Source of the DNA: an uncultured Pseudomonadota bacterium
GTDB lineage: Bacteria; Myxococcota_A; UBA796; GCA-2862545
Reading direction: 5' to 3'
Length of the DNA stretch: 64,000 bases
Assembly: GCA_913061235.1 (NCBI GenBank)
Contig: CAJXTB010000004.1
Coordinates: 248,001 to 312,000 of the forward strand
Below the pieces are notes generated by a model. The model did no database searches. It was given only the letters and a program-made list of their open reading frames with translations, and had not been told where the DNA came from. The translations under genes and the position numbers were made by a program. This document shows, one piece after another, positions 1-64,000 of this stretch (positions within the stretch are counted from its first letter, which is position 1; every line of letters begins with the position of its first letter).

Positions 1-233
1 CCAGACTGGGTGTTGCCAGTCCAGGTGGTGGTCAACACCCCTGGATGAGAGGCCTGTTGAAGGCTTGCGTGGGTGGCCTTGAAGCCGTCTAGGTCCGGCT
101 GGGATGCGGACGGGGCAACAATGAGGACTTCCACAGCATCATTGCCGGAGGTGCCGCGGAATCGGTGTACATCTCCGATTGCACTGATGTGCTCGGTGAG
201 GACGGCGGGGCCGATAGCGTCCCCGACGTTCAC
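1..233 (-). CDS. Degenerate Ser/Thr kinase-like protein, N-terminal part (truncated by window edge)
   Basis: An open frame starts at a GTG on the minus strand. That GTG overlaps the stop of the Trypco1 gene as GTGA, and the frame runs to the window edge without a stop (77 codons). The order of elements resembles a bacterial Ser/Thr kinase N-lobe: VGDAIGP at residues 3-9, a region where the glycine loop should be, AVEVLIV where kinases have VAVKVL, and ASHPGVL like the usual LSHPGIV. The glycine loop has no GxGxxG and the ATP-anchoring lysine position appears to be glutamate, so this would be a pseudokinase if the alignment is right. The catalytic loop lies outside the window. The GTG start and 4-base overlap suggest translational coupling to the gene before it. 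The kinase relation is inferred from spacing and a few residues. Confidence 0.5.
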   Translation of the reverse strand, partial: MNVGDAIGPAVLTEHISAIGDVHRFRGTSGNDAVEVLIVAPSASQPDLDGFKATHASLQQASHPGVLTTTWTGNTQS

Positions 234-628
234 TGGGCTGTCGCGTCCTGTGAGTCGTCAAAGCTGGGCTCCGCCTCTAGCAGCGGGAACGGTTCATCTG
301 CCGGTTGGGCCGCTCTTACGGCGCCGGGATTCTTGAATGACATGGTGACCTTGAATTGCCCTTCCCCGGGGTTCATGGCGATCATGACCAAGCCAGTGTG
401 GTCGCACTTCATGGAGAAGGAGACCTCGGCATCTGCTCCGGTCGCTACCATTGTAGGACGCAGCTCAGTGGCGAATTTTTGAGCGATTTGACCGGTAGTC
501 GTGATCGCATTCTGCAGCGCAAGGCTTGGATTGGGGCGAACCTCTAGGTCAGATTTCGCGAACGCACCCGATGTTGCGGCCTCGATGACGATTTGAGTGT
601 CGTCGTCCAAGTCTGTGATGTAAAACAT
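230..628 (-). CDS. Trypsin-co-occurring domain 1 (Trypco1) type protein
   Basis: This is a 132-residue soluble protein without a signal peptide. Its middle part (about residues 36-95) fits the small Trypco1 domain: a helix with IAQKFATELRP, then EVSFSMK and FKVTMSF, matching the family pattern of VeFGlKl followed by fkVtLtW. Known members sit next to or are fused with trypsin-like peptidases and NTPases in proposed bacterial conflict systems, and their molecular role is not established. The C-terminal 35 residues are acidic and proline-rich and probably disordered. The gene is divergent from the cNMP-binding gene and overlaps a kinase-like frame downstream by GTGA, so the two are probably one operon. 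The family call rests on a short motif pattern. Confidence 0.6.
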   Translation of the reverse strand: MFYITDLDDDTQIVIEAATSGAFAKSDLEVRPNPSLALQNAITTTGQIAQKFATELRPTMVATGADAEVSFSMKCDHTGLVMIAMNPGEGQFKVTMSFKNPGAVRAAQPADEPFPLLEAEPSFDDSQDATAQ

Positions 629-724
629 GCATTCCTCCGCGGCGGGGGATTAGCCTATTCGCGGTGTTGCTGTCGTCTTTGGTGGACAGGTTGCCAGTCG
701 GGTAGACTCTTGATGAGGAATCGT

Positions 725-1234
725 ATGCGCGCCGAAATTCCACTGGATGAAGTCATCCACTTTCTGCTTGACACGCCCATGTTTGAGCACCTGAACGAGG
801 ACGAACTGTCGACACTCGTTCACGTTCTGGAACTGCAGCAGTTCCAGGAAGGGGATGCTCTCTTTCGTGCGGGGGATCCTGGAGATGCGTGGTTTGTGAT
901 CTACCAAGGCGTAGTCGAAATCTCGCATTTTGGCGTTGAAGGGACGCGTGTTCTGACACGGCTAGGGCCGCGTGGATGTTTTGGTGAGATGGCCGTATTG
1001 GACGGCGATACGCGCTCGGCAAAGGCGAAAGCGACCTCCGAGGGCACTCTGTTTCGTGTACCGAAGGCTAGCTTCAATCGTCTTTTGCGCGAGGGAGACC
1101 TGGCGGCCTACAAGCTCGTGCATAGAATGGCGCTGCTGTTGGCAGCCCGCATCCGCTCTATGAACGCGGACGGAGCCTTCGCCGGAGCAGAGTCACTGCC
1201 GATACTGCTAGACGACGGACCAACGGACCACTGA
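725..1234 (+). CDS. Cyclic-nucleotide-binding domain protein
   Basis: This 169-residue protein is essentially one cNMP-binding domain of the CAP/PKA type. Residues about 15-140 carry the family pattern: F..L..DEL..L, then a beta-roll with GD..FRAGDPGDAWFVIYQG, then the phosphate-binding cassette FGEMAVLDGDTRSAKAKA, where GE and R/S are the ligand-contacting residues. There is no C-terminal HTH, so it is not a Crp-type regulator and may act as a cAMP- or cGMP-sensing adaptor. The window also encodes two class III cyclases that could supply the ligand. The start at 725 is chosen because GAGGAA lies 5 bases upstream; an in-frame ATG at 713 has no such site. Confidence 0.85.
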   Translation: MRAEIPLDEVIHFLLDTPMFEHLNEDELSTLVHVLELQQFQEGDALFRAGDPGDAWFVIYQGVVEISHFGVEGTRVLTRLGPRGCFGEMAVLDGDTRSAKAKATSEGTLFRVPKASFNRLLREGDLAAYKLVHRMALLLAARIRSMNADGAFAGAESLPILLDDGPTDH

Positions 1235-1285
1235 CAGCGTCAGCGGTGTTGTGCTCCCTGTACTTTGATGTGTGGAGACTGCCTG

Positions 1286-1888
1286 ATGATGGGTTTGCTA
1301 CTTGTGGCGTTTGCGTCTGCCCAACCGCCGGGCGATCTGCGTCCGCGTCTTGCGCCAATCGATGCCCCCCAACAGTTTGCTGAGTATGCGCGCAGCCAGG
1401 GGCGAAGCGAGGTTCTTGCCTGTGAACCGTTCTGGGCAAGTGCCGCTCTTCTGTGTTGGCAGCGCGCGACTGGGGAGTGGGTGACCGCCAGCGAGCTGCG
1501 CGAATGGGACACGACCCACGCAGCATTGGTCGAACAAGCGACCGTGACGGCACGCGAGCACTTTTCGGCCGGTTGGACGGAAGTCCCTGTGGACGGCATG
1601 ACAGGCAGCTACTTCATGGCTCCGGACCCCGATGGCTGGGCTCATGGCGCGGTACTCGTGCCAGAGGTGATTGCGACGGTCACCGGCACACCGACCTTCT
1701 ACGTCACCGTCCCTGTTCAAGGGGTGGTACTGGCGTGGTCGCCTGGAGATGCCGAGCTGGACCACGTGATTGCCGTAGGCGCTCACAAGATGTTCGACAG
1801 CGAGCATGGGCCCGTGTCGCCGGTGGTGTTCCGCTACGCCGGTCGCTGGCGGCAGTTCGCTGAGGCCAAGCCAACGACGGGTCCGTAG
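1286..1888 (+). CDS. Secreted DUF1444-like protein
   Basis: The product is about 200 residues with a short signal peptide (MMGLLLVAFASA, cut before QPPG). The second half resembles DUF1444 (YtpQ-like) proteins: a segment ending in VPVQGVVLAW, where the family has VPxRDxLL, then a stretch ending in PVSPVVFRYAGRW, where the family has HPLSPxLYRWxxGxW. The function of DUF1444 is unknown and most members are cytoplasmic, so the signal peptide is a point of difference. The ATG at 1286 has GGAG 8 bases upstream. The gene follows the cNMP-binding gene on the same strand after a 50-base gap and may be co-transcribed. The family link is by visible pattern only. Confidence 0.55.
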   Translation: MMGLLLVAFASAQPPGDLRPRLAPIDAPQQFAEYARSQGRSEVLACEPFWASAALLCWQRATGEWVTASELREWDTTHAALVEQATVTAREHFSAGWTEVPVDGMTGSYFMAPDPDGWAHGAVLVPEVIATVTGTPTFYVTVPVQGVVLAWSPGDAELDHVIAVGAHKMFDSEHGPVSPVVFRYAGRWRQFAEAKPTTGP

Positions 1889-1930
1889 GGCGCGCGTCCG
1901 TTGGGTTGATGGAGAGCGGACAAAGAAAAA

Positions 1931-1955
1931 CCGCCGAGAGTCAGACTCTCGGCGG
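1931..1955 (-). terminator. Rho-independent terminator of tRNA-Ala
   Basis: A perfect 10-bp stem (CCGCCGAGAG with CTCTCGGCGG) closes a 5-base loop. Read on the minus strand it is followed by TTTTTC, 8 bases beyond the tRNA 3' end. This is a classic intrinsic terminator for the tRNA. It could also stop the DUF1444-like gene on the plus strand, although the T-run there is weaker. Confidence 0.85.
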
Positions 1956-1962
1956 TTCTAGA

Positions 1963-2038
1963 TGGTGGAGCTGGTGGGGATCGAACCCACTACCTCAAGA
2001 ATGCCATCCTTGCGCTCTCCCAGTTGAGCTACAGCCCC
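1963..2038 (-). tRNA. tRNA-Ala(GGC)
   Basis: The 76-base cloverleaf has acceptor arm GGGGCTG / CAGCTCC, D-arm GCTC...GAGC, anticodon stem CAAGG / TCTTG with loop ATGGCAT (anticodon GGC), and T-arm GTGGG TTCGATC CCCAC. The CCA end is encoded in the DNA. The tRNA decodes GCC and GCU alanine codons. It is a single gene followed by its own terminator; I see no second tRNA nearby. Confidence 0.96.
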
Positions 2039-2068
2039 GGCAGGGTCATTGACCCGACGCCGGCGTAT

Positions 2069-2389
2069 TTAATTGCTCCGATCTGCCGGGGCAACAACTG
2101 TTGGTGCGTCTATTTCTGCCGTCTCCGAAAGTTGTTGTTCAAGTTCTTTTATGCGCTGCACAGCTTTTCTGATCGCTGGATGGTCGATCTCGCCGTCGTT
2201 GGCGAGCTGGTACGCGGTCTTGCCCAAGCGGACCCAGAAGTGTTGGCGGTCTTGCTCTAGTTGACGCCGTTCTAGGTGGGCACGTGTGGCTCCGAGGCGC
2301 TTGCGCACCCGTGCTCGTCCGCGACGGGCGATACCGGCTGCGAAGGTGTTGAGCAGCTCTGGGATGTCTGGAAGGTCATCGTCGCTCAT
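2069..2389 (-). CDS. Small charged helical protein of unknown function
   Basis: This is a 106-residue cytoplasmic protein starting MSDDDLPDIPELL. The middle is strongly basic (RRGRARVRKRLGATR), and the rest is predicted helical with heptad-like segments (IRKAVQRIKELEQQLSE) suggesting a coiled coil. I recognise no family. The start is set by a 4-base ATGA overlap with the stop of the thioredoxin-like lipoprotein gene, so the two are translationally coupled. Its stop lies 30 bases from the 5' end of the tRNA gene, with no clear terminator between. Confidence 0.7.
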   Translation of the reverse strand: MSDDDLPDIPELLNTFAAGIARRGRARVRKRLGATRAHLERRQLEQDRQHFWVRLGKTAYQLANDGEIDHPAIRKAVQRIKELEQQLSETAEIDAPTVVAPADRSN

Positions 2390-2877
2390 GGGGTGACACG
2401 TGCGATTGCGGCGTCGAGAATGCTCGTGTCTACGGCGTAGGTGTAGGTGGCCATGGTCTGTCCGGCTGGGGAGATGATGAGGGTGACAGGAATGCTGTTG
2501 TTCCATCCCTCGATGTTCTGAACGAGGGTCGCTGTTGGGTCGGGCTCGCCCAGATGCAACACACGACGCCCCCCTAGGCCATGGTCTGTCAGCACAGACT
2601 CTCCTCGGGAGCGGACACTTGGGTGGTCTATGGACACGTACGACACATCGACGTTGTCGTGAGCGTCGTCGTACGCTGTGAGAACTGGAAGCTCACGTAG
2701 GCACGGTCCGCACCAGGTGGCCCAGAAGTTTACGATGCGCGCGTTGCCTCGGGCTGCTGTGAGCTCGTCATGTAGGCCGGCTCCGTCAACGTCGACCCAG
2801 CCGGTTGCGAGGGCTGGGACTTCGGGGGGAGCGCTGGAGCAAGCCATCAGGCCGACGACAAGGAATGGACGAAACAT
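2386..2877 (-). CDS. TlpA-family thioredoxin-like lipoprotein
   Basis: The 163-residue precursor has a short signal sequence ending in a lipobox (VGLMAC, lipidated Cys at about residue 13). The thioredoxin fold follows with NFWATWCGPC at about residues 49-58; CGPC is the redox-active pair. The family's cis-proline is plausibly the IPVT segment near residue 129. TlpA/ResA-type proteins reduce or isomerise disulfides of exported proteins, often during cytochrome c maturation. Here the protein is anchored in a membrane facing the periplasm. No cytochrome maturation gene is adjacent, so the client is unknown. It is divergent from another lipoprotein gene at 2963. Confidence 0.85.
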   Translation of the reverse strand: MFRPFLVVGLMACSSAPPEVPALATGWVDVDGAGLHDELTAARGNARIVNFWATWCGPCLRELPVLTAYDDAHDNVDVSYVSIDHPSVRSRGESVLTDHGLGGRRVLHLGEPDPTATLVQNIEGWNNSIPVTLIISPAGQTMATYTYAVDTSILDAAIARVTP

Positions 2878-2962
2878 GGAGCCTCCACACGCGGAGTAGC
2901 CGGTTGGTGGTCGCCGTATCCAGTCCGCTCACACAGAGTTACGTCCGCGGTGGAGGGCGTCT

Positions 2963-3748
2963 GTGCGAGGGTTGCTGCTACCACTACTGCTGGTGTTGTC
3001 TGGATGCCTACGCAACCGTGGTCCGGTGGATCCCATGGACGCGCTCTTACGCGCGGCGGACATTGCCTGGGAGCGTCGTGGTACCGACGGTCTGTTGGCC
3101 GCCCACGAGGCTCTGCAGCCCGCCTGGGAGCTTCGCCGTGACGACCCGCGAGTGCGGTGGCGTATGTCACGCATCCAGACTGCGCAGGGCATGGTCGCCG
3201 ACGTGGACTCTGACGCACAGCGGCTGTTTTCGTCGGCTCGGGGACACGGCATCTCGTGTCTAGACACCGTTCCTGGATTCGCATCGGCACGCCGGCAAGG
3301 CGAGTGGGCGGAAGCCGTGGGCCGAGCAGACGGCATTCAGGCGGACTGTGTGGCGTGGACAGGCCTCGCTTGGACACGTTGGCGCCAGGTGGTCGGGGAC
3401 GCTGGAGCCTTGGACGACGAGCCGATCCAACAGTTCGTTGGGGCAATGCCAGCGGACAGGCTCGGCTTACAAGCGTGGTCGGTGGCTATTGTCGACAGCC
3501 TGTACGACCTTGGCGCCGCTGAAGCCTCGTTCGCAGAAGCGATTCGGGTAGCTCCAGAGGATCTTGTGCGGCGAGTAGACCGGTTGCTCTGGGTACGCGC
3601 TGTGCGTGATCCCGGCATTCTACAGGAGCGCGGGGCTCAGCTGATCGCGCGCACAGCGGACGTGCCGGAAGAGCAGGGGGCTATCGAACGCCTTCAGCGT
3701 GCCATGCGCACCGGAAACGTCTCACCGGCAATGCCACTCGACCCGTAG
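2963..3748 (+). CDS. TPR-like lipoprotein of unknown function
   Basis: The product is 261 residues, with a lipoprotein signal (LLLPLLLVLSGC, lipidated Cys near residue 15). The mature part is almost entirely alanine- and tryptophan-rich helix pairs (for example AADIAWERRG, GLAWTRWRQVVG, AEASFAEAIRVAPEDL), which looks like degenerate TPR repeats. Such lipoproteins usually scaffold other envelope proteins, but no partner is evident. Translation starts at GTG with GGAGGG 6-11 bases upstream. A shared 85-base divergent region separates it from the thioredoxin-like lipoprotein gene. Confidence 0.7.
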   Translation: MRGLLLPLLLVLSGCLRNRGPVDPMDALLRAADIAWERRGTDGLLAAHEALQPAWELRRDDPRVRWRMSRIQTAQGMVADVDSDAQRLFSSARGHGISCLDTVPGFASARRQGEWAEAVGRADGIQADCVAWTGLAWTRWRQVVGDAGALDDEPIQQFVGAMPADRLGLQAWSVAIVDSLYDLGAAEASFAEAIRVAPEDLVRRVDRLLWVRAVRDPGILQERGAQLIARTADVPEEQGAIERLQRAMRTGNVSPAMPLDP

Positions 3749-3792
3749 CAAGGGCGGTTGTCGCACGGATGAATGCGGTACAAACAATAAAA

Positions 3793-3812
3793 GCCAGCTC
3801 AAATGAGCTGGC
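3793..3812 (-). terminator. Terminator of rpsU
   Basis: An 8-bp perfect stem GCCAGCTC / GAGCTGGC with a 4-base loop is followed on the minus strand by TTTTATTGTTTG. It lies about 45 bases past the rpsU stop. It may also serve the plus-strand lipoprotein gene that ends at 3748. Confidence 0.8.
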
Positions 3813-3826
3813 TTGCTGCTTCAACC

Positions 3827-3846
3827 ACACCCTGCGAGCAGGGTGT
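3827..3846 (-). other. Second hairpin downstream of rpsU
   Basis: ACACCCTG / CAGGGTGT forms a perfect 8-bp stem around CGAG, between the rpsU stop and the T-run terminator. It lacks its own T-run, so it may stabilise the rpsU 3' end or help termination as a tandem hairpin. Confidence 0.5.
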
Positions 3847-3856
3847 CAGTCTTACC

Positions 3857-4099
3857 TTACGAGCGTGGTCCGCGACGGGCGCGGGTAGCTTGCTTGGCTG
3901 CGCGACGAACTGCGCGGCGTGATGCCTTGCGACGACGCTTTTCGGCGAGGCGTTGCTTGAGGCGACGCTTCTCACCAGGCTTGAGGTAGAAGCTGTTCTT
4001 CTTGATGTCCTTGCGAATACCCTCGCGCTCAACCTTGCGGCGGAAGCGGCGCAGGGCCTTCTCGAAGGGCTCATTCTCACGGACGGTGACAAGAATCAA
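3857..4099 (-). CDS. rpsU: 30S ribosomal protein bS21
   Basis: The 80-residue basic protein begins MILVTVRENEPFEKALRRF, the standard bS21 N-terminus, and contains KPGEKRRLK in its middle. bS21 joins the 30S platform late and helps mRNA base pair with the anti-Shine-Dalgarno region. The family is usually about 65-75 residues; the extra length here is an Arg/Ala-rich tail (ASRRAVRRAAKQATRARR). The start codon is TTG with AGGAG 7 bases upstream, which is unusual for an abundant ribosomal protein and may limit its synthesis. Two hairpins follow the stop. Confidence 0.96.
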   Translation of the reverse strand: MILVTVRENEPFEKALRRFRRKVEREGIRKDIKKNSFYLKPGEKRRLKQRLAEKRRRKASRRAVRRAAKQATRARRGPRS

Positions 4100-4457
4100 G
4101 GGGTGCTCCTGAAGCGTTTCGCTAAATCGTTGCGGGGGTAGATAAGAATGACCCCGAAGGCCGCGCTCTTACTTCGTGTGACTTGGTTTGCCAAGTCTGA
4201 CGGGATCGTCTGACGGACCCTAGCAAGCAGAACGCTGTTTGCACCGGCGAGTATTTCGCCAATTCCCTTTCGGGAGATGCCATCGCACGCACGAAACGTT
4301 CCATGCGACGCGCCCGTATCACCGGTAGGAGAACCCTCGTCAAGGCTGTTCCTGGGCTCTTCAACAACAACAGCGCCCGTTAGTGTCGTTGAGGACCTAG
4401 CGGGCGCTGTTGAGGTGTGTGCGTGCTCGGGTGTGAGACACGCTAGATGACGTGCTT
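4100..4457. other. Intergenic region upstream of rpsU, no gene supported
   Basis: This 358-base gap holds a long hairpin at 4368-4412 and the ribosome binding site of rpsU at its left end (near 4107-4111). Short open frames exist on both strands but lack ribosome sites and recognisable content. The rpsU promoter should lie here on the minus strand; I could not pick a convincing -35/-10 pair. Confidence 0.5.
4368..4412 (-). terminator. Long-stem hairpin, probable terminator of the outer-membrane protein gene
   Basis: A 16-bp stem (CAACAGCGCCCGTTAG with CTAGCGGGCGCTGTTG, one G-T wobble) encloses a 13-base loop. It lies 46 bases past the stop of the minus-strand outer-membrane gene. The following bases are TTGTTG rather than a clean T-run, so termination is likely but not certain. 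Confidence 0.6.
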
Positions 4458-5300
4458 CTAGAACATGATGCCTGCGGTGGCACCGTAGTAGAGCATGGTG
4501 TGGAGGCCGCCTTCGAACCGCAGGACGAAGCGGTCGCCGAAGTTGAAGCGCAAGCCCGCGTTGATGTCCACCATGGGCAGGACTGGCGGTATGCCGTCCT
4601 TGTTTCCGTCTGCTTCTTCGCCGTTGTCGAATCTGACGTGTGCCGAGTCGCCGGTATCGCCCGGGCCCCAGCGCTCGAGATCGCCGAACAACACACCCAG
4701 TCCGAGTCCACCGCCAACGAGGAAGGACAGACCGAAGGCACCGTTCGTCTGCGACGTGCGGACAAAGTGGGCTTCGTACGCGTAGTTGGCGCCAAAGACC
4801 GCCATGCCGAGGTTGTTGCTCGGAAGCAGGAAGTCACCATCAAGGTTGTCGGCCGGTTCTTCGCGGTCGTCCCAGTAGCCTTCCTTCATGCGGGACTTGA
4901 CGTACTCCATATAGAAGATGCCGTTGGCGCTCTCGCCCTTGATGACGAACTCAATTCCTAGGGCGTAGGCCTCAATTTGAGGCCGGTCGCGTGAGTCTCC
5001 CCAGCTCGGGTCGTCTTCGTTGTAGTACCAGATGTCTAGGATGCTGCTCGGAACACCCATCATGCGGCCACGGAAGCTGATTTCCATGTCGTAGTCTCGG
5101 CTCTTGCCCTCTGGGTCGGCAATGAGGTCGATGTCTAGATTGTCGGTCACTGGTGCGGCTTCGACAGGGACTTCCTGCACGAAGTGCAGTGCTGACGGTG
5201 CCCACGACGGGTTGAGGTCCGGCGCGCTGGCCTGCGCGGAGGGAGCAGCCAGCGTGGATAGGCCGGCGAGAACGGTTGTGAAGACGAGCGAACGGTACAT
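4458..5300 (-). CDS. Outer-membrane beta-barrel protein of unknown function
   Basis: This is a 280-residue precursor with a Sec signal (cut after PSAQA at about residue 24). The mature part alternates charged and aromatic residues in beta-like strands (DMEISFRGRMMG, IEFVIKGESANGIFYMEYV, AHFVRTSQTNGAFGLSFLVGGGLGLGVLFGDL). It ends FVLRFEGGLHTMLYYGATAGIMF, a barrel-type last strand with terminal Phe, the usual signal for BAM-dependent insertion. The acidic patch near DNGEEADGNKDG may be an extracellular, possibly Ca-binding, loop. I know no specific family. The gene is divergent from holA. Confidence 0.7.
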   Translation of the reverse strand: MYRSLVFTTVLAGLSTLAAPSAQASAPDLNPSWAPSALHFVQEVPVEAAPVTDNLDIDLIADPEGKSRDYDMEISFRGRMMGVPSSILDIWYYNEDDPSWGDSRDRPQIEAYALGIEFVIKGESANGIFYMEYVKSRMKEGYWDDREEPADNLDGDFLLPSNNLGMAVFGANYAYEAHFVRTSQTNGAFGLSFLVGGGLGLGVLFGDLERWGPGDTGDSAHVRFDNGEEADGNKDGIPPVLPMVDINAGLRFNFGDRFVLRFEGGLHTMLYYGATAGIMF

Positions 5301-5382
5301 GCGTGACCCCTGTGACCGCCATAGCTACCGTCAGTGCAGCCCCTCTGTCAATCGAACCTGTAGGGCAACTGTCGGAGTGTGC

Positions 5383-6357
5383 ATGGCCAGTGATTCGCCG
5401 CCCATCGTGCTGGTCCTCGGAGATGCAGGACCTTTGGTCGACAAGACAGCTGCCGCCGTGGTTGCTGACGGGGTGTCTCGATGCGGGATTCCTGCGTTCA
5501 ACCACGCCCGCTATCGCGCCGGTGAACAGGGGCTGGATGCGATTGCAGCGGCCAAGACCCCTCCCATGATGTCGGACCTGCGCTTGGTGGAGCTGCGCGA
5601 CCTGCATCTCGCCAAGCCCGCTGAGCTAGAGGCGTTGGTGGAGTACGCCCAGTCGCCGTCTGAGCTGACGCTGTTGTTGTTGGTTGGCTCAGGCTTGCCG
5701 TCGAGTGTGAAGGGGCAGCCGAACTTTGGCATCCGTCTGAAAAACGCGGTGAAGAAGACGGGCCAGGTCATCGAGCACAAGGCGGCCAACGTCAATGTCC
5801 CTCGATTCGCTATCGAGACGGCTCAGGCGGTTGGCAAGAAACTCTCGATGCCAGACGCCAAGGTTCTTGTGGAGTGGCTGGGAACGGATCTTGGACGCGT
5901 CCGTTCTGAGGTGGAGAAGCTCGCGCTGTTTGTGGGGAACCGCGGGACGATTAGCGCCAATGACATTCGCGAAGGCTCTGCACTGCTGGGAGAGGCCGAG
6001 ATCTGGAGTCTCACGGGAGCCATCGCATCCAAGAACGTAGACGAGGCCTTGGCTACACTTCATCGACTCACCGCTGCTGGCGACGATGCTCGCCGGTTGC
6101 TGGGGATGATTGCGTGGCAGATGCGAGAGATCGTAAAGCTCACTGAGCTCGTTGCGTCTGGCATGCCGGATGCCGAGATTCGTAAGCAGGGTCGCGTACG
6201 CTTTGACGTGCTGCGTGCTGTGCGTTCTGCAGGGGACAAGGCACCGACGGCCGCAGCGACCCTGTCGCGTCTGGCACGCGCGAATCGGTCGATGAACGAG
6301 CACAAGGCCGGGGACGTGCGCATTCTAGAAGAGCTCGTGTTGGAGCTGTGCCGCTGA
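5383..6357 (+). CDS. holA: DNA polymerase III delta subunit
   Basis: The 324-residue protein has the HolA layout: an N-terminal AAA+-like domain (IVLVLGDAGPLVDKTAAAV; the P-loop is degenerate, as usual for delta), a central lid with LLLLVGSGLPSSVKG, and the C-terminal collar with WLGTDLGRVRSEVEKLAL (residues about 165-182) and IASKNVDEALATLHRL. Delta opens the beta clamp in the clamp loader. The start at 5383 has GGAG 6 bases upstream; the in-frame extension toward 5104 runs antisense over the outer-membrane gene and is not used. A bidirectional terminator follows. Confidence 0.9.
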   Translation: MASDSPPIVLVLGDAGPLVDKTAAAVVADGVSRCGIPAFNHARYRAGEQGLDAIAAAKTPPMMSDLRLVELRDLHLAKPAELEALVEYAQSPSELTLLLLVGSGLPSSVKGQPNFGIRLKNAVKKTGQVIEHKAANVNVPRFAIETAQAVGKKLSMPDAKVLVEWLGTDLGRVRSEVEKLALFVGNRGTISANDIREGSALLGEAEIWSLTGAIASKNVDEALATLHRLTAAGDDARRLLGMIAWQMREIVKLTELVASGMPDAEIRKQGRVRFDVLRAVRSAGDKAPTAAATLSRLARANRSMNEHKAGDVRILEELVLELCR

Positions 6358-6429
6358 GTACAGGGGAGCTGGATTCTTAGCGGGTCTGGCTTTCAGCCGT
6401 CAGCCCGTGACGGGGGGGCTTCCACAAAC

Positions 6430-6465
6430 AAAAAGGGCGCCAGTCCGAAGACTGGCGCCCTTTTT
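6430..6465. terminator. Bidirectional terminator between holA and rpsT
   Basis: A 16-bp perfect stem begins AAAAAGGGCGCC and ends GGCGCCCTTTTT around a CGAA tetraloop, with a T-run in both reading directions. It serves the convergent holA (plus) and rpsT (minus) genes. Confidence 0.92.
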
Positions 6466-6481
6466 AGGTGACCGAGTCAGC

Positions 6482-6745
6482 CTAGCCGATGGCCTTGACT
6501 GCTGCGTTCATGCGGCTGATCTTGCGAGCAGCTTGGTTGCGATGGATCACACCCTTGCTGACGGTACGATGCAGAACGCTGGTCAATGTGTTCAATGCTT
6601 CTTTCGCTAGGGGAGCGTCTCCGCCCTCAATAGCAGCACGAACAATCTTGACTTGGTTGCGCATAGTCGTGCGGATGGCACGGTTACGAATGCGACGGTT
6701 TTCGCTTTGCTTGTAACGCTTGATGGCGTCTTTGTGGTTGGCCAC
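6482..6745 (-). CDS. rpsT: 30S ribosomal protein bS20
   Basis: The 87-residue basic protein begins MANHKDAIKRYKQSENRRIRN and contains VIHRNQAARKISRMN, both standard for bS20, which binds 16S rRNA early in 30S assembly. Length is normal. The start codon is GTG with GGAG 6 bases upstream; non-ATG starts are also common in rpsT of enteric bacteria. It is divergent from lepA across about 157 bases that should hold both promoters. Confidence 0.96.
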   Translation of the reverse strand: MANHKDAIKRYKQSENRRIRNRAIRTTMRNQVKIVRAAIEGGDAPLAKEALNTLTSVLHRTVSKGVIHRNQAARKISRMNAAVKAIG

Positions 6746-6902
6746 GATTCACTCCGGGATGATGGTCCACCCAGTTCTCGGATGGAAACGACCTGCGCAG
6801 CTAACCGGGCAGGAGCGAGTGTCAAGCACGCAGGGAGGGTGCTTCGGTTGCGTACCCCGTGCCATTGGAGGCCAACCCGTATAGGGGCGGCGTCTTGGAG
6901 GC

Positions 6903-8714
6903 ATGGTGAACGAACAGTCCCGGATGCGCAACTTTGCCATCATCGCTCACATCGACCATGGCAAGTCGACTCTCGCTGACCGTATTCTACAGCTCACAGG
7001 TGCCGTTGCGGACCGTGACATGAAGGCTCAGCTGCTCGACTCTATGGATATTGAGCGTGAGCGTGGAATCACCATCAAAGCTCAGACCGCGACCATGGTG
7101 TACAGGGCGAAAGATGGGTTGGACTACACGCTCAACCTCATCGATACCCCTGGTCATGTCGACTTCACTTACGAGGTGAGTCGCAGCTTGTCGGCGTGTG
7201 AAGGCGCGTTGCTCGTTGTCGATGCCGCCCAGGGGGTCGAAGCACAGACTCTCGCCAATGTGTACTTGGCGTTGGATGCTGACTTGGAGATCATCCCCGT
7301 CATCAATAAGATCGACCTGCCAGGTGCAGACGCCGACCGCGTCGCTCAACAGGTCGAAGACGTGGTTGGGATCGACGCCACCGAGGCTATTTATTGCTCG
7401 GCAAAGTCCGGTATTGGCATCGAAGACGTGCTCGAGGCCATCGTCAAGCGCGTCCCCCCACCCAAGGGTGACCCGGAAGCGAAGTTGCAGGCGCTCATCG
7501 TGGACTCATGGTTCGACACCTACGTGGGCGTCATCACCTTGGTTCGTGTGGTTGCTGGCACGCTGAAGAAGGGCGAGAAGTTTAAGATGCTCGCCACACA
7601 GGCCGTTCATGAGGTTCAAAAGCTGGGTGTCTTCACTCCGGCTGCCTTGGCGACGAAAGAGCTGACACCAGGAATGGTCGGCTTTGTCGTGGGCTCCATC
7701 AAGGAACTCAAAGACGCTCGTGTTGGTGACACCATCGTGCATGCGCTGCACGGTGCCACCGAAGCGCTCCCTGGCTTCGAAGAAATCAAGCCCATGGTGT
7801 TCTCCGGAATCTTCCCGGTAGACAGCCCGGACTACTCGGACCTGCGCGACGCCCTCGAAAAGCTTCAGCTGAACGACGCTGCCATCTCCGTGGAAGTGGA
7901 GTCGTCAGATGCTCTCGGCATGGGCTTTCGGGTTGGCTTCTTGGGCTTGCTGCACATGGAGATTGTTCAGGAGCGGCTGGAACGTGAGTACAATCTCAGC
8001 CTCATCACCACAGCGCCTTCAGTCGTCTACCACGCGTACACGAACAAGGGCGAAGAGGTCATTGTTCAGAGTCCATCGCAGCTTCCTGAAGGTGCGTTCC
8101 TGGACCATATCGAAGAGCCGATCAGTAAGGTGACGATTCACGTGCCCGAAGAGTACGTCGGCAATGTTCTGAAGCTGTGCCAAGAACGCCGCGGAACCCA
8201 GACCGGCTTCGACTACAGCAGCACCGGTCGCGTGGTCATCACGTATGACATTCCGTACGCAGAGGTGGTGTTTGACTTCTTCGACAAGCTCAAGAGCATC
8301 ACGCGTGGCTATGCGTCGATGGACTACGAGATCATCGATTACCGGCAAGACAATCTGGTCAAGATCGACATTCTGCTGAACGGCGAGCTGGTCGATGCAT
8401 TGTCGATGATCTGCCACCGTGAACAAGCCCACTACAAGGGTGCAGCGCTCACCAAGAAGCTCAAAGAGTTCATCCCTCGTCAGATGTACGAAGTGGCCAT
8501 TCAGGCGGCTATCGGGAGCAAGGTGGTGGCTCGAAGCACGGTCAAGGCGTACCGGAAGGACGTGACGGCCAAGTGCTACGGCGGCGACATCTCGCGTAAG
8601 CGCAAGCTGCTTGAGAAGCAGAAGAAGGGCAAGAAGCGTATGAAGGCTGTCGGCTCGGTGGAAATCCCGCAAGAGGCCTTCTTGGCAGTGCTCAAGATTG
8701 GGCAAGACGGGTGA
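6903..8714 (+). CDS. lepA: Elongation factor 4 (LepA), back-translocating GTPase
   Basis: The 603-residue protein has all G-motifs: AHIDHGKST (G1, residues about 15-23), RGIT (G3-preceding switch I), DTPGHVDF (G3) and NKID (G4). The LepA-specific C-terminal domain includes LCQERRGTQ and [18 protein letters not shown]. LepA acts on stalled or mis-translocated ribosomes and in 30S biogenesis. Length is normal. The ATG at 6903 has GGAG immediately upstream. Its stop overlaps the next gene's GTG as GTGA. No lepB follows, unlike in many bacteria. Confidence 0.97.
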
Positions 8715-9097
8715 CCGTGCGGCGTGTGTTGGCGGTGCTTGGCGGTGTTGTCGCAGTGTTTGCGATGGCGGCGCTGGGTGCAGCTGTCGCACTATTCGCA
8801 CCGGTGTTCCTAGATGACCGGGCGCTCGACCGAACCGTTGCTATCGTGGCCTTAGACTGGCGAGACTTTGGTCGTGAAAAGGCCCATGAGCGCTTGTTGC
8901 TTGAGCTGGACAAGAACGGCATTGGACCGTGGGTACGGGACACTGACTGTGGTCTGCGAAACGAGGCAGAGCTACGCATTGTGGCCTGCAGCTGGGATAC
9001 CGTGGTGCACATTCCACTCATCGACGCGAGAGTTCCTCTGCGATTCGAGTCGTCGGCTGCGATTGACAACACCGGGGAGTTCACGTCATGGCAGTAG
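8711..9097 (+). CDS. Membrane-anchored protein of unknown function
   Basis: The 128-residue protein has one N-terminal membrane segment (about residues 7-33, [20 protein letters not shown]) and a roughly 90-residue periplasmic part with two cysteines (DTDCGLRN and VACSWD), which could form a disulfide. No family is recognised. It starts at GTG, overlapping the lepA stop by four bases, and overlaps the GH57 gene by ten bases, so all three are probably one transcript. Confidence 0.65.
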
Positions 9098-10758
9098 GAA
9101 GCTTTTGTTTGGTCCTCCATGGGCACTTGCCATGGGTCGCACATCATGGACGCTGGCCGCATGGCGAAGACTGGCTCTTTGAGGCGGCCGCTGAGACGTG
9201 GCTTCCGCTTCTCAGGGTGTTGGACACGGCAGAACGCGAGGGGCTGCGCATCCAGTGGACCCTCGGCCTTATGCCGATTCTACTTGAGCAGTTGGCGACG
9301 CCAGCGTTTCGAAATGGATTCGTTCGCTACTTAGAGGACGCACGCGACCAAGCCGAAAAAGACGAGAATGACTTCAACGCGTGGGGACATGGCGAGCTGT
9401 CGTGGCTCGCCCAGCGTGAGGTGGGACTTCATGCGGACATGTTGGTCCAGTTTGAGGCCATCGAGAGCGACATTGCCGCCGCGTTGGTCCGCCATGCTGA
9501 GGCAGGTCGCCTAGAGCTGTTGTCGTCGAATGCGACGCATGGGTTTCATCCTCTGATCCTGCATGATGCCTGTGCGCGTGCGCAGATTCGTGCTGGACTT
9601 GCAGCCTCCACCCGGCACCTGGGACACACGCCATCCGGCATCTGGTTGCCTGAGTGTGCGTACCGTCCAGATGGACCGTGGCAGCCTGTTGCAGTTCACG
9701 GTGACATGCGCGACCGCGAGGGTGTGGCGACACTGTTTGGCGACGAAGGCGTTCGCTTTTTCTGTGTGGAAAACCACCTGATCACAGGGTCGACGCCCGT
9801 CACAGCGCTCGATGGTGACCGGTCGATTGGCGGACAGCCAGACCGGTCGGATGGTCGTGCGTGGGGCTCATGGTTGGAGCCGCACCGTGTTGTAGAGCGC
9901 GGCGTCGTGACTCCGGTGACGGTGCTTGGACGCGCTCAAGACATCGCAGAGCAAGTGTGGAACGCAGAAGTGGGGTTCCCAGGAGACGGGCGCTACCGCG
10001 AGTTTCACAAGCGGCACGGCATGCGTGGACTGCGCTACTGGCGAGTGACCGGTCGGGACGTTGGCCTTGGGGAAAAGGCTGTGTACAGCCCGGATGATGC
10101 TCGAGAGGCGATTCGTACACACGCGGACCACTTCGCGTGGATGATTCGCGACCGCTTGGCCAAGCATCAGTGGGAAACGGGCCGCGAGGGCATCGTGTGT
10201 GCTCCCTTTGATGCCGAGCTGTTTGGCCATTGGTGGGCGGAAGGCCCCGAGTTCTTGCTGGAAGTGGCTCGTCGCCTACAAGATGGCGACGTCGTCTTGC
10301 GGACCGTGTCCGAAGCGCTGGCACACACCCCCGCTGACAAAGCGGTCACCATTCCGCGTGGCACCTGGGGGGAAGCCGGCGACGAGCGGGTGTGGAACCA
10401 AGACCAGACCAAGCAGTACTGGGAAATGGCGTACCGGGCGGAAGACCGTTTCCTTGACCTGTGGCACCGAGCACCGTGGCGAACGGACGACACGGTGAGT
10501 GAGCTGCTCACTGAGGCAGGGCGTCAGCTGTTGCTTCTACAGGCGTCCGACTGGCCGTTTGTGATCACAACAAACGGTGCTCCTGACTACGGATGGCGCA
10601 GAGTGTACGGTCACTATGCTCGCTTTGACGACTTGTGTGCCGGCGTTGAAGACGTCTTGGCCGGAGCGGAGGTTCCGGTGCAGGCCAGTGCGTCGCTTGC
10701 CTATTGCCAGGCGGTGGACGGGGTCTTTCCCGAGCTGCAGCTCTCGTGGTGGACGTAG
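9088..10758 (+). CDS. GH57 1,4-alpha-glucan branching enzyme
   Basis: The 556-residue cytoplasmic protein carries the GH57 conserved regions. HGHLPWV lies at residues 11-17, and GIWLPECAY at about 184-192 contains the glutamate nucleophile. FDAELFGHWW near 374-383 contains the acid/base aspartate. The region after about 420 matches the C-terminal helical domain of branching enzymes (WEMAYRAEDRFLDL, LLLLQASDWPF). It transfers alpha-1,4 glucan segments to alpha-1,6 branch points during glycogen synthesis. Length fits the 520-560 range of GH57 branching enzymes. GGGGAG lies 10 bases before the ATG. No other glycogen gene is in the window. Confidence 0.9.
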   Translation: MAVGSFCLVLHGHLPWVAHHGRWPHGEDWLFEAAAETWLPLLRVLDTAEREGLRIQWTLGLMPILLEQLATPAFRNGFVRYLEDARDQAEKDENDFNAWGHGELSWLAQREVGLHADMLVQFEAIESDIAAALVRHAEAGRLELLSSNATHGFHPLILHDACARAQIRAGLAASTRHLGHTPSGIWLPECAYRPDGPWQPVAVHGDMRDREGVATLFGDEGVRFFCVENHLITGSTPVTALDGDRSIGGQPDRSDGRAWGSWLEPHRVVERGVVTPVTVLGRAQDIAEQVWNAEVGFPGDGRYREFHKRHGMRGLRYWRVTGRDVGLGEKAVYSPDDAREAIRTHADHFAWMIRDRLAKHQWETGREGIVCAPFDAELFGHWWAEGPEFLLEVARRLQDGDVVLRTVSEALAHTPADKAVTIPRGTWGEAGDERVWNQDQTKQYWEMAYRAEDRFLDLWHRAPWRTDDTVSELLTEAGRQLLLLQASDWPFVITTNGAPDYGWRRVYGHYARFDDLCAGVEDVLAGAEVPVQASASLAYCQAVDGVFPELQLSWWT

Positions 10759-10774
10759 CGAAGCGTCCGGTGGC

Positions 10775-11245
10775 TCACACCACCACCATCAATACCGACC
10801 GGCCTTGGCCGAGTGATTGAAGTCCGGCTCGGACGGCGGACGAAAATCCGTTGTCCTCGACGCAGAGCATGCGAAGCGCTGGAGCCGTGCGCACCCAGGT
10901 GAGCAGAGCCTGACCAGCGACGTCACCCAGACCGCACCCAACGAGACCCACTTGGGTCAGCGACGGCGGAAACGCAGCTACGAGTCGGGCTACACCCGCG
11001 TCCGACACGTGTGAGTTGTAGCTGATGCTGAACGACTCTAGGCGAGCGCCGACCCGGGCGTCCTGCTCGATGGCCTGGGCCAAGAGGTCTGCTTGGGACG
11101 GGCCGATACCAGAGCTTCGTAGGTGCAGCGTGTAGCTTCCAGACGGGTGACCACTCGACGCCAACCGAGCTGCGGCGTCTAGACAACCGGGGGTTCCGAT
11201 GTCGTTCAATACGCGAAGGACTGACGATGGCAGCTTCAACGACAC
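10775..11245 (-). CDS. Small leucine-rich-repeat protein (ribonuclease-inhibitor type)
   Basis: The 156-residue protein has several LRR units with ladder spacing: YTLHLRSSGIG, LESFSISYNSHVSDAGVARL, LTQVGLVGCGLGDVAGQALL and LRMLCVEDNGFSSAV. The SDAGVARL and GDVAGQALL segments match the RI-type LRR pattern. There is no signal peptide, so a cytoplasmic protein-protein binding role is likely. It begins at GTG inside the last ten bases of mtgA, which argues for coupled translation; why a transglycosylase would be coupled to an LRR protein is unclear. Confidence 0.7.
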   Translation of the reverse strand: MSLKLPSSVLRVLNDIGTPGCLDAAARLASSGHPSGSYTLHLRSSGIGPSQADLLAQAIEQDARVGARLESFSISYNSHVSDAGVARLVAAFPPSLTQVGLVGCGLGDVAGQALLTWVRTAPALRMLCVEDNGFSSAVRAGLQSLGQGRSVLMVVV

Positions 11246-11955
11246 AGGTCACCATTGCGTTCTTTCCACCGTCGGCCCACGTCTTCAAAGCCAGTCTCAC
11301 CCGGGAAGACGGCTGGGTAGCGCAGCAGGCGGGCTGCTTTGGCGGCTGCGCGTGGCCCATCGGGAGTGCGAGTCTTGGGGGAGGGCAGAATCGACACCAG
11401 TCGCGCCGCATCACTGCGCGACAGAGAGGATGCGGGGCGCCCATACCAGTACCGAGATCCGGACTCTGCGCCGTACACGCCAGGACCGAACTCGGCGACG
11501 CCAAGGTACAGCTCTAGAATGCGCTCTTTGGGTAGGAGCAGCTCCATCCAGCCTACGTAGACGGTCTCTAGTCCCTTGCGAATCCAGCTACGCTTCTGCC
11601 ACAGGAACACATTCTTTGCGGTCTGCTGCGTAATGGTGCTGCCGCCTGCAACCACCTCTCCGGCCTCACGGTTCTTGCTCATGGCCGTGCAGACGCCGCC
11701 CATGTCGATGCCCCAGTGGTAGAAGAACGCGTCGTCCTCTGCCGTCAGAGCCATTCGGGGGACCTCACCGAGCGTGTCCATGGCGGGACTACGATGACGT
11801 ACCCACAGCGGTCCACCGGCTGCACGCGAGCGACTCCATGCGTCGCCCACCATGGTCAAGGTGAACGGCGGGTCGATGAAGCGGACCACCAGCACTTGGA
11901 CAGGTGGAATGAAGAACGCGATGACGGCGGCGAGTAGCAGGCGCTTGGCCCACAA
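11236..11955 (-). CDS. mtgA: Monofunctional peptidoglycan glycosyltransferase (GT51)
   Basis: The 239-residue protein has one N-terminal membrane anchor (residues about 5-25) and a GT51 domain. Motif 1 is TAEDDAFFYHWGID with the catalytic Glu, motif 2 is GGSTITQQTAKN, motif 3 is RKGLETVYV, and motif 4 is ILELYLGVAEFGPGVYG. It polymerises lipid II glycan strands in the periplasm and lacks a transpeptidase domain. The GTG start used here is uncertain: the frame stays open upstream and codes a very basic stretch (RKRRSKRRRPATWR) typical of a cytoplasmic leader, but without an ATG, GTG or well-placed ribosome site. The gene lies 74 bases after trxB. Confidence 0.88.
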   Translation of the reverse strand: MWAKRLLLAAVIAFFIPPVQVLVVRFIDPPFTLTMVGDAWSRSRAAGGPLWVRHRSPAMDTLGEVPRMALTAEDDAFFYHWGIDMGGVCTAMSKNREAGEVVAGGSTITQQTAKNVFLWQKRSWIRKGLETVYVGWMELLLPKERILELYLGVAEFGPGVYGAESGSRYWYGRPASSLSRSDAARLVSILPSPKTRTPDGPRAAAKAARLLRYPAVFPGETGFEDVGRRWKERNGDLCR

Positions 11956-12029
11956 TCGCCACGTGGCAGGCCGGCGCCGCTTGGAGCGGCGCTTCCTGAC
12001 CTTCGTCTTGGCGTTCTTCTGTGTCAGCC

Positions 12030-12953
12030 CTATTCGCCGGCTTCGAGCCAGCGCTCACACTCAAGGGCGGCCATACAGCCGGACCCCGCTGCGGTGACGG
12101 CTTGGCGGTACACGGTGTCTTGCACATCGCCGCTGGCAAACACGCCAGGGATGTTGGTGACGGTGCTGCCGGGCGTGGTGACGAGGTAGCCGTCGGCATC
12201 CATGTCCAGCTGGCCCTTGAATGGGCCTGTGTTGGGGACGTGGCCGATAGCGAGGAACAACGCGGAGACGTCGACAACCTGCTCGGTGCCATCGTTGCGG
12301 TTCTTCACGCGGATGCCGCTGACGTTGGTATCACCCAGCACTTCGCTGACTTCCGAGTCCCACATGAACTCGATCTTCGGGTTGTTCCGGGCGCGGTCTT
12401 GCATGATCTTGGAGGCGCGAAGCACGTCTCGCCGGACGATGATGATGACCTTGCTGGCAAACTTCGTGAGGAAGGTAGCCTCTTCCATGGCCGAGTCACC
12501 ACCACCGATGACGGCGACGGGCACGTTCTGGAAGAAGAAGCCGTCGCAGGTAGCGCACGCACTGACGCCGTGGCCCATCAACCGCTTCTCGCTCTCGATG
12601 CCGAGCCAGCGCGCGGTAGCGCCGGTGGAGATGACCAAGGCGTCTGCCTCGACCGTCTCTTCAGACGACGTCGTGAGGATGAACGGCCGCTTGGACAGGT
12701 CCGCTTTGACGATTTCGTCGTACGAGTACTGGGTGCCGAAGCGTGCGCACTGAGCCTTCATACGCTCCATCAACTCTGGGCCCATGATGCCTTCAGGAAA
12801 GCCAGGGAAGTTGTCGACGTCCGTAGTGATGGTCAGCTGACCGCCGGGCTGGATGCCCTCGAAGACGGTAGGAACGAGGTTTGCGCGGGACAAGTAGAGA
12901 GCGGCAGTGAGGCCGGCAGGGCCAGAGCCTAAAACAACAACGCGGTGGGACAT
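12030..12953 (-). CDS. trxB: Thioredoxin-disulfide reductase
   Basis: The 307-residue protein begins [20 protein letters not shown] (FAD-binding GxGPAG). CATCDG lies at about residues 134-139 (redox cysteine pair), then [10 protein letters not shown] (NADPH-binding) and VFASGDVQD (second FAD contact). It reduces thioredoxin with NADPH in the cytoplasm. Length is normal. The ATG at 12953 is preceded by GGAG at good distance. The thioredoxin-like lipoprotein at 2386 is periplasmic and not its direct substrate. Confidence 0.96.
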
Positions 12954-13035
12954 GGGGGTCTCCAAGTTCAGAAGGCGAGGGGGTAAGTATCTGCAGTGAC
13001 GGTGGCAAGGACCAGCCCGTCAACAGGCCGTTTGA

Positions 13036-15195
13036 CTACGGGGTATCGGACGGCTCGGTTACGGCATTCTCGGCTAGCCAAGCCCTTACCGGTGCTTCGT
13101 TATCGATCGCTGCGACCATTTCGCCACACAACCACAACGGGATGCGGCCTTCTCCAGCGGCCAGTATGCCTCGCTCGAGCGCTCGGTAGTCGGACGGTTC
13201 AGGAGAGGGGTGTACATAGCCAACCTTGACCCGTAGCAGCTGTTCAGCGGCCTGTTCGGCATCCATGAAAGCCAAGTCGGGTGCCAAGGCGATGCACTGA
13301 GCGGTCTGCATGGCAAGTCGTCGGTCTCCGAATGCAGTAGCGTCAGCGAGTGTGAGGGGCTGCTCTCCCGGGGGCTCAATCACTGCGTCTGGGCGGATGA
13401 TCCCGTCTTCGTCTGCCAAGCGCCACAGCGGAATGATGCGCGTCTGCTCAAGGTCGGTAGAGCGTCCGTAGCGGCGTAAGGCACGTCGGATAGCGGTGTT
13501 TCCGGGTGAGCGGTACCACTGCATCTCAAGCAGCCCAATGGCCGCAGCATGCTCACCGGCATCTTTGAGGCGCTTCGCAATGTCCACAACCAAGCCTGGA
13601 CTTGGGGCAGCAGCGAGAGCTCGGTCGATGAGTTCAGAGGGAGTTGGGCCTTGCGACGGGTACTGGTCGACCACGGCGAGGTAGCGAAGCCATACCTCTG
13701 CATTGTTGGCGTTGTCGGTGATGACCTCTTCAAGCAGGGCAAAGGCCTCGGGGGCCGAGCCGGTCTGTGCGAGCGCGTCGGCCAGGTCTAGCCGTGCGCT
13801 GCGAGACGTTGGGTTGCGGTCGACGCGCTCTTGGGCGTCGATGAGCGCGTAGGGGAGTCGCCAGACGATGCGGTTGAGTAGGCGGTCGCGCAGGGGGTTC
13901 AGCCGGTCTCCGTCGACTTCGTCTGTCTCCCACACCGCTTCGAGGGATTGGGTGCCCCGTACGATGCCGTACCAGTGTGTCTGACGCTCACCGACGTCAA
14001 AGCGAATGTGTGTGGCGTCGTATCCAGCGACAGCCGTCACCTCGGTGTCTCCTGCTGTGACCTCTGACCCGATGCGTTCAAGACGCTCGGTGAAGAGGGC
14101 AGCGAGCTCCTCTGCGGTGAGTGCGCTCTCGTGGTCGGTCTTGACGACGGCGAATCCACGCTGCCCACTGGCCGGGGATGGGGAGTTGAACCCGGCTAGT
14201 CCGCTGCTCAGGATGGATGAACGCCAGCCGAGTGGCGCCTGCCAAGTCGCTTCTTCGTAGCGGTCGGTGACCTCGACGGGCACAGCTCGGGGCCTACGTG
14301 AGTGAACGACATCTGTTGGGGCGAGCCGCGCGATGTAAGGGCCGAACAGCGAGAAGCCGAGCATTAGGGCTACGCTGGCTACAGCTGTTGACCCTGCGAT
14401 GACGCGGTTGCGAACACGGTGCTTTGGCCCCGGTGGCGCAAGAAGGAGGGCGAGAACAGCGCCCACAAGCAAGCCACCAAAGTGGGCCCAGTTGTCGGTG
14501 TTCGCTGAGCGTAGGCCACTGGCAAACATCAGGACCAGGTACGGCAACATGGCTACGCCGAAGAACCGTCGTGAACCCTTGGGCAGCATCTCAGGACGGA
14601 TGAAGCCAAAGACGACCACTGCGGCGATGAGTCCAAAGACGCCGCCCGAGGCACCTAGGCTGCTGGTCTCGGGCTTGAACCACATGGACAGCAGGCTGCC
14701 GCCCATGACCGAGGCGATGTACAGCGTCAGCAGGTTCAGACGCCCCAAGATGCGCTCAAGGGCGGACCCTGTGTACGCGAGCCACAGCATGTTCAGTAGG
14801 ATGTGGCCGGTGTCGAGGTGCAAGAAGCCCATCGTCAGCAGCCGCCAGCCTTCGCCGTCTTCCAGAACCGGAGACGCGAAGTTCACGCCATCTCGAGTGA
14901 TCCAGCTCTCGACCGAATTGAACGACGAGAACCACCAAATGCGGATCTGGATGCCAACAAGCAGAGCGGTCAGGATGGGGGGCGTGGCGTTTAAGGCCGA
15001 GGCGCGTCGGTCTGATGCACCATCAAACTTGAGGTCCGCGTAGCTCTCTAGGCTGTCTGCCCGGACGAAGGAATCCCCAGTGACGGCGTCAATACGCACA
15101 TTTGCATCGGGTGGGACGCGACCGGTGCGGACCCAGTCTTCCCACTCGTCCCAGGAAAGGGATGCATGAATGTCACCGATACGGACGTCAACCAC
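13036..15195 (-). CDS. Rhomboid intramembrane protease with N-terminal regulatory and C-terminal TPR regions
   Basis: The product is about 719 residues. Residues 1-40 (RIGDIHASLSWDEWEDWVRTGR) look like a GYF_2-type or similar small domain. The rhomboid core (about 75-255) has five to six membrane segments, with NMLWLAYTG, then GASGGVFG holding the catalytic Ser near 178, and WAHFGGLLVG holding the catalytic His near 235. A seventh segment near 270 (VIAGSTAVASVALMLGFSLFG) is followed by about 180 residues of unknown fold and then TPR-like helices (from about 450). Rhomboids cleave membrane-protein helices. The GTG at 15195 is preceded by AGAGGAG. It is divergent from the Lon N-domain gene. Confidence 0.85.
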   Translation of the reverse strand: MVDVRIGDIHASLSWDEWEDWVRTGRVPPDANVRIDAVTGDSFVRADSLESYADLKFDGASDRRASALNATPPILTALLVGIQIRIWWFSSFNSVESWITRDGVNFASPVLEDGEGWRLLTMGFLHLDTGHILLNMLWLAYTGSALERILGRLNLLTLYIASVMGGSLLSMWFKPETSSLGASGGVFGLIAAVVVFGFIRPEMLPKGSRRFFGVAMLPYLVLMFASGLRSANTDNWAHFGGLLVGAVLALLLAPPGPKHRVRNRVIAGSTAVASVALMLGFSLFGPYIARLAPTDVVHSRRPRAVPVEVTDRYEEATWQAPLGWRSSILSSGLAGFNSPSPASGQRGFAVVKTDHESALTAEELAALFTERLERIGSEVTAGDTEVTAVAGYDATHIRFDVGERQTHWYGIVRGTQSLEAVWETDEVDGDRLNPLRDRLLNRIVWRLPYALIDAQERVDRNPTSRSARLDLADALAQTGSAPEAFALLEEVITDNANNAEVWLRYLAVVDQYPSQGPTPSELIDRALAAAPSPGLVVDIAKRLKDAGEHAAAIGLLEMQWYRSPGNTAIRRALRRYGRSTDLEQTRIIPLWRLADEDGIIRPDAVIEPPGEQPLTLADATAFGDRRLAMQTAQCIALAPDLAFMDAEQAAEQLLRVKVGYVHPSPEPSDYRALERGILAAGEGRIPLWLCGEMVAAIDNEAPVRAWLAENAVTEPSDTP

Positions 15196-15265
15196 GCAGA
15201 CTCCTCTCGGCACGGATAGCCCACAGTAGACCGAACGGCCCTTGTCTCACAGGACACACTGCTAC

Positions 15266-15892
15266 GTGGCGACGACCTATGACCAACTCCCCATCTTTCC
15301 GCTGCCCCGACTCGTTTTGATGCCGGGCCGATTGCTGCCACTACATGTGTTTGAACCTCGGTATCGCTCATTGGTTCAGCACTGTATGGACGGAGATGGC
15401 TTGATGGGCGTTGCGACCCTGCGTCCTGCGAGTGGACCACCGGCAGAGACAGAACCCCTGATCTACCCCGAGATTGGCGTGGGTCGGCTCGTCCAGGTCA
15501 AGCCCTTTCCGGACGGTCGGAGCAACATTGTTCTCGAGTACGTGCAGACCGCGCACTTGGTGCGAGAGATGACCACGGACAAGCCTTTTCGGCTGGTCAG
15601 TGCGGAAGGGCATTCGGTTGTGCGAGATGGCATCGAACGCCCGATTAACGAGCTTCGCAGCCTTCTCATCCAGCTCGGAATGCTCTCGCCCGTCATTGGT
15701 GATGAGCTCGCTGTGTTGGTGGAGCTGTCGGACCATGAGCTGATGGACGACTTGGCCGTACGCTTGCTTCGCGACGATGTGGAGCGTCGCCGGTACACCG
15801 TGATGGAGCGGCTTAGTGACCGAGGCAACACGCTTGTGGAGCAGCTTGCCATCTCGCTTGCGAGCATGTCATCCGTCGTAGGCGACGCGTAG
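15266..15892 (+). CDS. Lon N-terminal (LON substrate-binding) domain protein
   Basis: The protein is about 208 residues. It opens with QLPIFPLPRLVLMPGRLLPLHVFEPRYRSL, whose pieces (IFPLP, LPLHVFEPRY) are diagnostic of the stand-alone LON domain. GVGRLVQVK, also typical, follows. There is no AAA+ or protease part, so it is the YcaC-like solo form whose function is poorly known; it may bind unfolded substrates. The start is uncertain: GTG at 15266 has AGGA 11 bases upstream, and a TTG at 15242 is also in frame. It overlaps the convergent queG 3' end by 24 bases. Confidence 0.85.
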   Translation: MATTYDQLPIFPLPRLVLMPGRLLPLHVFEPRYRSLVQHCMDGDGLMGVATLRPASGPPAETEPLIYPEIGVGRLVQVKPFPDGRSNIVLEYVQTAHLVREMTTDKPFRLVSAEGHSVVRDGIERPINELRSLLIQLGMLSPVIGDELAVLVELSDHELMDDLAVRLLRDDVERRRYTVMERLSDRGNTLVEQLAISLASMSSVVGDA

Positions 15893-16963
15893 TTCCTGTT
15901 TGACCACGTCGCTGCTGTCGACGTGCTGCTGAACGCGGCTGTCTCCGAGTTGTTGTAGACACCACACGGCTGCGGCGCGCACGACGTCGCTCGGATGAGC
16001 CAGCTGCTCGCGAACCGTGTCCACAACGGCGTCGTCTCCGAGATTCCCGAGCACAATGAGCGCGTTGCGCTTGAGGCCCGTGCCACCCGGACGACGGAGC
16101 GGGGTGCCCGTGAAGCGCTCTTTGAGGGCGTCATCGGAACTCTTGAGTAGAGTCACGCAGTCCAACCAGGCATTGCGCGGGAGCAGGTCGTCGCTGTCCG
16201 GCGGGGGCGGTCGGGTGTTGTGCGGGCAGACTTCCTGACAGACGTCGCATCCAAAGAGCCAGCGTCCGAAACCTGCGCGCAGAGATCTTGGTGCTAGGCC
16301 GCGTGATTCGATGGTCCAGTACGAGATGCAGCGTCGGGCGTCGAGAGTGAAAGGGCCCGTGAAGGCGTCCGTGGGGCAGGCGACCAAGCAGCGTGTGCAG
16401 GTCCCGCAGTGGTTCTTGACCAGCGGCGGGTCGGGTGTAGCGTCGGCAGCCAAGAACACGGTACCCAAGAACATCCAAGAGGTCTTGGCGGGCACGATGG
16501 TCACGCAGTTCTTGCCGGTGAATCCTGCTCCCGCCAGCCGCGCCCACTTGCGCTCCAAGATGGGTGCGGTGTCCACACCTCCCCAACAATCAATCCCTTC
16601 AAGACGCAGCCGCTTCATGAGGCGGACGAGGCGCTTGCCAAACAGGTTGTGGTAGTCGCGGCCCCAGGCGTAGCGCGCGACTTGGCCTGTGGGCCCACCT
16701 GGATCTGCCGGACGTTGGTGCGCGTGACGGAGCGAGAAGACAGCAACGGACCGGGTGTCGGCCAGGCGCTGGGCTGGGTTGCGTCTGACGTCGGCGCCGC
16801 GCTCCAGATAGCCCATGTCTGCGTGCATTCCGTTTGCCACCCAAGCGTCGTAGGCATCGGCGTCTGGTGCCAGTTCGTGGTCTGCGAAGCGCGCCACATG
16901 AACAGTGGACAAGCCGACCTCAGCGGCGAGGCGTGTCAGTACGGGTCGGACGTCTTCAGCCAC
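15869..16963 (-). CDS. queG: Epoxyqueuosine reductase
   Basis: The 364-residue protein has the QueG layout: a DUF1730 cobalamin-binding N-terminal half (GYLERGADVRRNPAQRLADTRSV, YAWGRDYHN), two 4Fe-4S motifs (CGTCTRCLVACP near residue 186 and CDVCQEVCP near 240), and C-terminal HEAT-like helices (LIVLGNLGDDAVVDTV). It converts epoxyqueuosine to queuosine in tRNA, the last step of the pathway. Length is normal. The 3' end overlaps the convergent Lon N-domain gene. A QueF-like protein without its catalytic cysteine is encoded 24 kb away. Confidence 0.95.
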   Translation of the reverse strand: MAEDVRPVLTRLAAEVGLSTVHVARFADHELAPDADAYDAWVANGMHADMGYLERGADVRRNPAQRLADTRSVAVFSLRHAHQRPADPGGPTGQVARYAWGRDYHNLFGKRLVRLMKRLRLEGIDCWGGVDTAPILERKWARLAGAGFTGKNCVTIVPAKTSWMFLGTVFLAADATPDPPLVKNHCGTCTRCLVACPTDAFTGPFTLDARRCISYWTIESRGLAPRSLRAGFGRWLFGCDVCQEVCPHNTRPPPPDSDDLLPRNAWLDCVTLLKSSDDALKERFTGTPLRRPGGTGLKRNALIVLGNLGDDAVVDTVREQLAHPSDVVRAAAVWCLQQLGDSRVQQHVDSSDVVKQELRVAYDG

Positions 16964-17005
16964 GCATGGGGCTCCGCGTTACTAGGCAGGGTCTCGGAGG
17001 CCTGC

Positions 17006-17761
17006 ATGTACTCGATCTTCGCCGCTGTCGGTGCCGCTGTCATTGCATTTGTACTGGTGTCGTTGTTGATGAATCCGGTCGCTGCCATGGTCCCGGCCGT
17101 GTTGGCCATGGGCATTGTTGGCATTCTCCTGCTACGTCGTGCGACTAACGGTGCGCAGATTGCCCTGGCTCCCATGCAGGCGTTGATGCAGGCCGGCAAG
17201 ATCGACGAGGTCGAGGCTCTGCTCTTGGATGCCCAGAGCAAGTGGGGCAAGTGGATGCCGACCCTCACCGGTCAGCTCTTCGCCCAGCGTGGAATGCTTC
17301 GCTACGTCAAGCAAGACTGGGATGGCGCACTTCCACTGCTTCAAAAGGGCAAGTGGCGCAACTGGATGGCCCAAGGCTGCATTGCCAGCATTCACTATCG
17401 GAAGAGTGACAAGGACACGGCATTCACCATGTACGCAAGCGCGACCAAGGCGGGCAAGAAAGAGCCGCTGGCCTGGATTGTGCGCTCAGTGATGTTGAAC
17501 AAAGATGGCAAGCGCGATGAAGCGCTGACTGTGGTCAACGAGGGGTTGACCCACATCCCTGGAAACCGTCAGCTTCTCGACCTTCAGAAGCGTATTGCGA
17601 ACAAGAAGCGCATCGACACGGCGCGCTTTGGCCAGGGTTGGTACCAGTTCTTCCCCGAAGAGCTGGCTCGTCAGATGCAGGCATCGCGCGGCAATACACC
17701 GTTCGGCGGCGGGTTCCAGGGTGGTGGCCGTACGAGCAAGGCCCAGCGGCGCGGGCGATGA
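17006..17761 (+). CDS. Membrane-anchored TPR-like protein
   Basis: This is a 251-residue protein. Two N-terminal membrane segments (residues about 4-24 and 28-46) are followed by a cytoplasmic or periplasmic part made of TPR-like helix pairs (AQIALAPMQALMQAGKIDEVEAL, YVKQDWDGALPLLQKG, GKRDEALTVVNEGLTHIPGNRQLL). The tail is Gly/Arg-rich and disordered. I know no specific family. GGAGG lies 6 bases before the ATG. Its stop overlaps the exonuclease start as ATGA, and it opens the 17.0-23.6 kb operon. Confidence 0.7.
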   Translation: MYSIFAAVGAAVIAFVLVSLLMNPVAAMVPAVLAMGIVGILLLRRATNGAQIALAPMQALMQAGKIDEVEALLLDAQSKWGKWMPTLTGQLFAQRGMLRYVKQDWDGALPLLQKGKWRNWMAQGCIASIHYRKSDKDTAFTMYASATKAGKKEPLAWIVRSVMLNKDGKRDEALTVVNEGLTHIPGNRQLLDLQKRIANKKRIDTARFGQGWYQFFPEELARQMQASRGNTPFGGGFQGGGRTSKAQRRGR

Positions 17762-18618
17762 CACCGGCCGAGCTTCGAGCTCAGCCCGCAGCCACGGTTC
17801 CTGTCGTGGTCGTAGACCTTGAGATGACCGGTCTCGACATTGAGCGCGACCGTGTGTGCGAAGTGGCCGCGGTCCGTGCGAATGGGGGCGTGGTCGAACG
17901 TTCCCTCGACACGCTCGTGAAGCCGCCAGTATCCATGAGCGACGAGGCTCGTGAGATTACGGGAATCACGGATGAGTCGCTCGTTGACGCACCGACGTTC
18001 GGCGAGATTGCCGGTGATCTGTACGACGTGCTGCGCGATGCAGTGTTGGTCTGTCACAACGTCGAGACGGACTTGGCTTTCCTGCACCTTGAGTACGACT
18101 CGCTCGACGAGGCACTGCACGCGCCAATTTCCATGGACACTCTGTGGATGGCTCGCCGGTTGTTCGCCTTTCCCCGAAATGCTCTGTACGCGGTCGCGCA
18201 GAAACTGGGGGTGACGGTCGAGGTCTCCCACCGTGCGCTGGCGGACGCGGGGGTCACGTGGCGAGTACTACGGCGCATGCTGGAGATCTTGGACCCCCCA
18301 GGAACCATGACGGTTGGGGAACTCAATGACCTTATCGGTGCTCTGGCCCCCAATAGTCCCCTGCGATTGCGTCAAAAGCGAGAGCTTCGTGCGGCTATGC
18401 ATGGACACTCGACCGTGATTATGGACTACCAGGACACCAAGAACCCAGAGCGGGGCGTGCTCACTCGTGAGGTTGGCATCCGACACATCAAGTTCCCGTA
18501 TGTGCAGGGCTGGTGCTTCTTGCGCGAGGGCGAGCGTGTGTTTCGACTGGACCGGATGCGTTCGGTGGAGCGCACATCGCGGACGGTGTCGCTACCGCCT
18601 GCAGACAAGCGGATCTAG
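17758..18618 (+). CDS. DEDDh 3'-5' exonuclease with C-terminal WYL-like domain
   Basis: The first ~180 of 286 residues form a DnaQ-like exonuclease. VVDLEMTGLD supplies the DxE of motif I, HNVETDLAFL the motif II Asp, and SHRALADA the His and Asp of motif III. After a linker, residues about 215-280 resemble a WYL domain: TVIMDYQDTKNPERGVLTRE, then QGWCFLREGERVFRLDRMRSVE, where WYL proteins have gxWYLxAxC...RxFRLDRI. WYL domains bind nucleic acids or nucleotides and regulate DNA-damage and defence proteins. The fusion suggests a nuclease controlled by a ligand. The ATG overlaps the previous stop as ATGA. Confidence 0.8.
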   Translation: MTPAELRAQPAATVPVVVVDLEMTGLDIERDRVCEVAAVRANGGVVERSLDTLVKPPVSMSDEAREITGITDESLVDAPTFGEIAGDLYDVLRDAVLVCHNVETDLAFLHLEYDSLDEALHAPISMDTLWMARRLFAFPRNALYAVAQKLGVTVEVSHRALADAGVTWRVLRRMLEILDPPGTMTVGELNDLIGALAPNSPLRLRQKRELRAAMHGHSTVIMDYQDTKNPERGVLTREVGIRHIKFPYVQGWCFLREGERVFRLDRMRSVERTSRTVSLPPADKRI

Positions 18619-18621
18619 ACC

Positions 18622-19686
18622 ATGCGTATCGTTCATGTGTGTCGCGTCGGATGGCCTCGGGTGGGAGGCATGGAGTCGGCGGTTCATGGCCTCGCATGTT
18701 GGCAGCAGCGGCAAGGCAACACGGTGCGCGTCATCACGTTGGACCGCCTTCGCTCTGGCGAGCCTCGCTTTCGAGATGGGCAATGCGACGGCGTTGCGTA
18801 TGAGCGGATTCGGAGTGTGGGACCTGCCCGCTATCCAGTCCCCATTGGGCTCAAGCGCGCCGTTGGAGAGGCTGATCTGGTGCACGTTCACGGCCTCGAT
18901 GGCATCGCGGACGTCGCGGTTCGCACTCTGGACGCACCGGTGGGTGTGTCTACCCATGGTGGGTTCTTCCACACGCGCCGTCAGTGGCGGCTCAAGCAGA
19001 TCTGGCTGCGGACGCTGACCCGTTCCACGCTGTCCCGCGCTCGCGCCGTGTGGTTTACCAGTGAGCGTGACCGCGAGCGATTGCTGCCAGCGGGGGTGTC
19101 CGGCTCAGTGCTCGGCAATGGTGTGAATGTGGATCGGTTTGTCGCCAAGCGGCAGCCGGAGGCCGGCCGCTGGGTGATGCTCGGGCGGGTCGAGCCACAC
19201 AAAGGGCTTGCCGATCTTGCACGTTGGTTGCCGGTATTACCTGTCACGCTTCATGTGGTGGGTGAGGTCTTAGATGCAGATCATGTGGCGCGTGTTGTGG
19301 ATCGATTGGCCGATGCAGGCTGCGCGCACAAGCTGGTCATCCACGGCGAGTTGGGTCGGTCTGGAGTGGCCGAGCAGTTGTCACGCGCACAGTTGTTGGT
19401 GGCGCCGTCGCACGCAGAGGGCTTTGGAATTGCTGTCGTTGAAGCCATGGGGGCGGGCTTGCCGGTGTGCGTTTCCGCAGGGACAGCGCTCGAGGAACGC
19501 GTTGCTGATGGCGGCGGATGGGCGCTCGAGTTTCGAGCGGCTGAGACGGGACCGATTCTTCAGGAACTGGCCGCAGGTGAACACACCAAGGTAGGCGAAC
19601 GCGCCCGACAGGTGTCGATGCGCTACGGTTGGGACGAGGTCGGCACGCAGTGGAACGAGGCATACCGGAGACTGATGGAAGGCTGA
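18622..19686 (+). CDS. GT4-family glycosyltransferase
   Basis: The 354-residue protein has a GT-B fold: an N-terminal half beginning MRIVHVCRVGWPRVGGME with VHVHGLDG, and a C-terminal half with MLGRVEPHKGL (phosphate and UDP/GDP region) and SHAEGFGIAVVEAM at about residues 264-277. That last stretch contains the E-x7-E of retaining GT4 enzymes. It transfers a sugar, probably from a nucleotide sugar, to a lipid or polysaccharide acceptor; the substrate cannot be read. The adjacent split Alg14/Alg13-type genes suggest exopolysaccharide or glycolipid synthesis. The stop overlaps the next start as TGATG. Confidence 0.88.
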   Translation: MRIVHVCRVGWPRVGGMESAVHGLACWQQRQGNTVRVITLDRLRSGEPRFRDGQCDGVAYERIRSVGPARYPVPIGLKRAVGEADLVHVHGLDGIADVAVRTLDAPVGVSTHGGFFHTRRQWRLKQIWLRTLTRSTLSRARAVWFTSERDRERLLPAGVSGSVLGNGVNVDRFVAKRQPEAGRWVMLGRVEPHKGLADLARWLPVLPVTLHVVGEVLDADHVARVVDRLADAGCAHKLVIHGELGRSGVAEQLSRAQLLVAPSHAEGFGIAVVEAMGAGLPVCVSAGTALEERVADGGGWALEFRAAETGPILQELAAGEHTKVGERARQVSMRYGWDEVGTQWNEAYRRLMEG

Positions 19687-20126
19687 TGCTGGTGTGCTCG
19701 GCTGGCGGGCACCTGGAGCAGCTGATGCGTCTGCGACCTCTGTGGTCGGAGATGGGCCGAGTGTGGGTTTGTCTGGACAAGCCCGACGCTCGGGCGCGAT
19801 TGGCAGACGAGCAGGTGGTGTGGGCGCATGGGCCGACCAATCGCCGCCCAGACCAGCTGCTCCGAAACCTGCGCTTGGCATTTCGAACCCTGCGTCGCGT
19901 GCGACCAGATTGGGTGCTGTCGAATGGCGCGGGAGTTGCGCCTCCGTTCTTTGTGGCTGCACGCGCGTTGGGCATTCCGTCTGTGTTTATGGAAGTGGTG
20001 GACCGAACGGACAGTGCCTCGCTGGCAGGTCGACTGTGCGCACCTCTGGCTACCCGCGTTGTGGTGCAGACCCCGCAGCAGCTTGCGTCTTACCCGTCGG
20101 CAACCGTGTTGGGCCCTCTGTGGTGA
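19686..20126 (+). CDS. Alg14-like subunit of a split glycosyltransferase
   Basis: The 146-residue protein is the N-terminal half of a GT28-type enzyme: LVCSAGGHLEQLMRL (Gly-rich acceptor loop) and VLSNGAGVAPPFFVAARALG, where Alg14/PssD/CpsF proteins have vist.Ga..apPl. There is a hydrophobic stretch within that region but no clear N-terminal membrane anchor, unlike many Alg14 homologues. It should pair with the next gene to form an active enzyme using UDP-sugar, adding a second sugar to a polyprenyl-linked primer. It starts inside the previous stop. Confidence 0.82.
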   Translation: MLVCSAGGHLEQLMRLRPLWSEMGRVWVCLDKPDARARLADEQVVWAHGPTNRRPDQLLRNLRLAFRTLRRVRPDWVLSNGAGVAPPFFVAARALGIPSVFMEVVDRTDSASLAGRLCAPLATRVVVQTPQQLASYPSATVLGPLW

Positions 20127-20130
20127 CCGC

Positions 20131-20685
20131 ATGATTCTCGTCACCGTTGGCACGCACGAGCAGCCCTTCGACCGCCTGGTTGCGGCGGCTGAGACCCTCG
20201 CCATTGCGCTGGATGAGCGCGTGGTGGTCCAGGGGGGACCCAGCCAAGTAGCCACGCCCCACTGCGAACGGACGGACTGGTTGAGCCCGCAGGTTCTCGC
20301 AACCACAATTGCTGGAGCACGCCTTGTCATCTTGCACGCGGGGCCGTCGACCTTGGCCGAGGTCATTGATGCTGGCGTGCTGCCCGTTGTGGTGCCCCGG
20401 GACCCTGTGCGCGGCGAACACGTGGATGCGCACCAACTGCGCACCGCCAGGCAGCTCTCATCAGACGTCCCTCAATTTACCGATGTCGACCGAATGGTGG
20501 CCTGGGTGTGCGCCGGAGACCTGCCGCAACCCCCACAGGGGCGACGTCGGCAGGACGTGACCGTCGAGTATTGCGACAATCTCCGCGAAGTGTTGCGAGA
20601 CATCCGGCCCGCCCGCGTTAGCCGGCGCGGGCGCTTTCGCGGTATGCTGAGCGCTCTCTTACGCCGCTTCCCCCTCGGGACATGA
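20131..20685 (+). CDS. Alg13-like catalytic subunit of a split glycosyltransferase
   Basis: The 184-residue protein begins MILVTVGTHEQPFDRLV, the hallmark of Alg13/PssE/EpsF-type proteins. It contains LVILHAGPSTLAEVIDAGVLPVVVPR, the UDP-sugar-binding half of GT28 enzymes. With the Alg14-like partner 4 bases upstream it would reconstitute a full GT-B fold. The C-terminal 30 residues are very basic. The 3' end overlaps the Ser/Thr kinase start as ATGA, so polysaccharide synthesis and the kinase are transcribed together. Confidence 0.87.
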   Translation: MILVTVGTHEQPFDRLVAAAETLAIALDERVVVQGGPSQVATPHCERTDWLSPQVLATTIAGARLVILHAGPSTLAEVIDAGVLPVVVPRDPVRGEHVDAHQLRTARQLSSDVPQFTDVDRMVAWVCAGDLPQPPQGRRRQDVTVEYCDNLREVLRDIRPARVSRRGRFRGMLSALLRRFPLGT

Positions 20686-22583
20686 CCGCACCCATCGCTC
20701 TCGCAAATGGCCGCTACCTTCTGGTCTCACCGCTCGGTGAGGGCGGCATGGCCACGGTGTATCGTGCGTTTGACCAGCGGCTCCAAGTGTGGCGGGCGAT
20801 CAAGGTGCTTGCACCGCAGTATTCGACCAAGCCCAAGCTGCGCGCTCGGTTTGAGACTGAAGCCCAGACCATGGCGCTTCTCGAACATCCGCACATTGTG
20901 CGGGTGTACGACGTTGGAACGGATGGTCCGAGTCCGTACATTGTCATGGAGCTTGTGACGGGCGGCTCGCTCGTGGATTGGCTGGAAGACCATGGTCCCA
21001 TGCCCGCAAAGTTGGCTGTAGAGACCACGATTGAAATGTCCGAAGGCATTCTTGCGGCACATTCCAAGGGAATCATTCACCGGGACATCAAGCCGCACAA
21101 CATCATGGTCACCGCAGATGGCATGTGCCGAGTCACCGACTTTGGCATTGCGCGGGTCGGAGACGGCGACAACTCGATGACCAAGACGGGCGCTGTCATG
21201 GGCACGTGGGGCTACATGGCTCCCGAGCAGCGCACCAACGCCAAGGCAGTGGACGTTCGCGCAGATGTCTACGCGGTCGGGGCCACGCTGTACACGCTGC
21301 TCGTTGACCGCATGCCGATGGACCTGTTCGCGGCTGAGCGGGGTGACACCATGATGGAAGGTGTCGATGAAAAACTCATCGATGTCATCATCAAGTCGAG
21401 CGAGTACCGCCGGGACGATCGCTACGAAGACCTCAAGGCGTTCTGCGATGCCCTGCGCGAAATCCTGCCTGAGCTGCCGGACACTCCTAAGGGAACACCG
21501 CCACTCGCTCGAGACCCTGGGCCTGCGCCTGAGCGGCCGGACCCGACGAACTACGCGCTAACGCCAGTGCCAGCCCAGACCACGGACCCGTCACTTCACG
21601 TGTCGCATGCGTTCGGTGGGTTTCAAGGGCTGGGGCCTGCGCAGCCAACCATCACCCCGATGGGTAACGACACGCGAACATCTCTGCCGCCTGGGGCCAC
21701 GCTGCCGCCGCAGCCAGGGTCGTCTGCTAGCGCTGGGGTTCAGTCGCGAGGGGTGTGGCAGCCGGGACAGGCATCGATGCCGCCGCAAGGCCAGGTGTCG
21801 CTTCACGAAGCTCCCATTCCACAGAACACCCTTCCGCCCTCTACACAATCGCGTGGTTGGGGCGGAATCCTGGTGCTGTTGGCCTTTGGGGTGCTGGTCT
21901 TTGCCGGCGTAGGTGGCGCCGGGATCTACATAGCCCTTACAGCACCCTCCGGCGTGGACACGCCACCGGTCATGACCGACCCCACTCCACAGCCTACGCT
22001 TCCAGTGGAGCCGGAACCGACAGACTCGGGCCTCAATGCGCCGCCAGTTCAGCCTGAACCGGTTCCCGCCGTTGACCCGGTTCCCGCCGTTGACCCGGTT
22101 CCACAACCCGACCCACGCCCGGATCCGCGTCCAGAACCTGTGACTCCGCGTCCCGTGGAACCGTCGCCGGTCACCCCAACTCCTGTCCCTGTTCAGCCGA
22201 CTCCTGTCCCTGTTGAGCCGACTCCGCGTCCGGTTGTTGTTGTTGTTCCGCGTACCGAACAGCCCACGCCGGTTCCCGTTCCAGTGCCCGTCGCAGTCAC
22301 CCAGTGCGTGACGGCTTCGTCGCCCGGGCGCACCTCGCTGGGTGGAAGCATTGCGGTCAGCGCGAGCTTGTGTAGCGAAGATGGAACGCCGGTTATTCTG
22401 TGGTTCAAGCCTGCTGACGGTAGTGCCTGGGAGAGCGTCAGCATGCCGCGCCGCTTGGGCAAGTACGTCCAGACCATTCAGGTGTCGGAGCGATTCGCAT
22501 CGGGCATTCAGTACTACGTGACCGCTGGCGATGAAGTCGATGGCTCCCGTCGTTCACCGAAGCACATTCTTGTCAGTCCGTAA
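20682..22583 (+). CDS. Membrane-spanning Ser/Thr protein kinase
   Basis: The 633-residue protein has a cytoplasmic Hanks-type kinase (about residues 12-275): LGEGGMATVYRA glycine loop, Lys41 in AIKVL, HRDIKPHN (Asp135), DFG (Asp153) and MAPEQ. All catalytic residues are present. A Pro-rich linker leads to one membrane segment (about 395-417). Outside lies a long Pro/Val/Glu-rich stretch with short tandem repeats, then a beta-rich domain of about 100 residues (TASSPGRTSLGG..., IQVSERFASGIQYYVTAGDE) that resembles Ig-like ligand modules. It overlaps the Alg13-like gene (ATGA) and abuts the protease gene, suggesting control of polysaccharide or proteolysis by an envelope signal. Confidence 0.93.
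   Translation: MTAPIALANGRYLLVSPLGEGGMATVYRAFDQRLQVWRAIKVLAPQYSTKPKLRARFETEAQTMALLEHPHIVRVYDVGTDGPSPYIVMELVTGGSLVDWLEDHGPMPAKLAVETTIEMSEGILAAHSKGIIHRDIKPHNIMVTADGMCRVTDFGIARVGDGDNSMTKTGAVMGTWGYMAPEQRTNAKAVDVRADVYAVGATLYTLLVDRMPMDLFAAERGDTMMEGVDEKLIDVIIKSSEYRRDDRYEDLKAFCDALREILPELPDTPKGTPPLARDPGPAPERPDPTNYALTPVPAQTTDPSLHVSHAFGGFQGLGPAQPTITPMGNDTRTSLPPGATLPPQPGSSASAGVQSRGVWQPGQASMPPQGQVSLHEAPIPQNTLPPSTQSRGWGGILVLLAFGVLVFAGVGGAGIYIALTAPSGVDTPPVMTDPTPQPTLPVEPEPTDSGLNAPPVQPEPVPAVDPVPAVDPVPQPDPRPDPRPEPVTPRPVEPSPVTPTPVPVQPTPVPVEPTPRPVVVVVPRTEQPTPVPVPVPVAVTQCVTASSPGRTSLGGSIAVSASLCSEDGTPVILWFKPADGSAWESVSMPRRLGKYVQTIQVSERFASGIQYYVTAGDEVDGSRRSPKHILVSP
22059..22102 (+). repeat. 18-bp tandem repeat in kinase linker
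   Basis: Two full copies and one partial copy of an 18-base unit (starting CCGGTTCCCGCCGTTGAC) encode repeats of PVPAVD in the Pro-rich linker of the kinase. Such in-frame units can change copy number without frameshift. Confidence 0.85.
22179..22220 (+). repeat. 21-bp tandem repeat in kinase linker
   Basis: Two copies of a 21-base unit, differing at one position, encode TPVPVQP and TPVPVEP in the Pro-rich outer linker of the kinase. Confidence 0.8.
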
Positions 22584-23627
22584 GTGAGCCTGGCATGGCT
22601 GGTCCTCTGGGCGTCCGTCGCACATGCAGACCCTCCTGGTATGGACAGCTTGGTGGTGGTCTCGCAAGACGGTCATACCTGCGCCGGTAGTGTCGTCACG
22701 GACGGCGGCGAGGTGCTCACGGCCTACCACTGCGTAGTTGGCGGCCGGCGAGTCTGGATCGAGGAACGTGACGGAGTGCGGCATCGTGGGTGGGTCGCAC
22801 GGCTAGACAAGCGGCGAGACCTCGCGTGGGTCCATGTGCCGACGCTGGTAGACCGCCCCACGCTGGTCATTGCCGAGCAACCTCCTGAGCAAGGGACGAC
22901 GGTCTGGGCGCTTGGTCATCCTTGCGGAAGCCCCGTTCCCTCAGGGTTTTTCGCCGGAACCCTGCGCTTTAGTGCGAGTCAGGGCGTGGTCTCAGCCGTG
23001 GGCGACAGCGCCATTCAGACCACCGCACCACTCAACCCAGGAAACTCCGGTGGACCGTTGGTCAGCGACGATACCGGTGAGCTGGTCGGAGTCGCCAGCC
23101 GGGTGCTGGGGCGCGACGGTATTGGTCTGGCCGGTCGCGTCGGGCCGGACGACCGTGGTCGTCGCTACAACATGTGGGGCGGCCACTTTGCGGTAGCGCC
23201 GGTCGGGTTCAGCCAGCGCGAAGACAACGGCGGTTTTTCGCTGGGTGGACGTTTGGGGGTGTCCCTGCGCGACCGGCTGTGGTTGCGTGCGGACGTGGCA
23301 CTGCCCATCGGAGTGCGCTGGGATGCGCTTCAGGCGGGCAGCTCGACGGTCACCACCGGTCAGGTGACGTTGTCGTTGGACCAGCCTGTGCTCCGTCGCA
23401 AGCCAGCAATTTCCGTGGGTGTTCACGGAGGAGTGGCGCTGTACCGCACAGTGACGGGAGACGTGGCCAGGGTTCGCGTCACCGGACAGTCAGACCCCGT
23501 TCCGGTGGTTGGTGGTGCGCTCTCCGGCTTTGGCATGCGCCTAGAGGTGTCCGGCGTCTACACACCCGATGGCCTGCAGCCGCGTCTCGGAATCAGTGTT
23601 CTGGAGCGAACTCTGGGCGTCTGGTAG
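22584..23627 (+). CDS. Secreted trypsin-like serine protease with C-terminal beta-rich domain
   Basis: The 347-residue precursor has a signal peptide cut after ASVAHA (residue 15). The S1-type domain (about 20-185) has TAYHC with the catalytic His, RRDLAWV with Asp, and GNSGGPL with Ser, so it should be active as a DegP-like or V8-like protease without a PDZ domain. Residues about 190-347 are a different module of alternating beta strands (GGRLGVSLRDRLWLRADVALPIG, ISVGVHGGVALYRTV, RLEVSGVYTPDG, final GISVLERTLGVW) that looks like half a beta-barrel or an autotransporter-like surface. Translation starts at GTG directly after the kinase stop. Confidence 0.82.
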   Translation: MSLAWLVLWASVAHADPPGMDSLVVVSQDGHTCAGSVVTDGGEVLTAYHCVVGGRRVWIEERDGVRHRGWVARLDKRRDLAWVHVPTLVDRPTLVIAEQPPEQGTTVWALGHPCGSPVPSGFFAGTLRFSASQGVVSAVGDSAIQTTAPLNPGNSGGPLVSDDTGELVGVASRVLGRDGIGLAGRVGPDDRGRRYNMWGGHFAVAPVGFSQREDNGGFSLGGRLGVSLRDRLWLRADVALPIGVRWDALQAGSSTVTTGQVTLSLDQPVLRRKPAISVGVHGGVALYRTVTGDVARVRVTGQSDPVPVVGGALSGFGMRLEVSGVYTPDGLQPRLGISVLERTLGVW

Positions 23628-23642
23628 CCCCGAATCTCGCGG

Positions 23643-24563
23643 CTAGCCCCACTGCTGGAGCATGTACTGTTGGGCAATGTCCCACGGCACATCGAGCTCC
23701 GCGGCAGCCAGCTTGAGAACGGCTAGCTCCGGGTCTACGACCTTGCCGTCGGCCTGGGCAATGCGGAACAGTAGTCCCAAGAGTGAGTGCTTTTCGTTCA
23801 GCGTGGTCAGAGTCGCCAGCTCAACGCGTGCAAGGGTTCGCAATCGGACGCAGCTCGCGCGGTCCACAAGCCCTAGAGCGGCGAGTCGGCGCGGGGAGAA
23901 GGTGCGCTGAAGCAGTTCCAGCTCCGTGTCATGTGCGTAGCCGTCCGCCTCAATGACCCGCTCTGCCATGTCCAAGGTCCACGCGACCTTCATCATCTCG
24001 ATGAGCGATGGCGCGTTTTCCTGGGGAAGTTGGGTCCGAATACCCAGAGCATGCCGAAGAACAGCCGGAAATACACGGGGGTCGGTCTCCGATGCGGGCT
24101 CACACCGTAGGGCCAGCTCCTGGTCGACATCTAGGCCGTAGAAGCGCACTACGGTCTGGCTGTCTTCAACGTGCCAGACGTGCCATAGCTCTCCTTCTTG
24201 GGCACATACGATGGGCGTTACCTCCGGCGAAATGCGGCGAACCCCCTCCGGACGCCACGGAAGGTCCGTCTCACTGAAGTAGCGAGTGGCCGCATCAACG
24301 TCTGCGTCGGTGATGGTATCGACACAGGACAAGTACACCATCAAGCGGGGGGCGTCTTCGCTGATACCCGAGCCTTCCCCAACGTATGCAATGGTCTCAT
24401 GGCCATGCTCCGTGAGCAGTCGTCCAGCAATCTCGGTGATGGCAGCGAGCACGTTGGTCCATCCCGGTCCTCCGGGCTCCAGCGTGCGCTTAGCATCTAC
24501 CGAAAACGCGAGCGCGGTATCGCCTCCGGATAGGTAGACCTCTCTCTCTATGGCGACGCTCAC
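23643..24563 (-). CDS. TerB-like protein coupled to the opp operon
   Basis: This is a 306-residue cytoplasmic protein. The N-terminal ~175 residues are of unknown fold ([18 protein letters not shown], then [20 protein letters not shown]). The C-terminal ~130 residues look like a TerB/DjlA-N helical domain: two repeats with acidic loops, [16 protein letters not shown] and [24 protein letters not shown], where TerB has xxADGxxxxxE. TerB-type domains are thought to bind metal ions or membranes in stress and defence complexes. Its GTG overlaps the oppF stop (GTGA), with GGGGAGGAG upstream, so it is translated with the peptide transporter. Confidence 0.65.
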
Positions 24564-25576
24564 GCTTGTGACTCCTCCCCGAGAGGTGACCCCTCTGTCA
24601 CATAGTGGCATGCGGTACGCCGACCGTCGTCTAGGTTGCGCAAAACCGGCGACTCGGTGTGGCATCGCTCTGCTTGGCGTGCGGGGCACCGGGTGTGGAA
24701 GCGGCAACCATTGGGTGGGTTGAGCGGGCTTGGGACGTCTCCGGTCAGCACAATGCGCTGGCGCTTGCGCTCCTTGACCGGGTCTGGGACCGGGATGGCG
24801 GAGACGAGTGCTTGGGTGTACGGATGCCGCGGGTTGTCGCAGATCTGGTCGTAGGTGCCAATCTCGACAATCCGTCCCAGATACATCACCGCAATGCGGT
24901 CGCAGATGTGGCGAACGGCGGACAGGTCGTGAGCGATGAACAGGTACGCGAGGTTTCGCTTCTTGGCGAGGTCCCCGAGCAGGTTGAGAATCTGCGCCTG
25001 AATGGACACGTCGAGTGCGCTGATAGGCTCGTCACAGACGATAAACTCGGGATTGCTGGCAAGTGCTCGAGCGATACCAATGCGCTGGCGCTGTCCGCCG
25101 CTGAACTCATGAGGGTAGCGAAGGACAAAACTCGGGTCGAGACCGGACTGGGCCATCAGCTCTTGGGCCCGTGCCTGAAGCGCGGACTTACCCGTCACGA
25201 TGTTGTGGGTAATCAGCGGCTCAGCGATGATGTTGCCGACCGTCATCCGTGGATTGAGCGAGGCGTACGGGTCCTGGAAGATGATCTGCATGCGCTGACG
25301 AAGCGCGCGCAGGTCTCGACGGGAGAGGGACCCGGTGTCCTTGCCGTCAAAGGAGACGGTGCCAGCGGTTCGAGGAACCAACTGCAGCAGAGCGCGCCCG
25401 GTGGTGGACTTGCCGCACCCAGACTCGCCGACCAGGCCGAGGATTTCTCCGCGATGAACTCCGAAGCTCACACCGTCGACAGCGCGGACAGCACCGGTCT
25501 TCTTTGGGAAGATCATGCCGCCGTAGACAGGAAAGTGGACCTTCAGGTCTCGGACGTCGACAAGGGGAGCACTCAT
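24560..25576 (-). CDS. oppF: Oligopeptide ABC transporter ATP-binding protein OppF
   Basis: The 338-residue ATPase has Walker [10 protein letters not shown], signature FSGGQRQR, Walker B FIVCDEP and the H-loop IAHD. It ends with the oligopeptide/dipeptide C-terminal domain ([15 protein letters not shown] with the Cys motif that can hold an Fe-S cluster). It powers peptide import together with OppD. Length is normal. The start at 25576 forms an ATGA overlap with oppD, which excludes the longer upstream frame. Confidence 0.95.
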
Positions 25577-26544
25577 GGCGTGGTCTCCACTGCACGCCAG
25601 CACGCTGTGCCGCACTCTTGATTGCCGACCCAATCCGGGTACGTCTGGCACCGCTCATCGGCAACGCTGCAGCGTGGGTGGAAGGTGCAGCCGGTGGGCA
25701 GGTTGCCGAGGTTTGGAGGCGAGCCGGGAATGGGGGTCAGTGCGCCGCGAGAATCCAGCCGCGGCACGGACGCCAACAAGCCCTGCGTGTATGGATGCTG
25801 TGGGTTGGCGTACAGGTCAAACACCGACGCCCGCTCAACAATGCGTCCGCCGTACATGACTGCGACCTTGTCAGCGATACCGGCCACAACACCCAAGTCA
25901 TGCGTGACCAAGATGACCGCTGTGCCTTCTTCGCGGGCCAGCTCCTGCATCAGCTCCAAGATCTGCGCTTGAATGGTGACGTCGAGAGCCGTTGTTGGCT
26001 CATCAGCCAGGAGTAGAGCCGGTTTACACGCTAGGGCCATGGCAATCATGACGCGCTGACGCATGCCACCCGAGAACTGGTGCGGGTATTGGTCGATGCG
26101 GCCACTGGGGTCGGGGATGCCCACGCGGTCCAGCATGTCGAGCGCTCGCTTTCGTGCTTCGGACCGAGAGACCTTTTGATGCAACTCGATGACTTCGCAC
26201 AGCTGGCGCGAGATGCGCATGTACGGAGTCAGCGAGGTCATCGGGTCCTGGAAAATCATGGCGATGCGGTTGCCACGCAGTTTGCGCATCTGTGATTCGG
26301 ACTGGGTCAACAGATCCACACCGTCAAAGCGAATCGAGCCGCCGGCGTAGCGACCGGGCGGAGTAGGGACGAGCTTGAGGATGGACAGGTTGGTGACGCT
26401 CTTACCCGAGCCACTCTCGCCCACAAGGCCCATGACCTCGCCGGGGCGGACGTCGAAAGACACGCCATCCACGGCCTTTACGGTGCCGTACTCGGTATCA
26501 AACCAGGTCTTCAGACCGTCTACGACCAGTAGAGGCTCGCTCAT
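25573..26544 (-). CDS. oppD: Oligopeptide ABC transporter ATP-binding protein OppD
   Basis: The 323-residue ATPase has Walker [10 protein letters not shown], signature FSGGMRQR, Walker B LLLADEP, VTHDLG, and the same C-terminal oligopeptide motif ([11 protein letters not shown]). In the Walker A the usual T after GKS is V; GKSV is common in OppD proteins. It forms the second nucleotide-binding half with OppF. It overlaps oppC and oppF by ATGA on both sides. Confidence 0.95.
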
Positions 26545-27446
26545 GACTCGCTCGCGTTCGGGTCCAGGGCGTCGCGTAGGCCGTCGCCGAGGAAGTTCAT
26601 GCAGAACAGGGTGATGGCCATTGTGCCGGCGGGAAAGATCAGCAGCCAGGGCAGCAAGGTCATCGCGTTGGCGCCGTCGCTCACGAGGGTTCCCCAAGAG
26701 GCTTGTGGCTCGCGAATGCCGAGTCCCAAGAAGGACAAGAAGGCCTCGGAGAGCATGACGCCGGGAATGGTCAGCGTGGTGTACACAATCACGGGGCCCA
26801 AGGTATTCGGGACGATGTGACGCGCGATGATGCGGTGTGGAGGAACGCCAATGGCCCGGGCTGCTTCAACGAACTCGCGCTCTTTGAGGCTTAGGACCTG
26901 GCCACGGACGATTCGCGCCAAGGTGAGCCAGCTGACCAGTCCAAGGGCCGCGAACATCAGCACAAAGCTGCCGTCCAGGCCGCCGAAGCTGACTGCATCG
27001 GGCGGAACAACGGCCATGAGGACGATGACCAGCAACAGGTAGGGCACACTCATGGCGACGTCTACGAATCGCATCATGGCTGCGTCTGTGAGTCCCCCGA
27101 TGTACCCGGAGATAGCGCCGTAGGTGACGCCGATGACCAGCGAGACACTGGTGGCGACGAACGCGACCAGCAGACTGACCCGGCCACCCTGCATGGTGCG
27201 CACCATCAGGTCACGACCCAGAGCGTCTGTACCGAACGGATGCGCGAACGACGGGCGTGCGGATGACGCGCTTAGGTCTTGGCTGATGTAGTCAAGACCC
27301 ATGGTGTAGTAGGCGATGGTTGGGCCAAACACACAAAAGAGCGTGATGAAGAGCACAATGACAGCACTCGCAACGCTCATCCGGTGGCGCTTCCACCGGC
27401 GCCACGCGTCCTTCCACAAGCTGGTGCCCTGAACCACGTCACTCAT
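26541..27446 (-). CDS. oppC: Oligopeptide ABC transporter permease OppC
   Basis: The 301-residue protein has an N-terminal membrane segment (VASAVIVLFITLFCVFGPTIAY), a periplasmic loop with HPFGTDALGRDL (standard in OppC/DppC), and five further membrane helices. The EAA loop is EFVEAARAIGVPPHRIIARHI, the contact site for the ATPases. It forms the channel with OppB in the inner membrane. The start at 27446 overlaps the oppB stop (ATGA). Confidence 0.95.
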   Translation of the reverse strand: MSDVVQGTSLWKDAWRRWKRHRMSVASAVIVLFITLFCVFGPTIAYYTMGLDYISQDLSASSARPSFAHPFGTDALGRDLMVRTMQGGRVSLLVAFVATSVSLVIGVTYGAISGYIGGLTDAAMMRFVDVAMSVPYLLLVIVLMAVVPPDAVSFGGLDGSFVLMFAALGLVSWLTLARIVRGQVLSLKEREFVEAARAIGVPPHRIIARHIVPNTLGPVIVYTTLTIPGVMLSEAFLSFLGLGIREPQASWGTLVSDGANAMTLLPWLLIFPAGTMAITLFCMNFLGDGLRDALDPNASES

Positions 27447-28357
27447 GACAGCTTCACTCTTGGGTCTAGCTTGGTGTAGGCGACGTCTACTGCCAGATTC
27501 AGGAACATCAGGATGACGGCGTAGAAGCAGACAACGCCGAGGACCATACTGTAGTCGCGGTCCAGTGCAGACTGCACGAAGTAGTAGCCGAGACCGGGAA
27601 TCTGAAAGATGCTCTCGATGACCACTGTGCCCGTCAAAATGCGGGCGGTGGCGGGACCTAGCCAAGTAACGACCGGAAGAATGCCGCCGCGTAGCGCATG
27701 GCGGAACACGACCTGCCGTTCCGACAGTCCCTTTGCCCGAGCCGTACGAATGAAGTCTGTCCGGATGACTTCAAGCATGCCGGCACGAGTCAAGCGGGCA
27801 ATGTATGCCGAATACGCCAGTCCCAACGTGACCGCTGGCAACACCATTGTCGCGATGCCGTCCCAGCGAGCCGGGGGAAACCACCCTAGACTCAGGCTGA
27901 AGACATAGACGAGCAGGGGTCCCAAGACGAAGTTGGGGATGGAGATACCAATCAGGGCGACGGACATCGTTGCCCAGTCCCACGCCGTGTTCTGGCGGAT
28001 GGCACCAATGATTCCAGCGGCTGTTCCGGTCACCAGAGCGAAGGTCAGCGCCAGAGAGCCGAGCAGTAGTGAAACGGGAAAGGAGGTCTTGATGAGCTCG
28101 CCGACTGTCTCGCCGGGGCGCTTCATGCTTGGAAGCGACCCATCAATCAGGCCGGTGATGTAGCTGCCGAACTGTACATACCAAGGTTGGTCCAAGGCAA
28201 AGCGCGCTTCGAGCTGACGAACAATCTCAGGCGGAATGCTCCGCTCTGCGTCGAACGGCCCACCGGGGGCGAGACGCAGAAGCAAGAAGGTCGCAAGCGC
28301 GAGGACCAGCACCATCGGGACAATGATGAGGACCCGTCTGATGATGTAGCCGAGCAC
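27443..28357 (-). CDS. oppB: Oligopeptide ABC transporter permease OppB
   Basis: The 304-residue protein has the OppB pattern: MLGYIIRRVLIIVPMV at the N-terminus with one membrane helix, a periplasmic loop with RFALDQPWYVQFG, five more helices, and the EAA loop TARAKGLSERQVVFRHALR. It starts at GTG and is the first gene of the oppBCDF-terB operon. The 119-base gap to the divergent membrane-protein gene at 28477 should hold the promoter. Confidence 0.95.
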   Translation of the reverse strand: MLGYIIRRVLIIVPMVLVLALATFLLLRLAPGGPFDAERSIPPEIVRQLEARFALDQPWYVQFGSYITGLIDGSLPSMKRPGETVGELIKTSFPVSLLLGSLALTFALVTGTAAGIIGAIRQNTAWDWATMSVALIGISIPNFVLGPLLVYVFSLSLGWFPPARWDGIATMVLPAVTLGLAYSAYIARLTRAGMLEVIRTDFIRTARAKGLSERQVVFRHALRGGILPVVTWLGPATARILTGTVVIESIFQIPGLGYYFVQSALDRDYSMVLGVVCFYAVILMFLNLAVDVAYTKLDPRVKLS

Positions 28358-28476
28358 GGCGGCAATCTAGCACGCTGTCGGGCGTCATAGTGGGCGCTCT
28401 GGTGCAATCGATGTGTCGTGGAGTCACGTCACCAGTCCCGCAGGCGGATAGTGGGGCCAGCACAAGGGAGATGGCG

Positions 28477-28968
28477 ATGTATTTCGGGCAATTCTACATC
28501 GACTGGTACACCGGTCCGCAGTTCGCCCTGGCGCTGGGTGCGGTGCTCTCGTTGTTCATGGGCTCGGGCGTGGTGTTGGTTGCAGCCCTGCGCGCCGTCC
28601 TCAAGGGCTGGTTCCCGTCGGCTGTCGGCCTCGCGGGTACCGCCGCATTCATCCCGATTGCCACCATCATGACCATGATTGCTGGCCCGTACTTTGAGCA
28701 GATCTGGAACTGGGTCATCTACCAGTCGTCGTGGTTTGGTGGCAGTGCGTATTCCTACGGGTACGCCTACGCCTACCAGTCCTCGATTCCCTGGAAGCCC
28801 GACTTGACCGTTCTGTACTACGGCATTCCCACAGGTCAGTCCCTTGCAATGGGCGGCGCCGCTGTAGCGCTGGGTCTGATGGGCCTCTCGGCAAACCTGT
28901 TGATTCCATTCGGCCGCGGTGGCGCCTTCACCCGGGATGTGGATGAGGACACCCCGGGTCCCGCATAG
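28477..28968 (+). CDS. Integral membrane protein of unknown function
   Basis: The 163-residue protein has about four hydrophobic helices (ALALGAVLSLFMGSGVVLVAAL, AVGLAGTAAFIPIATIMTMIAG, and two near the end) and an aromatic-rich loop (SAYSYGYAYAYQSS). The tail is acidic. No family is recognised. The start at 28477 has AAGGGAG 6 bases before it. It sits alone on the plus strand between oppB and oppA, and its stop is only six bases from the oppA stop. Confidence 0.7.
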   Translation: MYFGQFYIDWYTGPQFALALGAVLSLFMGSGVVLVAALRAVLKGWFPSAVGLAGTAAFIPIATIMTMIAGPYFEQIWNWVIYQSSWFGGSAYSYGYAYAYQSSIPWKPDLTVLYYGIPTGQSLAMGGAAVALGLMGLSANLLIPFGRGGAFTRDVDEDTPGPA

Positions 28969-28974
28969 GGCGCT

Positions 28975-31212
28975 CTACCGGTCCAGCCACACATGCTGAA
29001 GGGGATGCTGGTCCATCAGGTTGCTGTGGTAGCCGCGGACGTCCGGCTGCCGTAGCTCAACGTCGGCGTACCAGTAGATGGGTAGGAAGGGCATTTCATC
29101 CGCCAAGATGAGCTCTGCCTGGCGCAACAGCTCTAGTCGGGCTTCCGGGTTGGGTTCGCGTCCAGCGGCGTCAATCAAGGCGTCGTATTCGGTGTTTGAC
29201 CAGCCTGTTTCGTTGTTTCCGCCGTTCGTGACCCACAGGTCCAGGAAGGTGTTCGGGTCCAGGTAGTCACCAATCCACCCGGCTCTAGCGATGTCGTACT
29301 CCATCGCGTGCACCGTCTTGAGGTAGGTCTTCCACTCGCGGTTCTCGAGCTCAATCTCAATGCCCAGGTGTTGACGCCACTGCTCTTGAATGACCGCGGC
29401 CACGAGCTTGTGGGACTCGAGGGTGTTGTACAAGATGGAGACCGAGGGGAAGCCTTCGCCCCCTGGAAAGCCCGCTTCAGCGAGCAGGCGCTGGGCTTCT
29501 TCGGGGTCGAAAGTGGGTCCTGGAGCGCCGGTGTAGCCAGGCAAACCGGGCGGCACGATGTGGCTCGCCGGTAGGTCGCCCTTGCGGTTGACCAGCACAA
29601 CGTCGTCGCGGTTGATGGCCATGGAGAGCGCACGTCGCACCCGGGCATCGTCCAGCGGTGGGACGGTGGTGTTCAGGCGGTAGAAGTAGGTCGACAGCTT
29701 GGGTGTGCTGTGGAAGTCCTCTTTCTCGGACAGCATGGGGATGAACACAGCCGGGACGTCGTTGGCGACGACGAAGTCGGTGTATCCAGCACGGTATAGG
29801 TTGACCGAGGTGGTCTGGTTGTCGATGGAGTAGGCGATGACGTGGTCAATGCGCACGTCGTCTGCGTTCCACCACTCTTCGTTCTTGTCCAAGACCCACT
29901 TGTCGCGAACGACATGCTCTTGTAGCGTGAAGGGCCCGTTACTGACGATGTTCTCAGGGCGTGTCCATCGTGCACCATGGGCCATGACGGCTTCCTTGGG
30001 AACGGCGCGCAGGGTGGTGTGGCTCGTCTGCTGTAAGAAGTAGGGGGCGACGCCCTCCAAGCGGACGGACAGGGTGTGGTCGTCCGTCGCACGCATGCCC
30101 AACGCACTGGGCGTGGTGATGAGCTGGCCTGCGGTCACTTGGATGCGACGCTCGGGTGGAGGCTGGACGAGCTCAGCCACGGCCATGTCGACGGGGACGT
30201 CGTCGGTGCCGACTGCGTCGGGCTCAGCGACCTCGGGGAGCGCGCCAACGAAGTCGATAGGTGGGCGCACGATGGCGTCGTACCGAATCCGGTCCGCTCG
30301 GGGGTGGCTGAGTGCGGACGTGACTAGCCAGCCGAAGCGCTGGTTCTTACCGTCGTATACAAACGCATTGGCACCGCTGATGCGCCTTAGAACCACGGTG
30401 TCGCCGGCGTCGAGCGTTGAGACCACCGCACCATCGTCGTTGCGAATGTCCGAGGTGGTGGTCACCACGCGCTCGGCGGCCATGGGGTAGGCGGTTCGGG
30501 TGTGTTCGCGTGACACCCAGCCTGTCGTCAGGGTGTCGCCTTCGCAGTTCATCAGCGCCACTTGGTCGCCGAGGCTCGGGCAGGCCGGGTTGAACTGAAC
30601 CCGGACAAAATCTTCAGTCGATTCTACGACTTCGACGACGGCATCCACGGGCGCTGGCTGTCCGTCGGCATCGCTCACAGAGGCGAGCAGGACAGCGTCG
30701 TCTCCGAGGCCGACCACGTTCGAGCCCACCAGCTCTAAGGTCTCGCCTGCAACGACGTCGCCAACATTCTCTGCGAGCACATGCAGTCGGCTCTCATTGT
30801 ATCGCTGGGCACCCGAGACCGAGTACAGCTGCTGCGCATAGCGTCCCAAAAAGATGGGATGAACTACGCGCTCCCAGCTCCACGCAAAGTCGTGTGCGGT
30901 CACCGGGCGTCCGTTGGTCCAGGTGGCGTTTTGACGAAGGTGGAAGGTGTATCCCCGGCCGTCTGGGTGCGTTTCCCAGGACGCTGCAATGCCCGGGCGC
31001 GGCGATAGGTCTACGGGGTCGTACTCGGTCAGACCGTCGAACAGAGCGCCAATGATTCGCCCGTCCGGGTGACCTGTGGCTTGGCCTGGATCGATGTACT
31101 CCGGTTCGGTGGCGTTGTTGAACACCAACATCTTGGCGTCTTCGCCGCTGCGAGACAGAGCGAAGGTAGGGCCGGAAGGGCCGCAGCTGATGAGTAGTAG
31201 TAGGGCAATCAT
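28975..31212 (-). CDS. oppA: Oligopeptide-binding lipoprotein OppA with a large internal insertion
   Basis: The 745-residue lipoprotein has lipobox LLLLISC (Cys near residue 10). The SBP_bac_5 fold is clear: EPEYIDPGQATGHPDGRI, LFDGLTEYDP, then TWTNGRPVTAHDFAWSWERV near 105, and from about 360 SALGMRATDDHTLSVRLEG, ENIVSNGPFTLQEH and LLAEAGFPGGEGFP. OppA proteins are usually about 530-600 residues. The excess is a stretch of roughly 200 residues (about 150-355) inserted before the DDHTL segment. It holds SH3-like beta motifs (for example DAGDTVVLRRISG, FGWLVTSAL). It captures peptides for OppBCDF, whose genes lie 0.6 kb further along the same strand, separated by an opposite-strand gene. Confidence 0.92.
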   Translation of the reverse strand: MIALLLLISCGPSGPTFALSRSGEDAKMLVFNNATEPEYIDPGQATGHPDGRIIGALFDGLTEYDPVDLSPRPGIAASWETHPDGRGYTFHLRQNATWTNGRPVTAHDFAWSWERVVHPIFLGRYAQQLYSVSGAQRYNESRLHVLAENVGDVVAGETLELVGSNVVGLGDDAVLLASVSDADGQPAPVDAVVEVVESTEDFVRVQFNPACPSLGDQVALMNCEGDTLTTGWVSREHTRTAYPMAAERVVTTTSDIRNDDGAVVSTLDAGDTVVLRRISGANAFVYDGKNQRFGWLVTSALSHPRADRIRYDAIVRPPIDFVGALPEVAEPDAVGTDDVPVDMAVAELVQPPPERRIQVTAGQLITTPSALGMRATDDHTLSVRLEGVAPYFLQQTSHTTLRAVPKEAVMAHGARWTRPENIVSNGPFTLQEHVVRDKWVLDKNEEWWNADDVRIDHVIAYSIDNQTTSVNLYRAGYTDFVVANDVPAVFIPMLSEKEDFHSTPKLSTYFYRLNTTVPPLDDARVRRALSMAINRDDVVLVNRKGDLPASHIVPPGLPGYTGAPGPTFDPEEAQRLLAEAGFPGGEGFPSVSILYNTLESHKLVAAVIQEQWRQHLGIEIELENREWKTYLKTVHAMEYDIARAGWIGDYLDPNTFLDLWVTNGGNNETGWSNTEYDALIDAAGREPNPEARLELLRQAELILADEMPFLPIYWYADVELRQPDVRGYHSNLMDQHPLQHVWLDR

Positions 31213-31408
31213 GGGGCCATCCTATGACGCCGGACGTGTTCATGGGGTTGCCAGACCGGCATGCTCCGCTGATGACCTGCTAGGGGACGCATTGATCGCT
31301 CGGTCGAGCACATTGTTGTTGGCCTCTCAGGGTGTACAAGAGCCGGTGCCAGAATTTTTGGAGTAAATTTTTCGGTTGACCGGATATTCTTTTCCGACAG
31401 GGGGTCCT

Positions 31409-32542
31409 TTGAGTCGAGACGTTGCGCCACCACTTAGAGACGGGCGCTACCGATTGGTAGCGATGGTCGGCTCTGGTGCGTCTGCGACTGTCTACCGTGC
31501 GTTCGACACACGTCTCGAGGTCTATCGGGCGGTCAAGCTGCTCCACGACCGGCACCGCCGCGACATCAAGACCCGGCATCGCTTCGAAGAAGAGGCGGCA
31601 GTCATCGCGAGCCTGCGTCACCGCAACATTGTCACGGTGTACGACATTGATGCGGAACGGGGAAAGCCGTTCATCGTGATGGACTATGCGCCGGGCGGCT
31701 CGTTGATGCAGCGCATTGATCGGCTTGGCAGCTTGGAGCCAACTGCCGCGGTTCACACCATGATCGATGTGCTGGATGCGCTGCAGACGGCGCATGAGCG
31801 CGGCATCATTCACCGCGACGTCAAGCCTCACAATATTCTGTTTGGCATTGATGATGTGCCACTGCTGACCGACTTTGGCGTTGCCCTTAGGATTGATGAC
31901 CGCATGACTCCGCGCACGCGGAATCGAATCTTGGGCACGCCCACGTACATGTCCCCCGAGCAGGCTCACAACTCTGAGAGCGCCGGCCCCCGCTCCGATG
32001 TCTACAGCGCGGGCCTCTGTCTGTACGTCATGCTGTCGGGTCGCCAGCCTTTCGCTGGGCATGAAGTGGCTGACGCCCGGGAAGAGCTGGAGCACATTGA
32101 CCCTCGCTTGGCCGAGATTGCTATGCGTGCATGCTCCCCCAGCGCTGATGACCGCTACCCGTCTGCCGCTGCAATGGCAGACGCGCTGTGTGAGGTAGGT
32201 GCGCAGCTTCCCGTGTTCCGCCCAGAGACGCTGCATACACCGGGCACGGCACCGCTTCGCTATCTGGCTCCGCCGTCCATCCCACCCATGGATGAGACCT
32301 GGCCGCCAGGTCTTCGCTCAGACGAGCCGACCGAAGACTCAGCGACTCCGTCGACTCCAACGCCTGAGCGCTTCTTGGAAGCGCCGAGCCTCGAAGCCTC
32401 CGAGCGGCGACCCATGCCTCCAGCGCGCATGGCACCCATCAACCCCATCGCGGTGACCCTGCTTGTGTTGCTGTTCGTGGGGGCGTCCGCCACAACGTGG
32501 TTTGTGCTTAATCGCCTTGTGCCGGCGCTTGCAGCACCTTGA
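31409..32542 (+). CDS. Ser/Thr protein kinase with C-terminal membrane anchor
   Basis: The 377-residue protein has a complete Hanks-type kinase (about residues 14-275): VGSGASATVYRAF, Lys43 in AVKLL, HRDVKPHN (His135-Asp137), TDFGVAL, MSPEQ. A Pro-rich linker leads to a single membrane segment at about 348-366 and a very short outside tail, so it has no sensor domain of its own. The start is TTG at 31409 with AGGGGG 5 bases upstream; an upstream TTG at 31376 lacks one. The 3' end overlaps the convergent DUF2779 gene by 35 bases. Confidence 0.93.
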   Translation: MSRDVAPPLRDGRYRLVAMVGSGASATVYRAFDTRLEVYRAVKLLHDRHRRDIKTRHRFEEEAAVIASLRHRNIVTVYDIDAERGKPFIVMDYAPGGSLMQRIDRLGSLEPTAAVHTMIDVLDALQTAHERGIIHRDVKPHNILFGIDDVPLLTDFGVALRIDDRMTPRTRNRILGTPTYMSPEQAHNSESAGPRSDVYSAGLCLYVMLSGRQPFAGHEVADAREELEHIDPRLAEIAMRACSPSADDRYPSAAAMADALCEVGAQLPVFRPETLHTPGTAPLRYLAPPSIPPMDETWPPGLRSDEPTEDSATPSTPTPERFLEAPSLEASERRPMPPARMAPINPIAVTLLVLLFVGASATTWFVLNRLVPALAAP

Positions 32543-33842
32543 GCAGTCCCTCGTGGATGACCTGAACGGCCACAACATCTCGGTCGCAGTAGGCAACAAG
32601 GTCCGCTCGCACGTCCTCGCTGACGAGGCCTCGTCGAATGCCCAGTGCCAACAAGGCGGCGTCTCGTCCGTTGCGGATGGCGAGGTCTCGGTAGGAGAAG
32701 TCGCGGTCGAACGCGCCGGCCACCGCTTTGACGCTGTACATCCCGCCGAGGGCTGCGCTCCAGAAGCCTGAGCGGACCGGCGCGTGTAGGTCGAAGATAC
32801 GCTCTCGGACGTCGTGAATGGCTGGGCCAAGGTCGGGGAAGAGCTTGGCCATTCGACCTAGGGTCTTGGACTCGTAGTCGGACCACACCAAGATGGGCAG
32901 GTCATCGGCAAGGGCTGCGAGTAGGGACTCGGTGAAGGCCCGACGTGGGTCGGGTTCCACGCCTAGGAATGACGTGGACAGCGGCTCACCTGTGGTGCGA
33001 ATGACCCACAGGAAAGGGACGGCGTCGAAGGGGACGATGTCTGGATGTTCGGGTAGTGACGGCTGGAAGGCTTCAAAGTCCAGGGAGTGGACGGGGCCCT
33101 GCGGAACAACCGCCAGAAGATCTCGGCCAAACCAGTCTTCGCCACGGTCTGCCGCTTCGCGTGCCCCCGCCGGTGGGCTGGCATGGGGACTGCTCGCGCT
33201 GGGGCCACAATGAGACAGATAGGGGCACCGCCAGGGCACTCCGCACTGCACACCTGGCTCAATGGCCGGCTCATCTTCGAGCGACAGGACCGCACGCCAG
33301 GGTGCGGTGTCGGGGATGACAAACGGGATGACCCGGTCTGTGACTCGGACCACGCGCAGGTGGGTGTCTGGATGAATGGCACCGGCTTTCGCGCCGCGGC
33401 GAAGGTGGGCAACGTGCGCGTCAACAACGCGAATGTCTAGGGCGCCTAAGACCGCGATCTGTAGGCCAATATCGACCAGGTTGCCGCGTTTGACCTTGAG
33501 GCCTGAGCGGACGTCCACCAGCTCCCAACCGTCTGCCCGACGGCGCATGATGTCGACGCGCACGCGAATGTCGCCGGTGTCGAACACGCCCTTGTACACG
33601 GTCTGTGTGGCAGGGTCGGCCATGGCGGCGGCAGTCTGGGCAGCGGCCTCGGGGCCCCAAGAAATCGCGATGCCGCCCGGAAATTTCTCCTGGGCCAGCG
33701 CTTCCACACGACGGCCCTGGTCGCGTCGTACACGGCGTGCTTCGGGGTGTCCGGTGGGATTGGTCGCATGCGCTTCCAGCCACAATCGGCGCACACATTG
33801 GGCGCCTGCGAGCACCGCACTTCGGGAGAGGGGGTCGTTCAT
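32508..33842 (-). CDS. DUF2779 protein: nuclease-like N-terminus with Fe-S-type cysteines and RNase H-like C-terminus
   Basis: The 444-residue protein begins with a PD-(D/E)XK-like region. AQCVRRLW supplies a first Cys, VRVDIM an Asp, and ELVDVRSGLKVK stands where the family has EVKSS, so the active-site Lys appears as Arg. Three cysteines in CGVPWRCPYLSHC near residue 225 could hold a 4Fe-4S cluster with the first Cys, as in Cas4 and AddB. The C-terminal DUF2779 part is RNase H-like: SLDFEAFQP (DxE), LVWSDYESKTL, and YCDRDVVAV. It probably acts on DNA or RNA, although the first active site may be dead. Start at 33842, 34 bases from the divergent kinase gene. Confidence 0.85.
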   Translation of the reverse strand: MNDPLSRSAVLAGAQCVRRLWLEAHATNPTGHPEARRVRRDQGRRVEALAQEKFPGGIAISWGPEAAAQTAAAMADPATQTVYKGVFDTGDIRVRVDIMRRRADGWELVDVRSGLKVKRGNLVDIGLQIAVLGALDIRVVDAHVAHLRRGAKAGAIHPDTHLRVVRVTDRVIPFVIPDTAPWRAVLSLEDEPAIEPGVQCGVPWRCPYLSHCGPSASSPHASPPAGAREAADRGEDWFGRDLLAVVPQGPVHSLDFEAFQPSLPEHPDIVPFDAVPFLWVIRTTGEPLSTSFLGVEPDPRRAFTESLLAALADDLPILVWSDYESKTLGRMAKLFPDLGPAIHDVRERIFDLHAPVRSGFWSAALGGMYSVKAVAGAFDRDFSYRDLAIRNGRDAALLALGIRRGLVSEDVRADLVAYCDRDVVAVQVIHEGLLKVLQAPAQGD

Positions 33843-33876
33843 CGGCGCCGCGGGTAACCCGGCGATACAGGGACGC

Positions 33877-35859
33877 ATGTCCGTCGTCCGCATTGCTGAC
33901 CGATACGTGCTGCTCGGGGTTCTGGGTCGCGGCGGTACGGCTACGGTTCATCTAGCGATCGACGAGCTAACCGGCGAGAAGGTAGCGCTAAAGGTGGTGC
34001 ATCCGCACCTGGCATCTACGGCGAGTGTTCGCGCGCGTCTGTCGCGAGAAGTGTCCGCTTCGAAACGACTACAACATCCCAATCTGTTGGTGGCCGACGA
34101 GCTGGTAGACACGGACGGCACCTTGGCCCTCAAGCTACGATTCCATCCTGGCGTGACGCTTGCCGAGCAGGTCGCCACGTCCGGTCCGTTGTCTGCATCC
34201 GCGCTGAGACGGCTCGCTGAGCAGCTAGCGAGCGGACTCTCAGCGGCTCACCGTGCGGGAGTGGTTCACCGCGATCTGACTCCGAACAACGTCCTGATGG
34301 ATGGGGCAGATGCGTGCTTGTCTGACTTTGGCCTAGCCCGAATCAAAGGGGATGAGACGGTCACGAAGACCTCGGCCATGGGCACGCCTGGCTATGCCGC
34401 GCCCGAAGTGATTCGTGGCGGCCGAGCAAGTCCGGCGTCTGATGTGTACGGACTCGGGGCCACGCTCTTTTTCGCCGCGACCGGTCGTCCGCCGTTTGAA
34501 GGGCGCGACGCGATGGCCATCCTGTCTCGACAGCTCGATGATCAGCGTGAGCCGGTGGCTTCCTTGCGTCCTGACCTGCCGGTAACGGTGACTGCTGCGA
34601 TCGACGCGCTGATGTCGCCAGATGCGGGAGACCGGCCGCCTGGGGCTCAAGGGGTGCTGCTGGCGCTCCGTGTTCCGGTTCCTTCGAAGCGTCCTGTCGT
34701 GAAGCTGGGGCCCGTTGGACTTCCTTCCGGTGACTTCGCCGTGCAGATCACCCGCAGTGGCGGGGAAAAGCGTCGCAAGAGTAAGTTTGAGGAGTCCGTC
34801 GCTGCTGCGGGAAATGTGCTGCGGGAGACCGTGTTGGAGGGCTGGCTGGGCGTGCCTCCCAGTGCGTCGAATGAGGAGCGTCTTGCTGGCGTTGTGGCCA
34901 CCTGTGCCGGGCTACCAGCGCGTGCGCTCGAGGTTCCAATTGTGCTCGAACGGGTGCAATGCCGTCTCGTCACGGGTGTTGATCATGGGACTGCGACCAC
35001 TCTTGCCGAATCCGCAAGTCAGCTCGGCTACATCTCCCGCGTTGTCTCTAGCGAACCCTTGACCTCGTCGAATGGTCGGCGTTTGGTCATCGGATGGACC
35101 GTCTGGGTGGCGCTTGTCATGGCCGGCTTCACGGCCCTAGGAATCAATGCATTTGCTGCGATGTGGGCGGCATGGATGCCAGCTGTGGCGTTGTTGGTCC
35201 CGTTGCTCGTGTCCACGAGAGCGAGGGAGGTGTCAGCACTTCCTTTGGCCTTTGGCCCCGACATCCGTCTGTGGCTCAAGCCCGAGTTTGCGCACTACGC
35301 GGAAGCGTCCGATGGAACCGCCACCCGTGTGCGACTGACGCTGGGCGACCGCGCCTTGGGACGTCTTGAGGGGCTCCAGGAGGCGATTGGTGACGCCGGA
35401 GCCGATCTGCCTGTTGTCGTCCGGCAACAGCTACGTGACACCCTGCGCGACCTACGTGAACGGACCTTGGACCTCGTGACGGATGCGGCGCGTCTGGAGT
35501 CGTTGTCCAACGCCGTGAGCGGTGGCTCAACACCCGCTGAGGTTGAGCAACTGCAAGCTCGGATTCGTCGAATGGAGACCTTAGTGATGGCTGGAGAGAC
35601 GCGTCATAACGCGGTGCTTCCTGGCCTTCGGGAGAGTCTTCGTGTGCGCATGGAAGCGATGGTCGGGCGTGATGCGGTGGAGGACCAACAGACCCAGGTA
35701 TCGGCCCAGCTTCTCGACATCATTGCCACGGTGGATGCCGTTCGACACGAGCTGTTTGCGGCAACTCGGACACAGGACTCCGGTCGTCTGGTCATGGAGA
35801 AACTGCGTTCACAGGCGGCGGCAGCGACCCGCGCCCACCGAGAGCTCGACGAGCTGTAG
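33877..35859 (+). CDS. Ser/Thr protein kinase with two membrane segments and C-terminal coiled coil
   Basis: This is a 660-residue protein. The kinase (about residues 9-265) has LGRGGTATVHLA, Lys39 in ALKVV, HRDLTPNN (His131-Asp133), SDFGLA and YAAPE. In the catalytic loop the usual Lys two residues after the Asp is Thr, which may lower activity. Residues 295-400 are a domain I do not recognise (EGWLGVPPSASNEERLAG). Two adjacent membrane segments follow (about 405-424 and 428-447), then a long charged helical part (470-660), probably coiled coil. Both ends of the protein therefore face the cytoplasm. Starts at ATG 33877, divergent from DUF2779. Confidence 0.9.
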   Translation: MSVVRIADRYVLLGVLGRGGTATVHLAIDELTGEKVALKVVHPHLASTASVRARLSREVSASKRLQHPNLLVADELVDTDGTLALKLRFHPGVTLAEQVATSGPLSASALRRLAEQLASGLSAAHRAGVVHRDLTPNNVLMDGADACLSDFGLARIKGDETVTKTSAMGTPGYAAPEVIRGGRASPASDVYGLGATLFFAATGRPPFEGRDAMAILSRQLDDQREPVASLRPDLPVTVTAAIDALMSPDAGDRPPGAQGVLLALRVPVPSKRPVVKLGPVGLPSGDFAVQITRSGGEKRRKSKFEESVAAAGNVLRETVLEGWLGVPPSASNEERLAGVVATCAGLPARALEVPIVLERVQCRLVTGVDHGTATTLAESASQLGYISRVVSSEPLTSSNGRRLVIGWTVWVALVMAGFTALGINAFAAMWAAWMPAVALLVPLLVSTRAREVSALPLAFGPDIRLWLKPEFAHYAEASDGTATRVRLTLGDRALGRLEGLQEAIGDAGADLPVVVRQQLRDTLRDLRERTLDLVTDAARLESLSNAVSGGSTPAEVEQLQARIRRMETLVMAGETRHNAVLPGLRESLRVRMEAMVGRDAVEDQQTQVSAQLLDIIATVDAVRHELFAATRTQDSGRLVMEKLRSQAAAATRAHRELDEL

Positions 35860-35883
35860 AGCGTCGTGGCATACACTGTGGGC

Positions 35884-36141
35884 ATGCGCTTCAAAGACTC
35901 TCTTGCTGCCCTGATTGCCCCCCTCGACGCCGACGCACACCCGGAGGCGGTCCGACGTCTGAGTCGTTGTCGCCGGGTTGCTGACCTCGAACGAATGGCA
36001 GCGGAGGACTTGGGCTGGCTGGAGTCGGCAAAAGCAGATCCACGGTACCGCCTGGTGAAGCACAACAGCGGTACGTTCTTGGTGTTGTCTTACGACGACG
36101 GCTGGGGAACGACTCTCGTCCAGCAGCCCTTCTTCCGCTAG
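35884..36141 (+). CDS. Small hypothetical protein
   Basis: The protein is about 85 residues, cytoplasmic, with a helical first half (DSLAALIAPLDADAHPEAVRRLSRC) and a short beta-like end (YRLVKHNSGTFLVLSYDDGWG). No family is recognised. A GTG at 35866 would add six residues; neither start has a strong ribosome site. It follows the third kinase gene on the same strand and its stop codon shares the palindrome CTAG with the convergent pdxJ stop. Confidence 0.6.
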   Translation: MRFKDSLAALIAPLDADAHPEAVRRLSRCRRVADLERMAAEDLGWLESAKADPRYRLVKHNSGTFLVLSYDDGWGTTLVQQPFFR

Positions 36142-36884
36142 ACGGTTGGCCAGCCCAGCGCTGTGTTCAGCTCAACAATCGACTGTGCTGTACCGACCTC
36201 AAGAGCACGGCACACGTGCGCGTGCCCAATGCTGACTTCTCGCAGACCCGGAAGTGTCTGAAGCGGCACGAGGTTGAACCGGTCGAGGTCGTGGCCCGCA
36301 TTTAGACCCACGCCAGCAGCTTGTGCGGCTCTTGCTGTTGCGAAGATGCGCTCGGTCTCTCGGATTTCGTTGTCTGTGCCAAAGCCCCATGCGTACGGGC
36401 CGGTGTACAGCTCCACCCGGTCGGTTCCCACTTCCGCTGCATGCGCCATTCCTTCGGGGGTGCAATCCATGAAGATCGAAGAACGGATGTTCGCGTCCCG
36501 AAGTCGCTTGAGCACCGGAGCGAGTAGGGCGTTGTCATTGGGTAGGTCCCAGCCATGATCGCTGGTCACTTCGCCGGGAGAGACAGGAACGAGCGTGCAC
36601 TGGTTTGGATGCACCTGCAGCACCATGTCGAGGACGGCGTCATGTGGCTCACACTCCACGTTGTACTCAATGGTCGGATGGTGCTTTCGTAGGTGCTGCG
36701 CCAACACTGGGACGTCCGCCATGCGGATGTGTCGCTCGTCACGTCTCGGATGTACCGTGATGCCCCGCGCGCCAGCGGCGATGCAGGCGTCTGCGCACTC
36801 GAGAAGGTTCGGGACATTGCGACCCCGTGAGTTTCGCACCAACGCGTACTTGTTGACGTTGATGGACAACAGGGCTCGGGACAT
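36138..36884 (-). CDS. pdxJ: Pyridoxine 5'-phosphate synthase
   Basis: The 248-residue TIM-barrel protein has LSINVNKYALVRNSRG at the N-terminus, ITVHPRRDERHIR (substrate phosphate and catalytic residues), EYNVEC, and LNAGHDLDRFNL near the end, all typical of PdxJ. It condenses 1-deoxyxylulose 5-phosphate with 3-amino-2-oxopropyl phosphate to form pyridoxine 5'-phosphate. Length is normal. The start at 36884 gives the standard family N-terminus. It is divergent from the cyclase-FHA gene and convergent with the small gene before it. Confidence 0.96.
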   Translation of the reverse strand: MSRALLSINVNKYALVRNSRGRNVPNLLECADACIAAGARGITVHPRRDERHIRMADVPVLAQHLRKHHPTIEYNVECEPHDAVLDMVLQVHPNQCTLVPVSPGEVTSDHGWDLPNDNALLAPVLKRLRDANIRSSIFMDCTPEGMAHAAEVGTDRVELYTGPYAWGFGTDNEIRETERIFATARAAQAAGVGLNAGHDLDRFNLVPLQTLPGLREVSIGHAHVCRALEVGTAQSIVELNTALGWPTV

Positions 36885-37000
36885 GGCGTTCTCCAGACCG
36901 TAGGTTTGCACCAACTGAACAGAGTCGTGTGCATTGGGTCGACTTGTACCGCCTATTCCGGTACCCTGTCCTAGCCCAAAGCTGGGCCTTGGGAGCCTGC

Positions 37001-38527
37001 GTGGGAACAGCCACCCGCACCGTCGTCTTCACAGACCTCGCTAACTACACGGCCAAAGTGTCGCGTACTGATCGCGAAGGATTGCGCAAGATTCTCATCG
37101 AGCATGAGGGTCTCGTTCAACCCATCGTCGAGCAATACGGCGGACGCATTGTCAAGAACCTTGGCGATAGCTTTCTGTGTCTGTTCAAGTCAGCAACGGA
37201 TGGTCTGCGCGCGGCTCTGGACATCCAGCACGTTGTGACTGAAGAAGGCGAGATCTCCATCCGTCTGGCCATGACCACAGGCGATGTCGAAGAGATCGAC
37301 GGTGATTGCTTTGGTGAGTCGGTCAACCTTGCCGCACGCATCTTGTCAAAGGCGCCTGCCGGTGAGATCTGGTTCTCGAAGGGCACTCAGATCTGCATGA
37401 ACGAAGCTGAGATCCCGTGGGAGAGCGTGGGACGCTTTCGCCTGAAGGGCATCCCTGGCGACCGCGAGATCTTCCGCGCCGTTCCGCGGCATCGCGCTTG
37501 GCTGCCAGACGGGGTGGCTGCTGCTGTTCGTGCTGGCGCTCTGGTTCGGTTGCAGCACGGACAGCGTCCCGGAATGTTGCCCCCTGAGCCCACCATTCTT
37601 TTGGAAGGCTTCACGCCCGGCAGCGAAGAGTTGTCTGACCTGATCGACAACCTGCCTGTTCTCAACCCGGCGTCGCTGTACTTGTCTACGTACAACATCG
37701 CGCAGTCTGACCGCTTGGGCTGGACTGACCAAGGTCGCGGAATGGTCATCGGCATGCCCGACGCCATCGATGCTGCGATTCAAGACACACTGCGAGTCGT
37801 GTCGCGCTCGACTGGGTCTGACACAATCGTCCTAGACGTTGGTGTGGATGCGGACTTCGAGCTGTTCATCTGTGGCTTGGCGCTGCCAGCGGTCCCACTT
37901 CATGATGTGGTCGCGACCTACGCCTACGACCTGCTCCCTGACGGGCGCTGGGTCAATCGCTCGGACCGAGCTGTTGTGCGCATTGAAGTCCAATCGGGCG
38001 GCGTGTACCTACACGCACTGCACCCGGGCATTGTTGCTGGCGGACGTGGTCTTGGAAGCGGCCAGACCGTAAAGCTGGCAGATGGCGCAGCCGTGCAGAC
38101 ACCCGTCGGTGTTCTGACGTTTCAGGCGGTCGACCAAGGCTATGCGGGCCTCATTCTGATGGATACCGAGATGCGTCTCGGAGTGTCCAGGGGCCAGATC
38201 GCCGAGCTGGGGCGTGAACCCAACCACCCTGGGTTGGCCTTTCCGGACCGTCGTGGGCAAGACAATATTCGCTGGTGCCCCGGTAGTCGGGCTGCTCGTG
38301 CGCGAAGTGGGGGATTCACCCTGGACCGTGCGCTTGCTGGCCGTCGGCAGGTCTCTGTTGAGCTAGACGACTCGGGCATCATGGTCGCTCCATTGCATCC
38401 TCGCTGCGCAACCTACCTCTGCGGCGATGACGGCCGTCTGATACGCGCCGAGAAGCGTATTCCAATGAACGAGTCGCACCGTATCGTCGCAGGTACGACT
38501 GTTGTCGGCCTGCGTCGCCCCGAGTAG
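37001..38527 (+). CDS. Class III nucleotide cyclase with C-terminal FHA-like domain
   Basis: This is a 508-residue soluble protein. Residues 5-160 are a cyclase homology domain: VVFTDLANYT (first metal Asp), VKNLGDSFLCLF (second metal Asp), DCFGESVNLAARI (base and transition-state residues). It should make cAMP or cGMP. A middle region of about 200 residues is unknown. The C-terminal ~130 residues resemble FHA: AELGREPNHPGLAFPD, SRAARARSG, and a later loop CATYLCGDDGRL, suggesting recognition of phosphothreonine made by kinases such as those next door. GTG at 37001 with GGGAG upstream is preferred over longer frames. Confidence 0.85.
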   Translation: MGTATRTVVFTDLANYTAKVSRTDREGLRKILIEHEGLVQPIVEQYGGRIVKNLGDSFLCLFKSATDGLRAALDIQHVVTEEGEISIRLAMTTGDVEEIDGDCFGESVNLAARILSKAPAGEIWFSKGTQICMNEAEIPWESVGRFRLKGIPGDREIFRAVPRHRAWLPDGVAAAVRAGALVRLQHGQRPGMLPPEPTILLEGFTPGSEELSDLIDNLPVLNPASLYLSTYNIAQSDRLGWTDQGRGMVIGMPDAIDAAIQDTLRVVSRSTGSDTIVLDVGVDADFELFICGLALPAVPLHDVVATYAYDLLPDGRWVNRSDRAVVRIEVQSGGVYLHALHPGIVAGGRGLGSGQTVKLADGAAVQTPVGVLTFQAVDQGYAGLILMDTEMRLGVSRGQIAELGREPNHPGLAFPDRRGQDNIRWCPGSRAARARSGGFTLDRALAGRRQVSVELDDSGIMVAPLHPRCATYLCGDDGRLIRAEKRIPMNESHRIVAGTTVVGLRRPE

Positions 38528-38531
38528 CGTC

Positions 38532-39077
38532 GTGTCTGTCGTCACCTTCACGGAACTGTTGGAAGACGCATTCCTCGACCCAGACAGCGTGGACTACGAC
38601 CAGCTGCGAACCCTGTACGTTCACTCGTCCTGCTACATCCCATTCGGTCGGGACCAATCGTCTATCGAGACGTTGAATACCCAGCTTGCTGGGCTGGACT
38701 TCGAAGCGGCGATTCACACGATTGAGCCGCTGATCGAGCTAGACCCACTGTCCATCACCCTTCGCTTGGCCTACGCACATGCGCTGGACGGGATTGATGA
38801 TGAGTGGGAGGCGAGTACCCAGCGTGCCGTGGCCAATGGACTCATCAAGGCCATCTTGGGTTCTGGTGACGGTCGGACCCCACAGACTGCGATTGTGGTC
38901 TTGGACGACCGCGAGCGTGAGCTGGTGTTGCAGCTTCTGAGTGTGCGACCGAAGTCGAGCCAGATGACCACATCCGAAGACGGATGGCTCGACTGTGTGA
39001 CCTGCCACGAGGGCCGGTTGGTGTACCTCGACGTGAGCTGGCCCCAGGGCTGGCTCTTGGCCATGAACGCGAACTAG
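38532..39077 (+). CDS. DUF4919 family protein
   Basis: The 181-residue soluble protein resembles DUF4919: DYDQLRTLYVHSSCYIPFGRD near residue 20, then helices (DFEAAIHTIEPLIELDPLSITLRLAYAHAL), and an end with VLDDRERELVLQLLSV. The family is small and of unknown function. The start is GTG at 38532, four bases after the cyclase stop, so it is probably co-translated with the cyclase-FHA gene. Confidence 0.75.
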   Translation: MSVVTFTELLEDAFLDPDSVDYDQLRTLYVHSSCYIPFGRDQSSIETLNTQLAGLDFEAAIHTIEPLIELDPLSITLRLAYAHALDGIDDEWEASTQRAVANGLIKAILGSGDGRTPQTAIVVLDDRERELVLQLLSVRPKSSQMTTSEDGWLDCVTCHEGRLVYLDVSWPQGWLLAMNAN

Positions 39078-39131
39078 CGCTCCGTCGGTTTGGTCACGGG
39101 TTACTCGCGACGCCAATCGAATGGAGTGTGT

Positions 39132-39359
39132 ATGCGTGGTCTCTTGATGGGGTGTGTGGCTGCTGGATTTTCGTTGCTGGTGGCTTGTGGGTCGGACTGC
39201 AACAACGACTGCCAGCAGTGTCGGGACCAAGTGGCGGTGTTCGAAGCGCAGTGCGAAGCGGGCTGCGGCGGTGACGCCGAGTGCCGCGACATCTGCCAGA
39301 CATCGAGCTGCCAGGGAAACGATGCCTGTGATGGCGAGATTGAAGACGCCTGCAACTAG
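39132..39359 (+). CDS. Small cysteine-rich lipoprotein
   Basis: The 75-residue precursor has lipobox SLLVAC (lipidated Cys near residue 19). The mature part is about 57 residues with ten further cysteines, including CNNDCQQC, CEAGCGG, CRDIC and CQGNDAC, probably paired as disulfides or binding metal. No family is recognised. GGAG lies 6 bases before the ATG. It is the last plus-strand gene before a 289-base gap. Confidence 0.72.
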   Translation: MRGLLMGCVAAGFSLLVACGSDCNNDCQQCRDQVAVFEAQCEAGCGGDAECRDICQTSSCQGNDACDGEIEDACN

Positions 39360-39648
39360 AAGCATCCGCAGACTAGAGCTGCGAATGACACTCCATGTGT
39401 CCTAGGACAGGCTGGAGGGGCGACTCTTCACAGTGGCGATGAGCAAATCGGCCGGTGTGGGAGGTGGCCCCTTCTTCTTTGGGGGCTTCCTTGTGCGCCA
39501 CATCTGCGTCGCTCCACATCTTCGATGTGTGCTGCTTCGCGTCTTGCACCTAGACTCGATTTGGCCTTGGCGGCCTTGAGGCGAGATGTGGACGCGATGC
39601 CCGTCGCCCGCCCCACAGTGTGGTGTGGGCGACAGGCTCGGGCTTAGA
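39360..39648. other. Gap between the cysteine-rich lipoprotein and the QueF-like gene
   Basis: These 289 bases hold the 3' ends of two convergent genes and an 11-bp hairpin at 39599-39637. Open frames in it have no ribosome site or recognisable content. I see no RNA gene or repeat. Confidence 0.4.
39599..39637 (-). terminator. Possible terminator of the QueF-like gene
   Basis: GCCCGTCGCCC pairs with GGGCGACAGGC (11 bp, one G-T wobble) around a 17-base loop. It lies 12 bases past the minus-strand stop. There is no T-run, so it may be Rho-assisted or only structural. Confidence 0.4.
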
Positions 39649-40230
39649 TTAGATGCGAGTTGAGTTGTGAACCTGGAAGCCGAATCCGTCGACATTTCCG
39701 GCCCAGTCCGCAAAGTTCTCTTCGCCGCCACGAATCTTCCAGTCGGAGTCGATGGTCAAGCAGCTGCTGATGCCGCCGCGTGGACGCAGACGCATCATCA
39801 GGCGGAGACGGCGGGGCTCGTATGCAGCCATGAGGTCGTCAAAGACCACGTTGGCGAGGCGCTCGTAGCTGGCCATGGCGTCGCGGAAGGCGTCTTTGTA
39901 GACCTTGAGGGACTTCAGCTCAATGGTCCACTCGTTCGGGTAGAACGTCAGCAAGACTTCGCCGTAGTCTGGCTGGTTCGCGACTCCCAAGAAAGTGAAC
40001 TCGGGAATGAGAATCTTCTGCTCGTACGCGTCCCCGGTGGGGTTGGGAATGCGGTCGAGCAGGTGCTTTTTGCTCCAGTGGGAGTTCGGAAGCATCTTCA
40101 TGGCTTCCTTGTGCTGCCCTTCGGAATCCAACCGTTCACGCTTGAGCGTCTTGAGCAGCTGCTTGCGCTCGTCGTAGGACAGGTCGCGCATGCCATGGAG
40201 TGCTTGCTCGTACTGTGCGTCTGTGGCCAT
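39649..40230 (-). CDS. QueF-like protein lacking the catalytic cysteine
   Basis: This 193-residue protein is clearly related to QueF (preQ0 reductase). It has EFTFL...QPDYGEVLLTFYP, ELKSLKVYKDAFRD (QueF: ESKSLKLYLxSFR), and LRPRGGISSCL (QueF: xPRGGI). In true QueF the segment after EFT is LCPxTGQPD, whose Cys forms the thioimide with preQ0. Here it reads LGVANQPD, with no Cys and one residue fewer. The usual FHE reads YER. The single Cys of the protein is near the C-terminus (SSC). It therefore cannot use QueF chemistry as known and may have another substrate or a regulatory role. A queG gene in the window shows that the queuosine pathway exists here. Confidence 0.78.
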   Translation of the reverse strand: MATDAQYEQALHGMRDLSYDERKQLLKTLKRERLDSEGQHKEAMKMLPNSHWSKKHLLDRIPNPTGDAYEQKILIPEFTFLGVANQPDYGEVLLTFYPNEWTIELKSLKVYKDAFRDAMASYERLANVVFDDLMAAYEPRRLRLMMRLRPRGGISSCLTIDSDWKIRGGEENFADWAGNVDGFGFQVHNSTRI

Positions 40231-40456
40231 GGGTACCCTCTAATAATCGTCCGCGCGGATGGCGCTGGACCGGTGTAAGGCGCGCCCCTAACGCGAAATC
40301 TACGTCTTGCCCGACTGGAGCTCAGCGCAGCGGTAGCAGACGTTGAACCCTGGTGCGCAAGGGCTACGCTTGGACGTTGGTTCACAGACACTCTCGTTGT
40401 GCCCGCTGAGTATGGCGTCCTCCCAGGCTGAAGTGAGGCCTGTAGACGCCTGGTCG

Positions 40457-40487
40457 GTACGCCGTCCCACCGAGTGAGACGGCGTAC
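40457..40487 (-). terminator. Hairpin downstream of thiC
   Basis: A perfect 10-bp stem GTACGCCGTC / GACGGCGTAC with an 11-base loop begins 13 bases past the thiC stop on the minus strand. A T-run is missing, so the strength is uncertain. Confidence 0.55.
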
Positions 40488-40499
40488 TGCAGGGCACCG

Positions 40500-42180
<1,681 letters not shown>

Positions 42181-42199
42181 TGGCCGGGTGCGTAATGCA

Positions 42200-42820
42200 C
42201 TACTGCGGGAAACCCCACCCACTCGCTGCGCTGACCATGGCGTCAATCGTGTACTTGGTGCCCATGGCGTCCAGACCGCAACCGTCGCAGCTCCAGGTCT
42301 GATGAATGCGAACCCACTCACCATCCTGCGACTTGCTCACCGTCACGACCTGCCATGTGACGTCGTCTGACTCGTTGTCCGTTGCGCGCAAGACGGCGAC
42401 GGGAAGGCTCGGAAAGGGGCGGTCGATGTCGACTGAGCCGCTCATCTCCCACACCTGACGCATCTCGGTCAGTGCGGCCTGAAGCATGATTTCGTGGTCA
42501 GGGTCGTCGGGGCCACGTAGAGACAAGATGTACGCAGAGCTGTTCTGGCTGGCGGACGACGCGCTCATCAGCTGGGCGCTGCCGTCGGGGTCGACAGACC
42601 GGGTGCAGTCCGTCTCCCAGTCGTCTGCTTTGGGTAGGACGATGGCCATGTTTGACGACGGGATGGCAACACGAAGCTGTTCAGCGCCGAGGGGTTCTTC
42701 CAGGCAATCGTCTGGTGCAATCGGGGAGTCGGGGACGACCGTGACCGGAGTGAGTTCCTCCGTATCGCTTTCGAGCCATGAGCAGCCGGACATGAGCAGG
42801 ACAAACAGACTGATGCGCAA
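42200..42820 (-). CDS. Lipoprotein of unknown function
   Basis: The 206-residue precursor has lipobox LLMSGC (Cys near residue 11). The mature part starts acidic (SDTEELTPV) and contains SLRGPDDPDHEIMLQAAL and a late pair of cysteines in SCDGCGLDA. No family is recognised. The start is TTG at 42820 with GGAGG 5 bases upstream. Its stop is only 20 bases before the TPP riboswitch of thiC on the same strand, so thiC transcription must start inside this gene or read through from it. Confidence 0.65.
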   Translation of the reverse strand: MRISLFVLLMSGCSWLESDTEELTPVTVVPDSPIAPDDCLEEPLGAEQLRVAIPSSNMAIVLPKADDWETDCTRSVDPDGSAQLMSASSASQNSSAYILSLRGPDDPDHEIMLQAALTEMRQVWEMSGSVDIDRPFPSLPVAVLRATDNESDDVTWQVVTVSKSQDGEWVRIHQTWSCDGCGLDAMGTKYTIDAMVSAASGWGFPQ

Positions 42821-42958
42821 GGGAGCCTCCAAGGACGGCGGTGTAACTGGGCCGTTGGTGCTGTCGGTACCGACTGCTGAGAGTAGGGAAATCTGGGTGC
42901 CCGCAGTGCCTAAACGTTGATGAAAGGCGATGGACCCGAACATGCCGGAGATGTACTG

Positions 42959-43606
42959 ATGCAGATGGTCTTGGTTGGAGTGGGTTGCGCTGTGGTTCTG
43001 ACTCAACTTGCATGTGGTGGACTGTTCGGACCCAACGTCAGTGACCGCGCGGTTGAGATGTGTGAGCTGCTGAGCGAAGAGCACGATGGGGTTGAGTGTC
43101 AGCTCGCGAACGTCGGAGACACCGTTGAGCTAGACGGCGTGCGCATTACCGTCGACCTCGTCAAGCAGGTTGAGGGACTGGACTCCCTGCCCGCGATTGG
43201 CAACATGGACGAGCGCGCTCACATGCGAGAGGTGGGTCGGAACATGGTCGTCATGCATATGACGTCTGAGAACACCACTCCTGTGCAGTGGGACGAACAG
43301 CGGTTCACCTACCCGTTCACCAACAATGCGGGGCAGTCCACATACCGAGAGCCCTACAATATTCGGGTCTATACGGAGGCCACCCCGGAAGTTGAGCCCA
43401 AGCCTCGGTACTACGACTTCGTTCGCGGGGAGCCCGTGACCTTTGCCGGTGCCTTCGGGGGCGCCCCACAGCGTGCCGTCGACTCAACGCTTGCGGTGTG
43501 GACCGAAGAAGAACGTATCGATCCGGATGACCCGCGAGGTCGTCGCCGGGACTTCTACACTTCGCTGGTCGTCGACGACTTGGGCTTCCGAGCCGAAGAC
43601 GAGTAA
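42959..43606 (+). CDS. Lipoprotein with DUF4352-like domain
   Basis: The 215-residue precursor has lipobox TQLAC (Cys near residue 19). The mature protein resembles the immunoglobulin-like DUF4352 fold: DTVELDGVRITVDLV, then RNMVVMHMTSENTTPVQWDEQRFTY, with a C-terminal PRYYDFVRGEPVTFAG. Such domains occur in many bacterial surface lipoproteins. The ATG at 42959 has GGAG 8 bases upstream. It is divergent from the lipoprotein gene at 42200-42820. Confidence 0.6.
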   Translation: MQMVLVGVGCAVVLTQLACGGLFGPNVSDRAVEMCELLSEEHDGVECQLANVGDTVELDGVRITVDLVKQVEGLDSLPAIGNMDERAHMREVGRNMVVMHMTSENTTPVQWDEQRFTYPFTNNAGQSTYREPYNIRVYTEATPEVEPKPRYYDFVRGEPVTFAGAFGGAPQRAVDSTLAVWTEEERIDPDDPRGRRRDFYTSLVVDDLGFRAEDE

Positions 43607-43700
43607 CCACGCACAAGCGGTGACAACGGTGGACTCTCACAATGTCTATCGACAGCGCTGGTTTGATAAGCGATACCAATGTGGGGCCGGTGAGGACATC

Positions 43701-44057
43701 ATGCGATTGATTCTTTTAGTTGGACTGATGGCGTGCAGTGGCACGAACGAGACCTCTTCAGAACAAGGAGACGACGTTCGCTGCGCCTGTGGCGAAGAAG
43801 CCCCGGCTCCGGACCTGTGCATTGAGTACGCACGTGACGAAGCCGTGTACCTAGATGACGATGACGATGACGACGGGTACGGCGACCCGGACATGGAAAC
43901 CTTCGATTGTTCCTCGGTCGGTGTTGTGGCCAACAGCGATGACTGTGACGACGCTGACGACGGCGTCAGCCCGGATGCCGTTGAACTGTGCGACGACGAC
44001 CTTGACAATGACTGCGACGGTGACGTCGACGGCCGGGACGTAGACTGCCAAGACTGA
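43701..44057 (+). CDS. MopE-like Asp/Cys-rich metal-binding lipoprotein
   Basis: The 118-residue precursor has lipobox LMAC (Cys near residue 12). The mature part holds a run of seven Asp (LDDDDDDDGYGDPD) and a segment matching the Cu-binding MopE-type repeat: SDDCDDADDGVSPDAVELC then DDDLDNDCDGDVDG. The regular Asp/Cys spacing suggests Ca2+ or Cu binding at the cell surface. Such repeats are frequent in large surface proteins of myxobacteria-like bacteria; here the protein is small and carries one copy. GAGG lies 5-6 bases before the ATG. Confidence 0.8.
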   Translation: MRLILLVGLMACSGTNETSSEQGDDVRCACGEEAPAPDLCIEYARDEAVYLDDDDDDDGYGDPDMETFDCSSVGVVANSDDCDDADDGVSPDAVELCDDDLDNDCDGDVDGRDVDCQD

Positions 44058-44166
44058 CAGGGCTCGATTTCGAGGGTGGGTTGCGCTGCAAGGGCTCGTT
44101 GGGTTCATTGTTGGTACACTGCCACCGAGTGCTCGGTGTGCATCCGACCGCTTCAGACGGGAATGT

Positions 44167-45435
44167 ATGGACCAGCGGACCGACATTGAGCGCTTCATGC
44201 AGCAGGCGTCGCGTCAGATTGAGACCAGCATCTCGATTGTGCGCGGCCTGCTCATCCTTCTGGTCTTTCTCCGCCTGTTGCTCATTCGCTGGTCTGAGTT
44301 TGGCGATGGGCACATCAAGCACATCATCGCCATTGGCTCCCTCATCGTCGGATTCGCGCTGAGCGGGTTCATCGGGGTGCAGATTCGCCGTGTGCGGCAG
44401 ACTTCACCGTGGCTCATTGCCTCGGCTCTCTTGGACGTCATGCTCACGCTCATTGTGGTGTCGCCGAGTGTGATCTGGCCGCACGACAATTACTTGGGTG
44501 TGCTTCGAGCCCCGGAATTTGGTGTGTGGGTGCTGGTTGTCTTGGCCGCGGGTGTCCGGCTGTCAAAGGGGACCGCGCTCGCTGGCCTGCTGGCCACACT
44601 TGTTGCCGTCTCTACGCTGATAGGCTGGGATTATGCCTACAATGTTGAGCGGGTCACGTACAAGAACGGTGACGCAATCATGGCGTACGCTGTGCTCATC
44701 TCGGCGGGCATCTTGGGCTATCGCCTCGCAGTGTGGGTTCGCTCGTTGGTGCTGTCGACCGCAACGTCTGCGGGCAATGCGGCGCGAGCAAGACAGGTCT
44801 TGGGCGCGTACGTCTCCGAAGAAGTAGCGCTAATGATTCAGGACGAACCCGCGAAGCTCGGTGGAGAAGCGCGCGAAGTTGCCGTGCTTTTCAGCGACCT
44901 GCGCGGATTCACAACGTACTCAGTCGATACGGAGCCGGGGGCGCTCATTGCTGAGCTGAACGAGTACTTTGAGACCATGGTTCGCGTCATCCGTCAGCAT
45001 GGCGGAGTGGTCGATAAGTACATTGGTGACGCTATTATGGTGGTCTACGGTATTCCCAAGCAACTAGGCGACGAAGCGACGCGCGCTGTCCGCACTGCCG
45101 CCGGTATGCAGAGTGCGCTGACCGAGTTGAACAAGACTCGGGCCAAGCGGGGACTGCCGCCACTAAGACAGGGCATTGGCATTCACTACGGCACAGCGGT
45201 CGCTGGCAATGTCGGAACTCTTGAACGGCTTCAATACACGGTTGTCGGCGACACGGTGAACTACGCGAGTCGCCTAGAAGCGGCCACGAAAGAGCTCGGT
45301 GTAGAGGTGCTGCTGTCCGAAGAGGTCGTCAAGCGTGCTTCCGACGAAGGCTGCTCGCTGGTGCTGGAAGCAATGACCGATATCGAGGTCCGCGGCCGTC
45401 CCGGAAAGCATCGGGTGTTCAGCGTTCCTCAGTGA
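44167..45435 (+). CDS. Membrane-bound class III adenylate/guanylate cyclase
   Basis: The 422-residue protein has an N-terminal membrane region of six helices (about residues 25-195, with WLIASALLDVMLTLIVV and VLVVLAAGVRL). A linker and a catalytic cyclase domain follow: LFSDLRGFTTYS (metal Asp), KYIGDAIMVVYG (second Asp), GIGIHYGTAVAGNV, VVGDTVNYASRLE. All metal and base-binding positions look intact. It probably makes cAMP, and the cNMP-binding protein at 725 is a possible reader. The membrane part is a candidate sensor. The topB gene follows after 40 bases on the same strand. Confidence 0.92.
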   Translation: MDQRTDIERFMQQASRQIETSISIVRGLLILLVFLRLLLIRWSEFGDGHIKHIIAIGSLIVGFALSGFIGVQIRRVRQTSPWLIASALLDVMLTLIVVSPSVIWPHDNYLGVLRAPEFGVWVLVVLAAGVRLSKGTALAGLLATLVAVSTLIGWDYAYNVERVTYKNGDAIMAYAVLISAGILGYRLAVWVRSLVLSTATSAGNAARARQVLGAYVSEEVALMIQDEPAKLGGEAREVAVLFSDLRGFTTYSVDTEPGALIAELNEYFETMVRVIRQHGGVVDKYIGDAIMVVYGIPKQLGDEATRAVRTAAGMQSALTELNKTRAKRGLPPLRQGIGIHYGTAVAGNVGTLERLQYTVVGDTVNYASRLEAATKELGVEVLLSEEVVKRASDEGCSLVLEAMTDIEVRGRPGKHRVFSVPQ

Positions 45436-45475
45436 CCTCATGCCGCCCGACGCTGCACCGGGCTAAGACCGGCCG

Positions 45476-47875
45476 ATGCAGCTTGTCATCACCGAAAAGC
45501 CCTCTGTCGCACGGGACCTTGCCCGGGTCCTTGGCGTGCGCGGCAATGCAAATGGCTACATTGATGGTGACGGTATTCGCATCACGTGGTGCATTGGTCA
45601 CCTTGTAGAACTGCAGGAACCTGCCCACTACAATCCCGACTGGAAGCGGTGGTCCCTGGACACCTTGCCCATGGTGCCGGAGTCTTTTGCGTTGCGGCCA
45701 CGAAGGGATGGGGCCGCTGACCAGTGGAAGGTGGTCAAGCGCCTGCTGTCCGACCGTGCGGTCACGTCGGTCGTCAATGCGTGTGATGCGGGCCGCGAAG
45801 GCGAGCTTATCTTTCGCTACGCCTACCAACTCTCCGGAGGCACAGCCCCCGTGAAGCGGTTCTGGGTGAGCTCCATGACGGACGTTGCGATTCGGCAAGC
45901 CTGGAGCAACCTACGGGATGGCGCCCAGTATGACACCTTGGCAGACGCGGCCCGGTGTCGCTCCGAAGCGGACTGGCTGGTGGGGCTGAACGCGACCCGT
46001 GCCATGACCTGCTTGGGTCGAAAGGGGGGCGGAGACGAGCTGCTGAGTATTGGGCGTGTCCAGACGCCAACTCTCGCTATGATTGTGGACCGCGACCTGG
46101 CGATTGACGCCTTTGTGCCGGAGACCTTCTGGCAGGTCCGAGCCGACTTTACCAGCGGTGAAGCGAAGTGGACGGGTACTTGGTTTGGCTCGGATGTTCG
46201 GGCCGAGAACGAGCGCTTTGAGGACACACCGGTCGCCGAGCGATTGTCTGAAGAAGCCCACGCCAAGGCCATTGCGGATGCGGTACGCGGTCAAGATGGC
46301 GTGGTGGAGACCGCAAGCAGTCGCAAGAAGGTCGAGCCGCCGCCGCTGTTGTACGACCTGACGTCCCTTCAGCGTCGCGCCAACCAGCGCTATGGAATGA
46401 CGGCGGACCAGACCCTGAATACGGCACAAGCGTTGTACGAGCGGCACAAGCTGCTGACCTATCCACGTACAGATGCGCGCTTTCTGACGCCTGACCAGGT
46501 GGATACTCTGCCGGGAATTGTTGAAGCGCTTCAGACGCTTCCCCCGTACGCACCGTTCGCAGCGGACATCCTGCAGAGCCCGATTCGTCCAGGCAAGCGC
46601 GTGGTCGACGCCGCTGAAGTCGGAGACCACCACGCCATCTTGCCGACCGACCGTCAGCCGGTACCGGGCCGCCTCTCTCCGGACGAAAAGCGCATCTACG
46701 ACCTAGTCGCTCGTCGTCTCCTTGCGGTCCTGTCGCCACCCGCTGAGCTCCACCTGACCGAGCTTGTGGTGGCGGTGCCTGTACAGTCGTTGCCCGAACC
46801 GCTCGCCAACCCGCCTCGATTTCGTGCCAAGGGCCGCATCTTGGCCGTTCCAGGCTGGCGTGCCGTGGACCCGCCGGGTCGCGAGAAAGACCGCTTGCTG
46901 CCTCCGGTACAGCAAGGTGCGACGGCCACGACCGACAGCAGTGATGTCCACGAAGGACAGACCAAGCCGCCTCGTCCACACAACGACGCGAGCATCCTGC
47001 GCGGCATGGAGCTGGCCGGAAAGACTCTAGACGACAAGGAACTGGCGCGTGCCATGCGCTCGGCGGGTCTAGGAACTCCAGCCACACGTGCAGCGATTCT
47101 CAAGACCTTGATCTCGCGCAACTACATCCGACGTCAAGGCAAGCACGTCCACGCAACGAAGAAGGGACGTCTGCTGATTGCGGCAGTGCCTGTGGATGAG
47201 CTGAAGAGTGCTGAGCTGACGGGCCGCTGGGAGAAGCGGCTGACGGACATTGCCGAGGGGCGCGAGACCGCTGAGGTCTTCATGCGAGACGCCGTGGCAC
47301 GCCTTCGTGACGTCATTGACGCGATTGCTGCGGCTGACCCACCTCCTATGCCGGCTGCGAAGAAGCCAACGGGCCCTGTGCTCGGCACCTGTCCGGTCTG
47401 TGCGACGCCAGTTCGTGATCTTCGCGGCACCTACAGCTGCGAGACGGGGCGGAACTGCACGTTCGTCGTCTTCAAGAAGATGACGGGCCGTGCCATCAGC
47501 GTTCGCATGGTGAAGACGCTGCTGAAAGACGGCAGGACGCCGATTGTGAAGGGCTGGAAGAGCAAGGCTGGCAATCAGTTCGAGGCGGGTCTGGAAATTC
47601 GGGAAGACGGCACGGTTGGGCTGCACTTCGCCCCGCGAACCGAGTCGCGCAGCACCACAAAGACGGTGTCGGCCATGCCTCCGGGGCCACCGACCGACCC
47701 TGTCGGAATGACCTGTCCAAAGTGCCGCCAGGGTCGCATTGTGAAGGGCCGTGCTGCGTGGGGGTGCAATCGCTACCGCCAAGGGTGCCACTTCATCATT
47801 GAGTTCGACCGCGAAGGCCGCCCGGTGTCGGCAGCGGATGCGGCAGCGCGGATTCTTCACTGGCAGTCGTCGTGA
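45476..47875 (+). CDS. topB: DNA topoisomerase III (type IA)
   Basis: The 799-residue protein has a TOPRIM domain (LVITEKPSVARDL at residue 3, NACDAGREGELIFRYAY near 102-119), the type IA core with LTYPRTDARFL near 328 (catalytic Tyr), and SAGLGTPATRA. The C-terminal ~170 residues have two Topo C-terminal zinc-type repeats (CPVCATPVRDL and CPKCRQGRIVKGRAAWGCNRY, with GCHFII). It decatenates and relaxes DNA through single-strand passage. Length is above the 650-700 of core TopB because of the C-terminal repeats. Its stop overlaps modA as GTGA, an unexpected pairing. Confidence 0.94.
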   Translation: MQLVITEKPSVARDLARVLGVRGNANGYIDGDGIRITWCIGHLVELQEPAHYNPDWKRWSLDTLPMVPESFALRPRRDGAADQWKVVKRLLSDRAVTSVVNACDAGREGELIFRYAYQLSGGTAPVKRFWVSSMTDVAIRQAWSNLRDGAQYDTLADAARCRSEADWLVGLNATRAMTCLGRKGGGDELLSIGRVQTPTLAMIVDRDLAIDAFVPETFWQVRADFTSGEAKWTGTWFGSDVRAENERFEDTPVAERLSEEAHAKAIADAVRGQDGVVETASSRKKVEPPPLLYDLTSLQRRANQRYGMTADQTLNTAQALYERHKLLTYPRTDARFLTPDQVDTLPGIVEALQTLPPYAPFAADILQSPIRPGKRVVDAAEVGDHHAILPTDRQPVPGRLSPDEKRIYDLVARRLLAVLSPPAELHLTELVVAVPVQSLPEPLANPPRFRAKGRILAVPGWRAVDPPGREKDRLLPPVQQGATATTDSSDVHEGQTKPPRPHNDASILRGMELAGKTLDDKELARAMRSAGLGTPATRAAILKTLISRNYIRRQGKHVHATKKGRLLIAAVPVDELKSAELTGRWEKRLTDIAEGRETAEVFMRDAVARLRDVIDAIAAADPPPMPAAKKPTGPVLGTCPVCATPVRDLRGTYSCETGRNCTFVVFKKMTGRAISVRMVKTLLKDGRTPIVKGWKSKAGNQFEAGLEIREDGTVGLHFAPRTESRSTTKTVSAMPPGPPTDPVGMTCPKCRQGRIVKGRAAWGCNRYRQGCHFIIEFDREGRPVSAADAAARILHWQSS

Positions 47876-48573
47876 TTGCCTGGCTGCTGCTTGCGGCGTG
47901 CTCGGGTGAACAGCCCATGACCGTTGCTGCAGCGAGCAGCCTACGTGAAGTGCTTCCGGAGCTCGTCACTCTGCACTCGGAGCGAACGGGAGAGCCGGTT
48001 CGCGTCACTTACGGCGGCAGTGGGGCGCTCGCAGCCCAGGTTCGTGCAGGTGCACCGGTCGGCGTGGTGGTGTTCGCAGGCCAGGCTCCCCTGGACGGGC
48101 TGGTCGGCGATGGGCTGATTCAGGGCACACCCGAGGTCGTGGCCACAAACACGCTGGTCTTGGTTGGGGCGGACAACGCGATTCGGGTCGGATTTTCGGA
48201 CCTACACCAGCTGTCGCACATTGCCATCGCAGACCCGGACGTGGCCCCAGTTGGCGCCTACGCTCGCCAAGTTCTGCAGCACTATGGTCACTGGGACGAG
48301 ATTGCGGCGAAGGCAGTCGCTGTGCCAGATGTTGCCGCAAGTCTGGCGTTGGTGAGGCGCGGCGAGGTGCAGGCCGCCGTGGTGTACGGCACCGATGCGC
48401 GCCTTGCACCCGAGCTGTTTGTCTGGGAGGAAGACCCCCTCGTCGACGAACAGGTACCGGTGGTTGTGGCCGCAGGGGTGCCTGCTGGGCCGTCGACCTT
48501 TGTGCAGACGTTGACGAGTGAAGCGGGTCGGTCGGTGTGGACGTCGCATGGTTTCGCGGTTCCGCCCCAATGA
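47872..48573 (+). CDS. modA: Molybdate ABC transporter substrate-binding lipoprotein
   Basis: The 233-residue lipoprotein has lipobox LLLAACS (Cys near residue 10). The mature protein follows ModA: VAAASSLREVLPEL, TYGGSGALAAQVRAGAPV, VVATNTLVLVG, AIADPDVAPVGAYARQVL. It binds molybdate or tungstate with serine and backbone contacts in the first two motifs. It is anchored by lipid rather than free in the periplasm. Translation starts at GTG within the topB stop, and modB overlaps its end (ATGA). Confidence 0.93.
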   Translation: MIAWLLLAACSGEQPMTVAAASSLREVLPELVTLHSERTGEPVRVTYGGSGALAAQVRAGAPVGVVVFAGQAPLDGLVGDGLIQGTPEVVATNTLVLVGADNAIRVGFSDLHQLSHIAIADPDVAPVGAYARQVLQHYGHWDEIAAKAVAVPDVAASLALVRRGEVQAAVVYGTDARLAPELFVWEEDPLVDEQVPVVVAAGVPAGPSTFVQTLTSEAGRSVWTSHGFAVPPQ

Positions 48574-49220
48574 GTGCCTACCCGGTTCAGCTGTCGCTGC
48601 TGGTGGCGCTGCTCTCCACTGCCTTGGTTGCCGTACCGGGCATTGCTCTCGCGGTCTTTTTGTCGGGAAGACGAGGGGTTTCGCGAGTCGTGGTCGACGC
48701 TCTGGTCCTGCTGCCGCTAGTCCTGCCGCCGTCGGTCACGGGGTATGCGCTCATTGTGGTCTTTGGCAGCCAGGGAGTTGTGGGCAGTGCGCTGTCACAG
48801 CTCGGAATTCGGCTCATCTTCACACCCGCAGCGGCCGTCATCGCTGCCGCTGTTGTGGCTCTACCGGTTCTCGTAAAGACCGCAGAACCGGCTCTCGCGG
48901 CCGTTCCGACCGAACTCACAGACGTTGGCAAGACCCTTGGCCTTGGGCCGGTGGCGCTGTTCTGGCGCGTTGTCCTACCGGTTGCTTGGCCCGGCATTCT
49001 CGCCGCGCTTGTCTTGGCTTTTGCTAGGGCGCTGGGTGAGTTTGGCGCCACGCTGTTGTTCGCTGGGAACATTCCGGGCAGCACCAACACCATGCCGATT
49101 GAGCTGTATTCTGCGTTTCAGAGAGGGGACGAGAAGACAGCACTCGCGTACGTAGCGATTCTGACCGCTCTGTCCTTGGTGGTCGTAGTGGTCGCTGCAG
49201 CGCTGACGAGGCGCCGATGA
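48570..49220 (+). CDS. modB: Molybdate ABC transporter permease
   Basis: The 216-residue protein has five membrane helices and the EAA loop VGKTLGLGPVALFWRVVLPVAWPG. It also has LVLPPSVTGYALIVVFG near residue 45 and ALGEFGATLLFAGNIPGSTNTM, both typical of ModB/CysT-type permeases. It forms the inner-membrane channel for molybdate. Length is normal. ATGA overlaps on the modA side, and modC overlaps its stop. Confidence 0.94.
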   Translation: MSAYPVQLSLLVALLSTALVAVPGIALAVFLSGRRGVSRVVVDALVLLPLVLPPSVTGYALIVVFGSQGVVGSALSQLGIRLIFTPAAAVIAAAVVALPVLVKTAEPALAAVPTELTDVGKTLGLGPVALFWRVVLPVAWPGILAALVLAFARALGEFGATLLFAGNIPGSTNTMPIELYSAFQRGDEKTALAYVAILTALSLVVVVVAAALTRRR

Positions 49221-49882
49221 TTTCGGTGGAAGTGACGGTCGACGTGGCCAATTTTCGTGTTCACGCTGCGTTTGAGCACGGCGCGGGTCTGCTGGCGATG
49301 GTTGGGCCGTCTGGCAGCGGTAAGACGTTGACGCTGCGCGCTATTGCCGGGTTGACGCCGGCGACGGGGACCGTGACCCTCCACGGACGGGACGTTGTTG
49401 GTGTTGCCCCTCACAAACGTGGCACCGCGTGGGTCCCTCAAAAGGACGCGCTGTTTCCGTTCCTAGACGTGCTCGGTAACGTCACCTTCGGGCTGCCCCG
49501 AGTGCGGCGGACCTTGGCGGACCCTAGGGTTGCCCTGCTGTGTGAAGAAGTGGGTATCGCGCACCTGCTCAAGCGCCGGGTTGTTGACCTGTCTGGCGGT
49601 GAACGTCAGCGTGTTGCCCTCGCCCGAGCCCTCGCTTGTGAACCGTCCATTTTGCTGCTCGATGAGCCCTTCGCCGCGCTCGATGACGCGAGTCGTACCG
49701 AGCTTGGCCGCCACCTGCGGACTGCGGTAGATTCACGCGGACTGTGCGCCATCTTGGTGAGCCACGACTCGCGTGAGGTGCGTCGTTTGGCGGATTCTGT
49801 GCTGCCGTTCTCTCGCGGTCAGGCAGGTCAGGTACAGTCGGTCATGGAGTGGGCAGCCACTCTACCTAAGGAGACGTCGTGA
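49217..49882 (+). CDS. modC: Molybdate ABC transporter ATP-binding protein, short form
   Basis: The 221-residue ATPase has Walker A GPSGSGKT (about residues 30-37), Q-loop VPQKDALFPF, signature LSGGERQR, Walker B ILLLDEP and H-loop SHD. It ends soon after the ATPase core; the C-terminal mop/TOBE domain of E. coli ModC (about 350 residues), which binds molybdate and senses saturation, is absent. The ATPase activity should be intact, but not that feedback. Overlaps modB and the GST gene by four bases each. Confidence 0.9.
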   Translation: MISVEVTVDVANFRVHAAFEHGAGLLAMVGPSGSGKTLTLRAIAGLTPATGTVTLHGRDVVGVAPHKRGTAWVPQKDALFPFLDVLGNVTFGLPRVRRTLADPRVALLCEEVGIAHLLKRRVVDLSGGERQRVALARALACEPSILLLDEPFAALDDASRTELGRHLRTAVDSRGLCAILVSHDSREVRRLADSVLPFSRGQAGQVQSVMEWAATLPKETS

Positions 49883-50553
49883 TTACGCTGTACTACTGGC
49901 CCGGCCTTCCAGGACGCGGCGAGTTCATTCGCTTGTTGTTGGCGGTAGCCGAGCAGGACTACGTAGACGTTGGACGCCGGGATGGCGCCAAAGCCATTGC
50001 CGAGGCCCGCGAACGCTTCGGCGGGTTTGCACCTCCATACCTTGAGTTCGACAACCGAGTCCTGGCACAGTGCCCGCTCATTTTGCGCACGCTTGCCGAG
50101 CACTACGACCTGACGGGAGACTCGCCCGAGCAGGCGGAGATGGCGGTCTTGACCCTGATGGACTTGGTGAGCGAAGTCCACCACACCCACCATCCCATCT
50201 CGACCGAGCTGTTCTATGACAACCAGGTCAGCGAGGCCAAACGCGCCGCGAACCTGTTCCTCGCGCACCGGCTGCCGCTGTTCCTGGACTGGGTTGCCGC
50301 TGTAGGCGGAGGCGACCGGTTCTGGTTTGGTGGGTTCTGTTACGCGGACGTGGTTCTGCTGCAGGTACTCGATGGTCTGGTCTACGCCTTCCCGAATGCC
50401 ATGGCGCGTGAGTACGCGGCACGACCGGAGCTGTTGAAGCTGCGCGGTCGTATCGACGCCGTTCCAACAGTTCGTGGCCACCGTCAGTCGATTCGCCATG
50501 TCCCGTTCACGAACCATGGCCTGTTTCGTCACTACCCAGAGCTCGACCCGTAG
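49879..50553 (+). CDS. Glutathione S-transferase family protein
   Basis: The 224-residue protein begins ITLYYWPGLPGRGEFIRLLL, the thioredoxin-like GST-N pattern of sigma/alpha-type GSTs, with Tyr near residue 5 or 6 as the likely glutathione activator. The helical C-terminal half has ANLFLAHRLPLFLDWV and FWFGGFCYADVVLLQVL. It conjugates or reduces with glutathione; the substrate is unknown. It starts at GTG within the modC stop, so it is the last gene of the topB-mod operon, a pairing I have not seen. Confidence 0.85.
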   Translation: MITLYYWPGLPGRGEFIRLLLAVAEQDYVDVGRRDGAKAIAEARERFGGFAPPYLEFDNRVLAQCPLILRTLAEHYDLTGDSPEQAEMAVLTLMDLVSEVHHTHHPISTELFYDNQVSEAKRAANLFLAHRLPLFLDWVAAVGGGDRFWFGGFCYADVVLLQVLDGLVYAFPNAMAREYAARPELLKLRGRIDAVPTVRGHRQSIRHVPFTNHGLFRHYPELDP

Positions 50554-50595
50554 GTCCACGGTGGGGGGCAACCCAGGACGGTTCGGAAGGGCTGC

Positions 50596-50622
50596 CCGGG
50601 TAGGAACGCTTGGTCCTACCGG
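50596..50622. terminator. Hairpin between convergent GST and cytochrome-like genes
   Basis: CCGG(G)TAGGA pairs with TCCTACCGG (9 bp with one bulge) around an 8-base loop, 43 bases past the GST stop and 5 bases before the next convergent stop. It may terminate both genes; a T-run is missing. Confidence 0.45.
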
Positions 50623-50626
50623 CTCG

Positions 50627-50941
50627 CTACTGTGAGCACTGGAGCAAGATCTCGAGTCGCTCGCGGTCCGCCTCGGATACCCCGCCTCGGGGAGGCATTA
50701 TTGGACGGTCTCCAGTGGCAACATTGAGGATATCGGCGCTGTGCTCCCACAGGTCATCTTCTCCGTCGAACAAGACGTCCACTGGCGCATCGTAGCGGTT
50801 GCTCGACGTAGACGCGTGACAGCTCTGGCAGTTCTCGGTGATGAAGCCAGCGCCGAAGTTGTCCCAGGTGGTGGGCGGCGCGTCGTCGCAGATGACAGGC
50901 TCTGCGCAACCCACCAGGACCAACAAGATGGCGGCCCTCAT
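50627..50941 (-). CDS. Small c-type cytochrome-like lipoprotein
   Basis: The 104-residue precursor has lipobox LVGC (Cys near residue 12). The mature part contains one CQSCH heme c motif near residue 38, preceded by FGAGFITENC and followed by APVDVLFDGEDD. It ends IMPPRGGVSEADRERLEILLQC, the usual tail of PSCyt-type or DUF1592-neighbour cytochromes (MPPxGxLSxxE). A Met in IMPP may be the second heme ligand. Electron transfer or heme-bound surface role is likely. The ATG overlaps the DUF1501 stop. Confidence 0.75.
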   Translation of the reverse strand: MRAAILLVLVGCAEPVICDDAPPTTWDNFGAGFITENCQSCHASTSSNRYDAPVDVLFDGEDDLWEHSADILNVATGDRPIMPPRGGVSEADRERLEILLQCSQ

Positions 50942-52206
50942 GTGAGCATCCCTGAGATGGGCAGTACGCCGCTGACGTAGGGACCGGGGTCGATGTCGGC
51001 CAGGGCCAAGAGTGTGGCGCCGACCGCTTCTGCCGAGAGAATCTGACCGGACTCGGTGGAGTCGCCTGTTGCTGGGTCGACCAACTTCCCGTAGTAGGAG
51101 TCATCGAAGCCGCCAATGACGCGGTCTCCGGTGATGCCTGGGCCTGTCATCATGACACTCGTGTACGGCCAGTGGTCCTTGCCGGTAAAGGCGTTGAGTT
51201 TGGGGGTGCGGCCCATCTCAGACAACACAATGACAACGGTCTCCTCGGCCAAGGTGGCCTCTGCTTCTCCAGGTGTGGTCTCCAGCAGGCGCATCAGGGA
51301 GTTGAGGCCTGCGAAGAGGTCCTCGAAGTTTGCCGACTGTTGTACGTCGTTGTTCGCGTGGGTGTCCCAGCCTTGTCCGCCTTGCCCCACGTGCTGAAGG
51401 GGGATGCAGCGCGACAGCCCCAGGGACAGCGCTTGCACGGCAACACTGGCTTGGCCTGCGAGCTGGGTACCCCCATCAAAGTCCATGACGTACTGCAGGT
51501 CTTTGAGGGTGGTGGCCTTGGTGTGTGACAGGGTGAAGTCATCCAGCAAGCGCTGGTCCAAGGCCGACGATGACGCGTCACGTCGTGCACTGCTTCGCCG
51601 CGCCAAGTAGCGGTCGAGCACGCCTTCAGCAGGACGCGAGAATCCCGGCACCACAATGTCGCTATCTCGGGTGGCTTGGCCGCTGAGAAGGCTCTCTAGC
51701 TGGCCGTTACGACCTGTTCGCGCAACAGCCGCTCCGAGGTCTCCCGGGAAGCTGGGGCCGCCCAAGACAAGGTGTGGAAGGGTGTACCGGTCTTGCCGGG
51801 CCGAAGCGAGGATGGCTGGCCAGTCGGGCTGGGTGCCCGCTGAGCTGCCGGTGAGCGCAATCATGGTGCAAATCTCATGCGCGATGCTGCGAACCATGAC
51901 CCCGTTGAGCACTGCGGTCTTGGCGGAGTGCCGCTGTAGATAGGTGGACACGGACGGTCGGGTTGCGCTGTCGACGAACGGAATCCGACCGGCCATTGCG
52001 CGTTGTGAGCCTGGCTCCATGTCTACGTTTCGGTTGTCGAACTCGGGCGCAAAGACGCGGGTTGGGTCCCACCCACCACCAGCGAAGACGAAGACGAACT
52101 TGGTGTCTCCAGGCATGGCTTGGGCACTTGCGAGACCGAGGGGAAGGCCGGCTGCGGCGAGAGCAGCGGCGGAACCCAGAAGGAACTGGCGTCGAGATGA
52201 AGTCAT
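50938..52206 (-). CDS. DUF1501 protein, Tat-exported
   Basis: The 422-residue precursor has a Tat signal (SSRRQFLLGSAAALAAAG, twin Arg at 5-6). The mature part is DUF1501: FVFVFAGGGWDPTRVF, then TGPGITGDRVIGGFDDSYYG near the end, and ETVVIVLSEMGRTPKLNA, the alkaline-phosphatase-like signature. These proteins are sulfatase-fold enzymes of unknown substrate, typically found beside DUF1549/DUF1592/DUF1800 genes in planctomycetes and myxobacteria. It lies between the DUF1549-like gene (10 bases upstream) and the cytochrome-like gene (ATGA overlap). Confidence 0.92.
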   Translation of the reverse strand: MTSSRRQFLLGSAAALAAAGLPLGLASAQAMPGDTKFVFVFAGGGWDPTRVFAPEFDNRNVDMEPGSQRAMAGRIPFVDSATRPSVSTYLQRHSAKTAVLNGVMVRSIAHEICTMIALTGSSAGTQPDWPAILASARQDRYTLPHLVLGGPSFPGDLGAAVARTGRNGQLESLLSGQATRDSDIVVPGFSRPAEGVLDRYLARRSSARRDASSSALDQRLLDDFTLSHTKATTLKDLQYVMDFDGGTQLAGQASVAVQALSLGLSRCIPLQHVGQGGQGWDTHANNDVQQSANFEDLFAGLNSLMRLLETTPGEAEATLAEETVVIVLSEMGRTPKLNAFTGKDHWPYTSVMMTGPGITGDRVIGGFDDSYYGKLVDPATGDSTESGQILSAEAVGATLLALADIDPGPYVSGVLPISGMLT

Positions 52207-52215
52207 GGTCAGCTC

Positions 52216-53805
52216 CTAGTAGAAGAGGAAGTCGGGGTCACGCAGCAGGACGGCCAGCACACCGGCCCACGCTGTCTGTGTGTCATTGGTCACGCCGTAC
52301 AGGTCGGTCCATAAAGCGAGGTTGGCATCGACCTCGGGTCCGTCAGCGTCCACGCGCCTGCCGTAGATGGCCAAGTGAAGGTCTTGCACTTGTCCAGCCA
52401 TGGTCGCACGGTCGGTATCTGGGGTCTCGCTGAAGTCTATGCGGCCAAAGAGCCTTGCATTCGACGGGTCTTGGCGGTCTTGCTCGGCCACGGTCGTTGC
52501 CGCCGCTTCCGCTAGGCGTTCTTGTACTAAGAGTAGAGTTGCGTTCGGATGGCGGCTGCTGGCAGTCACGGTGTCACCGTCGGGAGCACCGGCGAGGGTC
52601 TGGAATCCGACACGGTCACTGGACATGACGTCGATGCCGTTTCGGGTCCATGAAAACCCGGTCAGTCCCTCAATCTGCGACGATAGCAACGACGCCGTAG
52701 CCATCTTGCGCGGGACATAGCCAGCGTCATCGGTCGGGCCTGAACGGTACTCGGGGCTGTCTGTGACCGAGCGAATCAGCGAACGCAGGGTCATGCCTTC
52801 GCTAAGGAACGCATCTCGGTGACGGGACAGGGAGGCGGCATCGAGCTCGGCTGCGTCGCGGCGTAAGAACAGCTCCCACGTTTGTTGGACAGCGCACTCC
52901 GGAAAGCGGTTGTCGGCGGCGATTTGCTGGCCCAGGTCAGCCAGCGTGTAGCCGGGCTCTCCGTAAAAGCCGGGGGCCACTCCAGTACGGCTGCGCCACT
53001 GTGCTTCGCGCTCGGGATGGTAGGGGACAATGTCCGCTGCCGAGTCTGAGTTCACGTAGTAGAAGCCCCAGAAGTAGCTAGCGAGCGGGTCTAGACTGAC
53101 GTGGCAGTTCACGCAGCCAGGATTGGTCCGCAGGGCATCCTCGACAGCATCTTGGTCGAGCAGGTTGACGTTGCGGTCGAAGTCAATCGGGCGGACCAGG
53201 TAGTCATTGCAGAGGAAGATACGGCTGACTTGGTTGGCGCGCTTGCGGTTGGCGTTGCTGTCTGTAGACCCGTAGCGCCACCACATTCCGTTGGTGGTGA
53301 GCACACCGGAATGGGGCCGTCCGTCCGTGTATTGGGCGGGTTGCCAGCCGCTTTGTGTGGCCGAATAGTCGGTGTGCCACAGACTCGCCGTGGTCTCATT
53401 GGCCATGGTCCAGTCGGCGGTCACCACATCGGTGTACGGCAGGTCTTCGGTGGCCACGCGCTCTAGGATGCGCAGGGGTTCTTCGCCGATGGACGAGTAG
53501 AAGGCCGCGGCTGTGACACCAAAGCTGTCGGGGCCGACGTTGTAGCCCTCGCTTCGGGTCAGGTAGACCTCACTCCACAGGTCCATGACGCGCGGGCCGA
53601 ATCCGGGGTCTTGTAGGTAGTCGTCGACCAGTGCGTCAATTGCCTCTGGGTCGTCCAACACACGCTCGTACTCGGCTACGGACGGGCGCACACCGCGAAT
53701 ATCAAGGGACAGGCGGGTCAACAGCTCGTTGGCTGGCAGTGGCTGGACGGTGTCCGTCGTGCTGCAGCTTGTCAGCGCAAGGCAGAACAGAAGGGGTCTT
53801 ACCAT
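52216..53805 (-). CDS. DUF1549-like cytochrome-type lipoprotein
   Basis: The 529-residue lipoprotein has lipobox LALTSC (Cys near residue 14). It begins with LLTRLSLDIRGVRPSVAEYERVLDD, the DUF1549 pattern of PSCyt proteins, and has one CVNCH heme motif near residue 235. The C-terminal half (ASLSRHRDAFLSEGMTLRSLIRSVTDSPEYR, then AGVLAVLLRDPDFLFY) matches the DUF1553/DUF1592-like tail. It is a probable partner of the DUF1501 protein in an outer-envelope redox complex. The ATG at 53805 lies inside the upstream gene's end (7-base overlap). Confidence 0.83.
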   Translation of the reverse strand: MVRPLLFCLALTSCSTTDTVQPLPANELLTRLSLDIRGVRPSVAEYERVLDDPEAIDALVDDYLQDPGFGPRVMDLWSEVYLTRSEGYNVGPDSFGVTAAAFYSSIGEEPLRILERVATEDLPYTDVVTADWTMANETTASLWHTDYSATQSGWQPAQYTDGRPHSGVLTTNGMWWRYGSTDSNANRKRANQVSRIFLCNDYLVRPIDFDRNVNLLDQDAVEDALRTNPGCVNCHVSLDPLASYFWGFYYVNSDSAADIVPYHPEREAQWRSRTGVAPGFYGEPGYTLADLGQQIAADNRFPECAVQQTWELFLRRDAAELDAASLSRHRDAFLSEGMTLRSLIRSVTDSPEYRSGPTDDAGYVPRKMATASLLSSQIEGLTGFSWTRNGIDVMSSDRVGFQTLAGAPDGDTVTASSRHPNATLLLVQERLAEAAATTVAEQDRQDPSNARLFGRIDFSETPDTDRATMAGQVQDLHLAIYGRRVDADGPEVDANLALWTDLYGVTNDTQTAWAGVLAVLLRDPDFLFY

Positions 53806-54695
53806 GGGGTGTTCTCCCACTCGCTGAGCGCCGAGAAGTCTGGGCAGACGTCGCCTAAGTAGGTTCCGCGCCAGTACACGCCGCCGCAACCGTCGCAGGA
53901 CGCGTCGGGGGATGGCTGGCCGAACTCGACCGTTCCGTCGAAGACCACGTCGAACCAGTTGCCGTCTTCGGCACGCACTCCAATCACCCCAGCCGGCTCA
54001 ATGCCACAGGCCGTCAGGTTTGGATGGACCATGGCCAGCTCGTCGACGACCACGGTGTCCGCGGGGGCGCCGAGGCCTGACACACCGCCGCTCAGCTGAA
54101 CGCTACCGCCGCTGTAGTCAGGTATGTAGGTCGCAACCATCTGGATGTCTGGGTTGACGTCTCCGGAGAGCCACGAGTCCGCAGCGCTGGGCGCGTCCCA
54201 ATAGAAGGTGCCGCTGACGATATTCTGGTGGGTCGTGTGGGCGACGTCATCACCCGTGTAGACCGCGTCCAGCCACGAGGCTTGCCCCCCACCGGTCAGC
54301 GTCTGACCTTCCGCACCGATAAGGTCGAAGACTCCGAAGATAGCGGCACCTTGGTACAGGTAGTCGCCATCTGCGACGTCCTCGTACTCTTGGGCGAAGG
54401 CGTAGCCAGAGTAGGCGGTCCCACCTTCGGTCGTGCATTCACCAAACCAATAGGCGTTGCCGTCATCGGTGTACTGCGGCGGGCAATACGCATCTTGGTC
54501 GGCTGCTAGGTCAAGGTAGGCGTCGGCCAAGGACTGCGCCGTGATGGTGAAGGCGACGTCGAAGAAGCCCTCGATAGCTGCCTCCAGCTCGGTCAGCTCT
54601 AGGGCTGGGGTGGTCTCACTTGTGTCGTCGTAGACATAGGGCAAGGGCTCGTCGGGGGTGTTTGAGCAGGCGGCGAGCAGGGCGAGCATCCACAT
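53799..54695 (-). CDS. Lipoprotein upstream of the DUF1501 cluster, unknown function
   Basis: The 298-residue precursor has lipobox LLAAC (Cys near residue 10). The mature part is acidic and rich in Tyr and Asp (YDDTSETTPALEL, AFAQEYEDVADGDYLYQG), with six scattered cysteines, two of them in CDGCGG. No family is recognised. It heads the four-gene minus operon 54695-50627 and overlaps the next gene by seven bases. GGAG lies 6 bases before the ATG. Confidence 0.7.
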   Translation of the reverse strand: MWMLALLAACSNTPDEPLPYVYDDTSETTPALELTELEAAIEGFFDVAFTITAQSLADAYLDLAADQDAYCPPQYTDDGNAYWFGECTTEGGTAYSGYAFAQEYEDVADGDYLYQGAAIFGVFDLIGAEGQTLTGGGQASWLDAVYTGDDVAHTTHQNIVSGTFYWDAPSAADSWLSGDVNPDIQMVATYIPDYSGGSVQLSGGVSGLGAPADTVVVDELAMVHPNLTACGIEPAGVIGVRAEDGNWFDVVFDGTVEFGQPSPDASCDGCGGVYWRGTYLGDVCPDFSALSEWENTPW

Positions 54696-54835
54696 GGAGT
54701 CTCCAGATAGGCGGTGCGATGGCAAGTGTGGCGGAAGTAGGTCTGGTAAACGCCAGTGTGTAGTGAGACACACGACCGGTACGAACCGGAAAACAAAACG
54801 TACGACACAGGTTAGATGCCGGCCGGAGGAACCCC

Positions 54836-55063
54836 ATGCAGCGATTTGAGTACCTTGTCGTCTACCAAGAGAACAACCGCGTACTGACCGCCAACGGCAA
54901 CTGGCAAGGACTGGTCGACAAGGGGCAAGACGGAGACGTCGCGAGCTGCCCAGACAAGTTCGAGTACCTGGCTGAAGCCGGTGCACAGGGGTGGGAATTG
55001 GTTGGGATTGACCCAGAAGAGACTGGCACCGCTGTGCTGTACTTCAAGCGCACCCACGGCTGA
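54836..55063 (+). CDS. DUF4177-like small protein
   Basis: The 75-residue protein follows the DUF4177 pattern: FEYLVVYQEN at the start and LAEAGAQGWELVGIDPEE in the middle, ending AVLYFKRTH. It is soluble, with no signal. The role of the family is unknown. GGAGGA lies 7 bases before the ATG. It stands alone between the DUF1501 cluster and the secretion operon. Confidence 0.75.
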   Translation: MQRFEYLVVYQENNRVLTANGNWQGLVDKGQDGDVASCPDKFEYLAEAGAQGWELVGIDPEETGTAVLYFKRTHG

Positions 55064-55073
55064 CCTCGGTTGA

Positions 55074-55118
55074 TGACACCCTGTCACGGCTCGGGCGACG
55101 GTCTCGTCGCCAGTGACA
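55074..55118 (+). promoter_or_regulatory. Inverted TGACA/TGTCA repeats upstream of the sigma-54 promoter
   Basis: TGACA-CCC-TGTCA lies at 55074-55086 and TGACA at 55114-55118. TGTCAC (55082-55087) pairs with GTGACA (55113-55118) around an inner GGCGAC/GTCGCC stem. Another TGACA is at 55140-55144. The cluster sits 50-95 bases before the -24 element, the usual place for an enhancer-binding protein. The outer hairpin could instead terminate the DUF4177-like gene. Confidence 0.45.
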
Positions 55119-55167
55119 ACTTGTCGAAATCGGCGCGTCTGACAGCGTAGAAGCGGGCTCTTTGAGC

Positions 55168-55182
55168 TGGCACGATGCTTGC
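55168..55182 (+). promoter_or_regulatory. Sigma-54 promoter of the type II secretion operon
   Basis: TGGCACGATGCTTGC matches TGGCAC-N5-TTGC at every conserved base, with GG at -24 and GC at -12 separated by exactly ten bases. The transcript should start near 55194. That excludes the ATG at 55175 as the gspC start and supports the TTG at 55223, which has CGGAGG upstream. Transcription would need RpoN and an enhancer-binding ATPase. Confidence 0.85.
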
Positions 55183-55222
55183 TCTACGTTACTCGCCGCC
55201 ACTCGAATCGGAGGTTGGCTTC

Positions 55223-56119
55223 TTGAAACGCGCTGCACCATGGATCATTGTCGGGGTTCTCACCCTGCTCGTCGCATTGACTGCCTTTGGCGTCAATCGC
55301 GTGATTCGTCGGCAGTTAGCACTGCCGGACGACGCTGAGCAGGTAGACATTGTGGCGGTCGGTACGCCGGACGCCACAGAGGGCGGACGACCTGAACGTC
55401 CCCCAACCATCAAGAGCAAGCGTCAGTACATTGACGGCATCTTGGCCCGGAACATCTTCGATGCATCGGCCATTGGGCGTGCCTCTGAGGTCACCGACTC
55501 GTCGACAACACTGGCTGACCTGAACTTGAGCCTCATCGGCACCTTGGTGGCTGTGCCATCCCGCTACAGCGCGGCCTACATCACCGAGAGCGGCGATGAA
55601 GCAGAGGCCCTGTCGTACGGCATTCAAGACATGATTGAAGATGCGACCATCATCGCGATTGGCGTTGACAAGGTCACTCTTCGCCGGGGTGACGACACGG
55701 TAGAGACGCTCACCATGGGCGAAGACGCACCGGCGCCAACGCCTGCGGCTCGCCCGACCAGCAGCAATGACGAAGAAGGCGTCGAGAAGATCGACGACAA
55801 CAACTACGTCATCGACCGCGAGCTTGTGGACCGCTACCTCACCGACCTAGACGCGATTAGCCGCCTGGGCCGTGCCATTCCGCACCGTGGTTCGGATGGC
55901 GAGATCGATGGCTACCGTCTCTCCGGTGTGCGTCGCCGCTCGATTGGCGACAAGATTGGCATCAAGAACGGTGACATCGTCCACTCCGTCAACGGGGCAA
56001 CCCTCGACTCGATGCAGGGGGCCATGGCGGCCTACCAGACGCTTCAGAGCGAGAGTCGGTTCACCTTTGAAGTCACTCGTCGCGGTCAACGCCAGACCAT
56101 GTCCTACGAGGTCAAGTGA
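55223..56119 (+). CDS. gspC: Type II secretion protein GspC
   Basis: The 298-residue inner-membrane protein begins with a membrane segment (about residues 4-23, APWIIVGVLTLLVALTAFGV). A homology region follows with ARNIFDASAIG and LSLIGTLVAVPSRYSAAYI. A C-terminal PDZ-like domain (about 195-298) has GYRLSGVRRRSIGDKIGIKNGDIVHSVNGATLDSM. GspC links the inner-membrane platform to the secretin. The TTG at 55223 has CGGAGG 8 bases upstream and lies downstream of the predicted transcript start. The next gene starts inside its stop. Confidence 0.9.
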   Translation: MKRAAPWIIVGVLTLLVALTAFGVNRVIRRQLALPDDAEQVDIVAVGTPDATEGGRPERPPTIKSKRQYIDGILARNIFDASAIGRASEVTDSSTTLADLNLSLIGTLVAVPSRYSAAYITESGDEAEALSYGIQDMIEDATIIAIGVDKVTLRRGDDTVETLTMGEDAPAPTPAARPTSSNDEEGVEKIDDNNYVIDRELVDRYLTDLDAISRLGRAIPHRGSDGEIDGYRLSGVRRRSIGDKIGIKNGDIVHSVNGATLDSMQGAMAAYQTLQSESRFTFEVTRRGQRQTMSYEVK

Positions 56120-56880
56120 TGACCGTCGCTCGCACATGGATGACGGCCGCGTTGGCTGCTGGCACGTTGAGTATCGGCGGCTCGACCGGGTGTAGTGCTG
56201 ACAATGTTCCTGTCGACGAAGCGGTGACGTTTACGCTCAATGGGACCTACACGGTGGAGAATCTAGCCACGTTCTCGCACGACAACCTCGATGTTCGCAT
56301 TGAAGCGCTTGACCATCGGGACATGGGCCGGACGGTCCACTTCTCAAGCACCGAAGAGCCGCTCAGCATCGAGCTCTGCGCAGACCTCATCGTTCAGACC
56401 CTGACCGAGCAGGGGCTTCCAGCTGGGCGTCACGGCGACCTCATCCTCATTGAGCGAACACGTCCGGTTCGTGAGACCTCTTCACGTAGACCTGGTGCTC
56501 GGTCTCGTGAACCTATCGAGCCTGCGGACCATGAGGGTCACATCACTATGGTGGACGAAGGGTCGTACACCATCGACCGTTCTTTCATGGTTGCTGAGCT
56601 GACGGACCTAGATGGTCTCATGCGCCAAGCGCGCATCATTCCGCACCACAACACCGAAGGCAACACCGTTGGATACCGCATCTCCGGCATCCGTCGTGGT
56701 CGCACCGGCGACGCCCTCGGCTTTCAAAATGGCGACATCCTTCACTCAGTCAGTGGCCAGACCCTGGACTCGATGGAGGGCGCCATGGATGCCTACATGA
56801 TTCTCAAGGACGCGGACGAGTTCACCGTTGAACTCTCCCGTCGCGGCCAACGCCAGACCCTTTCCTACGCAGTCCAATGA
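56119..56880 (+). CDS. Hybrid of a secretin N0-like domain and a GspC-type PDZ domain
   Basis: This is a 253-residue exported protein, possibly a lipoprotein (GGSTGC near residue 25, not a perfect lipobox). Residues about 38-115 (FTLNGTYTVENLATF, then VHFSSTEEPLSIELCADLIV) match the N0 domain at the start of the following gspD (YTLNGTYTVAQLIDFF, then VQFIGRSTVSYGEAYQAML). After a basic linker, residues about 145-253 match the C-terminal domain of gspC (YTIDRSFM, GYRISGIRRGRTGDALGFQNGDILHSVSGQTLDSMEGAM). N0 and the GspC inner region normally bind each other from separate proteins. The gene starts in the gspC stop (TGATG) and overlaps gspD (ATGA). Confidence 0.85.
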   Translation: MTVARTWMTAALAAGTLSIGGSTGCSADNVPVDEAVTFTLNGTYTVENLATFSHDNLDVRIEALDHRDMGRTVHFSSTEEPLSIELCADLIVQTLTEQGLPAGRHGDLILIERTRPVRETSSRRPGARSREPIEPADHEGHITMVDEGSYTIDRSFMVAELTDLDGLMRQARIIPHHNTEGNTVGYRISGIRRGRTGDALGFQNGDILHSVSGQTLDSMEGAMDAYMILKDADEFTVELSRRGQRQTLSYAVQ

Positions 56881-59363
56881 CGACACCAACACACGAGTAC
56901 CCCCGCATGCGCACTTCGCTCGCTCGCCTCACACGCCCCCTGTTGGTGGCGACCCTCCTTGGACTCCCCATGGTGGCTTCTGCCCAGAGCCCGGATGGCC
57001 CTGAAGGAACATCGCCCGTCAGTCAGACGGGGCCAACTGCCCAACGCGGTGGTCGCTACACACTCAATGGCACCTACACCGTTGCCCAGCTCATCGACTT
57101 CTTCGCGTCGCGCTTTGAGCAGACGATTCTGGTCGACGACCCACGGACGTTGACGGACACCGTCCAGTTCATCGGGCGCAGTACTGTCAGCTACGGTGAG
57201 GCCTACCAGGCAATGCTCGCTGGTCTCGAGGTCAAGGGCTACAGCATCTACGAAGTGGGCGGTATTACCCACATTGTGAAGAGCTCTGAGGCAAGCCAAG
57301 CGCCCATCCGCGTTGGTGAAGGCGGAGACATTCCCTTCACCGCGTCCTACGTCACGCAGATCATCTCGCTCGACAGTGTGGCGGTGGCAGACGTTCAGCA
57401 GGTCATCACGAGCATGGCCAGTGCGGACGCCAAGGTTGTGGCCTACGCGCCGACCAACACGCTCATCCTCACGGACTCTGCGTACAACCTGCGCAAGATC
57501 TATGACGTGCTTCAGCGCTTGGACGTTGCCTCTCCGAGCAGCAGCCTCAAGATTTACCCCATCGCATTCGCATCGGCGTCTGAAGTGGCTCAGATGATTG
57601 AGCAGATCTATGGAACCGCTGCGGGTGGTAGTCAGGACTCTGCGACGGCTGCAACGACACGTCGGGAGACCGCGGCAGAGCGTCGTCGTCGTCGTCGTCG
57701 TGAACGGGAAGCGGAAGCTGCCCCAGCTACGAGCGCCAGTGGCGTCACCGCGGGTAAGGCATCGGCCTTCATCAGCAAGGTCATCGCGGATGAGCGGACG
57801 AACAGTCTCATCGTTCTCGCCAATGAGACCGGCCATGAGAAGATTCTTGGGTTGATTGGCGAGATTGACGTCGACGTTGACCTCACCAGCCGGTCGCAGA
57901 TTCACGTGGTCTACCTAGAGCACGCCAAAGCAGACGAGATTGCAACGGTTCTGTCCAACCTGTCGGGTACTGGCAACGATTCGGGCGCAGCGGCGGGCAC
58001 GCGAGCCACCCGACAGACGGCGGCTCAGCGAGCAGCAGCCACGGCAGACGCAGCCGAGGGCGAGGGCGAGAGCGCCGGTGGCGTACTCGCAGCCTTCGAC
58101 AGCGGCATGCGCATCACCAGTGACGAGAACACCAACAGCCTGGTCATCATTGCCAGCAATGACGACTTCCGCATTGTGGAATCGGTCATCAGCAGCCTAG
58201 ATGTTCGCCGCAAGCAGGTGTACGTCGACTGCGTCATCCTTGAGATTGCCAGCGACGACAGCAGTGAGCTGGGCATTGGCTACCACGCACCGGGCTTTGA
58301 CCCAGACGGAAGCGGTGGCGGCTTCGGCATTGGCTCCGCTCAGCTCGGCGCCAGTTCTTTGGGCTTGTCTCAGGACTTGCTCACCGGTCTCGCTCTTGGC
58401 GTGTTCGGAGAGAGCATCGAAGTGCCGATTTCCACTGGCGCCGGCACCACCACGAACCTGTCCATCCCGTCCTTCGGCATCGTGTTGAGCGCGCTGAAGA
58501 CCAACTCGCTGGTCAACATTGTCAGCTCGCCGTCCCTCATCACCTTGGACAACCAAGAGGCTGAAATTACGGTAGGCCGCCGGGTTCCGTTCCCGACGCA
58601 GACCACGCTTAGCCAGGTCGGTGGCGCGTTTCAGAGCTTCCAGCGAGAAGACGTCGCAACAACCCTTCAGGTCACGCCGCGCATCAACTCGTCGGACGAA
58701 GTCACCTTGGAGCTCACCGTTGAAGTGAGTGACATTGAAGAAGATGATGCCGGTCTCAACGCGGCTGGCGGCGGTCCCGTCACTAGTAAGCGCGAAGTGA
58801 CCACCACCGCGCTCGTCAGCAACAACAGCACCATGGTGCTGGGTGGCTTGGTTGGTAGCACCGAGAGTGAAGTCGAGACCAAGGTGCCAATCCTTGGCGA
58901 CCTTCCGCTCATTGGCAACCTCTTCCGCGGCTCGCGCAAGACTGCGCGTCGTACCAACCTGCTCATCTTCCTCACGCCTCACATCATCGATAGCCAAGAC
59001 GACATCGAAGAAGTCATGCGTATCAAGATGGCCCAGCGCTCCGAGTTTGAACGCCGGTTCTACGGTAAGTCTCAGGCAGAGCAGGAAGAAGCCCTTCAAG
59101 AGTTGCTGTCCTACTCCATGAACTTCCCGGACCGCGACTCCGAGTACGTGGACCAAGAGTACGTGCCCACGTCTGCCATTGCTCCCCGCGAGCTGACGGA
59201 CGAAGAGGTCGAACGGTACATGATTCCTGGCACCCCGAACTCCGGCCAGGTTGTCCCGGGTGATGACCTCGAAGACGAGACCCGTCGCGCCATTGAGGAA
59301 GCACTCGCAGTTCCCGTTGAACCACGCGTTGAGCCGACTGACGGCGAAACGGAAGGGGAGTAG
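56877..59363 (+). CDS. gspD: Type II secretion secretin GspD
   Basis: The 828-residue outer-membrane secretin has a signal peptide (ends LPMVASA near residue 36), N0 (about 58-132), N1 to N3 modules (140-440; each with a motif like TNTLIL, TNSLIV or TNSLVI), and the secretin core. The core includes VYVDCVILEI, VGRRVPFPTQ, and VPILGDLPLIGNLFRG near 675. Two low-complexity loops interrupt the N-domains, one Arg-rich (AAERRRRRRRERE near 262) and one Ala/Gly-rich near 370. It forms the outer-membrane channel. The ATG overlaps the hybrid gene's stop. Confidence 0.95.
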   Translation: MTTPTHEYPRMRTSLARLTRPLLVATLLGLPMVASAQSPDGPEGTSPVSQTGPTAQRGGRYTLNGTYTVAQLIDFFASRFEQTILVDDPRTLTDTVQFIGRSTVSYGEAYQAMLAGLEVKGYSIYEVGGITHIVKSSEASQAPIRVGEGGDIPFTASYVTQIISLDSVAVADVQQVITSMASADAKVVAYAPTNTLILTDSAYNLRKIYDVLQRLDVASPSSSLKIYPIAFASASEVAQMIEQIYGTAAGGSQDSATAATTRRETAAERRRRRRREREAEAAPATSASGVTAGKASAFISKVIADERTNSLIVLANETGHEKILGLIGEIDVDVDLTSRSQIHVVYLEHAKADEIATVLSNLSGTGNDSGAAAGTRATRQTAAQRAAATADAAEGEGESAGGVLAAFDSGMRITSDENTNSLVIIASNDDFRIVESVISSLDVRRKQVYVDCVILEIASDDSSELGIGYHAPGFDPDGSGGGFGIGSAQLGASSLGLSQDLLTGLALGVFGESIEVPISTGAGTTTNLSIPSFGIVLSALKTNSLVNIVSSPSLITLDNQEAEITVGRRVPFPTQTTLSQVGGAFQSFQREDVATTLQVTPRINSSDEVTLELTVEVSDIEEDDAGLNAAGGGPVTSKREVTTTALVSNNSTMVLGGLVGSTESEVETKVPILGDLPLIGNLFRGSRKTARRTNLLIFLTPHIIDSQDDIEEVMRIKMAQRSEFERRFYGKSQAEQEEALQELLSYSMNFPDRDSEYVDQEYVPTSAIAPRELTDEEVERYMIPGTPNSGQVVPGDDLEDETRRAIEEALAVPVEPRVEPTDGETEGE
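57681..57701 (+). repeat. CGT trinucleotide repeat in gspD
   Basis: Seven near-complete CGT units encode the Arg run in the N-domain loop of GspD. A slipped copy would add or remove whole arginines without frameshift. Confidence 0.8.
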
Positions 59364-59365
59364 TC

Positions 59366-61042
59366 ATGGCAATCCGTCGCGCAGAGGACAGCAACGTGGG
59401 ACTCACCACCGCGCGGCAAGTTGCGGATGAGCAGGGAATTTCCTTGCTCCAGGCTGTGCAACGGACGGATGGTGTTGACGCATCATCAGTAGCGCAGTCC
59501 TTGTCACAACTCTCTGGCCTACCCGTGCTGGAGAGCTTCGACCCCGAGCTGTTGGACCCCGAGTTGATTCGCCCGCTGCCCATGGGCATGGCCCGCGACA
59601 TGGGCGTATTGCCGCTGTACGTGTCCGACGGTGAGCTGATTGTGGCTATCTCGGAGCTGGCCTCCGTCCGTGCGCTAGACGACCTGCGTGTTCTGCTCAA
59701 CTATCCAGTTCGGCCCGTGCTCATGCCGGTGGACGTTCTCGAAAAAACCATGAACATCGCGTACGACCGGGCCAGTCAGTCCGCGAGTTCCGTGCTGGAA
59801 GACGTCGACGGTGCCGTCAAAGAAGGCGAAGACCTCTTCCTAGATGACGCCGACCTTCTCGATGACCCCAATGAAGCGCCCATCATCCGCTTTGTGAACG
59901 CGCTGCTCACCCAGGCCATCAAGGAGCGCGCCAGCGACATCCACATTGAGCCGTTTGAGAAGGACCTCATTGTTCGCTACCGAATTGATGGCGTGCTGTA
60001 CGAGAGCATTCGTCCGCCGAGCAAGTTCAAGAACTCCATCGTCTCGCGCATTAAGATTATGTCGGGCCTGAACATCGCTGAGAAGCGTCTGCCACAAGAC
60101 GGTCGTATTCGCCGTCGTATGGGTGGTCGTGAGATTGACTTCCGCGTCTCAACGGTTCCAGTCCGTCATGGTGAGCGCGTTGTCATGCGAATCTTGGAGA
60201 AGGGCGAAGTCCTGGCTCTCGAGTCCATTGGTATGGAAGGCGAGACCCTGACGACCTTCCGCAATCTCATCCGCAAGCCGCATGGCATCTTGCTCGTCTC
60301 TGGCCCCACCGGTTCGGGCAAGTCGACCACGCTGTACTCGGCCATCAGCGAAATCAACTCGCCAGACAAGAACATTCTGACCATCGAAGACCCGGTTGAG
60401 TACGAGCTCACTGGCATTGGTCAGGTGCAGGTGAATCACAAGATTAACCTGACGTTCGCCTCTGCTCTGCGCGCTTTCCTTCGGCAAGACCCCGACGTCA
60501 TCCTCGTGGGTGAGATTCGTGACGGCGAGACAGCGGGCAACGCCGTTCAAGCCTCGCTCACAGGTCACTTGGTCTTCTCGACCATTCACACCAATGACTC
60601 CGCGGGTGCTTTCGCCCGAATTGTGGACATGGGAGTCGAGCCCTTCCTGGTAGCCAGCTCCATCCTCGGAGTTCTGGCCCAGCGCCTGGTGCGTAAGCTC
60701 TGCAAGCACTGCAAAGTTGAGTACATGCCGACAGACGAAGAGCTCGCAGAGATGCGTCTCACTCGTGTGGATGTTCCTGGAAAGGTCTGCCGTCAGGTGG
60801 GCTGCGACGAGTGCAGTGGCCACGGTTACCGCGGTCGTAGCGGTATCTTTGAGTTCTTGCCGGCCTATGACGAAGTCAAGGCCTTGGTTATCGCCAACGC
60901 AGACGCCGGTAGCGTCGCTCGTAAGGCCCAAGAGCTGGGCATGACCACGCTGTGGGAAGACGGCGTCCGCAAGGTCGTGAATGGCGTGACCACCTTCGAT
61001 GAAATCCTGCGCGTCACCCGTGACGACAGTTCGGAGGAGTAG
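59366..61042 (+). CDS. gspE: Type II secretion ATPase GspE
   Basis: The 558-residue cytoplasmic ATPase has the N1/N2 region (residues 1-150), DIHIEPFEKDLIVRYRIDG, Walker A GPTGSGKST near 314, Asp box IEDPVEYELTG, Walker B DVILVGEIRD, and the C-terminal CKHC...CRQVGCDEC zinc motif. It drives pseudopilus assembly and secretion. Length is normal. It starts two bases after gspD, and gspF follows after three bases. Confidence 0.96.
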   Translation: MAIRRAEDSNVGLTTARQVADEQGISLLQAVQRTDGVDASSVAQSLSQLSGLPVLESFDPELLDPELIRPLPMGMARDMGVLPLYVSDGELIVAISELASVRALDDLRVLLNYPVRPVLMPVDVLEKTMNIAYDRASQSASSVLEDVDGAVKEGEDLFLDDADLLDDPNEAPIIRFVNALLTQAIKERASDIHIEPFEKDLIVRYRIDGVLYESIRPPSKFKNSIVSRIKIMSGLNIAEKRLPQDGRIRRRMGGREIDFRVSTVPVRHGERVVMRILEKGEVLALESIGMEGETLTTFRNLIRKPHGILLVSGPTGSGKSTTLYSAISEINSPDKNILTIEDPVEYELTGIGQVQVNHKINLTFASALRAFLRQDPDVILVGEIRDGETAGNAVQASLTGHLVFSTIHTNDSAGAFARIVDMGVEPFLVASSILGVLAQRLVRKLCKHCKVEYMPTDEELAEMRLTRVDVPGKVCRQVGCDECSGHGYRGRSGIFEFLPAYDEVKALVIANADAGSVARKAQELGMTTLWEDGVRKVVNGVTTFDEILRVTRDDSSEE

Positions 61043-61045
61043 CGA

Positions 61046-62296
61046 ATGCCTGTCTACGAATACAAGGGCTTTGATGCTTCTGGAAAGGCAGTCAATGGCA
61101 TTGTAGACGCCGACAATGGCAAGGTCGCGCGGTCTCGCCTGCGTCAGAAGGGGCTGTTCCCGACGGACGTGTACGAGCAGACCAAAGAAGGTGGGGGAAG
61201 CCGAGGAACAGGGCTGAACCGTGAAATCGACTTCACGAAGTACACCCAGTTCATCACTGTGCGCGACATTGCCAATACCACCAAGCAGCTGTCCATCTTG
61301 CTGGGGGCGTCTGTGCCCATGGCCGAGTCGTTGACCGCACTGGTGGACCAGACGGACAAGCAGAAGCTCAAGGTGATTCTCAGCGAAGTCAAAGAAGACG
61401 TTGTTGAGGGCGCTACCTTGGCGGACGCACTCAAGAAGCACCCGAAGCTCTTTGGAAAGCTGTACGTTCAGATGGTGCGGGCTGGCGAGCGAAGTGGTGC
61501 TCTGGACACAGTTCTTAAGCGCCTGTCGCAGTTCAGTGAGGGGCAGGTCAAGCTCCAAGGCCAGCTCATTGGTGCGCTTGCCTACCCGCTGCTGATGTCC
61601 GTTGTCGGTACGCTGATGATTGGCGGCTTGTTCCTGTTTGTTGTGCCGCAGATGCGCGAGATTCTCGATGGCCTCGGTGGTGGAGATTCGCAGCTTCCGT
61701 TGATCAGTCGCGCTGTCTTCCTGTTCGGTGACATTCTGACGAGCCCATGGATTCTCGTCATTATCATGGCGTTGGTGGCGGGAGGCTTTGGCTTCCGCTG
61801 GTGGTCGAAGACGGACCCCGGTCGGTTCCGTATTGACGGTTGGAAGCTCAAGACACCAGTGTTGGGCCGTCTCAATCGCATGGTCGCAGTCAGTCGGTTT
61901 TGTCGCACACTGTCTACGTTGCTCGCCAGTGGCGTGCCGATTGTCAGCGCTCTGCACATTGTCCGAGATGTCGTTGGCAACACCCACATCGCCCAAGCGG
62001 TGGATGACGCAGCGGTCAACATCCAAGAGGGCCACTCCATCGCAAAGCCGCTTCGTGCTTCGGGCCAGTTCCCTCCGATGGTCGTGCACATGGTGACCGT
62101 TGGCGAGCGCACGGGTGAGCTGGAGACCATGCTGACTTCCATCGCAGATGCTTACGAAGACGAGGTCGAGTCGGCCATGACCGCACTCACGAGCATCTTC
62201 GCGCCGGTCATGATCTTGATTCTCGCCGGGGCCGTGTTCTTCGTCGCCCTTGGACTGTTGCTACCACTCCGCAGCATGACCGAGATGATCCGATGA
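61046..62296 (+). CDS. gspF: Type II secretion inner-membrane protein GspF
   Basis: The 416-residue protein has the two GspF cytoplasmic helical repeats (TTKQLSILLGASVPMAESLTAL and FCRTLSTLLASGVPIVSALHIV, each followed by VxxGxS-like segments) and three membrane helices near 180, 235 and 390. It begins MPVYEYKGFDASGKAVNG, standard for the family. It anchors the platform and the ATPase. Length is normal. Confidence 0.95.
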   Translation: MPVYEYKGFDASGKAVNGIVDADNGKVARSRLRQKGLFPTDVYEQTKEGGGSRGTGLNREIDFTKYTQFITVRDIANTTKQLSILLGASVPMAESLTALVDQTDKQKLKVILSEVKEDVVEGATLADALKKHPKLFGKLYVQMVRAGERSGALDTVLKRLSQFSEGQVKLQGQLIGALAYPLLMSVVGTLMIGGLFLFVVPQMREILDGLGGGDSQLPLISRAVFLFGDILTSPWILVIIMALVAGGFGFRWWSKTDPGRFRIDGWKLKTPVLGRLNRMVAVSRFCRTLSTLLASGVPIVSALHIVRDVVGNTHIAQAVDDAAVNIQEGHSIAKPLRASGQFPPMVVHMVTVGERTGELETMLTSIADAYEDEVESAMTALTSIFAPVMILILAGAVFFVALGLLLPLRSMTEMIR

Positions 62297-62459
62297 ACAC
62301 TTGGCTTTCACGAAGAGAGACGACGGATGTGACGCGGATTGCTGCGTCGCTGCGGCCCTCGCGTACGGGAGTGCGCATCGGGCCTGGCTCCTTGCACTCG
62401 ACGCCGCCTTCGTCGCCTCTTGGGCCGTTTGACTCTGGTGGTCCATCCTTGGAGATGTC

Positions 62460-62867
62460 ATGTCACGATTGAAGTACCGAACCTCTGCTCATCCGTCCCG
62501 AGCGGGCATGACTCTCGTCGAGATTGTGGTGGTTGTCGCCATTCTTCTGGTGCTGACCAGCGTGCTGTCATTCGGCATCTTCAACATCTACAAGACCAGC
62601 TATACCCAGGTCGCATCGCTTGAAATCAGGCGTCTAGGCGACCAAGTCGTGATTCACGAGCTCGTCCATGACGCGGTTCCCACCCAGGCCGAAGGTCTTG
62701 CTGCTCTGTCTGACGACGGCCAGACTCCGACGGACTCGTGGCGCAATGCCTACGAGTACGACGCAGATGCTCCCGTGCGGGCTGGCTTTGACATCACCTC
62801 CCATGGTTCGGATGGCGAGCCGGGCGGCAGTGGAAACGACGCGGACATCCATCACTCCGACCTCTGA
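62460..62867 (+). CDS. gspG: Type II secretion major pseudopilin GspG, first copy
   Basis: The 135-residue pseudopilin has a prepilin leader cut before Met17 (RAG/MTLVEIVVVV), Glu at mature position 5, and a hydrophobic helix to about residue 40. Its C-terminal part (ITSHGSDGEPGGSGNDADI) matches the Ca-binding loop of GspG (xSxGxDGxxGGxGxxADI). The central segment lacks the usual DPWGNPY and reads DSWRNAYEYD. It is the first of two tandem copies and lies 163 bases after gspF. GGAG lies upstream of the ATG. Confidence 0.88.
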   Translation: MSRLKYRTSAHPSRAGMTLVEIVVVVAILLVLTSVLSFGIFNIYKTSYTQVASLEIRRLGDQVVIHELVHDAVPTQAEGLAALSDDGQTPTDSWRNAYEYDADAPVRAGFDITSHGSDGEPGGSGNDADIHHSDL

Positions 62868-62937
62868 AGCACACAGCTCTCAGCCAACTCACCGAATTCT
62901 TAGACTCATCACTCTCTTTGCTCTGGAGGAGCCCCCA

Positions 62938-63351
62938 ATGCTTCGCAATCGCCTTCAATACCGCAACGCCGCAGATGCCGAGCGCGCCGGTATGACCCTC
63001 GTCGAAATCATCGTCGTTATCGCCATCATCCTGGTTCTGACCAGCATTTTGGCCTTCGGCATCTTCTCTGTCTTCGGACAGGCCAAGGCTGACGCAGCCA
63101 AGGTTCAGATGAGCCGCCTGGAGTCCCGCGTTCAGATCTATATGGCGCGCAACGGCTCGGTACCGAGCGGCAGTGACGGCCTTGCTGCCGCTGTTGCCCC
63201 GGACGAAGTGCCGAATGACCCTTGGGGCAACCCGTACCGCTACGTCACTCCCGGTGCGAATGGCAAGGCCTACGACATTGTGTCGCTCGGCTCTGACGGC
63301 GCCGAAGGCGGCACCGGTGAAGCCGCTGACATCCGCTTGTCGGACAACTAG
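62938..63351 (+). CDS. gspG: Type II secretion major pseudopilin GspG, second copy
   Basis: The 137-residue pseudopilin has leader cut RAG/MTLVEIIVVI, Glu5, and the full GspG motifs: DGLAAAVAPDEVPNDPWGNPYRY and VSLGSDGAEGGTGEAADIRLSDN, including the Ca-binding loop. It is the more canonical copy and likely the main shaft subunit. GGAGGAG lies 7-8 bases before the ATG. The first copy ends 70 bases upstream. Confidence 0.95.
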   Translation: MLRNRLQYRNAADAERAGMTLVEIIVVIAIILVLTSILAFGIFSVFGQAKADAAKVQMSRLESRVQIYMARNGSVPSGSDGLAAAVAPDEVPNDPWGNPYRYVTPGANGKAYDIVSLGSDGAEGGTGEAADIRLSDN

Positions 63352-63362
63352 GAAACACACGG

Positions 63363-64000
63363 ATGAGCTTCGGACCTGCCCGGCATGAACTCGTAGAAGC
63401 GTCTTGGCGCAGTGGTCAGCTTGACCCACTGCCTGGGAACGTGGTTGCTGGGTCGTCCGGTCGGCGTTCGTTGGCTCGGTCGCGCTGGCGTTCCGGCATG
63501 ACCTTGCTCGAAGTCATCGTGGTTATCGCCATTGCTTTGGTGCTCACCGCGGTCATGGCCGCGGGCATTTCCTCGATGTTCTCGCTCAATCAGCGCAGTG
63601 CGGCCAGTCAGCTGGCCATCACCTACACGCTGCTGCGAGAGGAAGCGGTTCTGCGGAACCAGACCTTCCGCGTGGCTTACCACCTGGATGGTAACTACTA
63701 CCAAGTGGAGATGGGCGACCCGAACGTGCTCATCTTCAAAGACGAAGACCAGCGCAAGGACTACGAGAGCGAGCGTCACTCCAAGCTTACCCGGCAGACA
63801 GCCGAACAAGTGGAGGCCGATGACCCTCTCGGTGGATTTATGGCAGTAGCACCGTTCGAAGGCGAACGTGTGGACCTACCAGGCGGCACCGTCTTCGGCG
63901 GCATCAAGACTCCGCAGTACAACGACATGGTGCGTCCGAGCGGCGGTGAAGAAGACGAAGAAGACCCGTTGGTTGTGTACTCGTACGTCTTTCCTACCGG
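63363..64000 (+). CDS. gspH: Type II secretion minor pseudopilin GspH, C-terminus cut by window end
   Basis: From ATG 63363 the frame runs to the window end (212 codons). A 45-residue basic leader precedes the prepilin cut RSG/MTLLEVIVVIA, with Glu at mature position 5, then a hydrophobic helix. The globular part fits GspH (SSMFSLNQRSAASQLAITYTLLREEAV, GNYYQVEMG), and the tail is acidic (GGEEDEEDPL). The leader is much longer than usual; GTG 63441 would shorten it to about 19. AGGAA lies 8 bases before 63363. Confidence 0.85.
   Translation, partial: MSFGPARHELVEASWRSGQLDPLPGNVVAGSSGRRSLARSRWRSGMTLLEVIVVIAIALVLTAVMAAGISSMFSLNQRSAASQLAITYTLLREEAVLRNQTFRVAYHLDGNYYQVEMGDPNVLIFKDEDQRKDYESERHSKLTRQTAEQVEADDPLGGFMAVAPFEGERVDLPGGTVFGGIKTPQYNDMVRPSGGEEDEEDPLVVYSYVFPT

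Follow-up and report, generated by a model that had tools for sequence, protein, structure and literature searches.

A QueF homolog without the catalytic cysteine

The window (the whole stretch of 64,000 nucleotides analyzed here) belongs to G000, a genome of 7.18 Mb and 99% completeness. Its minus strand carries a gene for a homolog of QueF, the preQ0 nitrile reductase, that lacks the catalytic Cys. We refer to the family of such cysteine-less QueF-like proteins as QFL. The features of the gene are:

39649..40230, minus strand: QFL coding sequence, ATG start, 193 aa; QueF-like protein with a predicted T-fold, without the catalytic Cys
40081..40230, minus strand: N-terminal helical extension of bacterial QFL, about 50 residues, with helices 4-16 and 19-46 in the structure model; missing from most viral QFL
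39967..39990, minus strand: residues 81-88, LGVANQPD in place of LCPxTGQPD; catalytic Cys gone, Asp88 (Asp62 of Bacillus subtilis QueF) kept
39904..39921, minus strand: residues 104-109, ELKSLK, the QueF motif; motif Glu104 (Glu78) kept
39859..39867, minus strand: residues 122-124, YER; Tyr122 replaces the catalytic His, Glu123 (Glu97, base-binding) is kept, Arg124 is QFL-specific
39739..39759, minus strand: residues 158-164, LTIDSDW, a QFL-specific signature after the RGGI strand; invariant in 12/12 bacterial rows and in 41/41 rows of a second alignment

The ORF contains no internal stop codon, and its GC content by codon position is 0.59/0.37/0.80. A Pfam scan of the protein returned QueF (E 5e-17, 62.3 bits, cut-off 27.3) and one weak, unrelated match; PF02219, the family of the methylenetetrahydrofolate reductase MetF, was absent. 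Against the NCBIfam preQ1-synthase model TIGR03139 (cut-off 86.9 bits), the window protein scored 83.7 bits, just under the cut-off, and the viral QFL proteins of loci L389 and L086 scored 93.7 and 96.9 bits, both above it. With QFL on both sides of the cut-off, this model does not separate QFL from QueF.

According to PMC5372742, the Cys of QueF is needed for thioimide formation from the nitrile, further hallmarks are Asp62, Glu97 and the QueF motif with Glu78 (B. subtilis residue roles), and sequences without catalytic Cys55 are excluded as non-QueF. QFL was aligned with canonical QueF (row labels in B. velezensis numbering, B. subtilis +1), the distant QueF_phi38 being excluded. The QFL loop LG-V-AN-QPD is one residue shorter than LCPxTGQPD and leaves the Cys column empty. 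The preliminary description of this locus had reported the loss of the catalytic Cys, and the alignment bears this out, with no residue at that column in any of the 12 bacterial rows. Its observation that the ELKSLK, QPD and RGG blocks are retained also holds. Its reading of FHE as YER was off by one in register: the His is lost (H to Y), as stated, but the Glu is kept (F to S, H to Y, E to E, followed by Arg).

The same YER pattern occurs in all 51 QFL rows of the alignment (12 bacterial and 39 viral), as do Asp88, Glu123 and Glu104. The gap at the Cys column and the Tyr in place of His are shared by 12/12 bacterial sequences and 39/39 sequences of the first viral set; this rules out a sequencing error, which the preliminary description had named as a way in which its reading could fail. 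Another conserved Cys at the active site, the other such way, was not found: 3 of the 12 bacterial sequences have Ser or Val where the others have the Cys after RGGISS, and this Cys was rejected on that ground as a substitute for the lost one.

The absence of canonical queF from all 63 genomes of the order agrees with the idea that the gene is a decayed QueF, a sequencing error or a product of chance. This idea is refuted by conservation and can be considered extremely improbable, because both the changes and a set of strongly conserved residues found only in QFL recur across the 12 bacterial genomes and the viral sequences. Judged by its sequence, the protein is a genuine and conserved cysteine-less QueF homolog that falls outside the published definition of a QueF enzyme.

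Occurrence of QFL in bacteria

The phylum sample comprised 377 genomes, 58 of which gave a match. A high-identity group (E below 1e-79) consists of 12 of these, G000 and 11 others, all falling in two families (f1 and f2) of one order; the remaining matches have 42% identity or less. Within the order set of 63 genomes, only the same 12 contain a protein over the Pfam QueF cut-off. The 12 sequences form one clade with 100/100 support, and the residues strongly conserved among them and specific to QFL are SYER, LTIDSDW, RGG..E..DW and the N-terminal helical extension.

The gene neighborhoods of bacterial QFL differ between genera, and methionine genes are not adjacent. All four f2 genomes (L040, L042, L044, L045) have an M19 peptidase gene upstream of QFL, 24 bp away in L040 and L044. 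In G314 (L041), QFL begins within the stop codon of queG (ATGA), and is itself followed by a gene like that at 13036-15213 of the window and then by a trxB-like gene; G314 is the only genome with such an overlap. At 12030-16963 of the window, the same genes form a cluster from which QFL is missing; QFL itself lies at a distance of 23 kb. In G307, QFL and a tgt are 3 kb apart. As neighborhoods are not conserved, with the queG overlap confined to G314 and a nearby tgt to G307, a queuosine context for bacterial QFL was rejected.

A search for riboswitches in the window and at 11 bacterial QFL loci revealed no preQ1 riboswitch, and only TPP and cobalamin riboswitches were seen. The TPP riboswitch (RF00059, 64.6 bits) is at 42092-42185 of the window, minus strand, immediately upstream of an ORF (40500-42101, minus strand) that looks by eye like thiC and whose start it overlaps. 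Cobalamin riboswitches lie 3 kb downstream of QFL at L049 (13763-13888, G317) and L050 (13058-13217, G307).

Queuosine genes in genomes with QFL

Among the 63 genomes of the order, tgt is present in 62, queA in 60 and queG in 59, and queC exceeds its cut-off in two. Among the QFL genomes, tgt is present in 12/12, and queG and queA are each matched in 11/12. Bacterial-type copies with DEC and SVGE blocks are among the tgt sequences from 14 genomes, 12 with QFL and two without. In the majority of genomes of the order there are two bacterial-type tgt genes, one of them adjoining queA (in G000, C2:313628-314689 and C12:65645-66718), and G307 and G317 have an additional third, divergent copy.

The queG gene that the preliminary description had noted is present in G000 (window 15869-16963, minus strand; match at C4:263950-264933). 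Its premise of a protein in the service of queuosine stands on weak ground: G000 has tgt, queA and queG but lacks queC, queD and canonical queF, viral relatives adjoin methionine and SAM genes and not queuosine genes, and in the order QFL and metF are mutually exclusive (below). A search for a normal queF elsewhere in G000, which it had proposed, found none. QueC over the cut-off and QueD are both absent from G000, which makes preQ0 synthesis by the known route impossible, so that any queuosine would come from salvage, whether QFL is present or not. A QueE-like radical SAM protein is encoded at C1:160871-161503 (E 7e-35); a preQ0 pathway complete but for QueC was nonetheless rejected for G000, because QueD is missing too.

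A role in queuosine salvage, with QFL binding or converting a 7-deazaguanine (preQ0, preQ1 or a derivative) without a covalent step, would agree with the retained base-binding Glu, Asp and QueF motif, the presence of tgt, queG and queA in nearly all QFL genomes, and the queG overlap in G314 and the tgt near QFL in G307. A QPTR transporter is present in G000, and in 8/12 QFL genomes vs 11/51 others. However, tgt, queA and queG are equally common in genomes of the order without QFL, and G000 lacks QueC and QueD. Together with the viral neighborhoods and the distribution of MetF described below, this makes salvage an unlikely role.

Another candidate is the phage enzyme DpdL, reportedly named by Cui et al. 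2023 and said to be a putative 7-carboxy-7-deazaguanine decarboxylase. The presence of a QueE-like protein and the absence of QueC in G000 are what a decarboxylase route might need, but G000 has no QueD, viral QFL loci show little trace of QueE or DpdA (below), and DpdL has no tie to the methyl cycle. We consider this identity very unlikely.

Viral relatives, phylogeny and structure model

Searching with a profile of the bacterial family retrieved 47 viral loci, with identities of up to 64%. Addition of the viral sequences to the profile extended this to 203 relatives, the best 80 of which were used. The protein was readable in 79 of these best 80 (unreadable in one); all 79 contain SYER, and 77 have the shortened loop without Cys. 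In the other two (L419, L420), the shortened loop does contain a Cys, but one residue away from the canonical site.

In the phylogenetic tree, QFL (39 viral and 12 bacterial sequences) is separated from 13 canonical QueF sequences with 100/100 support, with long branches flagged among the canonical rows. At the level of sequence, QFL thus forms a monophyletic family.

The AlphaFold2 model of the window protein is a T-fold (mean pLDDT 81.5, pTM 0.66; pLDDT below 50 in the last ten or so residues and in the loop 167-170). The best structural match is B. subtilis QueF (Foldseek E 6.5e-10; VIA Z 16.0, rmsd 3.3, 131 aligned residues). Further T-fold matches among those listed include GTP cyclohydrolase I and dihydroneopterin aldolase, which indicate the shared T-fold only and not a function.

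Gene neighborhoods of viral QFL

Among the first 47 viral loci, MetK is encoded in 7, AhcY in 5, SpeD in 4 and MetE in 1, and MetF in none. FolE, QueD, QueE or QueC are encoded within 10 kb in 0/47 and DpdA in 1/47, and QueE and QueD occur in only 1/47 of the whole viral records. These counts argue against both queuosine salvage and DpdL, and a general role of QFL in phage DNA modification was rejected on the 10-kb counts. In the best 80 of the 203 loci, MetK is the commonest neighbor (16/80).

The most complete arrangement is at L389, a 273-kb contig, where MetK (5022-6005), QFL (6007-6450), MetH (6444-9959) and AhcY (9961-11289) are contiguous on one strand, with a 7-nt overlap of QFL and MetH. 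The MetH and AhcY proteins pass their NCBIfam equivalog cut-offs; MetK is under its own, though all three Pfam domains are present. This operon is the SAM/methionine cycle minus the enzyme that makes 5-methyl-THF, with QFL standing in that place. At L180, the order is a phosphoribosyltransferase, a PNP_UDP family nucleosidase, MetK, DUF2452, QFL and MetE, and QFL and MetE overlap by 7 nt.

As a control, 80 viral loci of canonical QueF were collected with the same retrieval and flank. Methyl-cycle genes occur within 6 kb in 21 of the best 80 of 203 QFL loci vs 0/80 canonical QueF loci (p 2e-7; near-copies in both sets mean that p-values overstate independence), and are absent within this distance at the other 59 QFL loci. 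Conversely, FolE, QueD, QueE, QueC or DpdA is nearby in 1/80 of the same QFL loci vs 78/80 control loci. The control proteins retain Cys, His and Glu in 80/80 cases, so that loss of the Cys accompanies a change of gene context. The sole QFL locus with DpdA, L162, also encodes a canonical bimodular QueF, as expected if the two proteins have different jobs.

A gene for DUF2452 (PF10504) adjoins viral QFL or lies within about 1.3 kb of it (L120, L122, L125, L130, L104 and others), and a member of this cluster is present in 12/47 viral loci; DUF2452 is a possible partner of QFL. In L111, L120, L122 and L125, an S-adenosylmethionine decarboxylase (SpeD-like) gene is upstream of QFL.

QFL and MetF exclude each other in one bacterial order

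Because the viral methyl-cycle operons are short of MetF, genomes containing QFL were expected to lack it. This prediction, that QFL genomes would be without PF02219, was fixed before the search, when the loci L086, L128 and L130 were known; L389 was found later. PF02219 was detected in 0/12 QFL genomes and in 45/51 others, both genes in 0/63 and neither in 6/63. Fisher's exact test gave p 7e-9 over 63 genomes, 0.001 within f1 and 0.005 within f2, values that are too small because the genomes are related. Counted by genera of f1 and f2, 8 have QFL only, 11 metF only, 2 neither and 0 both. In f1 and f2 genomes of at least 85% completeness, MetF is missing in 7/7 with QFL vs 1/12 others (p 2e-4).

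Swaps between sisters were observed: G290 has metF and G087, G241 and G160 have QFL; G043 has metF and G000 has QFL. On a queA tree of 58 of the 63 genomes (G117, G122, G146, G304 and G317 left out, of which G146 and G317 are QFL-positive), QFL requires 5 changes and metF 8. There are 3 independent QFL swap pairs on supported branches (5 on all branches); metF changes in the opposite direction in 1-2 of the 3, and never in the same direction. This pattern is consistent with a swap of QFL and MetF, for which 3 pairs cannot reach significance and the phylogenetic test has no power.

PMC7857596 indicates that PF02219 does not detect the flavin-free mycobacterial Mfr, and that missing MetF can also be made up by Mfr or by folate-independent methionine synthases; lack of MetF thus has other possible remedies. 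In 2.10 of the 7.18 Mb (29%) of G000, MetK was found, and no MetH, MetE or BHMT was seen.

QFL might instead perform another folate, pterin or methyl-cycle job, such as dihydrofolate reduction or a service to MetK or MetH, with the loss of MetF being indirect. GTP cyclohydrolase I and dihydroneopterin aldolase are among the T-fold relatives of the model, MetK is the commonest neighbor in the best 80 of 203 viral loci, and MTHFR (PF02219) is the one folate/methionine family profiled for complementarity across the order. On the other hand, the L389 and L180 operons miss exactly the conversion of CH2-THF to CH3-THF, and the exclusion of MetF is what that missing step predicted, which leaves such a job improbable, if somewhat less so than queuosine salvage. 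Salvage leaves the exclusion with MetF unexplained.

Proposed function and mechanism

We propose that QFL is a flavin-free 5,10-methylene-THF reductase built on the QueF T-fold, replacing the non-homologous MetF, and put the probability of this reading at roughly three in four. Most likely, QFL has the function of MetF but stands outside the MetF family, and would supply 5-methyl-THF for methionine synthesis in its stead. The evidence comprises the loss of Cys and His with retention of Glu, Asp and the QueF motif, the monophyly of the family, the T-fold model, the viral methyl-cycle operons and the exclusion of MetF; from it we infer the reaction, the cofactor, the roles of the residues and NADPH binding at the QueF motif. 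The preliminary description had offered three guesses. A cysteine-independent reductase fits a gene that is mutually exclusive with metF in its order and has methionine and SAM genes as viral neighbors. A base-binding regulator does not fit these findings, nor does an enzyme with another 7-deazapurine substrate.

In methylene-tetrahydropterin reductases, an acidic residue makes the 5-iminium cation, which then accepts the hydride, and Mfr and Mer take it directly from NADH or F420H2 with no need for flavin (PMC11094777). In QFL, the T-fold pocket would grip the pterin ring via Glu123, as QueF grips the deazaguanine ring. An acid, for which Asp88 is the candidate, would protonate the substrate, opening 5,10-methylene-THF to the 5-iminium cation, and NADPH bound at the retained QueF motif would donate a hydride to the exocyclic CH2=N+ carbon. 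Since the iminium would already be reducible, with no nitrile-to-thioimide step, the Cys and His would be dispensable.

Our literature search, limited to open-licence papers, found none on a cysteine-less QueF family, a T-fold MTHFR, or QueF together with methylenetetrahydrofolate reductase. The QueF T-fold family has probably given rise to one more way of reducing methylene-THF, through a small MTHFR that uses no flavin and is unrelated to the known enzymes. In two or more families of one order it would have taken the place of MetF; many viruses have it as well, and one encodes it in an operon of MetK, QFL, MetH and AhcY. If this is correct, QFL catalyzes a central step of one-carbon metabolism without being homologous to the usual enzyme, and explains how bacteria without MetF could make methionine. 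A nitrile reductase fold would have been re-used for a folate iminium by dropping the Cys, and viruses would provide the folate side of the SAM cycle. An annotation error would also be corrected, as family models name some QFL proteins QueF: at least two of the scanned viral members, those of L389 and L086, would be misnamed preQ(1) synthase by automatic annotation in databases.

Comparison with known systems

Among the closest known systems is unimodular QueF, the preQ0 nitrile reductase (B. subtilis, PDB 4f8b/4fgc), which shares with QFL the T-fold (131 aligned residues, 27% identity), Asp62, Glu97, Glu78 and the ELKSLK motif. Unlike QFL, it has Cys55 and His96; QFL has no Cys, a Tyr in place of His96, the signatures SYER and LTIDSDW, and, in viruses, no queuosine gene context. 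QueF-L, the archaeosine synthase, is likewise a QueF relative with one T-fold and an altered reaction (structural match Z 14.1), but it has retained the catalytic Cys and works through a thioimide (PMC5485725).

With MetF/MTHFR (PF02219, FAD, beta-alpha barrel), QFL would share the reaction, and the two are distributed in a complementary manner in the order; sequence and fold are unrelated, QFL being a Pfam QueF protein with a modeled T-fold. Mfr, the flavin-free MTHFR of mycobacteria, resembles the proposed QFL in needing no flavin, the hydride coming straight from NAD(P)H (PMC11094777). Mfr is a beta-alpha barrel, whereas QFL is a T-fold according to its model.

Follow-up and report, generated by a model that had tools for sequence, protein, structure and literature searches.

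The window analyzed here is a 64-kb stretch of DNA from a 7.2-Mb genome of 72 contigs that is estimated to be 99% complete, and the nearest named relatives found were uncultured "Deltaproteobacteria" MAGs. On the + strand, an intact reading frame running from ATG at 56119 to TGA at 56880 (253 aa; GTG at 56116 is an alternative start) sits between gspC (55175-56119) and gspD (56877-59363). As the initial annotation had reported, this frame, referred to here as the hybrid gene, overlaps both neighbors: TGATG (or GTGA) contains both the gspC stop and the start of the hybrid, and ATGA contains both the hybrid stop and the annotated start of gspD. Its 254 codons contain no stops, and its GC content by codon position (GC3) is coding-like. 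The features of the locus are as follows:

55175..56119, +, gspC (TM, HR and PDZ), the parent of the PDZ half; NF041515, 194 bits, above the cut-off of 150
55430..55690, +, HR domain of gspC, residues 86-172, the proposed docking partner of the N0-like half; Pfam T2SSC at 86-172, E 2e-5
55769..56116, +, gspC residues 199-314, the pre-PDZ segment and PDZ domain, i.e., the copied part; 52% identity to hybrid residues 138-254
56119..56880, +, hybrid gene; open reading frame, with GTG 56116 as a possible start instead
56119..56193, +, putative export signal of the hybrid, with Cys26 in a weak lipobox (STGC); loose PROSITE-like pattern
56224..56469, +, N0-like domain of the hybrid, residues 37-118; match to own GspD, and model built with N0 rows
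56230..56274, +, beta1-alpha1 block FTLNGTYTVENLATF, where the N0-like domain is best kept; 10/15 identical to own GspD
56470..56526, +, linker of the hybrid, residues 119-137; low confidence, unstructured in the model
56527..56877, +, GspC-type PDZ domain of the hybrid, residues 138-254; matches to NF041515 and own GspC, and model
56877..59363, +, gspD secretin, the probable parent of the N0-like half; TIGR02517, 467 bits, above cut-off
57057..57284, +, N0 domain of gspD, residues 61-136; Pfam PF21305 at 70-133, E 3e-5, and alignment
62460..62867, +, GspG1, the second lineage-specific tandem duplicate in the operon; 45% identity to GspG2
62938..63351, +, GspG2, the conserved major pseudopilin; comparison and tree with GspG1

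The hydrophobic stretch at the N-terminus of the hybrid is short and weak, and its end resembles a lipobox. The lipobox at Cys26 matches a loose PROSITE-like pattern and leaves the strict pattern [LVI][ASTVI][GAS]C unmatched, and the protein is possibly lipid-anchored via Cys26. Elsewhere in the window, a TPP riboswitch scoring above the Rfam gathering score lies at 42092-42185 (- strand), and three consecutive genes at 47872-49882 resemble a molybdate-type ABC transporter (binding protein, permease and ATPase) when their open reading frames are read by eye.

The GspC-type PDZ domain

Residues 138-254 of the hybrid aligned with the pre-PDZ segment and PDZ domain of the genome's own GspC at 52% identity over 117 aa (E 6e-40). 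The hybrid also matched positions 175-311 (i.e., the last 137) of the GspC_delta profile NF041515 with an E-value of 6e-35, its whole-protein score of 121.6 bits being below the 150-bit cut-off. Codons are shared with gspC at 39 of the 56 identical residues of the PDZ domain, while 25 would be expected from the codon usage of the operon; because this sharing exceeds the expectation, common DNA descent of the two sequences is still visible. The modelled PDZ domain has pLDDT values of 91-98 over most of its length, and its closest counterparts in the PDB are the PulC and EpsC PDZ domains (Z 9.6 and 9.4, respectively). All eight of the PDZ columns that are invariant among 28 relatives are kept in the hybrid, which is itself one of the aligned rows. 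In the PDZ tree, the hybrid is sister to its own GspC (support 93/91) on a branch about 20-fold longer (1.15 vs. 0.058); placements outside own GspC (p-AU 0.15) or with the orphan lipoproteins described below (p-AU 0.21) were not rejected. Given the identity, the profile match and the shared codons, the likeness to GspC that had been noted earlier stands, and the second half of the hybrid is proven at the sequence level to be a copy of the PDZ region of its own GspC. The copy contains no match to the T2SSC (HR) model of Pfam, and similarity to own GspC begins only at residue 138.

Other GspC-like proteins were also found. A second one of the same genome, encoded at L003:1111-1926 on contig C2, has a hydrophobic N-terminal segment, a proline-rich linker and a PDZ domain, and no HR domain was detected in it; a relative occurs in L032. 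Two congeneric genomes (G005 and G006) have second gspC-like paralogues, at L028 and L029, which are mutual sisters.

The N0-like domain

Hybrid residues 39-76 (FTLNGTYTV...TVHF) aligned with residues 61-98 of own GspD (E 5e-5), and the Smith-Waterman score between the hybrid and the N0 domain of own GspD was equalled by none of 5000 shuffles. The TLNGTYTV motif that had been described as shared with the following gspD is indeed common to both. It had also been suggested that later spacing is shared. The N-terminal half of the hybrid is in register with N0 over ~72 columns (hhalign P 0.019), but the part after the FTLNGTYTVENLATF block is weak when taken alone, as 866 of 5000 shuffles did as well against the N0 domain of own GspD. 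An N0 profile of relatives that excluded own GspD gave p ~0.05 against the hybrid. Within its own genome, the best non-self match of the N-terminal half in the family-level search was the N0 domain of GspD (E 0.22). The domain profile search that the initial annotation had proposed recovered the GspC PDZ domain but not N0: the hybrid was not listed by the Pfam N0 model (PF21305) at E-values up to 5. No match to PF00263 or PF03958, i.e., to the secretin and N1-N3 domains, was found in the hybrid.

Identity to own GspD is 10/15 in the FTLNGTYTVENLATF block and 11/61 elsewhere (Fisher p 5e-4, which is post hoc as the block was chosen after inspection). When own GspD was compared to 17 orthologues, identity was not concentrated in the beta1-alpha1 block. 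Most N0 core positions of the relatives are changed in the hybrid. AlphaFold2 run without N0 rows gave low confidence in the N-terminal half and placed a strand (72-78), a helix (85-98) and a strand (110-114) at the positions of beta3, alpha2 and beta5 of N0. With N0 rows included, which makes the test non-independent, an N0-like core with a pLDDT of ~90 was obtained, whose closest PDB structures are N0 domains of GspD (Foldseek E 3e-3, Z 8.4). An HR domain was also considered as the identity of the N-terminal half and was rejected, the match to own GspC being non-significant. Judged mainly from one block and from a model built with N0 rows, residues 37-118 of the hybrid are likely a diverged N0 domain.

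Alternatively, only the beta1-alpha1 stretch (approximately residues 38-76) might come from gspD, with residues 77-137 being other sequence, and the hybrid would then be an exported PDZ protein with an N0 fragment that acts via its PDZ domain or via PDZ competition alone. Consistent with this are the lack of significant N0 similarity after residue 76, the lack of a Pfam N0 match, an N0-tree branch at its ceiling and the weak alignability of these residues to the end of the HR domain and linker of GspC. The length that is in register and the N0 elements beyond the block, together with the confident, albeit non-independent, model built with N0 rows, argue for a whole N0 domain, and we consider a mere fragment unlikely.

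Origin and constraint of the hybrid gene

In relatives with readable loci, gspD directly follows gspC. Since gspC, [signal, N0, PDZ], gspD is the junction order expected of a single tandem duplication, the hybrid most likely arose, as judged from the sequence, by one such event that joined the end of gspC to the start of gspD. The duplicated stretch would have run from the part of gspC encoding the PDZ domain to the part of gspD encoding the signal peptide and N0 at its start, leaving an in-frame junction, N0 and then PDZ, between both parent genes. This step, which the initial annotation had also proposed, is well supported because each half is closest to one flanking gene and the order is N0-PDZ; it is read from order and similarity, the breakpoints being unreadable. 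Subsequently, the copy would have shed the TM and HR domain of its GspC parent along with the GspD ring domains, remained intact and diverged quickly, and this step is supported. Together, the two steps are probable. The N0 half is more diverged than the PDZ half (dN 1.10 vs. 0.45, with the N0-tree branch at its ceiling), which fits a single event poorly unless the N0 half was under looser constraint; otherwise a second event is needed. Thus, of the earlier reading, the origin by duplication holds, with the PDZ half proven and the N0 half likely.

Among the matches listed from 20 family, 62 order and 378 phylum genomes besides its own (21, 63 and 379 genomes with it; other genera only), no second protein with both halves was found, and all the listed matches to the hybrid query start at residue 98 or later. 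Two scans of genome contigs also found no orthologues; in some of the MAGs searched, contigs break near gspC. The hybrid is a lineage-specific gene, seen in one genome, and no N0-PDZ protein was found in the literature searched. Absence from relatives coupled with decay had been named as an observation that would count against the hybrid. The gene is absent among the relatives searched but shows no decay, having no stops, coding-like GC3 and a pairwise dN/dS of 0.34 against gspC. It should be noted that the hybrid's own dN/dS may be nearer 0.6, because almost all the amino-acid change falls on the hybrid branch. Under neutrality, the chance that the PDZ half would be free of stops is 0.04-0.2. 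Given the intact frame, the coding-like GC and the dN/dS of 0.34, the hybrid is likely functional, a view that rests on one genome.

The competing view, that the hybrid is a duplication by-product in the course of being lost, translated due to its operon position, weakly constrained and without a function in secretion, is consistent with the lack of a counterpart among the matches listed from the relatives searched, with evolution 20-fold faster than that of GspC and with the neutral stop-free chance given above. It fits less well with 254 intact codons, the pairwise dN/dS, the retention of every one of the eight invariant PDZ columns and a model that folds confidently, and we regard it as improbable. 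An assembly artefact is ruled out by a copy that differs at most residues and has its own coding-like GC3, and only one 20-base direct repeat, at 75% identity, is shared by the copy within the window.

The operon contains a further duplicate. GspG1 is sister to GspG2 in the tree (branch 2.53 vs. 0), and the relatives read have one gspG where the source operon has two. As a duplicate of the major pseudopilin, GspG1 is specific to this lineage and has evolved very fast.

Possible role and comparison with known systems

The HR domain of GspC pairs with the N0 domain of GspD, mainly via HR strands 1-3 and beta1 and alpha1 of N0 (PMC3169554). The conservation of the hybrid is concentrated in the block that belongs to this part of the GspC-GspD interface, which suggests that the docking edge may have been kept to bind GspC. 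The PDZ domain of GspC is needed for some substrates; in Vibrio and Dickeya, it is known to bind or sort certain substrates (PMC12369372). Given the kept docking edge and this need for the PDZ domain, we favor an adaptor: the hybrid would be exported to the periplasm, perhaps lipid-anchored, where its N0-like domain would bind the HR domain of GspC as GspD N0 does and the protein would offer a second PDZ domain. As the genome has only one GspD, no other T2SS is at hand. The best reading is a periplasmic, possibly lipid-anchored, accessory subunit of the T2SS, for which we infer the docking and function, and the hybrid may be a new lineage-specific subunit of this kind. Duplication, divergence and docking on GspC taken together remain tentative, their joint chance being somewhat below even. 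In Klebsiella, N0 sites outnumber GspC (15 vs. ~12; PMC6882859), so spare HR domains are unexpected, which counts against an adaptor.

The hybrid might instead be a regulator or assembly factor: as a decoy, its N0 would occupy the HR domain of GspC ahead of the secretin's arrival; alternatively, the protein would be incorporated into the N0 ring or cap it. The N0 domains form a close C15 ring, each able to bind one HR domain (PMC6882859), and GspB/OutB is an extra protein with a copied contact domain that scaffolds the secretin (PMC9239104), both of which would suit such a role; the sequence cannot tell the gating or decoy roles, also raised by the initial annotation, from an adaptor, and we consider a regulator quite unlikely. 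Likewise quite improbable is a new kind of T2SS subunit that was built in a single step from contact domains of the two envelope-bridging proteins, the inner-membrane subunit GspC and the outer-membrane pore GspD. Such an N0-PDZ adaptor would compete with the secretin for GspC and thereby tune which GspC copies, or what number of them, arrive at the pore, and the GspG duplication would belong to the same remodelling.

If the favored adaptor reading is true, the machine gained a subunit by one tandem duplication that fused parts of two interacting proteins, and the hybrid would be a natural tool to separate the GspC-GspD contact role from that of the PDZ domain, whose function in GspC is still poorly understood (PMC12369372).

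Compared with GspC (NF041515, PF11356; PulC, EpsC and OutC), the hybrid shares the C-terminal pre-PDZ segment and PDZ domain (52% to own GspC), but it lacks HR, has a putative signal peptide or weak lipobox where GspC has its anchoring TM and scores below the NF041515 cut-off. With GspD N0 (PF21305; 3EZJ, 4JTM and 3OSS) it shares the TLNGTYTV block, the order of elements and, in the model built with N0 rows, the predicted fold, whereas it lacks N1-N3 and the secretin domain, differs at most N0 core positions and has no Pfam match. GspB/OutB/ExeB is the closest parallel in idea, in that an extra T2SS protein carries a copy of a partner's contact domain: GspB/OutB has its own HR domain and binds N0 (PMC9239104). 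GspB has TM and HR without N0 or PDZ, while the hybrid has no T2SSC/HR match, and the two are non-homologous.

The GspC PDZ domain has been reused repeatedly within this order, seemingly not beside T2SS genes. Orphan lipoproteins at L025:1420-1962, L017:1450-2073 (- strand) and L037:1576-2211 and 2157-2906 have a lipobox-like N-terminus, a coiled coil and a GspC-type PDZ domain, with L037 encoding two such proteins in tandem; no T2SS genes lie beside them where the flanks were read. Like the hybrid, they are small exported proteins that reuse the GspC PDZ domain, but theirs is joined to a coiled coil in place of N0 and the tree does not group them with the hybrid as sisters, although, as given above, such a placement was not rejected. 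The domains and the machine are already known, and what is new about the hybrid is the way in which these domains are combined.
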